Below are positions 1-61,782 of a DNA stretch of 61,782 nt, piece by piece; positions within the stretch are counted from its first letter, which is position 1, and each line of letters starts with the position of its first letter. The position numbers were made by a program, and so were the translations under genes. Source of the DNA: a bacterium (GTDB taxonomy: Bacteria > UBP6 > UBA1177); contig JAGCXM010000033.1 in assembly GCA_017961325.1 (NCBI GenBank), forward strand, positions 1-61,782. Direction: 5' to 3'. Under the pieces are notes generated by a model. The model was not told where the DNA came from. It worked only from the letters and a program-made list of their open reading frames with translations, and did not search any database.

Positions 1-1854
1 GACATATGTCGGAATGTCACCTTCACCTTGTTTGATCCAAGCTTCTATGGTCCATGTTTCAGAAGCAAGATTCAACAGGTCATTGTGTTCAACTTGAATT
101 TGTGAAGATTCTCCGTCGAAAACAGCCGAACAGTAAGGTTTTTCACACGCAGAGCCGTTCCACCCATAATCATCCGATGCACATTTATAGTAGCAATACT
201 GATTGCTGCCATTCTCACTGTAGCTTGATGTAGTCGAAGGACTCCACACAGAGCCATTCCAAGTCTGAGTTATGCTCGAAACAGTGTTCCAGACAGTGTT
301 TGCCGGCTTTGACGAGCAGTTTTGTGTTCTTGTGCATTTGCCGGTAGAGCTATCCCAATTCCCTCCAGCTGTTTCGCATTGTTTCTCTGGATCAGGAATA
401 GGCTCGACACACTGAGTTCCGTTCCACCCATAATCTCCGTTGCAACCGCAGACATAGTTTAAGCCGTTCGGTGTGCATACTCCCGTCGAATTGGCGATAT
501 TCGCACACGGATCGTCGTCACACGGAGTCGTCGTTACAGCACTTCCGCCGTTAACAAGTGTCTCTATAAACTCCTTGCCGGCTTCTTTCAGTTTCTCAAA
601 TTTGCTGTTTCCTAGAGATGTCGTGCAGTCGAGAACAAGCATTATCAGTGCACTGCTCTTGCTTTCATTGATATTTGAATCTCCCTGCTTCAAGGCCTCA
701 TTCTCGTGTTTCCATTCGTTGTTGTCGTTTTTCCAAAGCTCGATCTGTTTGATTTCGGTATCCATGTTATCGTATTTAAGGTTTTCAAACTTGCACGGAT
801 AAAACCCTTTTTCGTCTCTTGCGCCGCATTTGACTGTCGTAAGATTGCCGGAAAAACCATGATAGGTAAAATCCTCGAAACTTCTTTCATTGTCGTTACG
901 GCGGTATGTCGCATCAATGTAAAGATTCGAATCTCTGCCGTTCTTTTCACATTCGTTTTCATCATGGTCACAATAAATATCAAGTGAGAAACGTATCCGC
1001 ATTCCATCGGGATAACCACCCATAACTTTGAAATCAATATTTATTGTCTTGAAAACGGAATAGAGGTCTTCGGCTATCTTCGTGAAACGCTCCTGAACCT
1101 CTTCCATGTCGGAAACTTCAAAGGCATTGGCGCTGCTGCTTGCCAATTTTTCAAGCTTGCTCTTGAAATTGCTTCCCGTGTCACCGCTTTTAAGACCGAT
1201 CGAGTAGGCTTCTACAGAGAATCCGTGAATTCCTTCATTTTTAATTTTATTATGGATTGCGTCGAGGTATGCATCAGGATCGTTGTAGTTTTCAGGATCA
1301 TTCGTCGGGCCGTCGGACGAAGTGTCTTCACCGTCGGTAAATGTGACCAGTGCAACAGTCTGAAGTTTCTGTGGAACAGGTGTGTAGTCGCGCATCATCC
1401 CCAACGCTGTGTAATCGGCATAATAAAGTGCCGTTCCGTCATCCATTTCAAAAGCGTCAATAAAATCCTGAAATTCCGTCATGTTGGAATCGTTCAGATA
1501 GCTGAGTTTTCTTATGTTCAATTTGTAGTTGAACCCGATTATTCCGAGATAAATGCCTTCCTCAGCTGACTCAGTAGTGCCTGTGTCTGCGGTATCGGCA
1601 TCATTGTCCGAAGTTGAGTCGCCCTCATCAGGTGTAGAATCGCTGCTGTCAGATGCAGTATCTGGATCGTCAGAAGGTTCAGTATCACCGCTGCTTAGTT
1701 CTGTGTCGGACGGGGAATCAGTTTCAACCGTGTCTTCATCAGTCACTGTCTCGCCTGAGTCTGTTTTATCATAAATTTTTTTCGAACCGCCACCGCATGA
1801 AACCACGAAAAACATTGCTACAAAACAACAAAAAAACGCGAAAAATTTTTTCAT
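1..1854 (-). CDS. VWA/EGF/LamG-type surface lipoprotein (partial, runs off left edge)
   Basis: The reading frame is open from an ATG at 1854 down to base 1 (618 codons) with no stop, so the C-terminus lies outside the window. A strong AGGAGG site precedes the ATG. Residues 1-20 form a lipoprotein signal (VVSC, Cys20), followed by a Ser/Thr/Asp/Glu-rich linker to about residue 85. Residues about 90-260 look like a von Willebrand A-type fold (ALVTFTDGEDTSS near 165). A second segment near 405 has LVLDCTTS, which resembles a MIDAS DxTxS motif. A Cys-rich EGF-like stretch follows near 440-480. The visible end (YCSAVFDGE to TIEAWIKQ) matches the start of a LamG/concanavalin-type jelly roll. Likely an outer-membrane-anchored adhesion or binding protein; the ligand is unknown. 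Confidence 0.8.
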   Translation of the reverse strand, partial: MKKFFAFFCCFVAMFFVVSCGGGSKKIYDKTDSGETVTDEDTVETDSPSDTELSSGDTEPSDDPDTASDSSDSTPDEGDSTSDNDADTADTGTTESAEEGIYLGIIGFNYKLNIRKLSYLNDSNMTEFQDFIDAFEMDDGTALYYADYTALGMMRDYTPVPQKLQTVALVTFTDGEDTSSDGPTNDPENYNDPDAYLDAIHNKIKNEGIHGFSVEAYSIGLKSGDTGSNFKSKLEKLASSSANAFEVSDMEEVQERFTKIAEDLYSVFKTINIDFKVMGGYPDGMRIRFSLDIYCDHDENECEKNGRDSNLYIDATYRRNDNERSFEDFTYHGFSGNLTTVKCGARDEKGFYPCKFENLKYDNMDTEIKQIELWKNDNNEWKHENEALKQGDSNINESKSSALIMLVLDCTTSLGNSKFEKLKEAGKEFIETLVNGGSAVTTTPCDDDPCANIANSTGVCTPNGLNYVCGCNGDYGWNGTQCVEPIPDPEKQCETAGGNWDSSTGKCTRTQNCSSKPANTVWNTVSSITQTWNGSVWSPSTTSSYSENGSNQYCYYKCASDDYGWNGSACEKPYCSAVFDGESSQIQVEHNDLLNLASETWTIEAWIKQGEGDIPTYV

Positions 1855-1872
1855 TTTTTCCTCCTTTAAGTA

Positions 1873-1896
1873 AGACGTTTCGTGAAACGTCTCTAC
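1873..1896 (-). repeat. Dispersed palindrome copy 1 (core GACGTTTCRYGAAACGTC type)
   Basis: Two 9-nt arms, AGACGTTTC and GAAACGTCT, flank a GT centre. Read on the minus strand it begins GTAGAGACG and lies just upstream of the AGGAGG site of the left-edge lipoprotein, so it would sit in that mRNA leader. The same element recurs at 24228-24252. Very similar GTAGAGACG palindromes occur in many unrelated genomes (recalled, not searched). Confidence 0.75.
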
Positions 1897-1920
1897 AAAA
1901 AAAACAAAATCAAAACGCGC

Positions 1921-1926
1921 ATTATA
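1921..1926 (-). promoter_or_regulatory. Probable -10 element for the left-edge lipoprotein
   Basis: A perfect TATAAT on the minus strand lies about 65 nt upstream of the ATG at 1854. No good -35 is present at 16-18 nt (a TTGCCA is 19 nt away), so only the -10 is called. Confidence 0.4.
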
Positions 1927-1989
1927 ATACGGAATGCGGCTGATATGGCAAGAATTCTCACGCCTACAGAGACAAATTCAATATTTTTC

Positions 1990-2017
1990 TTGAAATTGGA
2001 AAAACTCTAAATAAATT
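1990..2017 (+). promoter_or_regulatory. Putative sigma70-type promoter of typA
   Basis: TTGAAA, a 16-nt spacer and TAAATT lie 42 nt upstream of the typA start. Called from consensus match only. Confidence 0.5.
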
Positions 2018-2059
2018 ACGCGCGTTTTTTTGGAAACGGTCTTTTAATGAAGGAAACAG

Positions 2060-3913
2060 ATGGGCAATTTAGTAAGAAACGACAAAATCAGGAACGTGGC
2101 GATAATCGCTCACGTTGACCACGGCAAAACAACTCTCGTCGATGCGATGTTCAAGCAGAGCGGCGTCTTCCGCGAAGGCGAGATCGTAAACGACAGAATC
2201 ATGGACAACATGGATCTCGAGCGGGAGCGCGGCATCACGATCGCTGCGAAAAACTGCTCGGTCGTCTGGAAAGGCGTCAAAATCAACATCATCGACACTC
2301 CAGGACACGCAGATTTCGGCGGCGAGGTCGAGCGTGCGCTTTTCATGGCGGACAGTGCGATTCTTCTCGTTGATGCATCGGAAGGTCCTCTTCCGCAGAC
2401 GAGATTCGTTCTCAGAAAGGCTCTCGAAGCTAAGCTCCAGATCATGGTAGTCATCAACAAGATCGACAGAAAAGATGCCCGTCCGCAGGAAGTTCTGAAC
2501 GAAATCGGCAATCTTTTCATAGACTTGGGCGCTGACGACGAACAGCTTGACTTTCCGGTCCTCTATGCGATAGGACGTGACGGGATCGCTCAGGAAACCC
2601 TTGAGGAAAAAGGCGAAAACCTACACATCCTCATGGACAAGATAATCGAGTTCACAAAAGGTCCGCTCTACGATCCGGAGCAGCCGTTCCAGATGCTCGT
2701 AACCGATCTGAGCTACAACGACTATCTGGGCAGACTCGCAATAGGCAAAGTCGTAAACGGCAGCGTCCACTGCAACGAAACGCTTGTCTGCATCAAGGAA
2801 GGCAACGAGCAGGCACGCCTCAAAGTTTCAAAACTCCAGCTTTATCAGGGAGTTAAACTCGTTGACGCAGAGATCGTCGAACCGGGTGACATCGTAATTC
2901 TTGCAGGAATCGAAGACGTCCACATCGGAGACACTGTAGCAACTCTCGAACAGCCCGTCGCACTTCCGAGAATCAAGGTAGACGAACCGACTGTCAGCAT
3001 GGTCTTCACGATAAACAACGGTCCGCTTGCCGGAAAAGACGGAAAATACGTCCAGCTCAGAAAAATCAAGGAGAGACTTCACAAAGAGACTCTGATGAAT
3101 GTTTCGATAAGGCTGGAAGAGCCCGATACGAACGATTACGTCATCGTCAAAGGTCGCGGCGAGCTCCAGATGGCTATCATCGTCGAGCAGATGAGGCGTG
3201 AGGGTTTCGAACTCTGTGTCGGCAGACCTACCGTTATCTATAAAGAGATTGACGGCAAGAAATACGAGCCGATAGAGCACGTCTACATCGAATGCCACGA
3301 AATGTTCACGGGCATCGTCACCGAGAAACTTTCGGCAAGAAAAGGAAGGATGACGAATCTCGTCAACTCGGCGAATGAACGCGCTTTCATGGAATTCACC
3401 GTTCCTTCCCGCGGACTTATCGGCTACCGCGACCAGTTCCTCACCGACACGAAAGGGACCGGAACTCTCAACACTCTTTTTGAAGGATATGAGGAATACC
3501 GCGGCAACTTCCCGGTCAGATTTACAGGTTCCATCGTTTCCGACAGACAGGGCGAAGCGATCGCATACGCGCTTTTCAACCTTGAGCCGCGCGGCGAGCT
3601 CTTCATTACACCCGGAATGCCGGTTTACGAAGGAATGATCATCGGCGAGCACTCGAAAGACCTCGATATCGACGTTAACCCCTGCAAAGCAAAGAAACTC
3701 ACGAACATGCGTGCAGCAGGAAAAGACGACGCCGTAACACTCACGCCGGTAAAACCGATGACTTTGGAAAGGGCGATACACTTCATCAACGAAGATGAAC
3801 TTGTCGAAGTTACCCCGAATTCACTCAGACTCAGAAAAACCGTTCTTTCCGCAGCTCTGCGTCACGCGATGCGCGGCAGAGAATATACCGAAAGCCTGAA
3901 GGAAAACAGCTGA
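2060..3913 (+). CDS. typA: Translational GTPase TypA/BipA
   Basis: A ribosome-associated GTPase of the elongation-factor family, linked to 50S assembly and stress or cold adaptation. At 617 aa it has the expected length. The G1 loop AHVDHGKTT (about 17-25), the switch motif DTPGHADF (about 80-87) and NKID (about 134) are intact. EF-G-like domain II and the C-terminal domain with GRGELQMAI and SRGLIGYRDQFLTDTKG are visible. The ATG has an AAGGAA site. It is monocistronic and convergent with mreC. Codon choice is strongly biased to C-ending codons, which suggests high expression. Confidence 0.97.
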   Translation: MGNLVRNDKIRNVAIIAHVDHGKTTLVDAMFKQSGVFREGEIVNDRIMDNMDLERERGITIAAKNCSVVWKGVKINIIDTPGHADFGGEVERALFMADSAILLVDASEGPLPQTRFVLRKALEAKLQIMVVINKIDRKDARPQEVLNEIGNLFIDLGADDEQLDFPVLYAIGRDGIAQETLEEKGENLHILMDKIIEFTKGPLYDPEQPFQMLVTDLSYNDYLGRLAIGKVVNGSVHCNETLVCIKEGNEQARLKVSKLQLYQGVKLVDAEIVEPGDIVILAGIEDVHIGDTVATLEQPVALPRIKVDEPTVSMVFTINNGPLAGKDGKYVQLRKIKERLHKETLMNVSIRLEEPDTNDYVIVKGRGELQMAIIVEQMRREGFELCVGRPTVIYKEIDGKKYEPIEHVYIECHEMFTGIVTEKLSARKGRMTNLVNSANERAFMEFTVPSRGLIGYRDQFLTDTKGTGTLNTLFEGYEEYRGNFPVRFTGSIVSDRQGEAIAYALFNLEPRGELFITPGMPVYEGMIIGEHSKDLDIDVNPCKAKKLTNMRAAGKDDAVTLTPVKPMTLERAIHFINEDELVEVTPNSLRLRKTVLSAALRHAMRGREYTESLKENS

Positions 3914-3963
3914 TTCGTTGTAATTACCAGCAGTTTATCAATAGAACAGAATCAGATTAAATC

Positions 3964-4791
3964 TTAGAACAGCGATGTGTTTTCGCCTGTGTTTGCGCCG
4001 ACAACGATGAAAATATGGTTGAGTTTTCCCTTTTTGAAAAGCGGAATTGCCTCGCCCTTCATGAAAAGAATGTTGCTTTCGTCCTCTTTCAGATTGCCGA
4101 TTATCGCAATCGGAATGTACGGAATCGTGTAGTTTTCGCTGAGGTTTGCGCTCATCATTCTTTTGCCGTCTGCTTCGGGAGAATTGCAGAGTTTGTCAAG
4201 GAAAAGAACCGAAAGGGACTGCCCGTTTCCGCGCAGAATCGCGGTGCATTCCTCACGGTTTTCAAGAACGGCCGGAATCGTGAACTCCTTTGAAGTGATA
4301 AGCTCGACTTCAGCTCGCGAGCCGTGGAACGATGTGACGAGTCCGACCAGACCCATGCTTGAAACGACGGTTGATTTCTCAGCCATGAGTTTTGCATACT
4401 GCTCTTCGTAGGTTATTGAAATCCTGTTGGGGTTTAGTTCGGAATAGTTGAGTATCTTCGCCGGAATAATCGTATATTTGCCGTAACTGTCCTTTAGTTT
4501 CAGAAGCTTTGACAGTTCTTCGTTTTCCTTTAGTATCGCGTCATTCATAAGAAGTCTTACCTTGAGTTCGGCAACTTCCTGCTCAAGAATTTTATTCTGA
4601 TGACCGACGTTCTTTAAATCCAGTATAATGCTGAAAGTTTCCCTGATATTGTTGATTTGGTTGTGAACTATGATTTGAACGTCGTCAACGACATAAAAAC
4701 GGGAATTGTACTCTAAAAAAAACTGCGGAACGATCAGAACGAGGAAAAACGACGAAATGAAAATGTAGCGGATAACTTTTTTTCTGTTCAA
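3964..4791 (-). CDS. mreC: Rod shape-determining protein MreC
   Basis: A bitopic inner-membrane protein of the elongasome linking MreB filaments to periplasmic cell-wall enzymes. Its 275 aa show one N-terminal transmembrane helix (about 8-26), a coiled coil (about 60-100, with QNKILEQEVAELKVRLL) and the periplasmic beta domain containing SSMGLVGLV and a late LFMKGE segment. It follows mreB with one base between the reading frames, so they are co-transcribed. No mreD is seen downstream, where typA converges. Confidence 0.93.
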   Translation of the reverse strand: MNRKKVIRYIFISSFFLVLIVPQFFLEYNSRFYVVDDVQIIVHNQINNIRETFSIILDLKNVGHQNKILEQEVAELKVRLLMNDAILKENEELSKLLKLKDSYGKYTIIPAKILNYSELNPNRISITYEEQYAKLMAEKSTVVSSMGLVGLVTSFHGSRAEVELITSKEFTIPAVLENREECTAILRGNGQSLSVLFLDKLCNSPEADGKRMMSANLSENYTIPYIPIAIIGNLKEDESNILFMKGEAIPLFKKGKLNHIFIVVGANTGENTSLF

Positions 4792-4792
4792 A

Positions 4793-5833
4793 TCAATACA
4801 AAGAAACTGTCTTCAAAAGTGAAATGTTTTCAAGTATTTTACCTGTTCCCATAACGACCGATTTCAACGGATCCTCGGCGATTATTACGGGAAGATTTGT
4901 CTCTTCGCGGAGAAGAATGTCCAGATTTTTGAGCAGTGCGCCGCCGCCTGCAAGAACGATTCCCTTGTCGACGATATCTGCTGCAAGTTCGGGCGGAGTG
5001 TTTTCGAGAACGACTTTGACTGCCGAAACTATCGCTTTTACGACTTCAGAAAGAGCTTCTCTGATTTCGTCGCTGTGGATTTCAATCGTTTTCGGAACTC
5101 CTGCGACGAGGTCGAGTCCTTTGACTTCCATAAAATCGCGCGAGTCGTCCGGATATGCGTTTCCGATAGTCCATTTTATCTGCTCGGCCATCCTTTCACC
5201 GATTGCGAGGTTGTATTTTTTCTTGATGTAGTCGATGATGCTTTCGTCCATTTTGTCGCCGGCCGATTTGACTGACTTCGAATAGACGATTCCGGCAAGC
5301 GAAATAACTGCGACTTCGGTGGTTCCGCCGCCTATATCGACAATCATGTTTCCCGTAGGTTCCGTAACCGGCATATTCGCACCGACCGCCGCCGCCATCG
5401 GCTGCTCGACGAGAAAAACTTCTCTCGCTCCGGCTCCCAGAGCCGCCTCGCGGACAGTCCTCTTTTCGACTTCGGTAATGCCGTAGGGAACGCCGATAGC
5501 GATTCTCGGCTTGATGAAACTTCCGCGTTTGTATGCGTGCTTGATGAAGTAGCGCAGCATCTGGTGGGCAACTTCAAAATCGGCGATGACGCCGTCTTTC
5601 AAAGGTCTGATTACACTTATATTTACAGGCGCCTTGCCTATCATCTCCTTTGCTTCGCGGCCGACCGCACGGACTGACTTTGCACCTCTCGAATCCTTTT
5701 CCTGAACGGCTACGACGCTGGGTTCATTGCCTACGATCCCTTCGCCCTTGACATAAATCAAAGTGTTTGCAGTTCCCAGATCTATCGCTATATCGCTTGT
5801 AAAAATCGACAAAACATTATCCAATTGCAGCAT
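4793..5833 (-). CDS. mreB: Rod shape-determining actin homologue MreB
   Basis: A bacterial actin that polymerises under the membrane and directs lateral wall synthesis. The actin-fold nucleotide motifs are present: DLGTANTLIY (phosphate 1), DIGGGTTEVAVIS (phosphate 2) and LAGGGALLKNLD (adenosine). The ATG at 5833 (346 aa) is chosen because GGTGGAAG lies just upstream. The frame stays open to a TTG at 5857 and an ATG at 5845 that lack better sites. It is first gene of the mreB-mreC operon, with a TATAAT promoter at 5867-5894. Confidence 0.96.
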   Translation of the reverse strand: MLQLDNVLSIFTSDIAIDLGTANTLIYVKGEGIVGNEPSVVAVQEKDSRGAKSVRAVGREAKEMIGKAPVNISVIRPLKDGVIADFEVAHQMLRYFIKHAYKRGSFIKPRIAIGVPYGITEVEKRTVREAALGAGAREVFLVEQPMAAAVGANMPVTEPTGNMIVDIGGGTTEVAVISLAGIVYSKSVKSAGDKMDESIIDYIKKKYNLAIGERMAEQIKWTIGNAYPDDSRDFMEVKGLDLVAGVPKTIEIHSDEIREALSEVVKAIVSAVKVVLENTPPELAADIVDKGIVLAGGGALLKNLDILLREETNLPVIIAEDPLKSVVMGTGKILENISLLKTVSLY

Positions 5834-5866
5834 TTCTTCCACCATTAATAAAACCAAAAACGCAAA

Positions 5867-5894
5867 ATTATAGTATTGAAAATTTCAAAGTAAA
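5867..5894 (-). promoter_or_regulatory. Putative mreBC promoter
   Basis: On the minus strand TTTACT, a 16-nt spacer and a perfect TATAAT lie about 35 nt upstream of the mreB start. The gene is divergent from the S41 protease. Confidence 0.55.
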
Positions 5895-5913
5895 GAAGTT
5901 TTCTTTGATTTAA

Positions 5914-5942
5914 TTCGCAAATTTTTCCTTTTTAACTATAAT
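5914..5942 (+). promoter_or_regulatory. Putative promoter of the S41 protease gene
   Basis: TTCGCA, a 17-nt spacer and a perfect TATAAT end 24 nt before the ATG at 5967. It is back-to-back with the mreB promoter. Confidence 0.5.
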
Positions 5943-5966
5943 TCAGTGCTTTTTGTGGAGGTTCAG

Positions 5967-7322
5967 ATGAAAAAACTTTTTTTTGCTGCAGTTTTTGTAC
6001 TTTGCTTTCTGCTTTGTTCCTGTGACAACTCGAATACCGAAGAGAAAATTTCAGATTGTTCGCCGCAGAACATCAATGCCGTAGCTTACTCCTATCTTGA
6101 AGACTGGTATCTCTGGTATGAACATCTGCCAGAAATAAATCCTGCGGATTACGAGACGATTTCGGATATGCTTAATGTCCTGAAATACCGGGAAGGCGAT
6201 ACGCTGATAGACCGTTTTTCCTATGCCGTCACAAAGGCAGAACACGATGACTACTATGCCGGAAAGCGTTACGGAATGGGGCTTTCGTGGATGCGTGATG
6301 AAGAAAATTCTCTTTATATTTCAGCAGTTTATCCAGGCAGTCCGGCTTACGAGTCAGGTCTTAGACGCGGTCAGAAGGTTCTTGCGCTGAATGATGTTCC
6401 GGTCGAAACTCTGGATGAAAACGAAAAGTATAACCGTGAACACAAAAACGAGGACGGTTTTGAGGAGAAAACCGACTGGAGCAACGTCTACAATGCTGAA
6501 AACAAGGGCGAAGCTGTAAAATTTCTCGTTTTGGAAAACGGCGGCGAGCGTGAAATTACGGTTCATCTTGACGATTACACTGCAAAATCGGTTATGGCGT
6601 CAGCGGTAATCGATTCCGGAACGAAAACCGGATATGTCCATTTGAGATCGTTCATTCAGTCTTCGGAAAAGGAGCTTGACGAAATCTTTGCAGGATTTAA
6701 AAAGGAAAAAGTCGACCGGCTGGTTCTGGATCTGAGGTATAACGGCGGCGGGCTTGTAAAAATGGCTGAACATCTTGTCAATCTTATTCTCGGAAGCAAG
6801 GTCAAGGGTGAGGATATAATAAAAATCGTTTACAACGACAAGCATGAAGACCAGAATTATGAATACAAGGGCAAAGTTCTCGAAAATTCGCTCGATGATG
6901 TGAAACAGGTCGCCTTTATTGTTGCTTCGGGAACTGCAAGCGCTTCGGAGATGGTGATAAATTCGCTTAAGCCTTTTGTCGATGTAGTCCTTGTCGGTAA
7001 AACGACTTACGGCAAACCGGTAGGCATGAACTCTAAAGACATTTGTGACCAGACCATAGTTCCGATAACTTTCAAATACACGAATTCCGAAGATTACGGC
7101 GATTTTTTCCTAGGAATGGATGCTGACTGCAGTTCGGAAGACGATTTCAAGCACGATTTCGGAGATGTTTCGGAAGACGGCTTGAAAACAGCCTTGTATT
7201 ATCTGGATAACAAAAAATGTCCTGAAGAAACTTCCGTCCGCAGTGTTCAGAAACGCAGACCGGTTGAAGAGCTGATTCCCGGTGAACTCAGGGGAATGGG
7301 CAAAATCGATTACACGTTCTAA
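5967..7322 (+). CDS. S41-family (C-terminal processing) peptidase, lipoprotein
   Basis: A predicted periplasmic or outer-membrane serine protease with Ser/Lys chemistry. The start at 5967 follows GTGGAGG; an in-frame GTG at 5946 lacks a site. Residues 1-19 form a lipoprotein signal (LLCSC, Cys19). A PDZ domain is visible around PAYESGLRRGQKVLALND. The protease domain shows LRYNGGGL, the catalytic-serine segment ASGTASASEMV and the catalytic-lysine region VGKTTYGKPVG. At 451 aa it resembles the lipoprotein S41 peptidases of Bacteroidetes and Deltaproteobacteria rather than Prc. Substrate unknown. Confidence 0.9.
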   Translation: MKKLFFAAVFVLCFLLCSCDNSNTEEKISDCSPQNINAVAYSYLEDWYLWYEHLPEINPADYETISDMLNVLKYREGDTLIDRFSYAVTKAEHDDYYAGKRYGMGLSWMRDEENSLYISAVYPGSPAYESGLRRGQKVLALNDVPVETLDENEKYNREHKNEDGFEEKTDWSNVYNAENKGEAVKFLVLENGGEREITVHLDDYTAKSVMASAVIDSGTKTGYVHLRSFIQSSEKELDEIFAGFKKEKVDRLVLDLRYNGGGLVKMAEHLVNLILGSKVKGEDIIKIVYNDKHEDQNYEYKGKVLENSLDDVKQVAFIVASGTASASEMVINSLKPFVDVVLVGKTTYGKPVGMNSKDICDQTIVPITFKYTNSEDYGDFFLGMDADCSSEDDFKHDFGDVSEDGLKTALYYLDNKKCPEETSVRSVQKRRPVEELIPGELRGMGKIDYTF

Positions 7323-7405
7323 ACTCCGCAAAAATTTTACGATTTTCTTTTTTTTTAATAAAAATAGGGTAGAATATCCGGCATTTGTTTATTTAGGAGG
7401 ATTTT

Positions 7406-9283
7406 ATGAAAGTTCGTTTTGGTTTATTAATCGGCATTTTTACGGCTCTGGTTTTAGTTTCCTGCGGCGGTGATGACGTAAAACCTCAGTGCAAAGAAAA
7501 TTCTGATTGCCCGATAGGACAGGTTTGTTCTTTGCAGGGAACTTGTTTTTCGACTTCACAGGGAGCCAATGAACAAGACGACAACGACAACGGCGGCGGT
7601 GAACTTCCGGATTCAAACGGAAATTCTTCCGGTGACGATACCGATGTCGATTCAGGTTCATCTTCTGCGGATAACGATGTATCTGATCCCGCATCGGAAA
7701 GCGACGATAAAACTGATGAAAAAGATGATTCGGACGATAACAGTGTGACCGATACCGATACGGATCCGCAGTCAGACAGCGAGCCTGTAACCGATACCGA
7801 TACGAATCCGCAACCGGACACCGATACGAATCCGCAACCGGACACCGATACTGAACCGCAGCCCGATACCGATACGAATCCGCAGCCGGACGACGGACCG
7901 GATGTCGAAATAAATGACTATGACGAGCTTGAAATAACGGCAGACGACGATGTCGAGTTCTGTCCGACATCATGCCCGAATCTTATCTTGGACGACGGTT
8001 GCAAAAATAAGATGGATAGCGAATATAATCCCGCACTTTGCGACACAAATCCGCCGAGTCAGGATTGTCTTTGCAACGGCTTGGATGATGACTGCGACGG
8101 AAATGTCGACGAAGGGTGTCCGTGTACTGCAGGTCAGACTCAGGCATGTTTCAACGGAAAACCGAATCAGAGAAATGTCGGAACATGCTCCGACGGTGTT
8201 CAGAACTGCCAGGTTGTTATGCGTGACGGAAAATTGATTGGAAAATGGGGTGCATGCAAGGGTGCAATCCTTCCGAAAAAGGATCTCTGCGACAAAGCCG
8301 ACAACAACTGCAACGGCTGCGCAGACGAAGGTCTATGCTGCTCGCCGAAAATCGACTGTTCATACGACATCGGAACGGCAATTCCATTTGCAGACAAGTT
8401 GATTGACGGAACGAAAATTTACGATCCGACAAACGAATATCACGATGCAGACAAGGCAACGTGGGAATGGACTTTGACGAAAGGCCCGTGCGATGTAGTT
8501 CTCGGCAAAACAAGTTTTTCTCTTACCAGTGCCGTTTCAGGCATTACGGGTGCAAGCACTAATTCTTCGGACAGTGTCACTTTCAGCGGAGTAGGCTTGT
8601 CGAAATTCAATGTAAACTTCCAGCTTTCCGGAACTTACAACCTTCACCTGAAAGTTACACGCGAAAACGGTGAAGTCTATGAATGCGAATGGAAGTTGAA
8701 AGTCGTTTCCGACGGTCTCAGAATCGAGCTCTGCTGGGATACAACAGGATATATTGATATCGATTTGCACCTTGGCAAAAACGGCGTAACGAGCAGTTGG
8801 ACAGACACTTCGGCTTGCTATTATGCGGATTGCAAAACTACGGAATACAATAATTCGAGTTCAGAGATACCTTGGAGTGTTGGCAGTTGGAACTATCCGC
8901 AGACCAATTCAACCACTCCGAATCCGCGTCTTGACATTGATAATATAGACATTGAGGGAGTACCGGAAAACATCAATATCGACAATCCGAAGGACGGTGA
9001 CACTTTCAGGGTTCTTGTACGTTATTATAGAGGTAATTACGAAAGCGAAGGGTGTTCGGGTTCTTACGTGGATTCGCCCACACACCCTGTCGTAAATGTC
9101 TACTGCGGCGGCACTTTGAAAGCGACTTACGGTGAATCTCCTCAGTATATGCTGGATAGTGATGACGATTCATGGAAGGTTACTGAAATCAGATGGATCG
9201 GAGGCGTAGGCAGTGACGAATGTAAACTTACGCCGAATCTCAATGTCACTGACGGTGAAGTTCCGAGCTATTCTAATTGGTAA
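7406..9283 (+). CDS. Multidomain lipoprotein, paralogue 1 (MopE-like motif, PKD-like, YfaP-like)
   Basis: Signal peptide with lipobox LVSC (Cys20) after an AGGAGG site. A short Cys module (CKENSDCPIGQVCSLQGTC) follows, then an Asp/Thr/Pro-rich linker of about 100 residues containing a 24-bp DNA repeat. Near residues 220-235 is CNGLDDDCDGNVDEGC, the MopE-type metal-binding motif, with a second related motif CDKADNNCNGCADEG near 295. A PKD/Ig-like domain (about 340-435, GTYNLHLKVTRENG) precedes a C-terminal domain with DIDLHLGKNG, NPRLDIDN and a late CGGTLKATYG. That pattern resembles the YfaP/DUF2135 beta sandwich. First of three tandem paralogues. Function unknown; surface binding or scaffold is plausible. 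Confidence 0.9.
   Translation: MKVRFGLLIGIFTALVLVSCGGDDVKPQCKENSDCPIGQVCSLQGTCFSTSQGANEQDDNDNGGGELPDSNGNSSGDDTDVDSGSSSADNDVSDPASESDDKTDEKDDSDDNSVTDTDTDPQSDSEPVTDTDTNPQPDTDTNPQPDTDTEPQPDTDTNPQPDDGPDVEINDYDELEITADDDVEFCPTSCPNLILDDGCKNKMDSEYNPALCDTNPPSQDCLCNGLDDDCDGNVDEGCPCTAGQTQACFNGKPNQRNVGTCSDGVQNCQVVMRDGKLIGKWGACKGAILPKKDLCDKADNNCNGCADEGLCCSPKIDCSYDIGTAIPFADKLIDGTKIYDPTNEYHDADKATWEWTLTKGPCDVVLGKTSFSLTSAVSGITGASTNSSDSVTFSGVGLSKFNVNFQLSGTYNLHLKVTRENGEVYECEWKLKVVSDGLRIELCWDTTGYIDIDLHLGKNGVTSSWTDTSACYYADCKTTEYNNSSSEIPWSVGSWNYPQTNSTTPNPRLDIDNIDIEGVPENINIDNPKDGDTFRVLVRYYRGNYESEGCSGSYVDSPTHPVVNVYCGGTLKATYGESPQYMLDSDDDSWKVTEIRWIGGVGSDECKLTPNLNVTDGEVPSYSNW
7796..7891 (+). repeat. 24-bp in-frame tandem repeat (four units)
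   Basis: Four consecutive 24-bp units begin at 7796, 7820, 7844 and 7868. Units 1 and 2 are identical and units 3 and 4 carry a few substitutions. Each encodes eight residues of the TDTNPQPD type in the linker of the lipoprotein. Because 24 is a multiple of three, copy-number change would alter linker length without a frameshift. Confidence 0.9.
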
Positions 9284-9293
9284 AATTCATAGA

Positions 9294-9366
9294 TCTGAAT
9301 TTTTTCTTTAAATTTTTCGAAAATGGGATTTAATACGCAGATTTTGGTTTTTGGTGGGAGATATTC
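9294..9366 (+). promoter_or_regulatory. Duplicated leader/promoter module before paralogue 2
   Basis: The AT-rich spacer starts TCTGAATTTTTTCTTTAAAT and recurs almost unchanged at 11256 before paralogue 3. A TTTAAT at 9329-9334 could be a -10 with a weak upstream hexamer near 9306. The GGTGGGAG site follows. The spacer was evidently copied with the gene. Confidence 0.4.
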
Positions 9367-11244
9367 ATGAAGAAGTTATTTCTTTTATTGTTGATGTTTT
9401 TTCTCAGTTTATTTTTTCTTTCCTGCGGCGAATCTTCCGATGATTCTTCAACGTCAGATTTGCATTGTGAAAGCAATTCGGATTGTCCGTTAGGACAGAT
9501 ATGTTCGGCCGGCAGATGTATTGTGCCGGATTCTTCCGACAACGGTTCCGGTGAAGGGAACGGCGGAGGGAATTCCGGTTCCGGAAGCAGTTCCGAAGGC
9601 GGTTCCGAAGGCGGCAATTCGAATCCTTCCGACGGGGATGTGTCAACGGATGACAGCGATCCGGAAGAGGGAAATGTCACGGGATCATGTGAACCGGGAA
9701 AAAAACAGAAATGTGATTATCAGGGTCCGGAAGGAACTGAAAATGTCGGGCCATGCAGGGCTGCGGAAAGAACATGTAAGGAAGACGGAACATGGGGATA
9801 CTGCGAGGGAGAAGTTATTCCTGAATACGAAAGCGGTGAAGATCTTTGTACCAACGGCATTGACGATGACTGTGACGGTATTGTCGACAACGGAGCAAAC
9901 AATGCCTGCAACGGCGGTTATGAAGAAGAGGATGACAGTGATGTCGAACATTGCGAAACGGTATGTCAGATTAACACTGAAGACGGTTGCAAAAATAAAA
10001 TGGATAGTGAATATGATGCGTCACTCTGCGGGACAAATCCGCCGAGTCCTGACTGTCTTTGCAACGGCTTGGATGACGATTGCGACGGCAAAATCGATGA
10101 AGGCTGTCCCTGCAACTTGGGTGACACTCAGGCCTGTTTCTCGGGAAAACCTGCACAGAGAGGAGTCGGAACATGCCACGACGGCGTTCAGACATGCAAA
10201 ATGGGTCCGATAAGAGGTACCGTCGGAACATGGGGCGAATGCAAAGGCGAAATTCTGCCGAAAAAAGATGTCTGCGACAACGCCGACAACAACTGCAACG
10301 GTTGCAAGGACGAAGGTCTCTGCTGTGCTCCGGCCATTGACTGTGATTATGACATCGGGAATGCAACTCCTTTTATTGATAAGGAAATCGACGGAACGCT
10401 GATTTATGATATCGATCACAAATTCAACGATGCCGATACCGTAAAGTGGGAGTGGACTTTGACGAAGGGTCCGTGCGATATAGTTCTCGGCAAAACCAGT
10501 TTTTCTTTCGCCAGTAACGTTGAAGGCATTGCGGGCGTAAGCACGGATACTTCAGAAGCAATCACTTTCAGCGGAATCGGCTTGAAAAAATTCAAAGTCA
10601 ACTTCCAGCTTTCCGGAACTTACAACCTGCATCTTAAAATCACACGCGAAGGTGATCCTGAATCACCATACGAGTGTGAATGGCCGCTGAAAGTCGTTTC
10701 CACCGGTCTCAGGGTCGAACTCTGCTGGGATACAAATCAGGCCCCGAAAAGAGTTGATGTCGATTTGCATGTCGGTAAAAACGGCACTACAACAGCCTGG
10801 GGTTCCAGTGATTGCTATTTCAGCAACTGCAGAGGCAGCAGTTCTCCGAGATGGTATGACGAAACGGAAAATGGAAATAACCCGCGGCTTGACATTGATA
10901 ATAAAGGCGAAGGACCGATACCGGAAAACATCAATATCGATAATCCCGGAGACGGACATTCTTTCAGGGTAGGGGCATACTATCATCCTACTTTAAGTAC
11001 AGACAACATAGAAACGCATGCTGTCGTAAACATTTACTGCGGCGGAACCCGAAAAGCGACTTACGGTTTTGATCCTCTTCCTCAGCTGACAGGTTTTAAT
11101 AAAAAATATGATTTCTGGAAAGTTGTCGAAATCAAGTGGGTCGGTGACAATTTGAGTGATGAATGCGAAATCTTTCCGAAATTGGATAATGACGGCAATT
11201 ATGTCATAGACCGTCCGCGAGATACGAATTACAACAACTGGTAA
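9367..11244 (+). CDS. Multidomain lipoprotein, paralogue 2
   Basis: Same plan as the preceding gene: lipobox FLSC (Cys20), a Cys module with CPLGQICSAGRC, a Gly/Ser-rich then acidic linker, CNGLDDDCDGKIDEGC and CDNADNNCNGCKDEG motifs, a PKD-like domain and a YfaP/DUF2135-like C-terminus. It differs by an added Cys segment near residues 100-185 that contains another Asp-rich repeat (CTNGIDDDCDGIVDNG), giving three metal-type motifs. Its linker is Gly/Ser (GGNSGSGSSSEGG) rather than the Asp/Pro repeat of paralogue 1. The last residues YNNW match the YSNW end of paralogue 1. Role unknown. Confidence 0.9.
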   Translation: MKKLFLLLLMFFLSLFFLSCGESSDDSSTSDLHCESNSDCPLGQICSAGRCIVPDSSDNGSGEGNGGGNSGSGSSSEGGSEGGNSNPSDGDVSTDDSDPEEGNVTGSCEPGKKQKCDYQGPEGTENVGPCRAAERTCKEDGTWGYCEGEVIPEYESGEDLCTNGIDDDCDGIVDNGANNACNGGYEEEDDSDVEHCETVCQINTEDGCKNKMDSEYDASLCGTNPPSPDCLCNGLDDDCDGKIDEGCPCNLGDTQACFSGKPAQRGVGTCHDGVQTCKMGPIRGTVGTWGECKGEILPKKDVCDNADNNCNGCKDEGLCCAPAIDCDYDIGNATPFIDKEIDGTLIYDIDHKFNDADTVKWEWTLTKGPCDIVLGKTSFSFASNVEGIAGVSTDTSEAITFSGIGLKKFKVNFQLSGTYNLHLKITREGDPESPYECEWPLKVVSTGLRVELCWDTNQAPKRVDVDLHVGKNGTTTAWGSSDCYFSNCRGSSSPRWYDETENGNNPRLDIDNKGEGPIPENINIDNPGDGHSFRVGAYYHPTLSTDNIETHAVVNIYCGGTRKATYGFDPLPQLTGFNKKYDFWKVVEIKWVGDNLSDECEIFPKLDNDGNYVIDRPRDTNYNNW

Positions 11245-11255
11245 GACCGTTAAAG

Positions 11256-11327
11256 TCTGAATTTTTTCTTTAAATTTTCCAAAAAATAAAGTTTAATATC
11301 CGGATTTTGTTTTTTGTGGAGAAAGTT
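11256..11327 (+). promoter_or_regulatory. Duplicated leader/promoter module before paralogue 3
   Basis: Repeats the TCTGAATTTTTTCTTTAAAT block of the 9294 spacer, then TTTAATATCCGG and a GTGGAG site. The TTTAAT is a candidate -10. Confidence 0.4.
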
Positions 11328-12968
11328 ATGAAAAAGTTATTTGTTTTATTTTCAACGTTTTTTGTCGGCCTGTTTCTGGTTTCATGCGGCAGTTCGGAAT
11401 CTGACCATAAAGCATGCGAAAGCAACCTCGACTGTCCTGATGCCGGAGAGGTGTGTTCCGACGGAGAATGTGTTGCCGATTCATCTTCCGAACATGATGA
11501 CGGACGTGAAATTCCTGTTTCCGACAATGAACCTCATGCCGATTCTGATTCAAATTCTTCAGATGACGATGGTGAAAATTCAACGGATTCAGCGGATGAA
11601 AGCGGTGAAGATGCCGTAACAGATGATTCCGGCGACAGCGATACCACTGATTCCCGGCCGGATAATGATTCCGACGGAATAGAAGTTAAGCCTGATGAGA
11701 AATGTGAAGGCTTTATCTCTGAAACCGGTTGTATTGCCGCGATGGATAGCGAATATCCGGACTATTGCGACGGTCTTGACAATGACTGCGACGGCAAAGT
11801 TGATGAAAACTGTCCGTGTACGGCAGGTGAAACTCAGGCTTGTTTCAGCGGAAAACCTGCTCAGAGAAATGTCGGCACATGTGCCGACGGTATTCAGACC
11901 TGCAGGGTTTTTATGCGGGGAGGAGAAGCTCTCGGAACATGGGGCGAATGCAAAGGCGAGATTCTGCCGCAGGAAGATCTTTGCGATAGAGCAGACAACA
12001 ACTGCAACGGCTGCACAGACGAGGGTCTCAGCTGCACTCCGAAAATCAACTGCAACTACAAGATCGGAACGGCTCTTCCTTTTGTCGACAAAGTAATTGA
12101 CGGAACAAAAATTTACGAGTTCAGCGATACCGGCAAGGTAACCTGGGAATGGAAAATGAGTAAAGGCCCGTGTGACATCGTTCTCGGCAAAACGAGTTTT
12201 ACGACGAAAGCCGCAAAAACTTTGGAAGGACTTGAAGGTGACGGAGAAGAAACCGATGTAGTCAGCGGTGTCGGTCTTTCCCAGTTCAAAGTCAACTTCA
12301 AACTTTCGGGAAACTATACTCTTCACCTTAAAATCACACGCGAAAACGGGGAAACTTACGAATGTGAATGGAAGCTGAAAGTCGAATCAGACGGTCTCAG
12401 AGTCGAGCTCTGTTGGGATACGACAGGGCCGGCAGGAACGGATATCGACCTCCATCTTGGTAAAAATGGCGTAACGACGGCCTGGGGAAATATCTACAAC
12501 ACTACTGACAATCTGGCTTGTTACTACATGAACTGCAAATATGATCTCTCGGAAGGTCCTGACTGGGGTTACGAGGAAACAGAGAATTATGATAAAGACG
12601 GAAATAAAGGGATGATGAGAAATCCGCGTCTTGATATGGATAATGTCGTAACGGAAGGAAAACCTGAAAATATAAATCTCGACAATCCGAAAGAAGGGGA
12701 CACTTTCAGAGTTCTGGTTCACCGTTTTCACTTTAATACGACTTTTGAAACGCATCCGGTCGTCAATATTTACTGCGGCGGCACTTTGAAGGCTACTTAC
12801 GGAGTCGATCCGCAGCTTTCAGGTTTCAAAGATGAGAACGATTCCTGGGAAGTTGTCGAAATCAAGTGGGTCGGCGGCTATTCAAGTGACAAATGCGAAC
12901 TCACTCCGAAATGGGATAACGGATATGTAGTAAATGAAGCGGCACTTCCCGATTACCTCGGCTGGTGA
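11328..12968 (+). CDS. Multidomain lipoprotein, paralogue 3
   Basis: The ATG at 11328 follows GTGGAG; the frame is open upstream only through a TTG at 11307 without a site. Lipobox LVSC (Cys20), a Cys module with CPDAGEVCSDGEC, an Asp/Ser/Glu linker, CDGLDNDCDGKVDENC and CDRADNNCNGCTDEG motifs, then PKD-like and YfaP/DUF2135-like domains (DIDLHLGKNGVTTAWG, NPRLDMDN, CGGTLKATYGVDP). At 546 aa it is the shortest paralogue, mostly through a shorter linker. It ends YLGW. It is followed by a separate promoter for the CNNM gene. Confidence 0.9.
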   Translation: MKKLFVLFSTFFVGLFLVSCGSSESDHKACESNLDCPDAGEVCSDGECVADSSSEHDDGREIPVSDNEPHADSDSNSSDDDGENSTDSADESGEDAVTDDSGDSDTTDSRPDNDSDGIEVKPDEKCEGFISETGCIAAMDSEYPDYCDGLDNDCDGKVDENCPCTAGETQACFSGKPAQRNVGTCADGIQTCRVFMRGGEALGTWGECKGEILPQEDLCDRADNNCNGCTDEGLSCTPKINCNYKIGTALPFVDKVIDGTKIYEFSDTGKVTWEWKMSKGPCDIVLGKTSFTTKAAKTLEGLEGDGEETDVVSGVGLSQFKVNFKLSGNYTLHLKITRENGETYECEWKLKVESDGLRVELCWDTTGPAGTDIDLHLGKNGVTTAWGNIYNTTDNLACYYMNCKYDLSEGPDWGYEETENYDKDGNKGMMRNPRLDMDNVVTEGKPENINLDNPKEGDTFRVLVHRFHFNTTFETHPVVNIYCGGTLKATYGVDPQLSGFKDENDSWEVVEIKWVGGYSSDKCELTPKWDNGYVVNEAALPDYLGW

Positions 12969-12995
12969 ATCAGTAAATCAAAAAAACAGCATAAA

Positions 12996-13024
12996 TTGAC
13001 AAACTCTTATTTAATTGTAAGAAT
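12996..13024 (+). promoter_or_regulatory. Putative promoter of the CNNM/CorC gene
   Basis: A perfect TTGACA, a 17-nt spacer and AAGAAT end about 50 nt before the start at 13077. Confidence 0.6.
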
Positions 13025-13076
13025 AACAGGCTATTTGGTTGTAGCGGGGTTTTAAAAACTGTTCACGGAGGTTGAT

Positions 13077-14387
13077 TTGGACGCGTTCCCTTTATTTGAG
13101 GTGACGGGAGTTATCGTTTGCATTCTTTTGAGTGCCTATTTCAGCGGCACTGAAACGGCTTTGACAGCACTTTCGGAAGCAAAATCGGAGATAATGGAGG
13201 ACAAATATCCATTTATCGCGCCGGTTCTCAAAAAGTGGAAGAAAAATCCCGGGCTGATTCTTTCGTCGCTGCTTGTCGGAAACAATGTCGTCAACATTTT
13301 CGGTGCCCTGCTTGCCGGAAAGACTGCTTCGTTCGCCCTTGCAAGTTACGGTCAGGCGGTAGCAGACGTCGCTGCGGTTGCCGGAATGACACTTTTCGTC
13401 CTTATTTTCGGCGAAGTCACTCCGAAAACTTTTGCAAAACTCATGCCCGAACGCTGGCTTTTTCCGACCCTCATAGTCTTCCGCATTTTTGAGTGGATTT
13501 TGATGCCTTTCGCCATCGTGCTTTCGAAATTTGCGAGCGCAGTCGTCAAATTCATGGGAGGAGAAAGCGAATATTCCGAAATGACCCAGAACGAAATCGA
13601 ATATATGATCCAGAAGGGTAGTGACCGCGGCGTTTTCGAGCAGGAGGAGCAGGGCGAACTTCTCACGAGCGTCATCGAATTTAAAGATACTTTAGTCAAG
13701 GAGATTATGACTCCTAGAACCGATTCGAATTTTCTGGAAGTTGATACTACGATCGCTCAGGCTATGGAAAAGATTGAAGAATGGGGTCACAGCAGGATTC
13801 CAGTCTATGAAGATTCGGTCGACAACATCAAGGGAATTCTTTACGTGAAGGATCTTGCGATGCTCATCACGAAGGACAAATCGGTTCTTGACGACAAAAT
13901 AATAACGGTTGCGCGGCCGGGCGTTTTCTATGTTCCGGAAACGCAGAAAATCCATGACACTCTTGCAAAAATGAGGGCGGAAGGCAACCATTTGGGAATC
14001 GTTGTCGACGAATTCGGCGGAACGTCCGGAATCATCACGCTTGAAGATGTTCTGGAGGAACTTGTCGGAGATATCCGCGATGAAAACGATAAAGACGAAA
14101 AACAGTTTGAAAAGATTGAAGAAAACGTCATTTTAGTCGATGCCCACATTACAATAAGCGATCTTGAAGAAGAGCTTGACATCAAAATTCCCGACGACGG
14201 CGAATACACGAGTCTCGGCGGTTTTATCGTGAGTGAAGCAGGGGAAGTTCCTCGGACCGGTTTCGTGATGAATTACGAAAACTATGAGTTCAAGGTTGTC
14301 GAAAGCAACGAAAAAAACATTCTGAAAGTCGAAATCAGAATTCTTGACAAAGAAAACGAACCGGAAGAGTCTGAAAGTTCCAAATAG
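13077..14387 (+). CDS. CNNM/CorC-HlyC family transporter (DUF21 + CBS pair)
   Basis: A predicted inner-membrane protein of the CNNM/CorC family, usually tied to Mg2+ or Co2+ efflux. The N-terminal DUF21 domain has about three or four membrane helices (SAYFSGTETALTALSEAK is typical of the family). A CBS pair follows (from IMTPRTDSNFLEVD to VVDEFGGTSGIITLEDVLEE), and a CorC/HlyC C-terminal domain ends at about residue 425. The start is a TTG with GGAGG five bases upstream; no in-frame ATG near the start is as well placed. Family assignment is firm; the transported ion is inferred. Confidence 0.93.
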   Translation: MDAFPLFEVTGVIVCILLSAYFSGTETALTALSEAKSEIMEDKYPFIAPVLKKWKKNPGLILSSLLVGNNVVNIFGALLAGKTASFALASYGQAVADVAAVAGMTLFVLIFGEVTPKTFAKLMPERWLFPTLIVFRIFEWILMPFAIVLSKFASAVVKFMGGESEYSEMTQNEIEYMIQKGSDRGVFEQEEQGELLTSVIEFKDTLVKEIMTPRTDSNFLEVDTTIAQAMEKIEEWGHSRIPVYEDSVDNIKGILYVKDLAMLITKDKSVLDDKIITVARPGVFYVPETQKIHDTLAKMRAEGNHLGIVVDEFGGTSGIITLEDVLEELVGDIRDENDKDEKQFEKIEENVILVDAHITISDLEEELDIKIPDDGEYTSLGGFIVSEAGEVPRTGFVMNYENYEFKVVESNEKNILKVEIRILDKENEPEESESSK

Positions 14388-14416
14388 TTGAAATTAATAC
14401 TAAATTCTTTGAAAAA

Positions 14417-14548
14417 TTAAAAAAGGGAAATTATCTTTCTTATGAGTTCAACGTTGAATTTGTGAATAACGGGAAGAACTCCGCTTATCCAGAGGATGAC
14501 CGAGAGGAGAATCGAAACCATAAGGATCAGGAGAAGCTTTTTTTTCAT
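14417..14548 (-). CDS. 43-aa single-helix membrane peptide coupled to purQ
   Basis: A short frame starting ATGAAAAAAAAG whose ATG overlaps the purQ TGA by four bases (ATGA), a classic translational-coupling arrangement. The product has a basic start (MKKKLL) and one hydrophobic helix (LILMVSILLSVILWISGVL), then a short basic tail ending IISLF. It is too short for family assignment. It could instead be a cleaved signal with little left, but the coupling and the Lys-rich start favour a real membrane peptide. Confidence 0.55.
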   Translation of the reverse strand: MKKKLLLILMVSILLSVILWISGVLPVIHKFNVELIRKIISLF

Positions 14549-15339
14549 AACTTTTCTCTGACATATTTTACTGCGTTGGAGAAGATTTTAAGTCCGAGAG
14601 CTTCCGGCATCTTATCCATTCTCGTCCATTCCGGATGCTGCGTACCGTTTACGAAAACTTCGGGGTGGGGCATCATGCCGAGAACATTCCCTTTTTTATT
14701 GGTGATTCCGGCGATCGCAATTTCCGAACCGTTAGGATTTTCGGGATATTTCTGAGTTATGTCGCCGTTTTTGTCGACATACTGGAATGCGATCTGATTG
14801 TTGTCCTTTATCATTCTGAGGTCGTGCTGCTGAGCTACGAATTTTCCTTCACCGTGTCTGACAGCGACGTCAAAAATGTCGATTCCTTCAAGAAAAGGCG
14901 AATGATTTTCAGGATTTGCTTTGATACGAACCCATCTGTCCTCGTATTGTGCGGAATCGTTGTGAGTAAGTGTCGCAACCTGTTTTTTGAAAACATCCTT
15001 TTCGTCTCCCGGAAGCACTCCCATTTTGACGAGTGTCTGGAATCCGTTGCAGATTCCGATGACAAGTTTGTCGTCAAGGATGAATTTTTTCAGTTTTTCG
15101 CCCATTTCCTTCTTGACTTTGAGCCCTAAAACCCTTCCTGAAGCGATATGGTCGCCGAAAGAAAATCCGCCCGGGAAAGCAAGTATTTGAAAATCGTCGA
15201 TATTTACTTCTCCGTTTATGACGCGGTTGACATGGACCCGCTCGATCCTGTCCGCACCGGCCATTTCAAAAGCCCATGATGTTTCGACATCGCAGTTGAT
15301 TCCGTAACCAGTAAGTATCAGAACGCTGACTTTTTCCAT
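14545..15339 (-). CDS. purQ: Phosphoribosylformylglycinamidine synthase, glutaminase subunit PurQ
   Basis: Glutamine amidotransferase subunit supplying ammonia to FGAM synthase in de novo purine synthesis. It has the class I GATase nucleophile segment GICNGFQTL and the His/Glu pair MPHPE, with FPGGFSFGDHIASGRVLG near the start. The ATG at 15339 follows GGAGGG; the frame extends upstream to 15363 without a better site. At 264 aa it is somewhat longer than the usual 220-230 aa. No purL or purS is adjacent. Confidence 0.95.
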   Translation of the reverse strand: MEKVSVLILTGYGINCDVETSWAFEMAGADRIERVHVNRVINGEVNIDDFQILAFPGGFSFGDHIASGRVLGLKVKKEMGEKLKKFILDDKLVIGICNGFQTLVKMGVLPGDEKDVFKKQVATLTHNDSAQYEDRWVRIKANPENHSPFLEGIDIFDVAVRHGEGKFVAQQHDLRMIKDNNQIAFQYVDKNGDITQKYPENPNGSEIAIAGITNKKGNVLGMMPHPEVFVNGTQHPEWTRMDKMPEALGLKIFSNAVKYVREKL

Positions 15340-15376
15340 AAAACCCTCCAAAAAACAGATCAATAAAAAGCGCGGA

Positions 15377-15404
15377 AATATAGCACATATTTAATTGATT
15401 GCAA
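15377..15404 (-). promoter_or_regulatory. Putative purQ promoter
   Basis: TTGCAA, a 16-nt spacer and TATATT on the minus strand, about 38 nt upstream of the purQ start. Confidence 0.5.
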
Positions 15405-15422
15405 AGTGCGGAATTGATTTTT

Positions 15423-16262
15423 TTAAGATATTTTTTTGTTCACCGGACATGCTTTTACGCAGTCGCCGCATTTGATGCATTCGATGGAATTCACCTCTTT
15501 CACGGGATCGATTCCCATCGGACAGCTTTTTTCACATTTGTGACATGATACGCAACTTTTCTGATACAATCTGATCTGAAAAAGTGAAATGCGGTTGAAA
15601 AATCCAAGAATGAGTCCTAGCGGGCAGATGTAGCGGCAGAAGGCTCTTTTTTCGCGCATGAAACAGATCACGAAAAAAATCGTTAGGGCGACTTTCCACC
15701 AGAAAGTAAACCCGATGGAAGCGCGTAAACCGGAATTTGCAGCTATTATCGGAATGCCTGCGACGATAAGTCCGGACGGACAAACGTATGCGCAGAAGCC
15801 CTGAGCCAGTCCGAAAGCCGGAATTATCAAAACGAAGAAAAACAGGTTAAACCACTTTATATACCGGAATTTTTGTGGTAATTTTGCTTCGATATTCTTC
15901 CATGGCGAAATCGAATAAAGAATCTCCTGAAAAAATCCGAAAGGACAAACGTAAGCACAGGTTGCTCTTCCCAGTATCGCACCGGTTGCCGATAGTGTTC
16001 CGAGTGCGAAAAACGGAATCATCGAAGCATATTTTATGACATACTGCAGAGTTCCGAGCGGGCAGCCGAAAGCCATCGACGGGCAGCTGTAGCAGTGAAG
16101 TCCGGGAGCGCAGAAAGTCTTCGTCGGGCCGTTGTAAGGCTTGCCGGTCATGAAATTCGACAGGAACGGATTTTGTATTATTAAGAAGAATAATTGTATT
16201 AAATTTCTTTTGATGCTTAAACTTTTTATCTTTTCAAAAAAAGAACGTTTTGTTTCAATCAT
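15423..16262 (-). CDS. NapH/CcoG-like membrane polyferredoxin (4Fe-4S)
   Basis: A polytopic membrane protein with several cysteine clusters. Near the N-terminus is a Cys-rich loop (CAPGLHCYSCPSMAFGCP). Two CxxxCP motifs sit at membrane edges (CAYVCPFG and CAYVCPSG), a third is CRYICPLG, and the C-terminus has two ferredoxin 4Fe-4S motifs (CVSCHKCEKSCPMG and CIKCGDCVKACP). This is the NapH/NosR/MauN layout, moving electrons between the membrane and an Fe-S acceptor. It overlaps the upstream 72-aa gene by eight bases, and the activase is first in the same operon, so it may reduce that activase. Partner assignment is inference. Confidence 0.88.
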   Translation of the reverse strand: MIETKRSFFEKIKSLSIKRNLIQLFFLIIQNPFLSNFMTGKPYNGPTKTFCAPGLHCYSCPSMAFGCPLGTLQYVIKYASMIPFFALGTLSATGAILGRATCAYVCPFGFFQEILYSISPWKNIEAKLPQKFRYIKWFNLFFFVLIIPAFGLAQGFCAYVCPSGLIVAGIPIIAANSGLRASIGFTFWWKVALTIFFVICFMREKRAFCRYICPLGLILGFFNRISLFQIRLYQKSCVSCHKCEKSCPMGIDPVKEVNSIECIKCGDCVKACPVNKKIS

Positions 16263-16473
16263 TGCGTTTTTCCCCGCCGAATTTTTCCTTTATTTTCGCA
16301 AAAATGTCTTCGTCGAAAAGTCCGATGCAGCTCATGCAGATGTTTTTTCCGGCGGCTTTTACGAGATCTGTTTCCTTCGTGCCGTATTCGTCTATTTCAA
16401 CGGTAAAGGTGCGGACGATGAAAAAAGCCGAAACCGCGATGATTATTAGCGGAATAATTATTTTCTTCTTCAT
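16255..16473 (-). CDS. Small membrane protein with CMSC motif
   Basis: A 72-aa protein with an N-terminal helix (KKKIIIPLIIIAVSAFFIV) and a soluble tail that contains CMSC (about residues 46-49) followed by a Lys/Glu-rich end. It overlaps the activase gene by four bases (ATGA) and the polyferredoxin gene by eight, so it is part of a tightly packed operon. A thiol pair next to Fe-S and activase genes suggests a redox role or metal binding. I do not recognise a named family. Confidence 0.75.
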   Translation of the reverse strand: MKKKIIIPLIIIAVSAFFIVRTFTVEIDEYGTKETDLVKAAGKNICMSCIGLFDEDIFAKIKEKFGGEKRND

Positions 16474-17261
16474 TTTGCCTCCGTTTCCTTCATTGCGAAA
16501 AGTGCCGCTCCGAGTGCACCCATGAATTGTGAAAATTCATCGGTTTTTATTGACGAACCGAAAAATTTCTCGAGGTGAAATCTGACAGGTTTGAGTTTCG
16601 AGACGCCGCCCGACATGAAAAACGGCTGCTCGGGGTGAGTTTTTCGCGCCATGAAAAACGTGTTCGCCGCGACCATTCTGGCAAGCGATGAAGCTATCAC
16701 ATTCTGCGGAACGTCACGGGAAACCATTGAAATAACTTCGCTTTCTGCAAAAACCGTACATGTCGAATTGATTTTTACCGGTTCAACTTCCGAAACGTCA
16801 AGTTCTGCAAAATCATCTATTGAAAAACCTATGCGTTCCATCATTACTTCCAAAAATCTGCCGGTTCCCGCCGCACAGCGGTCGTTCATTGCAAAATCTT
16901 TGATTCTTGAATTATTATCAATGGTTATGACTTTGCTGTCCTGTCCGCCGATATCTATTATCGTTTTCGTTTCGGGATGAAGTCTGAGAACTCCCATGTA
17001 GTGGCAGGTTATTTCGGTCGCCGAAAAATCGCACATCGAAGCTGTGCTTTCCCTGCCGTAACCCGTGACCGCCGAAGCCGAGATTCTTTTTCTGAAATTT
17101 TCAGGAATCATCTCCGTCAAAGCGGCGTAGGTTTTCGTCGCGGAGGCGACGGTTTTTATTATTTCCGAAAAAACGATATTTTTTCCGTTGTCAATTATTG
17201 TGATTTTGCCGGTTCTCGAACCGATGTCGATACCGCAGAAAAATTTTTCCGAATCTTTCAT
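16470..17261 (-). CDS. CoA-dehydratase activase (BadF/BadG/HgdC family ATPase)
   Basis: An ASKHA-fold ATPase that uses ATP hydrolysis to drive low-potential electron transfer to a 2-hydroxyacyl-CoA dehydratase or similar enzyme. It has CGIDIGSRTGKI, DIGGQDSK and the family's cluster-binding segment NDRCAAGTGRFLEVM, plus a second cysteine at STCTVFAESEV. Those two cysteines in a dimer bind the 4Fe-4S cluster. At 263 aa it has the usual length. GGAGGTGAG precedes the ATG. No dehydratase subunit is adjacent, but an HgdB-like protein lies at 54521-55534. It heads the operon with the Cys-pair and NapH-like genes. Confidence 0.93.
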   Translation of the reverse strand: MKDSEKFFCGIDIGSRTGKITIIDNGKNIVFSEIIKTVASATKTYAALTEMIPENFRKRISASAVTGYGRESTASMCDFSATEITCHYMGVLRLHPETKTIIDIGGQDSKVITIDNNSRIKDFAMNDRCAAGTGRFLEVMMERIGFSIDDFAELDVSEVEPVKINSTCTVFAESEVISMVSRDVPQNVIASSLARMVAANTFFMARKTHPEQPFFMSGGVSKLKPVRFHLEKFFGSSIKTDEFSQFMGALGAALFAMKETEAK

Positions 17262-17329
17262 CTCACCTCCGCAAAAAACTGTTAAGAATACCTGAAAAAA
17301 ATAAAATTGAAAGTCCTGCTAAAAATCTG

Positions 17330-17358
17330 TTGACATATTTCCTAAATTCAATTAAATT
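17330..17358 (+). promoter_or_regulatory. Putative nitroreductase promoter
   Basis: A perfect TTGACA, a 17-nt spacer and TAAATT, ending 33 nt before the ATG at 17392. Confidence 0.6.
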
Positions 17359-17391
17359 CGGTGGTTACTTGATTCTTTTATGGAGGCATTT

Positions 17392-18000
17392 ATGAAAAAA
17401 GTTGTTTTTATGGCAATTCTTTTTGCCGTCTTCTGTGTTTTCGGAGGTGAAAAAATGAACGAAACTACAAAAACGATTTTCAACCGCAAGAGTGTTCGGA
17501 ACTATGTCGAAACGACTGTTGCGCCCGAGACTCTCGAATTTCTGGTCAAGGCGGGAATGGCGGCACCGTCTGCAATGGACAGAAGACCGTGGGAATTCAT
17601 CATCATCAACGACAAGGCGGTCGTCAAAAAACTCAACGATGCGCTTCCTCATGCAAAAATGGCGGAAAAGGCCGGTTATGCGATAGTCGTTGCCGGAAAC
17701 ATCGAGAAACAGGCTGGCGGAAAGGATGCCAATTTCTGGATCATGGACTGCAGCGCGGCTGCACAGAACATTCTTCTTGCGGCTGAATCGCTCGGTTTAG
17801 GTGCTGTCTGGACAGCGGTTTATCCGTCTGCGGAAAGGGTTAAACCGGTAGTCGAAATTCTGGGACTTCCGGCAAACATCGTTCCGCTTGCTTTCATTCC
17901 GGTAGGAAAACCGAGCGGTGCCGATAAGCCGAAAGACAAGTTTGACAAAACCAGAATACATTGGAATCATTGGACAGGTAAAGCAAATCCCGGCAAATAG
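17392..18000 (+). CDS. Nitroreductase-family flavoprotein with export-like N-terminus
   Basis: An FMN-dependent oxidoreductase of the nitroreductase superfamily, with IFNRKSVRNY (FMN phosphate contact) and PSAMDRRPWEFIII near the start, and GLGAVWTAVYP late. Two start codons each have a good site. ATG 17392 follows GGAGG and encodes a hydrophobic leader (KKVVFMAILFAVFCVFGG). ATG 17455 follows GGAGGTG and gives a normal cytosolic nitroreductase of about 181 aa. The longer form may be exported or membrane-anchored. Physiological substrate unknown. Confidence 0.88.
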   Translation: MKKVVFMAILFAVFCVFGGEKMNETTKTIFNRKSVRNYVETTVAPETLEFLVKAGMAAPSAMDRRPWEFIIINDKAVVKKLNDALPHAKMAEKAGYAIVVAGNIEKQAGGKDANFWIMDCSAAAQNILLAAESLGLGAVWTAVYPSAERVKPVVEILGLPANIVPLAFIPVGKPSGADKPKDKFDKTRIHWNHWTGKANPGK

Positions 18001-18133
18001 CCTTAGGTCCGAGCCGTAATTTTTCACTTTAAAATCTGAAAATAAAAATCTTAGCCCCTTTTCTTTTTGTAAAACGGAAATAAATAAAAGGCCGTATTTG
18101 TTTGTCCGGTGTCGTTTTTTTGTGGAGGATAAT

Positions 18134-19471
18134 ATGAAAAATCTGGCTAAGTTGTTGTTTTTACCGCTTTTTCTGTTTGTTTCGGGAATGAGTCTCAATG
18201 CTTCCGACATGCATGATTTAGAGCAGGAAGTTATCAAGATTTCGGAAAAGGCTAAAAAAAGCGTCGCTTCGATAAAAGTCGAAATAACCGAGCAGCGCAG
18301 GATGACAAGCGATCCTTTCTTCGATTTTTTCTTTGGTCATCCGCAGCAGCCGCGCACCAGAAAAGGGATGGCGCAGGGTACCGGTTTCGTAATTGACGAA
18401 AAGGAGGGTTTTATCGTTACGAACAACCATGTCGTCGAAAAGGCGGAAAAAATCGAAGTAACGATTGACGGAAAGACCTTCAACGCGAAACTTATCGGCA
18501 CCGATCCGCACACTGACATCGGTCTTGTCAAAATTGAAGATTTCAAAAAAGGAGAGATTCAGGAGATAAAATTCGCCGATTCCGACAAAATCAAAGTAGG
18601 CAGTTTTGCAATTGCAATCGGCAACCCGTTCGGGCTTTCAAACAGCGTAACATTCGGAATCATTTCGGCAAAAGGGCGTTCCGGCATGCGCGTTACCGAC
18701 TATGAGGACTTTATTCAGACCGATGCGGCGATCAATCCTGGAAATTCGGGAGGTCCGCTTCTGAATATCGAAGGTGAAGTCATCGGCATGAACACAGCAA
18801 TACTTTCGCAGTCGGGCGGATACATGGGAATCGGCCTCGCAGTTCCGGCAAATATGATCAAAGATATCACGCAGCAGCTCAGAAGCGGCAGGAAAATCCA
18901 GCGGGCGATGATGGGAATAGTCATTCAGGAGCTTAACGATGACATGCGCAGCTACTTTGAAATCGACAAAACTGTCAACGGAATTCTTGTTGCCGGAGTA
19001 GAGCCGAAAAGCCCTGCGGACAAGGCCGGAATCCAGCAGTATGACCTGATTACAAGATTTGACGGCAAGGAAATAGAGAACGTTTCGCAGTTCAGAACGG
19101 CCGTAGCATTCAGTCCTTACGGCAGGAAAATTCCCGTCGAAATCATCAGAAATGGCAAGAAAATGAATCTGAATGTCGTTATGGAGAAGGATTACCAGCT
19201 TTCCGAAACTCCGCAGGAACTCGACCGGAAAGTCCTTGACGAAATAGGGCTTACGCTGACTGACGGCAAGGGAAAAGTTACGGTTTCCAATGTCGAGCAG
19301 GGTTCGCTTGCATATTCCGCCGGAATCATGAACGGCGACGTGATTGCAGCAATCAACAGAAAACGGGTCAAAAACGCATCCGAAGCCAACAAAATAATAA
19401 ATTCTTCGAAGAAACTTCTTTTCACGATTAGCAGAAACGGCAGAGATTTCATCGTCGTAATCAACAGATAA
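18134..19471 (+). CDS. htrA: HtrA/DegP-type periplasmic serine protease
   Basis: A periplasmic quality-control protease and chaperone. A signal peptide (about residues 1-24) precedes a trypsin-like domain with the triad at NNHVV (His), HTDIGLVKI (Asp) and GNSGGPL (Ser). Two PDZ domains follow (around GVEPKSPADKAGI and NVEQGSLAYSAGI). The ATG at 18134 has GGAGG; the frame upstream to 18098 has no site. It stands alone between the nitroreductase and leuC. Confidence 0.95.
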   Translation: MKNLAKLLFLPLFLFVSGMSLNASDMHDLEQEVIKISEKAKKSVASIKVEITEQRRMTSDPFFDFFFGHPQQPRTRKGMAQGTGFVIDEKEGFIVTNNHVVEKAEKIEVTIDGKTFNAKLIGTDPHTDIGLVKIEDFKKGEIQEIKFADSDKIKVGSFAIAIGNPFGLSNSVTFGIISAKGRSGMRVTDYEDFIQTDAAINPGNSGGPLLNIEGEVIGMNTAILSQSGGYMGIGLAVPANMIKDITQQLRSGRKIQRAMMGIVIQELNDDMRSYFEIDKTVNGILVAGVEPKSPADKAGIQQYDLITRFDGKEIENVSQFRTAVAFSPYGRKIPVEIIRNGKKMNLNVVMEKDYQLSETPQELDRKVLDEIGLTLTDGKGKVTVSNVEQGSLAYSAGIMNGDVIAAINRKRVKNASEANKIINSSKKLLFTISRNGRDFIVVINR

Positions 19472-19569
19472 GTTTTCTCGCTTCAAAAATCACAAAAAAT
19501 TTGAGTTATTCTCAAAAAGTGCCAAAATCACCCGATTTTTATGTTTTTGTTCAATTTACGAGGTGAAAA

Positions 19570-20826
19570 ATGGGACAGACATTTGCTGAGAAGATTTTTT
19601 CGAAGATGGCGGGAAGACCGGTCGTTCCTGGAACGATCCTGACTGTCAGACCTGACCACGTTCTTACGCATGACAACAGCGCGGCAATCTATTCGACTTT
19701 CAAGAAAATGGGAGGAAAAAAGGTCGATGATCCGAATCAGATCCTGATAATTCTCGACCACATCGTTCCGGCTGCAAACGAAAAGGCGGCGACGAACCAT
19801 CAGACTGTGCGTCAGTTCGTCAAAGAACAGGGAATCAAGAATTTCTATGACTGCGGCCGCGGAATATGCCATCAGGTCACGGTCGAAGAAGGTTTTGCCC
19901 TTCCCGGCAAATTCATAGTCGGCAGTGACTCGCACACTGTCACATACGGTGCGCTCGGCGCATTTTCGACAGGAATCGGCAGAAGCGAATCGGCCGGAAT
20001 CTGGGCAACAGGCGAAATCTGGCTCAAAGTTCCTGAATCAATGAAGATCGTCCTCAAGGGAAAACCGAAACCATATGTTTCCTCGAAAGACGTTCTCCTT
20101 CACATCGCAGGACTCATCAAAGTTGACGGTGCACTTTACAAAAGCGTAGAATTTTCAGGCGATTACATTGAAAACATCGAACTTGCCGACAGACTCGTCT
20201 TCACAAATATGTCAGTCGAGATCGGCGCGAAAAACGGATACATGGCGCCCGACGAGAAAGTTTTCAGCTTCCTCGAAAAGCACGGGATCCCGCGTGACGC
20301 CTACACTCCGATCTACCCGGATGCAGATGCGGAATATGCAGAAACTTTAGAGATCGACGTTTCGCAGATCGAACCGATGGTGGCAATGCCGCACACGGTA
20401 GACAACGTCAGCAAAGTCAGCAACATGCACGACGTCAAAGTCAACCAGGTTTTGATAGGAACATGCACGAACGGCAGGATCGAAGACTTCAGGATCGCCG
20501 CTGAGATCCTCAAAGGAAAGCACATCGCGAAAGAGACGAGGCTTCTTGTCCTTCCGGCAAGTTCCGACATCTATCTGAAGGCTATGGAAGAAGGACTTTT
20601 CAAGATCTTCGTCGAAGCGGGAGGAATCATCCTCAACCCCGGCTGCGGACCGTGTCTCGGCGCACACGAAGGAATCATGGCGCCGGGCGAGATCACTGTC
20701 AGCACGGCGAACAGGAATTTCAAGGGAAGAATGGGCTGCAACCAGTCCGAAATTTATCTCGCAAGTCCGGCAACCGCTGCGGCAACGGCGATAAAAGGCT
20801 TCATCTGTTCACCGACCGACCTTTAA
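19570..20826 (+). CDS. leuC: LeuC/homoaconitase-type hydro-lyase large subunit
   Basis: Large subunit of an aconitase-family dehydratase (3-isopropylmalate, homoaconitate or dimethylmalate type). The three 4Fe-4S ligands are visible in GTCTNGR and NPGCGPCLG, and the active-site segment GSDSHTVTYGALG is intact. At 418 aa it matches the shorter LeuC2/HacA-like group, not the 466-aa enterobacterial LeuC. AGGTG precedes the ATG. The leader contains a small inverted repeat TTGAG-TTATT-CTCAA at 19501-19515. No leuD, leuA or leuB is adjacent, so the true substrate is open. Confidence 0.9.
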   Translation: MGQTFAEKIFSKMAGRPVVPGTILTVRPDHVLTHDNSAAIYSTFKKMGGKKVDDPNQILIILDHIVPAANEKAATNHQTVRQFVKEQGIKNFYDCGRGICHQVTVEEGFALPGKFIVGSDSHTVTYGALGAFSTGIGRSESAGIWATGEIWLKVPESMKIVLKGKPKPYVSSKDVLLHIAGLIKVDGALYKSVEFSGDYIENIELADRLVFTNMSVEIGAKNGYMAPDEKVFSFLEKHGIPRDAYTPIYPDADAEYAETLEIDVSQIEPMVAMPHTVDNVSKVSNMHDVKVNQVLIGTCTNGRIEDFRIAAEILKGKHIAKETRLLVLPASSDIYLKAMEEGLFKIFVEAGGIILNPGCGPCLGAHEGIMAPGEITVSTANRNFKGRMGCNQSEIYLASPATAAATAIKGFICSPTDL

Positions 20827-20844
20827 TTTTTCGAAATTTGTTTG

Positions 20845-20872
20845 TTGACAAAGGTTTCTTCATAAATACAAT
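20845..20872 (+). promoter_or_regulatory. Putative promoter of the 807-aa lipoprotein
   Basis: A perfect TTGACA, a 16-nt spacer and TACAAT, ending 37 nt before the ATG at 20910. Confidence 0.6.
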
Positions 20873-20909
20873 TTTCAGGCTTTTTATAAAACTGATTGAG
20901 AGAAAAAAG

Positions 20910-23333
20910 ATGAGAAAGTTATTTCAGATTGCAATTTCAGCACTTTTTGTTTTGATCGTTTCCTGCGGCGGCGGAAGCAAAGATCCGAAAGATTCCTGTC
21001 CTGACGGTTACAAATGGTCAGGTACCGACTGCATAAAAATCGCTTCTGACGATGGCGGAGACAGCGGAACTGTCGATACCGGCACGCAGGATGATTCCGA
21101 TTCGGCCGATGACAGTGATTCCGGCGAAGATGCCGACACCGGAGATGATGATGATAACGGGACATCCGATTATAACGGCAGCTGCACTGTGATTCGCAAC
21201 GGAGATTCGTATGAGATCAATGTCGAGACGAACAAACTCACGATCGGAACGGTAACCGTAAATAATTCTTCAGACATTGCAAATGCTTACGGCGAAATCT
21301 GGGCTGAAAACAGGGAGACTCTTTCGGAATTCAAAGTCGGGGACGTAGATTCCGAGCTTTCTGGCAAAACGCTGAACATTCCCAAAGGAAGATACAGTTT
21401 TGCCTACAGACCTGTTTCTTCGGCAAACAGAGTCGCTATAGAAGGACTGGATAACGTTGATATGGCCAGCGGCGACAGAAAACTTGATTTCGACCTTCCG
21501 CTTTACCGTTTCACCGGAAAGGTCGTTAACAATTCCGATGCCGTTTTCACAGTTGAAGATGCTTATCAGGAATCCACACAGCTTGTTCTCAAAACCGGAA
21601 CTTTTGAAAAAGTGGTTCCTTACAGTGAATTTGCAGGTTATGATCTTCTTCTTCCTAAGGGAACTTACTCGGTTTCTTTCAAAGGTCAGCTTGCGTCAGG
21701 GCAGGGAGTCTTTGAAGGAACGGTTTTTGATAATTCGCATGGTTTTACGGTCGAAGGCGATATCGAACAGGATATCAAGGTTCAGACGATCACTTTTGCC
21801 GGTTCGGTTGTCAAGGCAGGTTATGCGGTAAGCGCAGGTCAGCTCATTCTTGTCGAAAATCCTCCTTTGGGTTCTGTAAGCGGCGTCGTTGTTTCCAATC
21901 TTTCAGCTGCAACTACCTACAGTATCACCGTTACGGCAGGCGCCGATCTCAATCTTCTCTACCTTCCGTCAGAAGGTTCCTATCCTGTCCGTTATATAAA
22001 GCTGGAAACATGGAATTCCGGAACAGAAACGCCTTCAGCACACGATATCACGCTTGATTTCGGAAGGGTTTACGGCAAAATCACTTTCTTGGGAAGCAAT
22101 GATTTCCCGACACTTGCAAACTGCACTGAAGCCGATTGCACGATAGGCAAACTCAAAGCGGTGCTGGACGGTTCATCTTTTGTTGTTAAGGATCTCGGTA
22201 CGGATCTGGCTGTTGATGAAGAGGGAAACGTAACGGGCGTAACTTATGACGCTCTGCTTGTCAGAAGGAATCTCTATAAGTACTTCGATGCTGGAGGCAA
22301 TGAGAAGAGCGAGTATATAGGAAAAACTTATTCGATGAGTTTCGAGAGCTATCTCAACGATATCAAAGGAGGTTTCGCTTCTCTTCCGTTCACTGTTCCT
22401 GCAAATTATACGAACAGCGACGGCAACAAGGTTAATTCTTTCTCTTTCTATGTTACTGAAGCAGACGGAACCAAATCCTGGTTTACTGAAAAAGAGATCG
22501 ATCTTGATGTAACACCGAGTAAAGTCGTTGGAAAACTCACTCTCAACGGTTCGACATTCGAGACTGACAAAGACGATTTAATCAAAATCAAGGATGAAAG
22601 CGGAATCGAACATCCTGTCATGAATCTTTCGGAACTTTCGGGCGGGGAGTTCAGTTTTTATGCACCGAAAGGAGCTTACGACGTCATCTACGAAGGTGAA
22701 GGTGTTCTTTCGACTGATTTCAAAACATACATCGAGCGTGATTTCGAAATCGGAGCAAACGGAAACACTCACGACTTCGATATGAAAACAGGCAAAGTAA
22801 CTTTAGATTTCAATGTTAACGGAAATCCTTTTGCCGAGTGGGTCGATGACAATAAAAATATGGAAGGAATGGGGCTTGCCGTAAATATTGATAAAACTGC
22901 AAGCGATTTCGTGCTCGATCTTTCCAAAAAAGACGGCAAATATATATCTGAAATTCTTTTGGGCTCTACGGTAAACGTATATCTTGAACTTGATTTCGCA
23001 GACAAAATTGATTCCGAAAAAAGTTATACAAGAATTCCGCTTTTGAGCTCGCACAACATGACGTCGGGAACGACGGTCAAAAACGACATCTCCCTCATCG
23101 GTTTTTCTCTGGCGGTAAAACTTAACGGAAATGTCGTCAAAGCTTCGGATTACGCTGCAAAATTCAGAATGCAGGGAACTTATTCAACTGAAATTTACTG
23201 TCCTGGCGAAGATTCTGTCAAAGCGTTCTTCAGAAAAGGCGAGTATAAGACTCCGGCACCGGAGCTTTATCTTAATGAAGGTTTTGATGCAAAACACGAG
23301 ATACCTTTGAATTGTCTCTATTTCGGTGAATAA
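20910..23333 (+). CDS. Large beta-rich lipoprotein of unknown function
   Basis: 807 aa from an ATG with a weak GAGAG site; the frame is open far upstream inside leuC but without a plausible start. Lipobox IVSC (Cys19) leads into CPDGYKWSGTDCIK and an acidic linker (about 45-85, with SADDSDSGEDADTGDDDD). The rest is a chain of about five or six similar beta-strand modules of about 110 residues, each opening with a strand like FTGKVVNN, FAGSVVKAG, YGKITFLGS, VGKLTLNG or VTLDFNVNG. Several carry the phrase LPKGTYSVSFKG. The pattern resembles carboxypeptidase-regulatory or Cna-B-like surface modules. Function unknown. Confidence 0.85.
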   Translation: MRKLFQIAISALFVLIVSCGGGSKDPKDSCPDGYKWSGTDCIKIASDDGGDSGTVDTGTQDDSDSADDSDSGEDADTGDDDDNGTSDYNGSCTVIRNGDSYEINVETNKLTIGTVTVNNSSDIANAYGEIWAENRETLSEFKVGDVDSELSGKTLNIPKGRYSFAYRPVSSANRVAIEGLDNVDMASGDRKLDFDLPLYRFTGKVVNNSDAVFTVEDAYQESTQLVLKTGTFEKVVPYSEFAGYDLLLPKGTYSVSFKGQLASGQGVFEGTVFDNSHGFTVEGDIEQDIKVQTITFAGSVVKAGYAVSAGQLILVENPPLGSVSGVVVSNLSAATTYSITVTAGADLNLLYLPSEGSYPVRYIKLETWNSGTETPSAHDITLDFGRVYGKITFLGSNDFPTLANCTEADCTIGKLKAVLDGSSFVVKDLGTDLAVDEEGNVTGVTYDALLVRRNLYKYFDAGGNEKSEYIGKTYSMSFESYLNDIKGGFASLPFTVPANYTNSDGNKVNSFSFYVTEADGTKSWFTEKEIDLDVTPSKVVGKLTLNGSTFETDKDDLIKIKDESGIEHPVMNLSELSGGEFSFYAPKGAYDVIYEGEGVLSTDFKTYIERDFEIGANGNTHDFDMKTGKVTLDFNVNGNPFAEWVDDNKNMEGMGLAVNIDKTASDFVLDLSKKDGKYISEILLGSTVNVYLELDFADKIDSEKSYTRIPLLSSHNMTSGTTVKNDISLIGFSLAVKLNGNVVKASDYAAKFRMQGTYSTEIYCPGEDSVKAFFRKGEYKTPAPELYLNEGFDAKHEIPLNCLYFGE

Positions 23334-23364
23334 CTCCAATTTTTCTAATTTATCAGGAGGATTT

Positions 23365-24231
23365 ATGAAACGCGTAGTTACAGTGCAGGATATTTCCTGT
23401 CTCGGCAAATGTTCACTTACCGTTGCACTGCCGGTGATTTCGGCTATGGGAGTGGAGACCTGCGTCATTCCGACGGCGGTTCTTTCAACTCATACAGTTT
23501 TCAAAGGCTTTACTTTCCACGATCTGACCGGTGAGATCGCTCCGGTAATGGAACACTGGAAAAAGGAGAATTTCCGTTTTGACGCGATATACACGGGCTA
23601 TCTCGGTTCTTTCGAGCAGCTTGAACTTATGAAAAGACTCATTGACGATTTCGGCGGCGGAGATACACTTGCAATAGTCGATCCCTGCATGGCCGACAAC
23701 GGCAAGCTTTATCCGGGTTTCACTCAGGAATTCGCTTTTGCGATGGCTAAACTCTGCGGAAAGGCGGACATAGTCGTGCCGAACATGACCGAAGCAAATT
23801 TCATGCTCGGCGTTCCATACCGCGCAGGCGGCACCTACGATGAAGCTTATCTCAGGAAAATCCTTAAAGATATAGCAGCATTAGGTGCAAAAAAGGTCGT
23901 TCTCAAGGGCGTCGAATTTCCGGAAGACCAGCCTTCTTTCAAAAATGTTGCCGGAAAAATCGGAATCGTTGCATACGACGCTGAAAAAGATACTTTCTCG
24001 AGTTATTTCCACGATAAAGTCGACCAGAATTTCCACGGAACCGGCGATATTTTCGCAAGCGTTTTCACCGGAGCATATCTGAGAGGTCTCACCCTTGAGG
24101 AGTCGTATTCGCTTGCAGCCGATTTCGTCGTCGAATCGATAAAAAAGACGATCAGCCACGAAGATCACAACTGGTACGGTGTCGATTTCGAAGCTGCATT
24201 CCCGTATCTCATCAAACGCCTGGAACGGTAG
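23365..24231 (+). CDS. Pyridoxal/pyridoxamine kinase (PfkB-like, PdxK/PdxY type)
   Basis: An ATP-dependent kinase of the ribokinase superfamily that phosphorylates B6 vitamers in salvage of PLP. VQDISCLGKCSLT and the pyridoxal-binding TAVLSTHTVF are at the N-terminus; the catalytic GTGD motif is in FHGTGDIFASVF. At 288 aa it has the usual length. AGGAGG precedes ATG 23365. Its TAG stop is part of the dispersed palindrome at 24228-24252. The sequence does not separate PdxK from PdxY, so no symbol is given. Confidence 0.93.
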   Translation: MKRVVTVQDISCLGKCSLTVALPVISAMGVETCVIPTAVLSTHTVFKGFTFHDLTGEIAPVMEHWKKENFRFDAIYTGYLGSFEQLELMKRLIDDFGGGDTLAIVDPCMADNGKLYPGFTQEFAFAMAKLCGKADIVVPNMTEANFMLGVPYRAGGTYDEAYLRKILKDIAALGAKKVVLKGVEFPEDQPSFKNVAGKIGIVAYDAEKDTFSSYFHDKVDQNFHGTGDIFASVFTGAYLRGLTLEESYSLAADFVVESIKKTISHEDHNWYGVDFEAAFPYLIKRLER

Positions 24232-24252
24232 AGACGTTTCATGAAACGTCTC
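24228..24252 (+). repeat. Dispersed palindrome copy 2 (GACGTTTCATGAAACGTC core)
   Basis: A perfect 22-bp palindrome at 24231-24252 preceded by GTA. It contains the stop codon of the pyridoxal kinase and ends about 16 bp before the start of the next lipoprotein, whose GGAG site lies immediately downstream. It has the same orientation relative to the lipoprotein gene as the copy at 1873-1896. Confidence 0.85.
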
Positions 24253-24267
24253 CTCTATGGAGATGAA

Positions 24268-25857
24268 ATGAAAAAATTCATTCTTGTTTTTGCATTTTTC
24301 TGTCTGATTTTCCTGATTTCATGCGGCAGCAGCTCGAAAAACGAAGATGAAACCGACACCACAGATTCCGTAACTGATGAAGACGCAGCCGATACCGGAA
24401 CGGATCCGACAGATGACAGCAATTTAGAGACTGATACGGATACAAACTATCCGGAACCAGAGGATGGCAACTATCCCCCTGAACAACAAAAGAATGATTG
24501 TCTGCATTTTGGCGGTTCATGGGATGATAGGAGCTTAATTTGCATTTGGAAGTGTAAAAGCAAACCGGCAAACAGTGAGTGGAACGGTTCTGACCATTAC
24601 AGCGACAAATATGCCAACGGAGGTTGGGAGTATGAACCGGAAAAATTGATTCCCGAATACAACGAAAAGCCCGGAGCCTGCCATTTTGTCTGCAAGGCAG
24701 GCTTTCAATGGATTGAAAATGACGGTGTCTGTTTGCGCAAGAGTGATTCTGACCTTTCCGAGGCCGGAACGGCGAACTGCTACGTCGTAAAAACTGCGGG
24801 AGACTACAGTTTTGATGCAACCGTGCGCGGAAACGGGGGAAAAGTTGAAGGCATTGATTTTACTGACGAAAAACTTGATCCTGCCGGGGTAAAACTTATC
24901 TGGCAGAGTGATGAAAACGGTTTGATCGATTCGCTCAGTCTTAAAGACGGAAGGATACATTTTTCCGCAAAAAATACCGACGGAAATGCTCTGATCGCGG
25001 CGCTTGATGAAACGGGAAACATAATCTGGAGCTGGCACATCTGGCTTTTGAATGAAGAGATTTCTGATGTAAAAACCGCAGACGGCGTAATGGTTATGGA
25101 CAGAAATCTCGGTGCGGTATCGCTCGATTTTGAATCCCCGCAAAGTCACGGACTGCTTTACCAGTGGGGGAGAAAGGATCCTTTTCCGGCTTCTCCGGTT
25201 GTTTCAGGCGGAACGACTTCCACCATGCCTCTTCCGGTTTACGATGCTGACGGGAATGACGTAGCTATTACTGCTTCGTCAAGGGAAAATGCCGATTGCA
25301 ACACTCTTGAATATTCAATTTCCCATCCGACGACGGTTCTAAGCAACAATTCTCAGTTTTCGGAGTGCCGCGACTGGCTGCGCAAAGAGTTTTCGAATCC
25401 GGCACTCTGGGGCGGTTCCGACGGTGGAAAGAGCCTGTTCGACCCGTGTCCTGCGGGTTACAGAGTACCGAAACTCGGAACTTTTGACTTTTTCACTTCC
25501 AGCGGCGGCTACGAGACAGACATATCAGGATTTTCCGTTTTCGATATCTCTTATGACGGCGCAATTGACGGAAATGACTACAGAAACGGCTGGTATATCC
25601 TGCTTGATCCTGCATCGGATTCATACTCCTATTTCCCGGCTGCAGCGCGCTACGACGGCTCTTACGCTATGCTGATGGGCAGTAAAGCAGGGCTGTGGGG
25701 CAGTTACTGGTATGCCGATGCCGATAATGCGGAAGAATCTTCCGTTCCGTGCGGAGCATACGCACTTGCATTCCAGTTCGGAGATCAGGTGTCTGCTTCT
25801 CCAAAGGCGGTAGGAGGGCGTGCCGACGGCTATTCAGTCAGATGCGTGAGGGAGTGA
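24268..25857 (+). CDS. FISUMP-domain lipoprotein
   Basis: 529 aa from the ATG at 24268 with GGAG six bases upstream. An in-frame ATG at 24241 lies inside the palindrome and is not credible. Lipobox LISC (Cys19), then an acidic Asp/Thr linker and Cys-containing segments (CLHFGGSWDDRSLICIWKC). A C-terminal FISUMP (Fibrobacter succinogenes major paralogue) region spans about 270-529, with VMVMDRNLGA, LYQWGRKDPF, DPCPAGYRVP and the terminal YSVRCVRE. This family is common in Bacteroidetes and Fibrobacter surface proteins; its biochemical role is not established. Confidence 0.9.
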   Translation: MKKFILVFAFFCLIFLISCGSSSKNEDETDTTDSVTDEDAADTGTDPTDDSNLETDTDTNYPEPEDGNYPPEQQKNDCLHFGGSWDDRSLICIWKCKSKPANSEWNGSDHYSDKYANGGWEYEPEKLIPEYNEKPGACHFVCKAGFQWIENDGVCLRKSDSDLSEAGTANCYVVKTAGDYSFDATVRGNGGKVEGIDFTDEKLDPAGVKLIWQSDENGLIDSLSLKDGRIHFSAKNTDGNALIAALDETGNIIWSWHIWLLNEEISDVKTADGVMVMDRNLGAVSLDFESPQSHGLLYQWGRKDPFPASPVVSGGTTSTMPLPVYDADGNDVAITASSRENADCNTLEYSISHPTTVLSNNSQFSECRDWLRKEFSNPALWGGSDGGKSLFDPCPAGYRVPKLGTFDFFTSSGGYETDISGFSVFDISYDGAIDGNDYRNGWYILLDPASDSYSYFPAAARYDGSYAMLMGSKAGLWGSYWYADADNAEESSVPCGAYALAFQFGDQVSASPKAVGGRADGYSVRCVRE

Positions 25858-25865
25858 TCAAAAAC

Positions 25866-25893
25866 TTGCCGTTGAGTCAGACAGCCTTAAAAT
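25866..25893 (+). promoter_or_regulatory. Putative promoter of the 25922 gene
   Basis: TTGCCG, a 16-nt spacer and TAAAAT ending 28 nt before the ATG. Confidence 0.45.
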
Positions 25894-25921
25894 AGTGTGT
25901 TTTGTTTTTGTGAGGTACTTC

Positions 25922-26749
25922 ATGTTTTCGAAATTTTTTGCCAAAATCGGCATAAACGTAATTCTTGCAGTGGTGATAACTCTGATTGTCGCCGGCATTC
26001 CGCTGCTGAAATCGTGGAACGACAAAAGCGGATTCGAGGATTCGCTTGCTCAGGCACAGCTTCGGATAAAAGATCTGGAAGAGAAGATGCGCCATTCGGA
26101 GCATGCGACGCTGCATTTCGGAAAGCTTCACAATATTCTGGAATTAGGCCTGGTCAATGTCGAGATCTCCGGAACGAAATTCATCAAAGAGCCGCTTCAG
26201 GAGAGCATACAGAAGACTTTTTTCCCGTGGAGCGACAATTACCGCGACTATTATCTCGAAGTGGCGACGTTCTCGTTTGAAGCGACCTACAGCGTGGATC
26301 TGAAGGATGTTTTCATAAAGGAAGATTCTGATAAAGTCGTGATTTACGGGCTTAAAGTCATCGGCCCGAAACGGACGAATGAGAAGTGGAAGACCGAATA
26401 TACCACGATAATCCGCTATCCCGCCAAAAAAATCAAAAATGCGAGCGGTAAAAAAATCGAAGTTCTGGACGAAACGAAGTTCGAAGACGTGAAGGCGAAG
26501 TACCGTAAAGAGGGTTATGAGTACTTTAACCTGCTGAGCAACAAGGCGAAAGAGGATTTCTTCAACAACTGCGACCACGGGCACGAAGTAGGATACGTCA
26601 ACAAGATCGTGCTTGAGAATGCCGAAGGTTTCTTTAAAAGTCTCTTCGCTCTTCCCGGTTCAAAGAAAAAAGTTGAATTCGATTACGGCAGCAAGCCTGC
26701 TTCAGACGCTATAAATTTCAGAGAATTGAAGATTCAGCTGGGAAATTAA
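25922..26749 (+). CDS. Membrane-anchored protein of unknown function
   Basis: 275 aa from the ATG at 25922 (TGAGG upstream). One N-terminal membrane helix (about 8-28, INVILAVVITLIVAGIPLL) is followed by a short coiled coil (about 40-62) and a soluble, charged domain with mixed strands (for example TYSVDLKDVFIKEDSDKVVI). No catalytic motif is evident. The layout recalls DUF4230-type anchored proteins, but I cannot confirm that from the sequence. It converges on uup. Confidence 0.75.
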   Translation: MFSKFFAKIGINVILAVVITLIVAGIPLLKSWNDKSGFEDSLAQAQLRIKDLEEKMRHSEHATLHFGKLHNILELGLVNVEISGTKFIKEPLQESIQKTFFPWSDNYRDYYLEVATFSFEATYSVDLKDVFIKEDSDKVVIYGLKVIGPKRTNEKWKTEYTTIIRYPAKKIKNASGKKIEVLDETKFEDVKAKYRKEGYEYFNLLSNKAKEDFFNNCDHGHEVGYVNKIVLENAEGFFKSLFALPGSKKKVEFDYGSKPASDAINFRELKIQLGN

Positions 26750-26753
26750 ACGT

Positions 26754-26806
26754 CCCTGACCTCTCCGTCACTTTGTGACACCTCTCCTTGTCAAGGCGAG
26801 GCAAGG
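26754..26806. repeat. Intergenic double-hairpin repeat (CTCTCCGTCA type)
   Basis: About 53 bp with two hairpins: GTCAC-TTT-GTGAC at 26767-26779 and one built on CCTTG/CAAGG at 26786-26796 inside outer CCT/AGG arms. The phrase CTCTCCGTCA followed by GACACCTCTCC resembles a repeat I recall from intergenic regions of many gut bacteria. It fills the gap between two converging genes and may also act in termination. Confidence 0.55.
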
Positions 26807-26808
26807 AA

Positions 26809-28674
26809 TTATTTCTTTTCCGAGAGTTCGATATATTCCTCGAATATCGAGTCGTATTGAGCCTTGAGTTTCGCGTATTTTTCGGAAAGTTCCGCCATGT
26901 TGTTTTTGTTTTCTTCGTAGTTCGCCATCTTTTTTTCGATTTCGGCAATCTCGTTTTCAGTTTCCGGAATGAGTTTTTCGAGCTCGGCGAGCCTGATGCG
27001 CTGGGAGTAGGTGAGTTTGGGTGCGTCAGTCTGCAGGGTGCGGGGTTTTACCGCCTCTTCTTTGGGTTTTGCCGCCTTTTTCTGCTCCGCTCTTGAGTTT
27101 TTCCGCTCCTGTTCGATCCATTCGCTCGCTTTGCCGACGAAACTTTCGATGACGCCGTTTCCTCTGAAAATAAGGATCGTGTCGACCGTTCTGTCCAGAA
27201 AATAGCGGTCGTGGCTTACGACGACGATCGGTCCTGCGAAGGAAGAAAGGAAGTCTTCAAGCACCGAAAGCGTTTTGATGTCGAGGTCGTTGGTCGGCTC
27301 GTCGAGAACGATGAAATTGGGGTTATTCATAAGTATAGCGACGAGATAAAGCCTCCGTTTTTCGCCGCCCGAAAGTTTTTCTATCTTCGTGTAGTGGACG
27401 GATGAATCGAACAAAAATTTTTCTAGCATTTGCGATGCCGATATTTTCGAGCCGTCTGCGAGAGTGATGTTTTCGCCTTTCGACTTGACGAAATCGATAA
27501 GCCGCATGTCGGGCGGAAGGTCGCGCGAAGTCTGGTCGAAGTATGAAAATTCGGTGTTTACGCCAAGGTCGTATTCGCCGCTTTTTGCCTGCAGTCTGCC
27601 GGTCAGGATGTCGAGAAAGGTGGTCTTTCCTGTTCCGTTTCCGCCGACTATGCCGAGTCTTGTATCTTTTTTGAACGCAAATGAAAAGTCGTGTAAAATA
27701 GGCGAGTTATTCCAGTCAAAGGATATGCTTTTAAGCTCAAGTATCTTTTTGCCGATCCTTTTTCCCTGGACTGCGAGTTCTATGTTTTTATCCTCTTCGG
27801 GTTTCTCGCGCTGCATCATTTTCTGGATGTTTTCGATGCGGTCTTTCGATTTAGTCGCTCTCGCTCTCGGTCCTCTCGCAAGCCATGCAAGTTCGCGTCT
27901 GAGTATCGCGCGGATGCGTTCTTCATTCGATACAAGTGACTGAAAATATTCAGATTTCTTTTCAAGATAGTAATCATAGCACCCTTTATAGTGAAAGAGG
28001 TCGGAGCCTTCGATCTCGTATATCGAGCTGCACACAGAATCGAGGAAATAGCGGTCGTGCGTCACCATGATGACCGCTTTTTTAGTCTCCTTTAGATACT
28101 CTTCAAGCCAGACGATCGTGTCGATGTCGAGGTGGTTTGTCGGCTCGTCGAGCAGAAGCAGCCCAGAATCCCTGACGATGCACTGCGCTAAAGCCACTTT
28201 TTTCACCATTCCGCCGGAAAGTTCTCCCATTTTCAGAGTGAGGTCGCTGATTCCGAGGCGGGTAAGGATCGCCTTGATCTCGGATTCGTAGCTGCGCACA
28301 TTGAGGGCGTCTATCTTTTCGGAAAGTTCGAGCGCGTTCTCGGTGCCGAACCCGCTGCACGCCATTTCGTAACGCTTGATAAGATTGAGTTTTTCATCGT
28401 TTTCCGAAAATATGTGGTCGGCGATCGTATCGTCCGGTCTCACTTCCGGTATCTGGCTCAAAAACGCGGCACTGACCGACTTGTTTATCGCGACTTTTCC
28501 GCTTTCGGGCTCTTCAAGACCCGCGATGATTTTAAGGAGAGTCGATTTTCCGCAGCCGTTGACACCGATCAGGGCGACTTTTTCGCCGCTTTCGACACCA
28601 AAAGAGATGTTCTGAAAAAGGACTCGTTCAGCTTTAATGCTGGTTACTTCTGAAACTGAAACTACGTTGGGCAT
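26809..28674 (-). CDS. uup: ABC-F family ATPase (Uup-like)
   Basis: A soluble tandem ABC ATPase without membrane domains. The first cassette has [24 protein letters not shown] and [13 protein letters not shown]. The second has [22 protein letters not shown] and [12 protein letters not shown] linker near 240-300 with Arg-rich [12 protein letters not shown] is typical of ABC-F. The C-terminal 90 residues form a coiled coil, which favours Uup over EttA. Uup proteins act on ribosomes or branched DNA intermediates. It starts 10 bp after pfk ends, so the two are co-transcribed. Confidence 0.93.
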
Positions 28675-28684
28675 GGTTCCACCG

Positions 28685-30046
28685 TTACATCACAGGCGGC
28701 TGACCGGTCTCTTCGAGGACGGAGAGCCAGAGCTGACCGTTGAGGTCTATCTTTTTGCGTTTTGAGGTGGCGAGATCCATCGGGATGTGGATGAACTGTC
28801 CGTTGAGGTATCCTACGACCATGCCGGTTCTGCCGCTCATTCCGGCGTGGACTGCCATCTGGGCTAGCTGCGAGCAGAAAATCGAATCGTTCGGGGTAGG
28901 GGGGCAGGAGCGGATGATGTAACTCGGATCGATGTATTTTATTCCGAAAAGCATTCCTTTTGCGGTGAGGTAGCTTTTGATCTTGTCTTTGATGAAAACG
29001 CCGATGTCGCCCAGTTTCGCGTTGCCCGATGCGTCGTACTGGATTTTTTCAGGGTCTCTGACATATTCCTGGCCGGCTCCTTCTGCTACTACGATGACAC
29101 AGAATTTTTTACGGCGGAGCCTTTTTTCAACTGAATCGAGGAAGCCTCCTTCGCCCGTCATTCTGAAATCCATTTCGGGTATGAGACAGAAATCGACCTG
29201 GTTAGTCGCAAGTGTGGCATTTGCGGCGATGAATCCCGATTCTCTTCCCATGAGTTTGACGATGCCGATACCGTTGTGTATCGAAGTCGCCTCGGTGTAG
29301 GCCGAATTTATCGATTCGCACGCTTCTGAGAATGCCGTTTCGGTTCCGAAGGAGCGTTCCATGTAGTTGATGTCGTTGTCGATAGTCTTCGGGATGCCGA
29401 TGACCGAAATTTTGAGGTTCCTCTTTTCTATCTCGTTGATAAGCGCTATTGCGCCGCGCTGCGTACCGTCTCCGCCTATCGTATAGAGAATGTTAACTCC
29501 GAGTTCGTCGAGTCTGTCGACCATTTTTTCGGCATCCTGATTGCCGCGGCTCGTTCCGATGAAGGTGCCGCCCTGAAGCTGCTTGTTTTCAACCATCGCA
29601 GGAGTCAGGTGCCTGATTTCATAGCCTAATTCCTTCACCAGGCCTGCATAGCCGTAATTGATCCCGAGCGTTCTCTGGTTGTTGTATCTGTAGTAGTTCA
29701 TTACAACGATTCCGCGGATGACTGCATTGAGTCCCGGACAGATGCCGCCGCAGGTAACGACCGCCGAAGTCGTTTCTCCAGGTTCGAAAAAGAGCTTCGT
29801 TCTCGGACCCGCCTTTTCAAACGACGGAACCCTGAGTCCCCGGTTCTGTATTGATTCGACCACGCTTTTGTCAATGAAGGCGAGAACTCTTTCATTTTCG
29901 GGAATCATCTGCGATTCGTATATTTTTTTGTTGGCTGTGAGAGGCGACATGAAATTCTGCTCTCCCAGTTTTTTTATTTCCATGTCGTGCCTGAAAAGCT
30001 CGTAATCCTCTTCGTCAAGTCCTTTTATCTGCGGTATTTCGACCAT
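28685..30046 (-). CDS. pfkA: 6-phosphofructokinase, plant/protist-type ATP-dependent
   Basis: Phosphorylates fructose 6-phosphate in glycolysis. The N-terminus carries [15 protein letters not shown]; the active site shows GGDGT and PKTIDND, and later GRESGFIAA and PEMDF. GGDGT with a Lys in PKTIDND is the pattern of plant and trypanosomatid ATP-PFKs; PPi enzymes usually have GGDDS. So ATP is the likely donor, though PPi use cannot be fully excluded. 453 aa fits this longer group. AAGGAG precedes the ATG. It is in an operon with uup. Confidence 0.92.
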
Positions 30047-30110
30047 TTCTTACTCCTTAAAAATTCTAGAACAAACAAAAAAACAGGGAATCATAATGAT
30101 TTTTCTTTTT

Positions 30111-30138
30111 TTGACAAATCAAAAACACTGTATACGAT
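30111..30138 (+). promoter_or_regulatory. Putative promoter of the secreted 412-aa protein
   Basis: A perfect TTGACA, a 16-nt spacer and TACGAT ending 30 nt before ATG 30169. It may also serve lemA-htpX by readthrough. Confidence 0.55.
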
Positions 30139-30168
30139 TCAACGTTTTATTGATTTTTGGAGACAGCA

Positions 30169-31407
30169 ATGAAAAAGTTATTTTTGACTGTTATCGTTTT
30201 ATTGAATGTTTCGCTTTTTGCGGCAAGTGCATGGCCTTGTTCAGGCGATTCCGAGTGTCCCGAGGGAACGACTTGCGATTCAGCTTCAAGTTCCTGTGTA
30301 ATCGTTAAAGATAGAATCACCGATTATGCCGCAATAACATTGTCGGCCGGTGAAAACAACCCGAATTCGTCAGGTTCCGGAATGATTTTTGTGCCGAATC
30401 CGTCAAACGATCTGGTTTTGGGGCAGCTCGGGGTTAAAGCCTATGCCGGAGACGGTGAAGGAAAACTTTATTTTATACAGGAAATATCCGCCGACATTTC
30501 AGTTTACCCGAGTTTCATCAAATTTGAAGATTTCCGCTTGGTTTACGACGCAAACGGAAATGCAGCAGTCGATTCTTCCGACAAAGTCGTTGCCGACGGA
30601 ACGGTCGAAGGGGCTACCGTTAAATTCGCCGTTTACCAGAAAGATATGTCCTTCAAAATGAATCAAACGGAGAATTTTCTTATGGTTGCGTCATTTTCAA
30701 GCGATACTCCGCTTAATGATTCGAATTCAAGATTCAATGCGGTTATAAAAGGTAAAGATTCCATAGTGGCGAATGCTGCCAAAAAAGTTGATGTGGCTGA
30801 TATCAAGTCAATTTCTTTCCCGTACTTTTCTTTCGAACCGGAAAACGGGTTTTTCCTTTTTGCTTCCGGCAGGCATTTTCCGCGGACAGCTCCTTCTTGG
30901 AAGGAAATGAATAAAGAACAGAACATTATGCATTTGAGATTGAAGGCTCTCGACGGTGCAAACGAGCTTACGTCCCTAACGGTTAATCTCTACGGCAATT
31001 CGGTTGCATTCGGCAGCGGAATCGAAAAAATTTCCCTCTGCACGGACAGAAACAATACAGGCAGCTGCGATGAGGTTGTTGCGGAACTTTCCGATTTTAT
31101 CGAAGGACAGACTAGCGCCGTATTTCAGATTCCTTCCGGTAAGATTGCCTTGAACGACGGAGAGGAGAAATTTCTTGTCATAAAGGCTGACTTGAATTTT
31201 TACAATGGTCAGAATACTCATTTTTATATTACCGATGCCGGCATAACACTGAAAACAAAAAAGAAAATCGCAGGAACACAGATCAAGACCGAAAATTTCA
31301 ACTACAACTGCAGTGAAGAAGATCCGGAATGCCGTTTAAAACCGGAAGACGGTCAGTCTGAAGATGAAGGTGGAGATTCCGGCTGTTCACTGCTTTTTGT
31401 CGATTAA
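30169..31407 (+). CDS. Secreted Cys-module protein of unknown function with Cys near its C-terminus
   Basis: 412 aa; the ATG at 30169 has GGAG upstream, and a TTG at 30157 is in frame. A type I signal peptide (about 1-20, KKLFLTVIVLLNVSLFAASA) precedes CSGDSECPEGTTCDSASSSC, the same small Cys module that opens the lipoproteins at 7.4-13 kb. The body is beta-rich without catalytic motifs. The tail is acidic (EDGQSEDEGGDSG) and ends GCSLLFVD, with a lone Cys seven residues from the end. That resembles a short surface-sorting tail but lacks the helix and basic end of known CTERM signals. Confidence 0.8.
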   Translation: MKKLFLTVIVLLNVSLFAASAWPCSGDSECPEGTTCDSASSSCVIVKDRITDYAAITLSAGENNPNSSGSGMIFVPNPSNDLVLGQLGVKAYAGDGEGKLYFIQEISADISVYPSFIKFEDFRLVYDANGNAAVDSSDKVVADGTVEGATVKFAVYQKDMSFKMNQTENFLMVASFSSDTPLNDSNSRFNAVIKGKDSIVANAAKKVDVADIKSISFPYFSFEPENGFFLFASGRHFPRTAPSWKEMNKEQNIMHLRLKALDGANELTSLTVNLYGNSVAFGSGIEKISLCTDRNNTGSCDEVVAELSDFIEGQTSAVFQIPSGKIALNDGEEKFLVIKADLNFYNGQNTHFYITDAGITLKTKKKIAGTQIKTENFNYNCSEEDPECRLKPEDGQSEDEGGDSGCSLLFVD

Positions 31408-31439
31408 TCATTGTCAACTCATATTTTTAGGAGGAAATC

Positions 31440-32012
31440 ATGGGAATCATTGCTTTTCTTGCAATTTTCTTAGCAGTTGTCGCAGCTTGTGCGATTTTGC
31501 TTTTCACGCTTTACAACAAGCTCGTCGGTCTGCGTAACATTGTCCGCAACTCGTGGAGTCAGATTGACGTTCAGCTCAAGAGACGTTTCGACCTTATTCC
31601 GAACCTTGTCGAGACGGCTAAAGGTTACATGAAACACGAAAACGAAACTTTCGTGAAAGTTACCGAGGCACGTGCTGCTGCAATGTCTGCAATAAACAAG
31701 GGTGATGTCAAGGAAGTAGGTGCGGCAACCGCCAATCTCGACAGCTCGCTTGCAAAAATGATGCTCACGTTTGAAAACTATCCTGAACTCAAGGCCAATC
31801 AGAATTTTATGTCTCTTCAGGAAGAACTTTCTTCAACCGAAAATAAAATCGCTTTTGCGCGTCAGGCTTACAACGACGCCGTTATGATCTACAACAATGC
31901 GGTCGAGATGTTCCCGACTAACATAATTGCCGGAATGTTCAGCTTCAAACAATCAGATTTCTTTGAAATAGAAGATAAGTCAGAAAAGCAGGCTCCGAAA
32001 GTAACATTCTGA
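31440..32012 (+). CDS. lemA: LemA family protein
   Basis: 190 aa with one N-terminal membrane helix (about 2-24), then the LemA helical domain with NSWSQIDVQLKRRFDLIPNLVETAKGYM and ARQAYNDAVMIYNNAVEMFP. GGAGG precedes the ATG. It is directly upstream of the M48 protease gene (15 bp), a common pairing in which LemA is thought to accompany membrane proteolysis. Confidence 0.95.
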   Translation: MGIIAFLAIFLAVVAACAILLFTLYNKLVGLRNIVRNSWSQIDVQLKRRFDLIPNLVETAKGYMKHENETFVKVTEARAAAMSAINKGDVKEVGAATANLDSSLAKMMLTFENYPELKANQNFMSLQEELSSTENKIAFARQAYNDAVMIYNNAVEMFPTNIIAGMFSFKQSDFFEIEDKSEKQAPKVTF

Positions 32013-32027
32013 AATCATTAAATTTTC

Positions 32028-33419
32028 ATGTGGGAACTTATTGAAAGGAATAAACGCAAGTCGCTGATTGTCCTGATTTTGATGTTTGTTTTGATGACCG
32101 CGTTTTCAGGTGCGATCGGTTATGGCATTGAACCTAATTACGGGTTTTACTGGGGTGCGCTTTTCGGAATTCTGATTTGGGCCGTCCAGTCTCTGGTCGC
32201 ATATTTTCTGGGTGACGACATCGTTCTTCACTTCAATATGGCTGTTGTCGTAACTCCGGAAAGTTCGCCGCAGCTCTACAACATCGTTGAAGAGATGAAA
32301 ATCGCTGCCGGACTTGCCGTCATGCCTGAAATCTACATAGTGCAGAGTTCAGGTTTGAACGCCTTTGCAACCGGAATAAGGCCGAATAAAACGGCGATAT
32401 GCGTGACGAGCGGGCTTGTCGAAAACTTGAACAGAGACGAGCTTCAGGGTGTTATAGCTCACGAAATGAGCCACATCCTGAACCGGGATGTTCTCTTTAT
32501 GACGTTCGCCGGAGTCATGCTCGGAACGATCACGATGCTTTCAAACGCACTTCTCAAGGGAACGGTGTTCGCAAATTCCAACAGAAGAAGTTCGCGCAAA
32601 AAAGGAGTCGGTGTCGGCGGACATCCAGCAGTAATTCTCATTCTTCTGCTTCTTGCGATATTTGCGCCGATTCTTGCACGCATTTTCTATTTCACGATTT
32701 CGAAAAAACGGGAATATCTGGCCGATGCGACTGCGGCAAGGCTCACGAGATATCCGATAGGTCTGGCTTCGGCTTTAGACAAAATCGCGAAAAAATCGTC
32801 GGTCAGCTTCGTCAGCAAAATCACCGCTCCGATGTTCATCGTAAATCCGCATTTCACCGGAAGCGACGAAGATTCGTTTTTTTCAGCTTCTACCCATCCG
32901 CCGATTTACAAGAGAATCGCCATTCTGACGCAGCTTCAGCACGGCGGCACTGTCTCTCTGGGAAATTACCAGAAACTTTACGAGAAGGAAGTCGAACACT
33001 CGCAGCTTCTTTCAAATGCCGTTTTAAAAGCCGACACCGGTGAAAAGATCCGGCAGCAGAGCGTTGAGAAAACCGCTCCGGAACAGGCCAAAGCGGTCGA
33101 AGACATCATTCTGGCGAATACGGGCTTCAAAATCCTTACCTGTGAATGCGGTCTTAAAATCAAACTGCCGCCGAGTTCGATGCAGACGGAAGTCAGATGC
33201 CCGCGCTGCAAACGCGGACTCAGTGCAGCCGGAGGCACGCTTGGCACCGCTTCGGAAGGCGGCGAAACCGAACTTGTTTTCAAAAGAATGTCGCTCACCG
33301 CGTGGGAATCCTTTCCGTGCCAGTGCGGAAATTTTACGTTTCAGCTTTCTCCGCTTTTCCGCGGTACCTACGTCATCTGCAAGCGCTGCGGAGCAAAGGT
33401 TAAAATCGAATATCCTTAA
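32028..33419 (+). CDS. htpX: HtpX-like M48 membrane metalloprotease with C-terminal zinc ribbons
   Basis: A zinc protease for damaged membrane proteins. Two N-terminal helices precede the active site HEMSH (AHEMSHILNRD), two more follow, and the third ligand lies in KKREYLADATA. At 463 aa it is well above the roughly 290 aa of E. coli HtpX. The extra C-terminal part carries two Cys pairs each flanked by further Cys: CECG with CPRCKRG, and CQCG with CKRCG. These look like two zinc ribbons. There is no clear ribosome site, so coupling to lemA is likely. Its stop overlaps the lnt stop on the other strand. Confidence 0.93.
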   Translation: MWELIERNKRKSLIVLILMFVLMTAFSGAIGYGIEPNYGFYWGALFGILIWAVQSLVAYFLGDDIVLHFNMAVVVTPESSPQLYNIVEEMKIAAGLAVMPEIYIVQSSGLNAFATGIRPNKTAICVTSGLVENLNRDELQGVIAHEMSHILNRDVLFMTFAGVMLGTITMLSNALLKGTVFANSNRRSSRKKGVGVGGHPAVILILLLLAIFAPILARIFYFTISKKREYLADATAARLTRYPIGLASALDKIAKKSSVSFVSKITAPMFIVNPHFTGSDEDSFFSASTHPPIYKRIAILTQLQHGGTVSLGNYQKLYEKEVEHSQLLSNAVLKADTGEKIRQQSVEKTAPEQAKAVEDIILANTGFKILTCECGLKIKLPPSSMQTEVRCPRCKRGLSAAGGTLGTASEGGETELVFKRMSLTAWESFPCQCGNFTFQLSPLFRGTYVICKRCGAKVKIEYP

Positions 33420-35035
33420 TTTTTTGATTTTTTCTTTCCGGTTCTATCCAACAGGAAAAGCCCCAGAACGATGTAGTTCAGCCAGACGAACCAGTTCCCG
33501 AATTTGATATAAACTGTTTCCTTGTCGTAAAGCGGAACTTTGCGGTTGATTGTAGTTTTTTCAAGAAATCTCGTCGAATTTTCAACGGTTCCGTCTGGCA
33601 GAAGGACTTCGCTGATTCCTACGTTAGCACTTCTGACAATCGTTCTTCCGGTTTCGACTGCGCGGAATGGATAGAACATTCCGTGCTGGAATGTCTCGCT
33701 CGAATTTCCGAACCATGCGTCATTGCTTATATTGACCAATATTTCAGCCCCGTTTCTCACGAAACCGGCGATGTTTTCGCTGAAAGTTCCGTCGTAGCAG
33801 ATGAGTACCGACGCCTTGAAACCGCCGAAATCGTAAACGGTGTATTCGGTTCCGCGGATGAAATCACCCAAATTGCCGGGAACGAGAATCGAAAGCCCGA
33901 TTGAACGCAGAAATTCGCTGTAAGGAAGGTATTCGCCGAAAGGTGCGAGCTTGATTTTCTTATAAATTCTGCGGATTTTCCCGTCCTGAACAAATCCTGC
34001 GGCATTGAAAAAACTCAGTTCTTCGCGGTCGACCATATCCATTCCTACAATCTGATTCTTAAAATCGTATGCCCTGGGAAAATAACGTTCCATAATGTAG
34101 CTGAAGTTCTCAAAACCTACCGGAATCCTGAGGGGCATTGCCGCCTCGTGCCAGACGACAAGGTCGCTGTCTCTATCAAAACTGTTGAGCTGACTGACAA
34201 AAACATCAATCATTTCAAAGACATTTGATTCTTTAGCATTTATGTCGTATTGATTTATGGCGGGCTGCATGAGACCGATTTTTATCTCTTTCGTAGGAAC
34301 TTCCGACTTGAATGAAATCATCTGATAAGCCGAATATGAACAAAGCAGAACAAGAACGGCGACGAGAACCATTCCCTCTCTCCTGTCGTTTTTTCTGAAA
34401 ATCAAAGTGTAAATATAGAGCGAAAACCAGACAATCATAAAAGAAATTATGTATACCGAGCCGAGTGAAGCCCACTGCAGGACAACTTTGTTTGAATACT
34501 GCGAATGTCCGAGCGCAGCCCAGAAGAAATCGACCGGAAAAAATGTGCGTAGAAACTCGACTGCAAGCCAGATAACCGCAATGAACCACGGTTTAAGCGG
34601 CAGAACCGAATCTTCCGGCGCTTTTATCAGATCGCTGAAATCCGAAGTCTTTTCGCTTTTTTTGGCGAAAAAACGGCAGAGAAGAAAAAAGGCAAGCCAG
34701 AAAGTTCCCAGAATAGTGAACATGAGCAGGAGTGCGAGAATGCTTTCCGTAACACCCAGACCGCCGTAAATATTCAGGGAATAGAAAATCCAGTAAAAAA
34801 CGAAGGCGTTTGCAGGAATCGTTATAGCGTAAACCGCCAGAATCTGCTTTTTAAGGGTTGAAAACGAGTTTACGATGTAAAAAAATAGCGGAATGACGGG
34901 AAAAATCAGAAGCCATCCCATAAAATCATGCAGAAAAACGGTGGATGTTTCTCCGGGAATCACGAACGGAAAACTAAGCGCAAAGCAGAAAACAAAGAAA
35001 AGTGATGCTATGAAGAGCTTGGTCTTATCAGGCAT
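33416..35035 (-). CDS. lnt: Apolipoprotein N-acyltransferase Lnt
   Basis: Adds the third acyl chain to lipoproteins in the inner membrane, the last step of lipoprotein maturation in Gram-negative bacteria. Several membrane helices occupy about residues 1-235, then the CN-hydrolase domain shows the Glu in VVWHEAAMPL, the Lys in KIKLAPFGEYLPY and the Cys in LICYDGTF. 539 aa is normal. It ends the pgpH-ybeY-lnt operon, two bases after ybeY. It fits the large number of lipoproteins in the window. Confidence 0.94.
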   Translation of the reverse strand: MPDKTKLFIASLFFVFCFALSFPFVIPGETSTVFLHDFMGWLLIFPVIPLFFYIVNSFSTLKKQILAVYAITIPANAFVFYWIFYSLNIYGGLGVTESILALLLMFTILGTFWLAFFLLCRFFAKKSEKTSDFSDLIKAPEDSVLPLKPWFIAVIWLAVEFLRTFFPVDFFWAALGHSQYSNKVVLQWASLGSVYIISFMIVWFSLYIYTLIFRKNDRREGMVLVAVLVLLCSYSAYQMISFKSEVPTKEIKIGLMQPAINQYDINAKESNVFEMIDVFVSQLNSFDRDSDLVVWHEAAMPLRIPVGFENFSYIMERYFPRAYDFKNQIVGMDMVDREELSFFNAAGFVQDGKIRRIYKKIKLAPFGEYLPYSEFLRSIGLSILVPGNLGDFIRGTEYTVYDFGGFKASVLICYDGTFSENIAGFVRNGAEILVNISNDAWFGNSSETFQHGMFYPFRAVETGRTIVRSANVGISEVLLPDGTVENSTRFLEKTTINRKVPLYDKETVYIKFGNWFVWLNYIVLGLFLLDRTGKKKSKN

Positions 35036-35037
35036 TT

Positions 35038-35508
35038 TTATTCTTCACCGCGGCCTTTCCACTGCGGAAAAAGCTGCTTCATGACGACATTTTCGGCATT
35101 CCGCATCTCTTCCCGCTCCCTTTTTTTGCGGTGGTCGAAACCTAAAAGATGCAGAATTCCGTGGACGACCATGAAAACCATCTCTTCATCAAATGTCGTG
35201 CCGTATTTTTCGGCATGGTTTGCAACAACATCGGTGCAGATGAAGATATCACCTAAAAGATAGGGTGCGAATTCAGCTCCCTCGCCTTCGGAAAAAGCGA
35301 ATGAAATGACGTCGGTTGCTCTGTCTATATGCCTGAAATCATTGTTTATTTCTCTGATTCTTGCTTCGTCCACGAATATTATCGAAACTTCGTAAGGATC
35401 AGTCGTTTTAAGATTTTTATATTTCAAGGCAAAGGTGATTGCCTTTCGCATCGCTGCTTTCAGTGTGCCGGGTGCGTATTCACATTCCGAAAAAAACGCT
35501 GTTTTCAT
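35038..35508 (-). CDS. ybeY: Endoribonuclease YbeY (16S rRNA maturation)
   Basis: A metal-dependent single-strand RNase needed for 16S rRNA 3' end processing and ribosome quality control. The zinc-binding motif HGILHLLGFDH is complete. At 156 aa it has the usual length. Its ATG overlaps the pgpH stop by four bases. Confidence 0.95.
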   Translation of the reverse strand: MKTAFFSECEYAPGTLKAAMRKAITFALKYKNLKTTDPYEVSIIFVDEARIREINNDFRHIDRATDVISFAFSEGEGAEFAPYLLGDIFICTDVVANHAEKYGTTFDEEMVFMVVHGILHLLGFDHRKKREREEMRNAENVVMKQLFPQWKGRGEE

Positions 35509-38147
35509 TTGTTCTCCTGCTCAAACTGTGCAATTGAAACCTGAATCTGCTCTTTTTTATCCTGCGGATATTTGACTCTGCCGTGGTAAATTCCTGAAAA
35601 GGTATCAACCAGGGAATTTTCTATTATCTGAAGGTCTTTTGTCGTTATGTTGCACTTTACGAACTGATTTTCCCTGATTTTTCCGGCAATTATCTCCTGG
35701 ACTCTCGCCTTTATGCCGTTTTCGGTTTTTTTATCCATCGAGCGCACCGCCGCTTCGCAGCTGTCGGCAATCATAAGAAGTGCGGTCTCTTTCGACTGCG
35801 GTTCCGGTCCTTGATATTTGAATTCGGCCTCAGAAACGTTCGGATCGGTTTCTTTAGCTTTTTTGTAGAAGTATCCGACCAGAGTCGTTCCGTGGTGTTC
35901 GAGGACGGCCGCTTCGATTTCTTCGCCCAGACGGTATTTTTTGGCAAGTTCAAGCCCGTATTTCACATGGTTGGTGATGATTCGCGCAGACATAGTCGGT
36001 TTGTAGCTGTCGTGCGCATTTTTCCTGTCACGCTGGTTTTCGGTAAAATATTCGGGACGTTCGAGTTTTCCGATATCGTGGAAATAAGCCATGACCTTGC
36101 ATTTTAGCGGATTCAGTCCGAGTTCCCGTGCCGCAACTTCGACAAGCGATGCGACAGTGAGCGAGTGCTGGTAGGTTCCGTTGGCGTAGACCGACATCTG
36201 CTTGATGAGTTCATTGCTCATCGTCGAATAGTTGACGTATTTTATGTTTGTCGTGTAGTCGAGCGTCGCTTCAAAGAAAGGAATCATTATGCTTAAAAAT
36301 CCGCCGGAAAGTACCGCCGAAACAAAAGCGCATACGATAGCGGCGAAAATATGCATTCCGCTGTGATTCAGAGATGAATCCAGAATTCCGATGACCAATG
36401 CGAGTCCCATTGCCAGAACTGAAAATTTAAAGGTCTGCCACATAATCTGGCCTGACGATTCGACGTGAAAAATGATGAACATGAAAAGAAGCGAACCGAA
36501 AACATAAAAAACGGGAATGAAATAATTTTCGGGGAAAAGCATCGTCAGTATGGCCGAAAGTACGAACAGGAAGAAGCATGCTGTTTCGGTGTTGATCAAA
36601 ACTCTGACGGCCGCGACAAAAAATGGCAGCGGGAAAAAGAAGTAAATCGCCTTGTTGTCGTATGCAACTTCCTGAATCCACGGCATTACATAACGGATAA
36701 GCAGAAGGGCAGACAACATAAGCGAAGTCATCAAAAGCAGATCTTTGTTACGGTATCTGAATTTGCCGATCGAGCGGGTGAAAACGAGAAAGACGATCAG
36801 GACAAAAGCGATTATGAAGAAAAAATTCCCGAAAAAGAAAAGTTCGTTGGAAATGTTTTCCGACTGCTCCTTCATCACTTTGAGAACTTCGATGTCCTCT
36901 TTCGTAATTATCGATCTTGATGAAATAACGCGCTCGCCTCTCGAAATCTTCCTTTCCGATTTCGGCGCGTTGTTCTTTGCCTCGATTTTGTTGTATTCTG
37001 TGATTTCACTGTTGTAAAAAATCGAATCCTTCATCGTCCAGTTTGCGATTTCTGCAACGATATCAAAGCCTTGAGTCGTAAAACCTGACATGTTAAGCTT
37101 ATCTTTGGTGTGCAGGATTTCCGCTTTGAGAGCAGTCGAATTTATGATTTTGTTAGTCTGGATGAAAAAAGAAAAAGTTCTTATAGCTGCGGTCTGGTCA
37201 GCATTCTGATCGGTCGAATCTTTCTTTCTGACAACGATGTGCTTGGGAACGTAATCGGCCGGAATACCTTCTTTCAAAATATAGTAATCGTTCTGATTGA
37301 AGTATTCGGATATTTCCGCAATAGCCTCCGGAATCTTGGCCGGAAAAATATTGTCAACCAGATTGAAGAAAACGGTGTTGGAAAGCGGCGTTCCTATTGC
37401 GCGTTCGAAATCACTCCGTTTTTTTGCAAAAAGCGGACGGAGCCCGGTTTTCAGCTCCTTAAATTCATTGCTCTTTCCTGAATTTATAATGTATTCTGCC
37501 AGAATGTCGTGAAATTCGGGCGGATAGAGGTGCCTTTCGGCGATTGCAGCCTTCAGAGTTTCCTTGGCCGCATCACGCATCATTTTGAATGCTTCGCTCA
37601 AAGCTTCAAGATTCTTTTTCTGATCAACGAAATCGTAAGTGTTGGGCACTTCGTTCTGCGCCTTTTCCTGATTTTTCGCAGTCTCTTCTTCGTTGAGGAT
37701 CATGTAATCCTTGTCGGCGATGATGGAATGGTCGATAACGTGTCCGATGTTTTTCGGATCGTCGGGATAGTTTTCCCGCCCGGAATCGGGAATCATGATC
37801 CAAGCCGTGATAACCGTAAAAATGAAGAAAACTGCCAACCGAGAGATTTTATCGCTTCTTCTGAGCCAGTTTATGTATTTTTCAGTAATTTCATCGAATT
37901 TTTCCAGAAGCGAAACATAAAAAATTACCGCCGTGAAAACGCACCAGACAATAATCTGCGGCGAAGATTCGCGCTTTTTTTGCCAGGAATCGTAAATCTT
38001 GTAAGGTTTTTCGAATTTGCTGAAACGCCAGCGGAAAATATCTTCGTCTTCGTTTTCAGAAGATTTTTCTATAATAAATTTCAGCTTTTTGAACTCTTTT
38101 ATGAGCCTGTTATTCAGATTTTCGTTTGCTTCCTTAAAACTTTTCAT
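35505..38147 (-). CDS. pgpH: 7TM-HD domain phosphohydrolase (PgpH-like, c-di-AMP type)
   Basis: 880 aa. An N-terminal cytoplasmic stretch and one membrane helix (about 88-112) lead to a large periplasmic 7TMR-HDED region. Seven transmembrane helices (about 450-650) then precede an HD domain with HSLTVASLVEVAARELG, the metal motif FHDIGK and a later EHHGTTLVGYFY. This is the PgpH family, which in Listeria hydrolyses cyclic di-AMP. Whether c-di-AMP is the substrate here is inferred. It is upstream of ybeY, as in many genomes. Confidence 0.93.
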   Translation of the reverse strand: MKSFKEANENLNNRLIKEFKKLKFIIEKSSENEDEDIFRWRFSKFEKPYKIYDSWQKKRESSPQIIVWCVFTAVIFYVSLLEKFDEITEKYINWLRRSDKISRLAVFFIFTVITAWIMIPDSGRENYPDDPKNIGHVIDHSIIADKDYMILNEEETAKNQEKAQNEVPNTYDFVDQKKNLEALSEAFKMMRDAAKETLKAAIAERHLYPPEFHDILAEYIINSGKSNEFKELKTGLRPLFAKKRSDFERAIGTPLSNTVFFNLVDNIFPAKIPEAIAEISEYFNQNDYYILKEGIPADYVPKHIVVRKKDSTDQNADQTAAIRTFSFFIQTNKIINSTALKAEILHTKDKLNMSGFTTQGFDIVAEIANWTMKDSIFYNSEITEYNKIEAKNNAPKSERKISRGERVISSRSIITKEDIEVLKVMKEQSENISNELFFFGNFFFIIAFVLIVFLVFTRSIGKFRYRNKDLLLMTSLMLSALLLIRYVMPWIQEVAYDNKAIYFFFPLPFFVAAVRVLINTETACFFLFVLSAILTMLFPENYFIPVFYVFGSLLFMFIIFHVESSGQIMWQTFKFSVLAMGLALVIGILDSSLNHSGMHIFAAIVCAFVSAVLSGGFLSIMIPFFEATLDYTTNIKYVNYSTMSNELIKQMSVYANGTYQHSLTVASLVEVAARELGLNPLKCKVMAYFHDIGKLERPEYFTENQRDRKNAHDSYKPTMSARIITNHVKYGLELAKKYRLGEEIEAAVLEHHGTTLVGYFYKKAKETDPNVSEAEFKYQGPEPQSKETALLMIADSCEAAVRSMDKKTENGIKARVQEIIAGKIRENQFVKCNITTKDLQIIENSLVDTFSGIYHGRVKYPQDKKEQIQVSIAQFEQENK

Positions 38148-38198
38148 CGTTCCCCGCAGAACAAAAACGTTGCATTATGAACCAAAAGCGGCGTCAAG

Positions 38199-38789
38199 TC
38201 AAAAAGTTGCGGCCGTTTTTCGGTTCAGAATACCGATAAGCCGGCGAAAAGCCTTTCCGCGGTGACTCAGAAGATTTTTTTCCTCTTCGGAAAGTTCCGC
38301 CATGGTTCTGTCGAATCCTTCAGGAACAAAAAGCGGGTCGTATCCGAAACCGTTTCCGCCGCGCTCGCTTTCTATAATTCTTCCGCTGCATCTTCCTTCG
38401 GCTGCAATCATCGTCTTATCGGGAAAAATCATGACTGCGGAACATACGAAAAATGCCGATCTGTCGGATTTCCCTGAAAGTTCTCTTAAAAGCTTCGCTC
38501 TGTTCGCTGCATCGGTTCCTTCCTCTGAAAACCGTGCCGAAAAGATTCCCGGTCTTCCGTCAAGAACTGAGACAAGCAGGCCGGAATCATCAGCCAATAC
38601 GGCATAATCATTAGATAATTTTGATGCGGCCTCTGCTTTTATCACCGCGTTCTGAAGAAAAGTCCAACCTGTTTCTTCAGGCGCCTTCCAATTTGGAAAC
38701 GCACTTATGGGGAGAATTTCAAAACCTTCGAAAATTTCCGCCGCCTCCCTAAGTTTTCCTTTGTTTCCCGATGCAAAAACGATTTTCAT
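38199..38789 (-). CDS. rdgB: RdgB/HAM1 non-canonical purine NTP pyrophosphatase
   Basis: Removes dITP, ITP and XTP from the nucleotide pool. 196 aa from ATG 38789, which has GGAGGTG. The frame is open a further 52 codons upstream, but that part is a shadow of the panC leader and is rejected. The motifs FASGNKGKLREA (triphosphate loop), ADDSGLLV and GFGYDPLF (base recognition) are all present. It is divergent from panC. Confidence 0.95.
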   Translation of the reverse strand: MKIVFASGNKGKLREAAEIFEGFEILPISAFPNWKAPEETGWTFLQNAVIKAEAASKLSNDYAVLADDSGLLVSVLDGRPGIFSARFSEEGTDAANRAKLLRELSGKSDRSAFFVCSAVMIFPDKTMIAAEGRCSGRIIESERGGNGFGYDPLFVPEGFDRTMAELSEEEKNLLSHRGKAFRRLIGILNRKTAATF

Positions 38790-38820
38790 GACACCTCCGG
38801 AATCTTCAAAAAAACGTTTC

Positions 38821-38848
38821 AATTTACTTTTATTTAAAGTCTTGGCAA
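38821..38848 (-). promoter_or_regulatory. Putative rdgB promoter
   Basis: TTGCCA, a 16-nt spacer and TAAATT on the minus strand, about 32 nt before the rdgB start. Confidence 0.5.
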
Positions 38849-38898
38849 TGAAAAACGGTTTTTTTGGCGACAAACTCCTATTTTGACGCTTCAAAAAC

Positions 38899-38927
38899 TT
38901 CAAAACCTTGGTTGTTTTTGGTATAAG
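38899..38927 (+). promoter_or_regulatory. Putative panC promoter
   Basis: TTCAAA, a 17-nt spacer and TATAAG, ending 33 nt before ATG 38961. Confidence 0.4.
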
Positions 38928-38960
38928 CGGGCGTTTTTTTGTCAACCATTGGAGTTCATT

Positions 38961-39821
38961 ATGAAAGTTTTACATGAAATAAGCGAAGTAAGAAGTGCAA
39001 GGCGTGAATGCGGATCGACTTTCGGTCTCGTTCCTACGATGGGTGCGCTCCACGAAGGGCATCTTTCGCTCATCAAAAAAAGCGTTGAAAAGTGTTCTCG
39101 GACTATCGTTTCGATCTTCGTAAACCCGACTCAGTTCGGCCCGAACGAAGATTACGAGAAATATCCGAGAACCGTAGAAGAAGACCTTAAAAAATGTGAG
39201 GCTGCCGGTGCAGACTACGTTTTTTTACCGACAAATCAGGTGATTTACGGAACAGAAAAGCCGCTCGTCACACTGAATGTCGATAAGGAACTGACTTCGG
39301 TTCTCTGCGGAAAAAGCAGACCGATCCATTTTAACGGCGTTGCTCAGATCGTTTCGATTCTTTTCAATATTGCGCAGCCAGATGTCGCGTTTTTCGGTGA
39401 AAAGGACTACCAGCAGTTGACTATAATCCGCAGAATGGTGGCCGACCTTCATTTTCCGATTGAAATAGTCGGCGTTCCGACTGTCCGCGAAGAGAGCGGT
39501 CTTGCGAAAAGTTCAAGGAACCGCTACCTTTCCGAAACAGAGCTCGCTGTAGCACCTAATATTTACAAAGTCATGAATATTATTAAGGAAAAAGCTGACA
39601 ATTTGCACGCAAAAAATGAAACGGTTCCTGTTGGAACTCTCGAAAACGAAGCAAAAAAACTGATTTCCGAGCTTGTTCCGGGTTCGAAAATAGACTATTT
39701 CGAGATCCGCAGCACGAATGACCTTAAAAAAAGCGAAAATCTTGCCTCTGACTCGCGTATCTTCACGGCGGTATACGTCGGAACGACAAGACTGATTGAC
39801 AATCTTTATATTGGAAAATAG
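38961..39821 (+). CDS. panC: Pantothenate synthetase PanC
   Basis: Condenses pantoate and beta-alanine with ATP. The nucleotide-binding motif PTMGALHEGHLSLI, FVNPTQFGPNEDYEKYPR, FFGEKDYQQL and a late RDS-type segment SGLAKSSRNRYLS are intact. 286 aa is typical. The ATG at 38961 has GGAG; the frame is open upstream to 38883 without a site. folK follows after 21 bp, so the two are probably co-transcribed. No panB or panD is nearby. Confidence 0.95.
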   Translation: MKVLHEISEVRSARRECGSTFGLVPTMGALHEGHLSLIKKSVEKCSRTIVSIFVNPTQFGPNEDYEKYPRTVEEDLKKCEAAGADYVFLPTNQVIYGTEKPLVTLNVDKELTSVLCGKSRPIHFNGVAQIVSILFNIAQPDVAFFGEKDYQQLTIIRRMVADLHFPIEIVGVPTVREESGLAKSSRNRYLSETELAVAPNIYKVMNIIKEKADNLHAKNETVPVGTLENEAKKLISELVPGSKIDYFEIRSTNDLKKSENLASDSRIFTAVYVGTTRLIDNLYIGK

Positions 39822-39842
39822 TAATAAAATCAAAGATTTAAG

Positions 39843-40379
39843 ATGAAATACCTGCTTTCACTGGGTTCCAACATAGGTGACAGTTTTGACAATCTGAAAA
39901 AGGCTATATCCAAGCTGGAGGAAAAATCGATTTTCGTTGACGACTGTTCGAGCGTCTACGCATCGTCGCCGGTCGACTATCTGACGCAATCAGATTTTCT
40001 GAACATCTCCCTCATTGTCGAAACCGCCTACGAACCGGCACAGCTGCTTGAAAAGCTTAAAAGTATAGAGCATGAAATGGGACGGGTAAAAACGATTGAA
40101 AAAGGGCCGAGAAACATTGATTTAGACATAATTTTCTGGGAAAACGGAGATTTCGAGTCAGAAAATCTGAAAATTCCGCACAAAGAGGCTGCGAACAGGC
40201 TTTTCGTAATTTTCCCGACCCTTGAAATTATCGACCGCGCCGGACATTTCAGGAAGGAAAAGGCTTTTTTTCACCGTCTTCTCGAAACCGAGCAGGAAAG
40301 ATTCGTGGGGCAGAAAATCGAAAAATTGTATCCTTTCAAAATAGATGAAGAAAATTACGGCTGGAAAAACATTGTTTGA
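39843..40379 (+). CDS. folK: HPPK, 2-amino-4-hydroxy-6-hydroxymethyldihydropteridine diphosphokinase
   Basis: Transfers pyrophosphate to hydroxymethyldihydropterin in folate synthesis. LSLGSNIGDSFDNLKKAI at the N-terminus, FLNISLIVET and GPRNIDLDIIF are diagnostic. 178 aa, slightly longer than the usual 160. der begins 15 bp downstream. Confidence 0.93.
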   Translation: MKYLLSLGSNIGDSFDNLKKAISKLEEKSIFVDDCSSVYASSPVDYLTQSDFLNISLIVETAYEPAQLLEKLKSIEHEMGRVKTIEKGPRNIDLDIIFWENGDFESENLKIPHKEAANRLFVIFPTLEIIDRAGHFRKEKAFFHRLLETEQERFVGQKIEKLYPFKIDEENYGWKNIV

Positions 40380-40394
40380 ACAGAGTAGGGGAAA

Positions 40395-41768
40395 ATGAGT
40401 AGAATCATCAACAACGTCAAGCCGCTGATTGCCATAATAGGCCGTCCGAATGTCGGAAAATCGACGCTTTTCAACAAAATTCTGAACAAAAATTCGGCAA
40501 TCGTCGATGACATGCCCGGAGTAACAAGAGATCTCAACTATCAGGATCTGATTTACGACGACAAGCCTTTCACGATCATCGACACGGGCGGATTTCACAT
40601 TGACGAAAACGAAACCGACGCGATAACGAAGGGAATCAGGGAGCAGATAAACGAAGTTCTCGATGAAGTGGACGGCGTTATAATGCTCTGCGACGGTGAA
40701 GCAGGACTTACCGGAAGCGACCGCGAGATTTATCACCTGATCCGCGTCAAAGGACTCCGCTCGTGGCTGGCAGTTTCTAAAATCGATTCAGAAAACAAGG
40801 AGATCGCATCGGCCGAATTTTATGAAACGGGCGCCGATACGGTTTATCCGGTTTCGGGAAAAACCGGTTACGGCGTTTTCGACATGCTTGACGACGTGAC
40901 GAAGGATTTCTGGACAGAAAAGGAGATAAACGAAAAACTGCTTCCGGCTCCCGAAGAGATAAAAATCGCTATTTTCGGCCGCCCGAACGTAGGAAAATCG
41001 ACTCTCGTCAACAAAATCATCGGTCAGGACAAGATGCTGGTCAGCCCGATTCCGGGAACGACGATGGATCCGATAGATTCTACAGCAAAGTACATGGGCA
41101 GGACGCTCCGCCTGATAGACACGGCCGGAATCCGCAGAAAGAAAAAAATCGAAATGCTCATGGAAAAGGCGGCAATCGTCCGCGCATTCCACTCGGTTGA
41201 CCGCTCCGACATCGTAATTTTCATGATGGATGCCCAGGAACTTGCGACCGACCAGGATCTCCGCATTTTGGGACTTGCGCACGACAAGGGAAAAGGAATC
41301 ATAATCGTAATAAACAAATGGGATCTCATTGAAAAAGAGACGGGAACCTACGAAAAAATCGTTCAGGATCTGCGCGACAGAATAAAATTCGCTCCTTATG
41401 CGCCGATAATTTCAATTTCGGCAATGCAGGGAATGCGCGTCCAGAAACTGCTTGAAAAAGTTATGAGCGTGCATGAAAACTACCGGAAGATGATTGACGA
41501 CGAAACCCTGGAAGAGTGGCTTTCCGCCGTTCTTTCCAAAAATCCGCCGCCGCTCACCCGCAAGAACAAAATGATACACTTCAACGGAATCACGATGGAA
41601 CAGACTTCGCCGCTTACCGTCGTAATCAAGGTGAGTGCACCCAACGACATCCATTTTTCATACGACAGATACCTGCTCAACAAATTTTACGAAGCCTTTC
41701 CGTATGAGGGTGTTCCGGTGAAAATCGTTTACAGACACAGCTTTAAAAAACCTAAATCAAAGGAGTGA
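40395..41768 (+). CDS. der: Ribosome assembly GTPase Der (EngA)
   Basis: A double GTPase required for 50S maturation. Two G domains are visible: IIGRPNVGKSTLFNKIL with DTGGFHIDE, and IFGRPNVGKSTLVNKII with DTAGIRRKKKI and NKWDLI. The C-terminal KH-like domain ends near KIVYRHSFKKPKSKE. 457 aa. AGGGGA precedes the ATG. mltG begins two bases after its stop. Confidence 0.96.
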   Translation: MSRIINNVKPLIAIIGRPNVGKSTLFNKILNKNSAIVDDMPGVTRDLNYQDLIYDDKPFTIIDTGGFHIDENETDAITKGIREQINEVLDEVDGVIMLCDGEAGLTGSDREIYHLIRVKGLRSWLAVSKIDSENKEIASAEFYETGADTVYPVSGKTGYGVFDMLDDVTKDFWTEKEINEKLLPAPEEIKIAIFGRPNVGKSTLVNKIIGQDKMLVSPIPGTTMDPIDSTAKYMGRTLRLIDTAGIRRKKKIEMLMEKAAIVRAFHSVDRSDIVIFMMDAQELATDQDLRILGLAHDKGKGIIIVINKWDLIEKETGTYEKIVQDLRDRIKFAPYAPIISISAMQGMRVQKLLEKVMSVHENYRKMIDDETLEEWLSAVLSKNPPPLTRKNKMIHFNGITMEQTSPLTVVIKVSAPNDIHFSYDRYLLNKFYEAFPYEGVPVKIVYRHSFKKPKSKE

Positions 41769-41770
41769 GC

Positions 41771-42802
41771 ATGAAAAAAATCATACTGACGGTTTTTCTT
41801 ATCGCAGTTGCAGTTGCGCTTTTCAAATGCTATTCGATCTACAGCGGATATCAGGCATTCAAAACGACCAGAATCGAAATTCCGGCGGGAACGACTGTCG
41901 CCGTCGAAAAGGGGAATACATGGAACAGTGCGGCGAAAAAACTTGCCGAAGCAAAAGTCATTACCGATGCAAGACAGTTCATGTGGATGATCAAGGAGAA
42001 GGATTTCGGCAAGTCGCTCAAAACCGGCGAATTCGAATTTTCCGGCGCGATGAATCCAGAGGAAGTCGCTAAAAAAATTATGAGCGGCAAAGTGAAACTC
42101 TACTCCTTCACGGTTCCCGAAGGCTACAACAAATACGACGCCGCCGAAGTTTTCAAGACTCTTGAATGGATGAACGGAAACGACAAATTCCTCGGAGTCT
42201 GCCACGACAAAAACTTTCTTGAATCAATCGGGGCAGGTAACAAACAAAGCTGCGAAGGCCTGCTTTTCCCGTCAACTTACAGTTTTCCGCGCGGCAGCGA
42301 CATCGTTGCCGTTATGAAAAAAATGGCCGGTCAGATGAAGGAAACCCTCAGAAAATACGGTGCCGACATCGAAAAATCGGAAATGGATGCTTACGATCTG
42401 CTAAAACTCGCGTCAATTGTCGAAAAGGAGACGGGTGCGAAAGAGGAACAGCCGAAAATTGCCTCCGTTTTCCTCAACAGAAAGAGAATCGGCATGAAAA
42501 TGCAGACAGATCCGTCGGTTATTTACGGACTTCTGCCGAAATTCAACGGAAACATCACGAAAAAGGATCTTATGACCGACCATCCGTGGAACACCTACAC
42601 CCGCTACGGATTTCCGGCAACTCCGCTCTGTTTTCCGGGCGAAGGTGCAATAAAAAGCGTTCTTCACCCAGATGAAACAAAATTTCTCTACTTTGTCGCA
42701 ACGGGAAAAGGTTATCACTATTTTTCAAAGACGCTCAAAGAGCACAATGCAGCAGTAGAACACTATCAGGTTCAGGGCAGACGCGACAAGTTCGTTTATT
42801 GA
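41771..42802 (+). CDS. mltG: Endolytic murein transglycosylase MltG
   Basis: Cleaves nascent glycan strands in the inner membrane. 343 aa from ATG 41771 (AGGAG five bases upstream; an in-frame GTG at 41765 is less likely). One N-terminal helix, a LysM-like subdomain, then the YceG catalytic domain with the Glu in SIVEKETG, QTDPSVIYG, PWNTYTRYGFPATPLCFPG and the terminal FVATGKGYHYFSKTLKEHN. It ends 19 bp before the outer copy of the alr-end repeat. Confidence 0.95.
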   Translation: MKKIILTVFLIAVAVALFKCYSIYSGYQAFKTTRIEIPAGTTVAVEKGNTWNSAAKKLAEAKVITDARQFMWMIKEKDFGKSLKTGEFEFSGAMNPEEVAKKIMSGKVKLYSFTVPEGYNKYDAAEVFKTLEWMNGNDKFLGVCHDKNFLESIGAGNKQSCEGLLFPSTYSFPRGSDIVAVMKKMAGQMKETLRKYGADIEKSEMDAYDLLKLASIVEKETGAKEEQPKIASVFLNRKRIGMKMQTDPSVIYGLLPKFNGNITKKDLMTDHPWNTYTRYGFPATPLCFPGEGAIKSVLHPDETKFLYFVATGKGYHYFSKTLKEHNAAVEHYQVQGRRDKFVY

Positions 42803-42821
42803 GATTGAAATCAAACCGGAT

Positions 42822-42857
42822 TAATCCACAACCACTTTCGGAATGCGGCTTGAAAGA
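42822..42857 (-). repeat. Outer 36-bp direct repeat, relic of an alr 3' end (att-like)
   Basis: 36 bp identical to 45422-45457, in the same orientation. Read on the minus strand it encodes the last alr residues (RIPKVVVD) and continues into a TAA stop, whereas the inner copy ends in TAG. This marks it as a former or duplicated alr end. Distance between copies is exactly 2600 bp. Confidence 0.95.
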
Positions 42858-42899
42858 GTTTTTTGTAACTCGTTTTGTTGAATACCATAATAAATTTTA

Positions 42900-43658
42900 T
42901 TAGTGATTTTTCTCGATATCTGTGAGCAGTTCTTCGAGTAACAAATTAAAATTTGTATGTCTTTGCAAAGAATTATTGTCCAGTTTTATGTAGTCCCATG
43001 ATGCTTCATAATCCATGTCGTGAATTGCATCTAGATCGTTTGATATCTTCTTAGCAAACTGGATTTCTTGATCCATATACTTCCTAGCAAATTTCTTTGC
43101 ATAATCACATTTGTTTTTCTTTTCCAAGTTTTGATTTCTATGAAGAAAATGATCTAAATTGCATGAAAAATAGTAAATTTTATATGGTATTTTTACTTTT
43201 TTTTCTATTTCTATTTCACTACGACAGCTCAGACACTTCAAATTATTGCTCTTTATGGCATTTCTCTCTTTGATTTTATCTAGAGCCTCAGTATCTCTAC
43301 AAATAATTTGATCTTCTTCATAATATAGGGTTCTCTGTTGATATAAAGCTTTGTGTCTGTCTGGTTCTTCATCCAACCTCACCATCTCAGCAGATATAAA
43401 TGCACCATCTGTATCTCCTATGTGTATTATATTCGTAATATTGTTAAGATCGATTTTCTCTTTATTACAGAAATCATTTAAAATTTCATGAATCTTTTTA
43501 TTAATGAAAATCTCGTCATAACAAGTAATGTCTGTGCCAAATTCTAAAAAACGAACTTCTATATTTTTATCAATCCGATCATATAATGCAGGAATTGCGA
43601 TTTCAAGTGCCATTCGATCAGATTTACCTTCTACAAAAAACAAAAGGAACTTTCTCAT
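42900..43658 (-). CDS. TOPRIM-like protein, partner of the AAA ATPase (candidate defence nuclease)
   Basis: 252 aa. The N-terminus has FFVEGKSDRMALE, with Glu10 and Asp14, and near residues 77-86 is IIHIGDTDGAF with the Asp82-x-Asp84 pair. This Glu / Asp-x-Asp pattern is the TOPRIM active site seen in OLD-type nucleases and in AriB (DUF4435) of PARIS. A lone CxxC (CLSC) lies near 140, and FSCNLDHFLHRNQN near 170 recalls the conserved C-terminal patch of RloB-like proteins. The ATG overlaps the ATPase stop (TAATG), so the two are translationally coupled. Nuclease activity is inferred; the exact family is uncertain. Confidence 0.8.
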   Translation of the reverse strand: MRKFLLFFVEGKSDRMALEIAIPALYDRIDKNIEVRFLEFGTDITCYDEIFINKKIHEILNDFCNKEKIDLNNITNIIHIGDTDGAFISAEMVRLDEEPDRHKALYQQRTLYYEEDQIICRDTEALDKIKERNAIKSNNLKCLSCRSEIEIEKKVKIPYKIYYFSCNLDHFLHRNQNLEKKNKCDYAKKFARKYMDQEIQFAKKISNDLDAIHDMDYEASWDYIKLDNNSLQRHTNFNLLLEELLTDIEKNH

Positions 43659-45130
43659 TATTCATCTCCAGCTTTCTTCAGAGCAGCGATCATTTTAAAG
43701 CGTTTTGTCTGATTGTATATTTCTTCTTCTTGTCCGCAAAGAACTATTTTCCTAAAATAAGTATCTCTCAAATTGTTTGTTGCCGATATGTTCTTGAGAC
43801 GGGTATATCTATTTTCAGTATTTGTTGTTGTAAAACATAAGAACTTTTTACTAATCACTTCAAGGGGTCTAAGGTTATGCGACGTAAAAATAAATTGTCC
43901 GCATCCGGATTCTTCTATCACTTGCAGTATTTCACCCAGCAGATATTCAAATATTCCCGCATCAAATTCGTCTATAGCAACAGTTGCTGATGGTTGATTG
44001 AACGCCTCAATAATTAAACCCAAAACAGATATAATTTTTCTTACTCCATCTGACTCATCGCGCAAAGGCAATACTATATCATCTCTATGAACTTCCAGTT
44101 CTGCTTCCACCATCGGCATTCCAGTTGTTTTAGAAACAGTATGCTCACACTTTTTTAATCTAATAGCCAGTCCAGGAACCAATTGTTCTAAGACGGAACT
44201 AATATTTTTGATTTCTATTCTAATTTTGTCAAATTCTTTTATTGGAACAGTTATTTTGCCTTCTGCATCGAAGATTTTAATGTCTTCTTTAGTGCAAACA
44301 GGTAATGCAAAATTAAGCCTGATCAACCCAGATGATTTTGTATCTATAACATATAAATAGTGACCAGCATAATATCTCAATTCTGTCAAGACTCTAAAGG
44401 GGATAAAATTTTGATCATTATAAGCCAATATTTTTAATGTGTCTTCCATGAAAATAAAAGAATAGGATTGTTCTCTTGCAAATCGTTTATTCAGTTCCAA
44501 AGACATCAAAACTTGTTTTTCAGTACCAACAAGTTTTTTTCTTTTAGTAACTGGGGTAAAAGGAGCATTTTCAGAAGATGTATCAATGATACGTTGACTC
44601 TTTGATTCTGTCTCCCAAGTTAAAAAAAACTTTTCATTATATATTTCAACTTTATTGGCCTTGTCTGGTATTTTATTCAGTTTGTGTAGTACATCAGCAT
44701 ATTTAGCTATAATCTCTTCCTTTGTTAGAGGTTTGATTCCCATACTGAAAGAATATGTTGCTTCACGAATAACTTCGTCTGGATATTGTATATCAAAAAC
44801 AAATTCCAAGTCAGCGCATTCTTTTCCTATTGCAACGCAGTCCGCATATATGCTTGGAACAGGCCAGCCACCCATAAGAGATTTAAGGATAGACAACGCT
44901 TCTATAAACGCAGTTTTTCCTGACCCATTCTGACCGTATATGCCAAGAATATCTGATTCAGTAAAATCACCTCCGCAATTTAATGTTATTTCACCGTGCC
45001 CGACATTTTTAAAATTATTCAGTGTAACTTTTTTTATTCTTATTACAGCATTTCTTTTTTTACCCAAATTGTCAATAAGTGTTTTAAAATCCATTGTTTC
45101 ACCCAAATTTTGTTCCTTTGTTTCTTTCAT
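43658..45130 (-). CDS. AAA_15/21-type ATPase (OLD/RloA/AriA-like), candidate defence sensor
   Basis: 490 aa. The SMC/RecF-like N-terminal strand pattern RIKKVTLNNFKNV precedes Walker A GQNGSGKT (about 66-73). LPLRDESDGVRKI near 360 is ABC-signature-like, Walker B AIDEFDAG is at about 385-392, and FTSHN at about 415-419 is the switch histidine. The middle third is an unassigned insertion. This is the single-head ATPase of the OLD, RloA and PARIS AriA group, which pair with a nuclease or effector. GGGG lies eight bases before the ATG; an in-frame ATG 12 codons later is also possible. It has its own putative promoter at 45249-45276. Confidence 0.85.
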   Translation of the reverse strand: MKETKEQNLGETMDFKTLIDNLGKKRNAVIRIKKVTLNNFKNVGHGEITLNCGGDFTESDILGIYGQNGSGKTAFIEALSILKSLMGGWPVPSIYADCVAIGKECADLEFVFDIQYPDEVIREATYSFSMGIKPLTKEEIIAKYADVLHKLNKIPDKANKVEIYNEKFFLTWETESKSQRIIDTSSENAPFTPVTKRKKLVGTEKQVLMSLELNKRFAREQSYSFIFMEDTLKILAYNDQNFIPFRVLTELRYYAGHYLYVIDTKSSGLIRLNFALPVCTKEDIKIFDAEGKITVPIKEFDKIRIEIKNISSVLEQLVPGLAIRLKKCEHTVSKTTGMPMVEAELEVHRDDIVLPLRDESDGVRKIISVLGLIIEAFNQPSATVAIDEFDAGIFEYLLGEILQVIEESGCGQFIFTSHNLRPLEVISKKFLCFTTTNTENRYTRLKNISATNNLRDTYFRKIVLCGQEEEIYNQTKRFKMIAALKKAGDE

Positions 45131-45420
45131 CTTCTTTTCCCCATTATTACCTTTGTTTTAATTGTCTTATTTCACTTTTTCCTTATTATTTTTCTGTTAT
45201 TTTTTTCATTTTATCTCTTTTTTAAGAAAAAATCATAATCACAAAATTCATATATCGCCCAAGATAAAAATGTCAACAAAATTTAAAAATAGTATTTTTT
45301 ACTCGTTTTTTGTATTTTGATTACAGTTTATCGCAACTGAAATATTAAAGTTAGCATAAAATTCAAACCACTGGAAAGCTATTTTGTTTTAAATAAAGAT
45401 ATTTATTTTGACTGGTGAAC
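45131..45420 (-). promoter_or_regulatory. AT-rich leader of the insert (no gene seen)
   Basis: About 290 bp of very AT-rich sequence between alr and the ATPase gene. It contains a polypurine run on the coding strand just before the ATG and the putative promoter at 45249-45276. I see no convincing open frame, tRNA-like fold or inverted repeat in it. A short retron- or toxin-like RNA cannot be excluded by eye. Confidence 0.4.
45249..45276 (-). promoter_or_regulatory. Putative promoter of the ATPase-TOPRIM pair
   Basis: A perfect TTGACA, a 16-nt spacer and TATATG on the minus strand, giving a leader of about 115 nt. The insert can therefore be expressed independently of alr. Confidence 0.55.
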
Positions 45421-46578
45421 CTAATCCACAACCACTTTCGGAATGCGGCTTGAAAGACGTGCCACGACTTCGTAATTGATTGTTCCGGCAAGACCTGCCA
45501 GCTGCTCGGCGCGGATGATCTGGTCACCCTGCTCGCCGATGAGGACGACTTCGTCTTCAGCTTTGACATCGGGAATGTCGGTAACATCAATCGTGGTGAG
45601 GTTCATCGCTATTCTGCCGAGTATCGGGGCTCTTTTCCCGTGAACGAGGACATAACCCTGATTTGACAGCTTGCGGTCGTATCCGTCGCTGTAACCTATC
45701 GGAAGTATTGCGATTTTCGAATCGCGTGTCATCTGGTGCGAGCAGCCGTAACCGATAAAATCGCCTGCTTTTACGGTTTTCACCTGACCGATGACGGTTT
45801 TCCACGACAAAACCGGAGCAAGAATGTGTTCGGAGCCGTGACCGTGTTCGATTATGTAGCTGAGATATGTCTCTTTCGACGGCCAGAGACCGTACTGCGC
45901 GATGCCGAGGCGGATCATGTTGAAGTGGGTGTTGGCGTATATCGCCGCAGCGGCACTTGAAGCGAAGTGCATGTCGAAGCCTGAAAATCCGGCGTCTCTG
46001 ATGTAGGAAATCTCCCGTTTGAAGCGGTCGATCTGGAATCTTGCATAAGAGTGGTCGGTCGTGTCCTCGATGTTGGCAAAGTGGCTGTAAACCGCTCTGA
46101 GTCTGACGTTTTTACACTTTTTCAGCTCTTCGACGAAGTTTATAAGTACCTGTCCGGAAATTCCCTGCCTGTTCGTTCCGGTCTCGATTTTGAGATGAAT
46201 ATTTACGGTTTTTCCCAATGATCCTGCAATATTATTGTAATTGTGCAGATATCCGGGGTCGCAGCAGAGAACTTCGATATCGTTTTCGATCACAGCAGCA
46301 GCCATTCTTCTGATAGTCGGTCCTACGACGACGATTCTCTGTGAAAAACCCTGCTTTCTCAAAATCAGAGCCTCGTCGATGCTATGGACGCAGAAAACCC
46401 TGACTCCGCATTCGTCGGCGAAGTGGGCTATTTCAACCATTCCGTGACCGTATGCGTTCGCCTTGATGACGACGGCGAGTTCCGTTCCGGCACTGATCCT
46501 GCTTCTGAAAAACTCGATATTTTTTCTGTAAGCTGAACGGGAAATCTCGATCCAGCTTGAATAAACGGCTTCGCTCAT
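45421..46578 (-). CDS. alr: Alanine racemase
   Basis: PLP enzyme making D-alanine for peptidoglycan. The lysine motif VVIKANAYGHG (about residues 36-46) and the C-terminal domain with the catalytic Tyr in GYGCSHQM are intact; 385 aa is normal. The ATG has GGAG (46584-46587), which also forms part of a hairpin with the eno terminator region. Its last eleven codons plus stop lie in the 36-bp repeat shared with 42822-42857, so the insert sits immediately downstream. Confidence 0.96.
   Translation of the reverse strand: MSEAVYSSWIEISRSAYRKNIEFFRSRISAGTELAVVIKANAYGHGMVEIAHFADECGVRVFCVHSIDEALILRKQGFSQRIVVVGPTIRRMAAAVIENDIEVLCCDPGYLHNYNNIAGSLGKTVNIHLKIETGTNRQGISGQVLINFVEELKKCKNVRLRAVYSHFANIEDTTDHSYARFQIDRFKREISYIRDAGFSGFDMHFASSAAAAIYANTHFNMIRLGIAQYGLWPSKETYLSYIIEHGHGSEHILAPVLSWKTVIGQVKTVKAGDFIGYGCSHQMTRDSKIAILPIGYSDGYDRKLSNQGYVLVHGKRAPILGRIAMNLTTIDVTDIPDVKAEDEVVLIGEQGDQIIRAEQLAGLAGTINYEVVARLSSRIPKVVVD
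45422..45457 (-). repeat. Inner 36-bp direct repeat within the functional alr 3' end
   Basis: Identical to 42822-42857. It covers alr codons through VVVD and the first two bases of the TAG stop. One base beyond the repeat distinguishes the stops (TAG here, TAA in the outer copy). Confidence 0.95.
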
Positions 46579-46590
46579 GTTTTCTCCGGA

Positions 46591-46621
46591 TAAAAAAATC
46601 CGGAGCCTTTCAGCCCCGGAT
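46591..46621 (-). terminator. Intrinsic terminator of eno, overlapping an alternative hairpin over the alr RBS
   Basis: On the minus strand a stem of ATCCGGGGC with GGCTCCGGAT (one G-T pair, loop about five bases) is followed by a run of seven T. The right arm CTCCGGAT can instead pair with ATCCGGAG (46584-46591), forming a second 8-bp hairpin at 46584-46605 that covers the alr GGAG site. The two folds are mutually exclusive. Confidence 0.8.
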
Positions 46622-46636
46622 CAAAAAACAAATCAG

Positions 46637-48292
<1,656 letters not shown>

Positions 48293-49543
48293 GTGACTAC
48301 TGATTTCGAAAACATAAAAAAGAATATTGAAAGAGCCGTAGAGCAGTTCAAAAACGGCGGAATCGTCATCATTGTTGACGATGAAAACCGCGAAAACGAA
48401 GGTGATTTCGTTGTCGCAGCGGAAAAGATCACACCCGAAACAGTCAATTTTATGATAAAAAACGGACGCGGAGTTCTCTGTGCGACCCTGACTGAAGACC
48501 GCTGCAGGGCACTCGGCCTCGATATGCAGGTGATGAGCAACACTTCGCTCTTGGGAACGCCGTTCACCGTAACTGTCGATCTTCTGGGACACGGCTGCAC
48601 GACCGGCGTTTCGATGTTTGACAGAGCTTCGACAATACGCGCTCTTGCTGAAGATTTCACAAAACCTGAGGATCTGGGAAGACCCGGTCACATCAATCCG
48701 CTGCGTGCAAGAAACGGCGGAGTTCTGGTCAGGGCCGGTCACACCGAAGCTTCAGTTGATCTGGCGAAACTTGCCGGACTTAAACCTGTCGGAGCCCTGA
48801 TTGAGATAATCAACGACGACGGCACGATGGCAAGAATGCCTCAACTTATTGAAATTGCAAAGAAAAACAATTTCCCGATTCTTACTATAGAAAACATCAT
48901 CGCATACAGGCTCATGACCGAATCTCTGATTGAGCAGGTCGCGGACGCAGTGCTGCCTACACGCTGGGGCGGTGAATTCAAAATCAAGGTTTTCCGTAAT
49001 AAAATCGACGGTTTGGAGCATGTGGCCCTGATAAAGGGTGATATTGCGGACGGAAAGCCGGTACTTACCCGCGTTCATTCCGAATGCCTTACCGGAGACG
49101 CTTTGGGAAGCATCCGCTGCGACTGCGGATACCAGCTCCAGAACGCAATGGAAATGATCAAAGCCGAGGGGAGGGGAGTCATCCTTTACCTTCGTCAGGA
49201 GGGAAGGGGAATCGGACTCGGAAACAAAATCAAGGCCTACCACCTTCAGGACGAAGGAATGGATACCGTCGAGGCGAATATCGCGCTCGGATTTCCGGCG
49301 GATCTCAGGGATTACGGCATCGGTGCCCAGATTCTTTCTGAAATAGGTGTCAAAAAAATCAGACTTTTGACAAATAACCCCAAGAAAATCAAGAGCTTGG
49401 CAGGATACGGTCTTGAAATAACCGAGCACGTTCCGAATGTCTGCGGCGTTCAGAAAGAAAACAGAAGATACCTTGAAACCAAACAAAATAAAATGGGACA
49501 TACGATTTTTACATCGGATAAAAAGATTAAGACGGGAGATTAA
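48293..49543 (+). CDS. ribBA: Bifunctional DHBP synthase / GTP cyclohydrolase II (RibBA)
   Basis: Supplies both riboflavin precursors. The N-terminal RibB domain has [21 protein letters not shown] and [11 protein letters not shown]. The C-terminal RibA domain has [14 protein letters not shown] with the zinc Cys in RCDCGYQL and [13 protein letters not shown]. 416 aa. The start is a GTG with AGGAG seven bases upstream. It heads a ribBA-ribH-nusB cluster. Confidence 0.95.
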
Positions 49544-49544
49544 A

Positions 49545-50009
49545 ATGGAAGTAAAAACTTTTTCGGGCGATCTCAGTGCAAAAGGGAAGAAGTTTGCCGT
49601 AATCGTTTCAAGATTCAACAGCCTTCTTTCTGAATCTCTTCTTAAAGGTGCAGTCGACTGCCTTGAACGTCATTATGCTGAAAGCGCTGAAATCATTAAG
49701 GTTCCAGGCGCTTTCGAGATTCCTTTCGCGGCAAAGCAGGCGGCTATGACCAAAAAATACGACGCTGTAATCTGTCTCGGTGTCATCATCCGCGGCAGCA
49801 CGCCTCATTTCGACTTCATAGCAGCCGAAACGAGCAAGGGAATCGCTCAGGCTTCGCTTGAAACAGGCGTTTACATGTCTTTCGGAGTTCTTACGGTAGA
49901 TTCGATAGAACAGGGAATCGAAAGAGCCGGCACGAAAGCTGGAAACAAAGGTTTCGACGCCGCACTTGCAGCAATAGAAATGCTTAATTTATCCGACAAA
50001 TTAAAATAG
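49545..50009 (+). CDS. ribH: 6,7-dimethyl-8-ribityllumazine synthase
   Basis: Penultimate riboflavin enzyme, forming icosahedral or pentameric shells. 154 aa from ATG 49545 (GGGAG upstream), one base after the ribBA stop. [25 protein letters not shown] and [15 protein letters not shown] are diagnostic. ribE and ribD are not in the window. Confidence 0.96.
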
Positions 50010-50022
50010 ACGGGAAAACGTT

Positions 50023-50502
50023 ATGGGATTAAGAAGACGCTCAAGAGAAAAAACGCTGCAGATTCTTTACAGCCTTGAATTTAACAAAAACATGACTGTG
50101 AAGGAAGCTGTCGACAGTTATCTGACCTATTTCAATATCGCTTCGTCAAAGCAAACCGACAAGAGTGAATCTCCGGCAAACAACGAACCGATAGAAGAAG
50201 AAAGTATTTTCATAACATACCTTTTGAATACGGTCAGAAACAACATTCAGGAAATTGAAAGACTGATCGAAGAAGCTGCTATAAACTGGAGGATAGAGCG
50301 TATCGCGCTGATCGAGCGCAATATTCTCAGAATGTCGGTGGCCGAACTCATTGACGAAAACAACGGCGTTCCGTTCAAGGCGACGATAAACGAAGCGATA
50401 GACATCGCCAAGAAATTCGGCAGCAAGGAATCTAGTTCCTTCGTCAACGGCATAATAAACAAAGTTGCTGATATTATTGACATAAAAAACAAAAAATTAT
50501 GA
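50023..50502 (+). CDS. nusB: Transcription antitermination factor NusB
   Basis: Binds boxA RNA with NusE/S10 and supports rRNA antitermination. 159 aa, all helical, with RRRSREKTLQILYSLEF at the start and the late RNILRMSVAEL and ATINEAIDIAKKFGSKESSSFVNGI motifs. The ribH-nusB order is common. Its stop overlaps the next start by four bases. Confidence 0.95.
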   Translation: MGLRRRSREKTLQILYSLEFNKNMTVKEAVDSYLTYFNIASSKQTDKSESPANNEPIEEESIFITYLLNTVRNNIQEIERLIEEAAINWRIERIALIERNILRMSVAELIDENNGVPFKATINEAIDIAKKFGSKESSSFVNGIINKVADIIDIKNKKL

Positions 50503-51458
50503 AACTCAACGCTGAAAGACTTGTTCCGTTCTGCACAACGATACTTGCAAGAATCGATAAATACGAGGATATCTCCGCCCAGATAAAAGAGTGGTGCGAA
50601 AGCGGTTCCTTCAATCCGCAGGGAAAAGTTTATCTCGTCGACTGTGACAGAAAAAAGGTCAAAATGTTCTCTCTGGAAGGCAGGAAAGTTGCAACATTTG
50701 AAGATGATTACACATTTTTTGCATTAATCAGGTTCATTCAAAAGGTTAAGCCTTCATGTATCATCGATTTCTGCAACAATCCGTTTTCAAAAACCGTCGT
50801 CTTTTTCTCTCATGCAGGTTGTGCGGTATGTCAGAAAAGCCTTTTTTCGCTGTTTTTTGCCGAAGCAGGCTACAAAAAAGATAGTATAAACAGTTTGAAA
50901 AAGGCCGTTCCGTGTTTTTTCAATGAATCGAAACCTGGAGAAAGATTTGTCTACCGTCAGACTTCAGATTCTGAAATTCCCGAAGAATTCAAAGAACTTA
51001 CGGAAAATCAGATTCAGGAAGAGGAAAAACTTGTCCTTGATCTCGGTTCCTTGCCGGAAAATCCGACCGGAAGAATTCTGTGGGTTCCGAAAAGAACGAC
51101 GGCACGCGGAATGTGGGCTGATTTCAAAAAGCTGACGTATTACGCCGAAAAGGAAAACTGCCTGATCGATGTCCATTTTAAAAATGCAAAGGCTAAAAAA
51201 AGATTCGACAGCGTATTTTTCATCAAGGGACGCAAAATGGATCTTGACCGATACCTGAATCCCGTCGTCTGCGAAAATCTCTCTGACGCAATTTTTAAAA
51301 AGGATGCTCCGGATTATAAAAAAATAATTTTTTCCTTCGGAATGACTTCTGAATATTTCAAGACGAAATCTTTTCTTAAACAGACCGGCAAAGACAGGAA
51401 TTCCGAAAATTCGCCGAGACTGACCATAACTATGAAAACAGGCAAGTATTTGAAATGA
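50499..51458 (+). CDS. Unknown protein translationally coupled to nusB
   Basis: 319 aa, soluble, no signal or membrane segment. Its ATG overlaps the nusB stop (ATGA). It has a CAVC pair in FSHAGCAVCQKSLFSLFF (near residue 110) and several other Cys. No nucleotide-binding or catalytic motif is recognised. A position between nusB and holB hints at a core information-processing role, but this is only context. Confidence 0.8.
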   Translation: MKLNAERLVPFCTTILARIDKYEDISAQIKEWCESGSFNPQGKVYLVDCDRKKVKMFSLEGRKVATFEDDYTFFALIRFIQKVKPSCIIDFCNNPFSKTVVFFSHAGCAVCQKSLFSLFFAEAGYKKDSINSLKKAVPCFFNESKPGERFVYRQTSDSEIPEEFKELTENQIQEEEKLVLDLGSLPENPTGRILWVPKRTTARGMWADFKKLTYYAEKENCLIDVHFKNAKAKKRFDSVFFIKGRKMDLDRYLNPVVCENLSDAIFKKDAPDYKKIIFSFGMTSEYFKTKSFLKQTGKDRNSENSPRLTITMKTGKYLK

Positions 51459-51472
51459 TTTGTTTTTTAATA

Positions 51473-51499
51473 TTGACAACTTCGCATAACATATATTAT
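51473..51499 (+). promoter_or_regulatory. Putative promoter of holB-ricT
   Basis: A perfect TTGACA, a 15-nt spacer and TATTAT, about 21 nt before ATG 51520. The leader would be very short. Confidence 0.5.
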
Positions 51500-51519
51500 G
51501 TAAACTAAAATAGGTGAAA

Positions 51520-52380
51520 ATGGTTTCCTCCGGATTTTCTGCGATTTCAGAAAAATTGATTTCGGCGATTCAAAGAAATTCGCTTCCGCAGACGATCCTT
51601 TTCCATTCCCCGTCACTCGCGGACATTGACGGACTGGTTGCAGTATTTGCAAAGGATCTGATCAGACCGAAGCGTTCTTTTGAAAACGAAAGATTCATTT
51701 CGCTCTGTTCCGCAGGACAGTTCCCCGACTTCATAAATGTCGTCAAGGGTTCAACCGGATCAATAAAAATCGAAGAAATTCACGCAGTTGAAGATGCTCT
51801 CCAGTATGCTCCATTTGAATCCGACAACCGGATCGTATATTTCCGTGATGCCGCAGCGATGACCGTTCAGGCCCAGAACGCCCTTTTGAAAAAAATCGAG
51901 GAACCGCCTCAGCGGACTTTTTTCTTTTTGGCCGTAAACAAGCGAAATTCGCTTCTCCCGACTATTCTATCGCGCTCGGTCTCAATTTTCGTTCCTGAGG
52001 CAAATACGGAAGCCGGTTTTTCGGACATCTTCAGTTACTTTCCTTTTTTGGAAAACCTGCGTTCAGAATTCGGAGATGAAATCTTTTCAGCCGAAAAGAA
52101 CAGATTTTCGCTTTTCTGTTCGGAGCTCAGTTTCAACTCCGTTACGAATATCAGCAAAATTTACGAAAATGTTACCGAAAACAGCTACGGCTCTACCTTT
52201 TTTGCAAATATTCCGTCTGAAAAAGCTGATTACTTAAAGAAAATGCTGATAAAAATGCGCCTTGCGCTCATCGCCTTTTTCGTCCGGGAAAAAGAACCCG
52301 CGGTTGCGGAAAAAATAACGGTTTTTTTAACGAACCAGCAGGTTTTTTCGCCTGACGCATCAATTTTTTTTACTATTTAG
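51520..52380 (+). CDS. holB: DNA polymerase III delta-prime-like clamp-loader subunit
   Basis: A clamp-loader subunit of the HolB type. 286 aa with IHAVEDALQYAPFESDNRI and QNALLKKIEEPPQRTFFFL, the conserved sensor and SRC-like region (TILSRSVSIFVP). It lacks a proper P-loop (the region around ILFHSPSLADIDG has no GxxGxGKT), as expected for a non-hydrolysing delta-prime. No zinc-binding Cys cluster is seen. The ATG at 51520 follows AGGTG; an in-frame GTG at 51514 is possible. Order holB-ricT-tatD matches many genomes. Confidence 0.85.
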   Translation: MVSSGFSAISEKLISAIQRNSLPQTILFHSPSLADIDGLVAVFAKDLIRPKRSFENERFISLCSAGQFPDFINVVKGSTGSIKIEEIHAVEDALQYAPFESDNRIVYFRDAAAMTVQAQNALLKKIEEPPQRTFFFLAVNKRNSLLPTILSRSVSIFVPEANTEAGFSDIFSYFPFLENLRSEFGDEIFSAEKNRFSLFCSELSFNSVTNISKIYENVTENSYGSTFFANIPSEKADYLKKMLIKMRLALIAFFVREKEPAVAEKITVFLTNQQVFSPDASIFFTI

Positions 52381-52384
52381 CTAA

Positions 52385-53728
52385 ATGGAGAAAATTTTGG
52401 ATAACAACAGAAGATTTATGAAACCTGACCGGAATTTAGATGTTTCGGAGGAAGAATTCAAGACTCTGCAGGAACTCGAAAGAAATGACGACGGATTCAA
52501 GGACGAGGAGAATTCCAAATATAAAAAGGCCGGAAGCCCGATCGCACCGCTCGGCGGCGGCGACGCGCTTTACTTCGATTATACCGATGAATATCCGGCT
52601 TTTGAAGATGTCATAGCAATCCAGTTCCAGCAGGCCGGAAAAGTCTACTGGTATTATTATCCTGAGCAGAAAAATCCAGGCAACGAGCTCAAACAGGGTG
52701 ACATCATCGTCGCCTACAGCGAACGCGGAATGGAACTTGCCAAGGTTCTCAACAAAAGTTCGGATGATTTCAAGCGGCAGAACAAGATAAACTTCATCAA
52801 GAACGGCTTCGTCAGAAAGGCAGATGCCGCCGATTTCGAGCGTGAAAAACAGCTTGAAGTCAAAGCCGAAAATGCAAAGGAAGTTATAATCCGCATCAAC
52901 AAAGAGCTCGGGATAAAAATGAAAGTCATCAAGGTCAAATACACCCTCGATGACACGAAAGCCATATTCTATTTTTCGGCTAACGGCAGAGTCGATTTCA
53001 GGGAACTCATCAAGCGCCTTGCCTACGAGCTGAAACGCCGCATCGAAATGCGCCAGATCGGTGTCCGCGATACGACGAAAATCATGGGCGGCCTGGGTCC
53101 GTGCGGACGCGCTTTGTGCTGCCAGAAACACATGCACAATTTCATTCCAGTCTCGATAAAAATGGCTAAAGACCAGAATTTCAGCCTGAATCCGAACAAA
53201 ATTTCCGGCATCTGCGGCAGACTTTTCTGCTGTCTGGGCTACGAAAACGCAACTTATGAAGAACTCAGAAAAGATTATCCGGAAGAGGAAACGGCGATTT
53301 TCGACAGGTCTTCAAACCGCAGGGGCTTTGTTAAAAAAGTTAACGCCATCGGCAAAAACATCACGGTTTTCTTCCCTGAAAATCCTGAAAAAAAGGAAAA
53401 GGCCGAAGAAAAAATATTCCCGCGTTCGGTTCTTGAATTTACCGACCGCTGGTATGTAAATCTGCCGCAGAACGATTCCGACGACAAGGATCTTGACAAT
53501 GTAATGCCGATTGTCGCCAAGGAAAAAGAAGTACTGAGGGAAGAGTCTTCAGGCGCGGCCAATTCTGAAAAAACGGAAAAACCGCAGTATCAGAACAACA
53601 GAAAATTCCCTCCGAAGGATTCAGGAAATCCAAATAAAAAACCTCAGAACTGGCACGGAAACAAGAAAAATTTCAAAAAATTCCCGCCGCGCAAGGAGGG
53701 AAAGGAAAATCAGGACAAAAATCAATAA
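52385..53728 (+). CDS. ricT: PSP1-domain protein RicT (YaaT-like)
   Basis: 447 aa. The PSP1 domain (about 75-280) has the Cys pattern GGLGPCGRALCC followed by ISGICGRLFCCLGYE, which in Bacillus YaaT binds 4Fe-4S as part of the Y-complex that guides RNase Y. About 60 residues of acidic sequence precede it. The C-terminal 60 residues are rich in Asn, Lys and Pro and end GKENQDKNQ, likely disordered and RNA-binding. An alternative TTG start at 52397 has a better GGAG spacing than ATG 52385. Confidence 0.93.
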   Translation: MEKILDNNRRFMKPDRNLDVSEEEFKTLQELERNDDGFKDEENSKYKKAGSPIAPLGGGDALYFDYTDEYPAFEDVIAIQFQQAGKVYWYYYPEQKNPGNELKQGDIIVAYSERGMELAKVLNKSSDDFKRQNKINFIKNGFVRKADAADFEREKQLEVKAENAKEVIIRINKELGIKMKVIKVKYTLDDTKAIFYFSANGRVDFRELIKRLAYELKRRIEMRQIGVRDTTKIMGGLGPCGRALCCQKHMHNFIPVSIKMAKDQNFSLNPNKISGICGRLFCCLGYENATYEELRKDYPEEETAIFDRSSNRRGFVKKVNAIGKNITVFFPENPEKKEKAEEKIFPRSVLEFTDRWYVNLPQNDSDDKDLDNVMPIVAKEKEVLREESSGAANSEKTEKPQYQNNRKFPPKDSGNPNKKPQNWHGNKKNFKKFPPRKEGKENQDKNQ

Positions 53729-53738
53729 CTGATACAAA

Positions 53739-54521
53739 ATGTATATAGATTCTCACGCACACATTTTTATGACTGTTACGGAAAGAAACATCTCTCTGGA
53801 CGAAATAATTTCCGAACTGCACGAAAATCATGTCGATACCGTTCTTGACATCTGCGGAAGCGAACAGGATTTGGAATATCATAAAAAAGTAAACGAAATG
53901 TTTTGGAAAAACAACATAAATTTTTATGCTGCAGCAGGAATTCACCCTCAGGAATCGTCTAATTTCATTGATTCGGATATTTCATGGATAAGAAAAAACA
54001 GTGAAAATATAATTGCTGTAGGCGAAGTCGGTTTAGATTTTTTCTATGACTTTTCACCGAAAGAAATTCAGTTAAAAATGCTTCGAAGGATGATTGAACT
54101 TTCTATCGAACTGAAAAAACCTGTTTTAATTCATGGAAGATGCGGAGAGGCACTAATTTACGACATACTGAACGAATACGGTTTTGATGACAAAAAGGTG
54201 CTTTTTCACTGCTATACCGGTGATCTTGAAACAGCTGAAAAAATACTCGAAAAACAGTGGATGCTGTCGTTTTCGGGAATTCTGACATTCAAGAAATCTG
54301 CAGATGTTCTGAACATATTTAATCACACAAACGTAAACAATATGTTTTTCGAAACTGATTCTCCTTTTCTTGCACCTGTTCCTTTTCGGGGGAAACCGAA
54401 CACTCCTGGAAAGGTTAAGTATGTTTACGATTTTGCGGCAAACGTCTTAAATATGAAACAAGATGTTTTAGCTAATGAGATAAGAAAAAACTTCAACAAT
54501 TTTTTTAATTTAAACATTTAA
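53739..54521 (+). CDS. tatD: TatD-family metal-dependent hydrolase/DNase
   Basis: 260 aa amidohydrolase-fold protein. Metal ligands are visible in DSHAHIF (His6, His8), GEVGLDF (Glu), IHGRCGE (His), FHCYTGD (His) and ETDSPFLAP (Asp). TatD proteins are 3'-5' exonucleases or RNA processing enzymes in quality control. Codon use is more AT-rich than in ricT. Its stop overlaps the next start (TAATG). Confidence 0.93.
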   Translation: MYIDSHAHIFMTVTERNISLDEIISELHENHVDTVLDICGSEQDLEYHKKVNEMFWKNNINFYAAAGIHPQESSNFIDSDISWIRKNSENIIAVGEVGLDFFYDFSPKEIQLKMLRRMIELSIELKKPVLIHGRCGEALIYDILNEYGFDDKKVLFHCYTGDLETAEKILEKQWMLSFSGILTFKKSADVLNIFNHTNVNNMFFETDSPFLAPVPFRGKPNTPGKVKYVYDFAANVLNMKQDVLANEIRKNFNNFFNLNI

Positions 54522-55534
54522 TGCAGAAAATTGCAGCATTCACGACAACGGTTCCGGTTGAAGTCATACTCGCTTCGGGATACAGACCGCTTGACCTGAA
54601 CAATATTTTCGTTACGTCTGAAAATCCGGCCGGACTTGTCGAAAAAGCGGAGTTTTCCGGTTTTGCCGGAAGTTCGTGCGCCTGGATCAAAGGTCTCTAT
54701 TCGGTTCTGACTTCCGCTGAATTCAACAAAAATTTCGATGTTTTCATAGCAGTTACCGAGGGCGACTGCTCGAATGCAAAGGTTTTAGAACAGATAGTTG
54801 CGATGGAAACGGGAATAAAAACATTTGTCTTCAACTTTCCCTACAAACGCGACATTGAAAAAATACGAAATGAAATCAACAGGTTCGCAGAATTTATGGG
54901 AACCGATTACGCCTCCTGCGAAAAAGTTCGGAGGCAACTCGCCGGTTTGCGCAGAAAATTGAAGACAATAGATGAATCATCATACCTTTTCCCCGGCTGC
55001 GTAACAGGCGAAGAAAATCATCTTTTTCTGGTTTCATCATCCGATTTTTGCGGCAATCCTGATGAATATGAAAAGAAAGCCGATGATTTTATTAATGAAA
55101 TTGAGCAAAGAAAGCGTTTTGCCGATTTTTCAGGAAAGAGAATAGGATATCTTGGTGTTCCTCCGATAGTACCGATCTACCGGTTTTTGGAATCAAGGAA
55201 TGCAACGGTAGTGTACAATGAAATACAGCGTGAATTTGCAATGATCGGAGAATACTCTTCAATCGAAGAGCAGTATACGAACTACACATACCCCTACTCT
55301 GCCGTTTTCCGTTTTGAAAAAGCGATTTCTGAAATAAAAAGAAGAAATCTGGACGGAATCATTCACTACGTCCAGTCATTCTGTCACCGCCAGCTTGAAG
55401 ACATAATCCTCAGAAAACTTCTTGAAAAACACGGATTGAACATTCCGCTTTTAACTTTGGAATTCGACAAACCGGTCAGCAAAATAGACGCAAGAGTCGC
55501 CACAAGAATTGAAGCTTTTCTGGAAACTATCTGA
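54521..55534 (+). CDS. HgdB/BadD-like 2-hydroxyacyl-CoA dehydratase-family protein, stand-alone
   Basis: 337 aa. It matches the HgdB-family subunit that ligates a 4Fe-4S cluster: Cys in SSCAWIKG, EGDCSNAK and QSFCHRQLED, and a C-terminal segment LLTLEFDKPVSKIDARVATRIEAFLE typical of the family. The second dehydratase subunit (HgdA) is not adjacent. Single-subunit versions are known with dedicated activases and unknown substrates (E. coli YjiM with YjiL). The only activase in the window is at 16470-17261. It is coupled to tatD. Confidence 0.85.
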   Translation: MQKIAAFTTTVPVEVILASGYRPLDLNNIFVTSENPAGLVEKAEFSGFAGSSCAWIKGLYSVLTSAEFNKNFDVFIAVTEGDCSNAKVLEQIVAMETGIKTFVFNFPYKRDIEKIRNEINRFAEFMGTDYASCEKVRRQLAGLRRKLKTIDESSYLFPGCVTGEENHLFLVSSSDFCGNPDEYEKKADDFINEIEQRKRFADFSGKRIGYLGVPPIVPIYRFLESRNATVVYNEIQREFAMIGEYSSIEEQYTNYTYPYSAVFRFEKAISEIKRRNLDGIIHYVQSFCHRQLEDIILRKLLEKHGLNIPLLTLEFDKPVSKIDARVATRIEAFLETI

Positions 55535-55561
55535 TTTTATTTATTTTTTTAAATTTAACGG

Positions 55562-56578
55562 CTACTTCCCGGCAGAAATTCTGTCATTTTCTCTGGGTTT
55601 GATGATTATCAGTGACGATACAAGCGACATCGCAATTATTGCTTTAATACGCAGAATAAATGTAACTAAACCTCCGACTTCACCGGGAAAGCCGAAGAAA
55701 GCAAAGATGAGATACCCTATTCCTTCGCCGACACCGAATTTCATCGGTATGAATGCAGACAAGTAGTTTCCGAGATTTATTGCGCAGTGTATGAGGATAA
55801 GCACCGATATCGCATAACTGTCGAAACCGGCGAAATAAGTGCAGAGGATAAATGTAAGAAGAGATACGTGTCGGGCAAAATACTGAAGCCAGAAAGCCTT
55901 TCTATAGTCAGCTGGACGTTCCTTTTTGAAAAGTTTGAGATCACGATCCATCCGCTCCGCTTTTTCTATAAGCTCGTCAGTATTCTTTTTACCCAGTAAT
56001 TTAAGGAGCTTGACAATTTTAACCGATATGTTTGATTTGATAAGAAGCATCATGCCGAAATACGGAAGGAAACCCAACATCGAGCATGCTGCCGTCAGCC
56101 AGAATTTATCCATATGATAGGAATCGTCCGGCAGAACAAATGAAAAAACGAGGGAAAGAAGAACCAGCGCGAATATTGCGCAGCCCTTTGAAAGTTTGTA
56201 GATGTAGTTCCAGAGAACGACACCCTTTATTGAATTTTCAGAGCCGGCGACACTTTTTATCATACCTATTTTTACAATTTCACCGACTTCCCACGGAATA
56301 ACGTAATTTGTCAACGCCCCCATGCAGTTTGATGAAAAAATATAGAGGAAATTTTTTCTTTTAGGCAGCGAGAAATAGAGCCCGAGCGCATCGGAACCAT
56401 TTTCCAGAAATCCGCAGCAGATGAGAATGACGGCTCCGCCCCACCCTACTTTGACAAAGACATCACGCACTTTGTCGAAACCTATCCCTTTTAAAAGGAA
56501 AAACAGGATGAGAAGCGATGATACGAACAGCAATATCCTTGATAATTTTTTCAATTTAATCTTTGTCTTAGCTTCCAT
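55562..56578 (-). CDS. Flippase-like membrane protein (LPG synthase TM / UPF0104 family)
   Basis: 338 aa with about eight transmembrane helices, resembling the N-terminal region of lysylphosphatidylglycerol synthases (LPG_synthase_TM). Family landmarks are TNYVIPWEVGEIVKIGMI and a late IPMKFGVGEGIGYLIFAFFG. The C-terminal aminoacyltransferase domain is absent, so it is a stand-alone flippase-like protein with an unknown lipid substrate. ATG 56578 has AGGT; a longer frame to 56605 has no site. Confidence 0.88.
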   Translation of the reverse strand: MEAKTKIKLKKLSRILLFVSSLLILFFLLKGIGFDKVRDVFVKVGWGGAVILICCGFLENGSDALGLYFSLPKRKNFLYIFSSNCMGALTNYVIPWEVGEIVKIGMIKSVAGSENSIKGVVLWNYIYKLSKGCAIFALVLLSLVFSFVLPDDSYHMDKFWLTAACSMLGFLPYFGMMLLIKSNISVKIVKLLKLLGKKNTDELIEKAERMDRDLKLFKKERPADYRKAFWLQYFARHVSLLTFILCTYFAGFDSYAISVLILIHCAINLGNYLSAFIPMKFGVGEGIGYLIFAFFGFPGEVGGLVTFILRIKAIIAMSLVSSLIIIKPRENDRISAGK

Positions 56579-56612
56579 AAACGATACCTGAAACACACAA
56601 AACAAGCGATGT

Positions 56613-56640
56613 ATATTATAGTTTTACCGACCGTTGTCAA
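56613..56640 (-). promoter_or_regulatory. Putative promoter of the flippase-like gene
   Basis: A perfect TTGACA, a 16-nt spacer and TAATAT on the minus strand, about 35 nt before ATG 56578. A TATAAT also overlaps at a shorter spacing. Confidence 0.5.
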
Positions 56641-56728
56641 ATCGTAAAAGATAAATTTGCTAAAAAAAATTGATTCGCTTTTTTGAAACGTTAAATTGCT
56701 GTGAGAATTGATTTTTTAAGGTTTTTTT

Positions 56729-58411
56729 ATGTTCATACCGACTACAAAAAAAGAGCTTGACGCCCTCGGCTGGGAAAAGTGCGATATCATTTTCGTGAGC
56801 GGAGACGCCTACATCGACACATATTTCGACGGATGCGCACTTTTAGGTAAGTATTTGATAAAACACGGATTCCGCGTCGGAATCATTTCTCAGCCCGACA
56901 TAAATTCGCCTTCCGACATCAGCCGTCTTGGCGTTCCCGAACTTTTCTGGGGAGTAAGCGGCGGCGCGATGGACAGCATGGTCGCCAACTACACTTCTTT
57001 AGGACTCAGACGCAAGGAGGACGATCTCACTCCCGGAGGTATCAACAACAAACGACCGGACAGAGCGGTTTTGAAATATGTGAATCTCATTCAGCGCACT
57101 TTCAGCGAAAAAAAGCTGATAACCATAGGCGGAATAGAAGCCTCTCTGAGACGGTTCGCGCACTATGATTCGCATACAGACAGAATCAGAGGCTCGATAT
57201 TAGCCGATTCAAAGGCCGACATCCTCGTTTTCGGAATGGGTGAACGGGCTAATCTGGAGCTTGCCGAAACGCTGAAAAACGGCGGAAACATTGAAGAAAT
57301 CCGCGGAATATGCCGCATGGCGAAAAATGTGCCCGACGGTTTCGTGCAGCTTCCCGATTTTGAAGAGTGTGCCGCTTCGAAGGATACATTCCTTGAAATG
57401 TCGAAACTATTCTTCAAATCTTGCAAACTTAAAAGAGGAATCTTTCAGAAACAGGCCGGAAGATTCGTCGTGCAGAATCCGCCGGCTAGACCGCTTACAA
57501 GCGCAGAACTTGATGAAATTCACGAACTTGATTTTGAAAGAAAAGTCCACCCCTACTACGCTGCAATGGGTGATGTCCGCGCACTTGACACGATAAGGAC
57601 TTCGGTCCTGACCCACCGCGGCTGCTTCGGCGCCTGTTCCTTCTGCTCAATTACGGCTCATCAGGGTGCGGACATCGTCTCACGAAGCGAAGAATCGATA
57701 ATCCGCGAGATTACGGAAATAGCAAAACGCCCCGATTTCAACGGTGTGATAAATGACCTCGGCGGCCCTACCGCAAACATGTATGGCATGGATTTCGTCA
57801 AAGGTGAAAACGGCCACTGCGCTTTAAAGGAATGTCTTTTTCCAGGAGTCTGCAACAAGCTGCCGGTTGACCACTCGCGCCAGACTGCCCTTCTAAAAAG
57901 ATTGAGAAAAATCAAGAATATCAAGCACATATTCATTTCTTCAGGTATCCGCTACGACCTTATTTTAGCCGACAAAGTCCACGGAACGGAATATCTCACA
58001 GAAATTCTCACGCACCACATTTCAGGTCAGATGAAGATCGCGCCGGAACATATAATCAAAAACGTTACCGACCTCATGAACAAACCTGACGGCAGAAATC
58101 TCAAGGAATTCAAAGAGTTGTTCGACAGAACCGTGAAAAAGCTCAAAAGTCCGCTGTTTCTCACCTACTACTTCATCGCGGCTTTTCCTGGCTGCACCGA
58201 ACGCGACCAGATCGAAGCGAAAAAATTTATTTCACAAATTCTGAAAACCAACCCGAAACAGGTCCAGATCTTTACGCCTACCCCTTCGACGGAGGCAACG
58301 GCACTATACTGGACTGAAAAAAGTTTTGACGGCAGAAAGATCTTCGTTGAAAAAAATTTCTCAAAGAGAAAACGGCAGAAAGAGATAATCACCGAAAGGA
58401 AAAAGGTCTGA
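56729..58411 (+). CDS. YgiQ-family radical SAM protein
   Basis: 560 aa. The N-terminal half is cobalamin-binding-like (SGDAYIDTYFDGCALLGKYL, ITIGGIEASLRRFAHYD) and the radical SAM core has the cluster motif RGCFGACSFCSI near residue 300. PEHIIKNVTDLMNKP and TPTPSTEATALYW complete the YgiQ pattern. Typical E. coli YgiQ is longer (over 700 aa) because of a C-terminal extension missing here. The reaction of the family is not established. Confidence 0.93.
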   Translation: MFIPTTKKELDALGWEKCDIIFVSGDAYIDTYFDGCALLGKYLIKHGFRVGIISQPDINSPSDISRLGVPELFWGVSGGAMDSMVANYTSLGLRRKEDDLTPGGINNKRPDRAVLKYVNLIQRTFSEKKLITIGGIEASLRRFAHYDSHTDRIRGSILADSKADILVFGMGERANLELAETLKNGGNIEEIRGICRMAKNVPDGFVQLPDFEECAASKDTFLEMSKLFFKSCKLKRGIFQKQAGRFVVQNPPARPLTSAELDEIHELDFERKVHPYYAAMGDVRALDTIRTSVLTHRGCFGACSFCSITAHQGADIVSRSEESIIREITEIAKRPDFNGVINDLGGPTANMYGMDFVKGENGHCALKECLFPGVCNKLPVDHSRQTALLKRLRKIKNIKHIFISSGIRYDLILADKVHGTEYLTEILTHHISGQMKIAPEHIIKNVTDLMNKPDGRNLKEFKELFDRTVKKLKSPLFLTYYFIAAFPGCTERDQIEAKKFISQILKTNPKQVQIFTPTPSTEATALYWTEKSFDGRKIFVEKNFSKRKRQKEIITERKKV

Positions 58412-58463
58412 TATAAATTCTGAACAGAAAGTTTTTCAGATTTGTTTTGAAAAAAGAGATGAA

Positions 58464-59312
58464 TTATTCTGCGGTTTTTTCCTCTGCCGGAACTTCTTCT
58501 TTGGCAGTTTCTTCATTTTCCGCAGGTGCTTCTTCTTTGGGTTCTTCAGCAGGTTTCTGCTCTTCTGGAGCCGTCTCAGGTGACGTTTCTACGGGTTTCG
58601 GCTGAGCAGCCGGAGCCTTGAGAGCTTTCAGAGTTGCTTCATAGTTCTCTTTTCTGCTTGAGAACTGAACCATGTATTCGTTAGCCAGATCTTCCGCGCT
58701 TTTGCCGTCAGCATTTTTAAGATTTCTGTCAGCACCAGCATTGATGAGAATTTCAACAACTTTTTCGTTTCCTCTCTGTGCAGCAACCATAAGCGGAGAC
58801 TGTTTTTTCGCATCAAGCGCATTGACATCGCTGCCGGCTTTGACGAGAGCGTCAACGACCGTCGGCATTCCTGTCCAGGAAGCCCACATAAGGGCTGTCC
58901 AGTTGTCTTCGTCAACAGCTTTGACATCTGCGCCGTTCTCGAGAAGCAGTTTGGTCATTTCGAATCTTTTTTCTTCGAGGCTCGGATTTTCAATTTCGGT
59001 TCCGTCGTCTTTTTTGGATTTCGATTTTTTCGTTATAAGTTCTCTGTCACCGTAGTTGAGGTAAGCGACCCACATAAGCGGAGTTCTTTTCTGCTCGTCC
59101 TGCAGGTTGACTGCTTTTGCATCCTTGCCGATGATTTCCTTCATCTTGTCGATGTTATCCTGAATTATCGGGGAAACAAGCGGGCTTTCCTCGACATCGC
59201 CGCGAAGCTGGTCGAAACCGAGTTTTACGACGAAAGCGAAAACGAGACCTGCGATCATAAGGATAAGACCGTCTTTGAGTATTGCTTTGTAGTTTACATT
59301 CTTTTTAGCCAT
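58464..59312 (-). CDS. Membrane-anchored ankyrin-repeat protein
   Basis: 282 aa. One membrane helix (about 14-30, GLILMIAGLVFAFVVKLGF) is followed by about four ankyrin repeats (TPLMWVAYLNYG, FEMTKLLLENGADVKAVDE, TALMWASWTGMPTVVDALV, SPLMVAAQRGNEKVVEILI). The C-terminal 50 residues are almost only Ala, Glu, Pro, Thr and Lys (EEAPAENEETAKEE). GGAGGG precedes the ATG. It begins 10 bp after the MFS gene and shares a similar acidic tail with it, suggesting a shared interaction. Confidence 0.88.
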   Translation of the reverse strand: MAKKNVNYKAILKDGLILMIAGLVFAFVVKLGFDQLRGDVEESPLVSPIIQDNIDKMKEIIGKDAKAVNLQDEQKRTPLMWVAYLNYGDRELITKKSKSKKDDGTEIENPSLEEKRFEMTKLLLENGADVKAVDEDNWTALMWASWTGMPTVVDALVKAGSDVNALDAKKQSPLMVAAQRGNEKVVEILINAGADRNLKNADGKSAEDLANEYMVQFSSRKENYEATLKALKAPAAQPKPVETSPETAPEEQKPAEEPKEEAPAENEETAKEEVPAEEKTAE

Positions 59313-59322
59313 GATTCCCTCC

Positions 59323-60705
59323 TTATGCCTCTGCCTTTGCTTCTTCTTTCGGAGCTGCTTCCGAAGCGTTGTCCTGAGTGAGCGTTCTCTTGAGTGCGAC
59401 TACCGCGATCGGGCTGATGATAGCGAGAGCGAAGTAGATCATCCACATGAATTCGGGGCTTTCGAGGTATTCGATGTTGCCTGTTTCAATCTTGGCCTTG
59501 ACGCCGTCATAGCAGAGACTTGCGATGAGAAGTCCGCTGACGAAGCCGTTTATAGGCCTTGCAATGAACATCGGAAGAGCCGAAAGACCCATGTAGGATG
59601 CAACTTTATCTTTCGGTGCAACAGATGCAACGTATTCTGTGAATCTTGGTGAGAAAATGAGTTCACCGACTGCGAAAACGAGGATCTGCGCGATGATTAC
59701 GAATCTGTAAGCCTGGTCAAGGTTGTTGATTCCTGGGATAGCAAGGAACCATTCGCCCGGGAATGCGAGGAAGAGGAGCGAAAGAGCCGAAAGCGTCATA
59801 CCTACGACCAGAAGTTTTACGATGTTGAATTTTCCTATGAAGTTCATCGTGAGCGCAAGACCGACCGTGATGATGAGCGGGTTGAGCGAGTTAACGGCAC
59901 CGAGCTGGAAATCAGCGAACATCGTTCTCAGGTAATACTTCGGCATAACCATCGTCTGGTGCGTGAAAACGAGACGGACGCCGAGAGTAAGGCAGAGGAA
60001 GAGAACGAGTTTCTGGAAAGGTTTCTCTTTCCATACTTCAGCAAAGATCTTGAGCGGGGTTTTGACTTCACCGCTGCCGTCGTCTTCGTCTTTTTCCTCC
60101 ATGTTGTCTTCGTTGATGAGTGACGCGCAGAGGAAGCATACAGCACTCATTACGAAACCGAACGTAAATATCGCAAGGTTACCTTTTACCGGACCGAGAG
60201 CATTTCTGAAACCGTCGCATACCGCAACGCCTGCAAGCATTGCGCCGATGTTCATGATGAGGTAGTAAAGGTTGAAGCCTTTACTGCGGTTGTCCTTGTT
60301 CGTGAAGTGACGCAGAGCCGTGCTTGTGATCGTGACAAGCATTGCCGTGCCTAGTGCCATGATGAAAAGCAGTCCGCCGATCGAATACTGGAGCATTCTG
60401 CCTTCCAGAAGACCGGGGAAAACACCCATTCCGAGACGGCTCAGCATGAGAAGAATCGTCGCGAAAAGGAAGGATTTCTTGTCGCCGATAACGTCGCAGA
60501 TAGAGCCGACCGTGAACATGAAAGCGGTGATGAACAGGAAGAAGTATCCCTGCCATGCACCGGCTTCGTAGTCGCTGAAACCGACGTTGTCGGTGAGAAA
60601 CATCGAAAGAATAATGATAACCGAGAAATACGAAAGACCGTCAAAGAACTGGATGGCATTGACCAGCCAGAACTCTTTATTGAAACCACCTAAAGTTTTT
60701 GCCAT
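59323..60705 (-). CDS. MFS transporter, POT-like, co-transcribed with pruA
   Basis: 460 aa with about 12 to 14 membrane helices (FFDGLSYFSVIIILSMFLTDN opens the first pair). It has the fold of the proton-dependent oligopeptide or nucleoside-H+ group of the major facilitator superfamily. A charged loop (EDNMEEKDEDDGSGEV) separates the halves. The C-terminus is Ala/Glu/Lys-rich (EAAPKEEAKAEA). GGAGG precedes the ATG. Its place between a proline/glutamate-semialdehyde dehydrogenase and an ankyrin protein suggests amino acid or peptide uptake; the substrate is inferred. Confidence 0.88.
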   Translation of the reverse strand: MAKTLGGFNKEFWLVNAIQFFDGLSYFSVIIILSMFLTDNVGFSDYEAGAWQGYFFLFITAFMFTVGSICDVIGDKKSFLFATILLMLSRLGMGVFPGLLEGRMLQYSIGGLLFIMALGTAMLVTITSTALRHFTNKDNRSKGFNLYYLIMNIGAMLAGVAVCDGFRNALGPVKGNLAIFTFGFVMSAVCFLCASLINEDNMEEKDEDDGSGEVKTPLKIFAEVWKEKPFQKLVLFLCLTLGVRLVFTHQTMVMPKYYLRTMFADFQLGAVNSLNPLIITVGLALTMNFIGKFNIVKLLVVGMTLSALSLLFLAFPGEWFLAIPGINNLDQAYRFVIIAQILVFAVGELIFSPRFTEYVASVAPKDKVASYMGLSALPMFIARPINGFVSGLLIASLCYDGVKAKIETGNIEYLESPEFMWMIYFALAIISPIAVVALKRTLTQDNASEAAPKEEAKAEA

Positions 60706-60760
60706 AAAGAAACCTCCGAATAAAAAAGGATGGTGTTATTGATACGACATGTTTACAAAA

Positions 60761-61782
<1,022 letters not shown>

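Follow-up and report, generated by a model that had tools for sequence, protein, structure and literature searches.

Described systems closest to the locus

DsbD and CcdA, which elsewhere keep extracytoplasmic TlpA/ResA-type thioredoxins reduced, are relays of membrane cysteine pairs fed by cytoplasmic thioredoxin. Thioredoxins of the AhpC-TSA/Redoxin and ResA types are usually reducing, and MauN, a relative of NapH, sits with the thioredoxin-like MauD in methylamine dehydrogenase clusters. In the HgdC-type activase family, two cysteines bridge a 4Fe-4S cluster in the dimer, and soluble ferredoxin or flavodoxin is the normal reductant. Redox-active thiol sites are where selenocysteine is typically found; as a ligand of Fe-S clusters it is unusual. 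NapH-like membrane conduits with FMN-binding partners have been described in an account whose relevant sections treat DsbD as a separate system (PMC8238504). In Clostridium ljungdahlii, the operon CLJU_RS13020-13030, which in the relevant sections of its description encodes two membrane proteins, one of the DsbD superfamily and the other a NapH-like Fe-S protein, along with a periplasmic protein, is raised on syngas and on H2/CO2 (PMC5640608).

The locus reported here shares elements with each of these. Like DsbD/CcdA, it is proposed to supply thioredoxin-like proteins outside the cytoplasm with reducing equivalents from the other side of the membrane, but it has 4Fe-4S motifs and one CXXC that would lie outside. 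With NapH/MauN and the flavinylated NapH-like systems, for which the corresponding sections of PMC8238504 likewise propose transmembrane electron transfer, it shares a Fer4_5 domain and C-terminal ferredoxin clusters; the best named match of its polyferredoxin is TIGR02163, aligned over residues 68-275, but an additional N-terminal CYSCP...C lies outside the aligned region. Compared by its published description, in the sections concerned, the C. ljungdahlii operon differs in having a DsbD-type protein where a CXXC mini-protein and TlpA are usual here. The CXXC protein resembles the CD1871A family (NF040920), i.e., small single-helix proteins ending in CxxCIG and encoded mostly directly 5' of a NapH-like gene, but it is longer, CMSCIG being followed by a tail of 21 residues, and its score of 12.6 bits is below the cut-off of 32. 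The relevant sections of PMC8238504 mention neither a CXXC mini-protein nor a NapH-TlpA operon; those of a 2026 selenoproteome review name neither NF040920 nor CD1871A in the main text (PMC13188914), and those of a further selenoprotein review include no such CXXC family (PMC9312934). Neither a paper on CD1871A nor one describing a TlpA-CXXC-NapH module was found in the open-licence PMC literature, and the CXXC and NapH-like pair is a probable relay that is unnamed within the literature so searched.

The trio is an operon conserved within a UBP6 family

The window, namely the whole stretch of DNA analyzed (61,782 nucleotides, contig JAGCXM010000033.1 of a UBP6 bacterium), contains the following features:

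15423-16262, minus strand: NapH-like membrane polyferredoxin, 279 aa (Fer4_5 and Fer4 above cut-off)
16255-16262, minus strand: overlap between small and NapH-like genes, 8 bp (locus comparison, row L008)
16255-16473, minus strand: small Cys-pair membrane protein, 72 aa, one helix, CMSCIG; a divergent relative of the CD1871A CXXC proteins (motif, position and alignment)
16327-16338, minus strand: codons of the CMSC motif, residues 46-49 of the small protein (sequence reading)
16470-16473, minus strand: 4-bp ATGA overlap of the activase stop and the small-gene start (locus comparison)
16470-17261, minus strand: HgdC-type ATP-dependent activase, 263 aa, single domain (TIGR00241, 210.4 bits against a cut-off of 125.4; PF01869)
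54521-55534, plus strand: HGD-D/double-cubane-type dehydratase-reductase, 337 aa (PF06050, 118.6 bits against a cut-off of 28.4)

The three minus-strand ORFs thus lie where the earlier note had placed an activase, a CMSC protein and a NapH-like polyferredoxin in one overlapping operon. Their order is no accident of this genome either: among the 28 genomes sampled from the phylum (G000-G027), the activase has an ortholog in 22 and the NapH-like protein in 20, all of which also possess the activase, and the trio is contiguous in 16 of these 20, which rules out accidental adjacency. The 4-bp ATGA overlap is kept in 15 of the 16 contiguous trios, with a 144-bp gap in G020. The activase and the pair lie on separate contigs in three genomes (G021-G023), and in G021 the small gene is still directly 5' of the NapH-like gene with the activase on the other contig; G012, where the activase is at a contig end, is uninformative on contiguity. 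G016 and G019 have the activase but not the pair. Near-identical loci (L203-L206) were recovered from a public genome collection, where they are labeled as bacterium UBP6_UBA1177 and ruminant-gut metagenome-assembled genomes. This family has kept the three genes as an operon, and it is in this one lineage that the activase accompanies the pair.

The tight conservation of the overlap between activase and small gene within the family is an observation in its own right; it might reflect a functional tie, which is discounted in the reading that we prefer.

The CXXC protein and the NapH-like protein form the recurring unit

The NapH-like protein displays a CYSCPx5CP motif, three CxxxCP motifs and two 4Fe-4S ferredoxin motifs, and exceeds the Pfam cut-offs for PF12801 (Fer4_5; 49 against 22) and PF00037 (34.1 against 21.1), and it looks like the membrane electron carrier that the earlier note had made of it. 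It falls below the TIGR02163 NapH/MauN cut-off (63.4 against 213.05 bits), as do three homologs from outside the phylum; with scores so far below the cut-offs, an identity as canonical NapH or CcoG was ruled out. In the alignment of the family (A1; of the 27 NapH-like ORFs found, L159 and L167 were omitted), 17 cysteines, numbered on the window protein, are conserved, 13 of them invariantly and four in 25 of 26 rows. We predict four helices with both termini inside, in which case CYSCP...C would face outward together with the second CxxxCP, and the ferredoxin motifs would face inward together with the other two CxxxCP (the first and third). The charge counts of the N terminus (+3.7), loop 2 (+2.8), loop 3 (-0.5) and the C terminus (+4.4) fit this model, and that of loop 1 (+2.7) is ambiguous for topology. 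An AlphaFold2 model of the protein (mean pLDDT 77.9, pTM 0.78) retrieved nothing from the PDB at E<=0.001 in a Foldseek search, and the A1 profile matched PDB sequences over the ferredoxin part only, the best 60 of 104 matches starting at profile position 220 or later.

The small protein has one N-terminal hydrophobic helix, the CMSCIG motif and the 21-residue tail. It has no match in a Pfam scan and stays below the CD1871A cut-off (E 0.097), while its homolog in G017 has no NF040920 match at all; however, it aligns with CD1871A members, sharing both the motif and the position directly 5' of a NapH-like gene. It has the one membrane helix, the CxxCIG and the NapH-like neighbor by which we define CD1871A proteins in this analysis. 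Both cysteines and the glycine two residues on are invariant in the 25 aligned homologs (alignment A2, omitting the UGA-containing L154 and L159 and the variant L161). Positive-inside counts give a more positive N-terminal side in 86 of 104 small proteins, as expected with the CXXC outside.

A strong match to the A1 profile, which was built from 26 NapH-like proteins (at least 198 bits, the next-best match being 114), is present in 62 of 386 genomes, and all 22 genomes with a CD1871A family member are among them. At the 23 CD1871A loci of this genome set, the NapH-like gene is directly adjacent in 17 and elsewhere in the genome in six; in a second collection of 80 named loci, mostly from Clostridia and Negativicutes, the two genes are side by side in 78 and within about 1.1 kb in the other two. 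The NapH-like loci L291 and L293 show no visible small gene. An activase lies within the locus in only three of the 80 named loci, all from UBP6 (a further UBP6 locus, L203, begins at the small gene), and is missing at E<=1e-30 from 15 of the 42 pair-bearing genomes outside the phylum. There the genome-wide association of activase and pair is weak (27/42 with the pair against 151/316 without; p=0.05). The suggestion that the small protein keeps only to the company of activase and NapH-like genes therefore fails: it tracks the NapH-like gene instead, and the co-occurrence in 22 of 22 genomes along with the three of 80 loci rules out an activase-specific role. We regard this as the better finding: the recurring unit is the pair of CXXC protein and NapH-like protein, not the trio.

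Thioredoxin-fold proteins adjoin or are fused to the pair

In 64 of the 80 named loci a TlpA/ResA-type gene adjoins the pair, on the 5' side next to the small gene in 62 of them and on the 3' side next to the NapH-like gene in the other two; these neighbors were detected with a profile made from five of the loci, and Pfam confirmed four of the four scanned from them. The order in Clostridium tetanomorphum (L261, 5288-6864) is typical, viz., a ResA-like lipoprotein, a CD1871A protein (69.6 bits) and the NapH-like protein. In the 386-genome set, nine of the 23 CD1871A loci possess a Pfam-confirmed thioredoxin-fold neighbor; of the six whose NapH-like gene is not adjacent, four have a thioredoxin lipoprotein gene, confirmed by Pfam, directly 5' of the small gene. 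Of the 20 hand-picked neighbors scanned in this set, 10 (nine of them at CD1871A loci) have the thioredoxin fold above Pfam cut-offs, eight belong above cut-off to unrelated families (alkaline phosphatase, a pterin enzyme, Mrp-type ParA, an OMP, PEGA, Por_Secre_tail and two DUF6599) and two have no match. Since half of these are unrelated or unmatched, the thioredoxin link is strongest in Clostridia. The neighboring thioredoxins are of the AhpC-TSA/Redoxin type, or ResA-like as in C. tetanomorphum. No thioredoxin gene adjoins the pair in the UBP6 loci inspected; the window's genome does encode two TlpA-like proteins with lipoprotein-type starts and a WCEPC motif, which are likely clients of the pair in a genome without DsbD/CcdA.

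Two genomes (G127, G265) carry a fusion in which a single ORF, followed by the NapH-like gene, runs from a thioredoxin domain with CGPC through a TM helix, RGR, a second TM helix and CTACVG to another thioredoxin domain with CKSC. The first domain is a TlpA, the helices are joined by a positively charged turn and the second domain is thioredoxin-like; if the first domain is exported, the CXXC is placed outside.

UGA codons at the first cysteine of the CXXC

When stops are read through, 124 small-gene stretches reach the CXXC and six of them contain a stop. One of these precedes the ATG; the other five are all UGA and all fall at the first cysteine of the CXXC, in Clostridium tepidiprofundi (L242, a protein of roughly 5 kDa) and in G130, G161, G312 and G336. 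In G130 a tRNA-Sec gene, detected by Rfam (68.3 bits against a gathering threshold of 47) and also by ARAGORN, ends at 1463, and the small-gene ATG at 1471 starts 8 bp after it. A change of the genetic code was considered and rejected: UGA also serves as the stop of long ORFs at four of the five loci, L302 being the one with none among four.

Rfam finds no SECIS family at the five loci. Downstream of the UGA, all five have a hairpin whose stem is 6-7 bp long and whose loop begins with GG, while stems of at least 6 bp occur in 10 of 79 cysteine-coding controls, of which only L237 has at least five Watson-Crick pairs. Compared with shuffles, the 45 nt after the UGA fold clearly better only in L294 (fraction 0.034; 0.13-0.34 in the others), and the SECIS-like hairpin is suggestive only. 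The five genes probably encode selenocysteine forms of the CXXC protein, and such a substitution at the first cysteine favors a redox-active thiol over a structural or purely metal-binding site.

The pair is anticorrelated with DsbD/CcdA

PF02683 (DsbD/CcdA) is detected in 314 of the 386 genomes. Outside the phylum, 22 of the 42 genomes with the pair have it, compared with 283 of the 316 without (p=4e-8), these and the following contrasts being genome counts taken without a tree. The difference persists both among activase-bearing genomes, a rough proxy for anaerobes (13/27 with the pair against 133/151 without; p=1e-5), and among activase-free ones (9/15 against 150/165; p=0.003). It is weaker when reckoned by family: of 25 pair-bearing families, eight lack DsbD in all sampled members, seven are mixed and 10 have it. 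About half of the pair-bearing genomes outside the phylum have DsbD, and hence the pair is no strict substitute for it. VKOR is likewise rarer with the pair (1/27 against 49/192; p=0.012, taking the 247 genomes of this test to be G000-G246), and lifestyle may accordingly confound the DsbD contrast.

Within the phylum, DsbD is found in four of 20 pair-bearing against five of eight pair-less genomes (p=0.07). PF02683 is absent from G000-G015 and G017, which include the window's genus, and present in the pair-less G016, G018 and G019; the match in G018, which shares a genus with G017, is weak (E 1.6e-8). PF13386 likewise has no match in G000-G012, the part of this range sampled for that domain. 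The window's genome has no match to either PF02683 or PF13386, and neither domain is among the Pfam matches of the trio proteins. G008, a genome that is 84% complete, has neither the pair nor DsbD.

The activase and its likely client

By eye, the activase contains the motifs NDRCAAGTG and STCTVFAESE, whose cysteines we take to be the putative cluster ligands. Its five closest solved relatives include 1hux (183.8 bits), 4eht and 7yyl, and the protein encoded at 54521-55534, the only HGD-D (PF06050) match of the genome, in turn matches the double-cubane structures 6eno and 7yyl. These likenesses come with differences from the described dehydratase and double-cubane systems: an HgdCAB-type adjacency is not seen, as 37 kb of the window separate the reductase gene from that of the activase, and the reductase is well below the NF040772 double_cubane cut-off (56.4 against 350 bits over residues 4-337). 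In G013, an HGD-D gene lies 2.4 kb from the trio, and in the distant genomes G030 and G042 an HGD-D gene is directly followed by an activase of its own. The two families track each other imperfectly in the phylum, G020 having the activase without an HGD-D ortholog, and G008 and G018 having HGD-D without the activase. From the single HGD-D protein of the window, the gene pairs of G030 and G042 and the proximity in G013, we infer that the most likely client of the activase is the dehydratase-type reductase encoded at 54521-55534.

Proposed mechanism and its alternatives

We propose, with a probability of roughly 55%, that the operon combines two units: an Fe-S-to-thiol relay, formed by the pair, that can stand in for DsbD/CcdA, and an activase that energizes the reductase encoded at 54521-55534. 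The NapH-like protein would accept low-potential electrons at its ferredoxin-type clusters in the cytoplasm and pass them through the membrane along further clusters, bound by the CxxxCP and CYSCP motifs, to the small protein, whose CXXC disulfide they would reduce on the outer side. The resulting dithiol would then reduce extracytoplasmic TlpA/ResA-type thioredoxins. The sampled genome of the window's genus encodes TlpA-type lipoproteins and lacks DsbD/CcdA, and in this genus the pair would be the only such electron supplier found. The translational coupling of activase and pair in UBP6 could perhaps reflect a shared draw on reduced ferredoxin, which is a guess.

The earlier note had instead joined all three genes in one system, with the NapH-like and small proteins forming the membrane electron supply of an activase that drives an ATP-dependent low-potential reductase. 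The contiguity of the trio in 16 of 20 UBP6 genomes (15 with the ATGA overlap), the presence of an activase in all 20 NapH-bearing genomes of the phylum and the existence of an HGD-D client in the same genome speak for such a model. Against it stand the 15 of 42 genomes outside the phylum that have the pair without any activase, the 77 of 80 named loci that lack one, the UBP6 genomes with an activase but no pair (G016, G019) or with the two apart (G021-G023), and the soluble ferredoxin or flavodoxin that normally reduces such activases. We hence consider it decidedly improbable: the conserved operon and the carrier-like look of the polyferredoxin stand, but the union into a single system is not supported, given that the pair mostly occurs without an activase in its locus and the latter has a candidate HGD-D partner. 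Most improbable of all is the converse, in which the activase of UBP6 would use ATP to push electrons into the pair.

The pair might also work in the opposite direction, with the outer CXXC taking electrons from extracytoplasmic thiols and the NapH-like protein carrying them inward, such that disulfides are made as by DsbB/VKOR. We infer a reductive direction and a low-potential donor, and rate this oxidative one as unlikely: the rarity of VKOR in pair genomes (1/27 against 49/192), the Cys-rich lipoprotein genes at 9367-12968 in the window and the company that MauN keeps with MauD are compatible with it, but the neighboring thioredoxins are of the AhpC-TSA/Redoxin or ResA-like types that are usually reducing, the cytoplasmic 4Fe-4S ferredoxin motifs would be a better fit for a donor of low potential than for an acceptor, and in VKOR-negative genomes, too, the reductive DsbD/CcdA is rarer when the pair is present (14/26 against 125/143; p=0.0002). 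A further alternative makes the CXXC a set of Fe-S ligands of the NapH-like protein, so that the two would be a membrane reductase working through clusters alone and serving various acceptors in the periplasm; this is quite unlikely. The position of the CXXC at the end of the protein, beside a partner with 17 conserved cysteines, and the varied neighbors in the loci of the 386-genome set would accord with such ligands, whereas the restriction of UGA to the first cysteine (5/124, once beside a tRNA-Sec gene) points away from them, selenocysteine being an unusual Fe-S ligand, as do the fusion proteins of G127 and G265, in which the CXXC has a thioredoxin domain on either side.

Implications

That the pair represents a new class of transmembrane thiol reductase, which uses Fe-S clusters rather than a relay of cysteine pairs to bring electrons out to TlpA-type thioredoxins, replaces DsbD/CcdA in many anaerobes and includes selenocysteine forms, we put at even odds. 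Many anaerobes have extracytoplasmic thioredoxins without DsbD/CcdA to keep them reduced. If our reading is right, a module of two or three genes would fill this gap in Clostridia, Negativicutes, UBP6 and other lineages; it would draw on ferredoxin-type clusters, not on thioredoxin, and would give the unnamed CD1871A family a function.

Variants of the small CXXC protein and its neighbours

The first Cys codon of the CXXC mini-protein is an in-frame UGA in five loci (L131 in genome G130, L242 of Clostridium tepidiprofundi, L136, L294 and L302), and these CD1871A-family members are probably selenoproteins. At L131, a tRNA-Sec gene lies directly before the UGA-containing gene:

L131:1366-1463, tRNA-Sec gene
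L131, from 1471, small CXXC gene with UGA

Other variants, of family f34, are longer (~102-109 aa), with additional hydrophobic helices ahead of CLSCIG, and are encoded directly 5' of the NapH-like gene:

L161:6577-6906, variant small protein
L296:4231-4539, variant small protein
L304:4253-4561, variant small protein

In two further loci, the NapH-like gene comes next after a gene whose single product has a TlpA domain joined through a CTACVG-bearing membrane anchor to another thioredoxin-like domain:

L290:944-3034, fusion protein
L300:811-3366, fusion protein

Two family f28 genomes (loci L138 and L139) have a DUF6599 gene directly 5' of the CXXC gene, and large secreted-type proteins, one with a weak, sub-threshold DSBA match, are encoded downstream of the pair elsewhere:

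L148:9484-13496, large secreted-type protein
L160:9132-13097, large secreted-type protein

Other genes in the window's genome

Tandem activase domains occur in two giant ORFs of the window's own genome (G000), whose open frames span 1327 aa and 1397 aa:

G000:C42:31962-33680
G000:C25:10076-11503

The window also carries tandem paralogous, Cys-rich genes with CDGxDNDCDG-type repeats:

9367-11244 (+), lipoprotein-like, 625 aa
11307-12968 (+), lipoprotein-like, 553 aa

Their products are probably secreted, disulfide-rich proteins, which may need thiol quality control.
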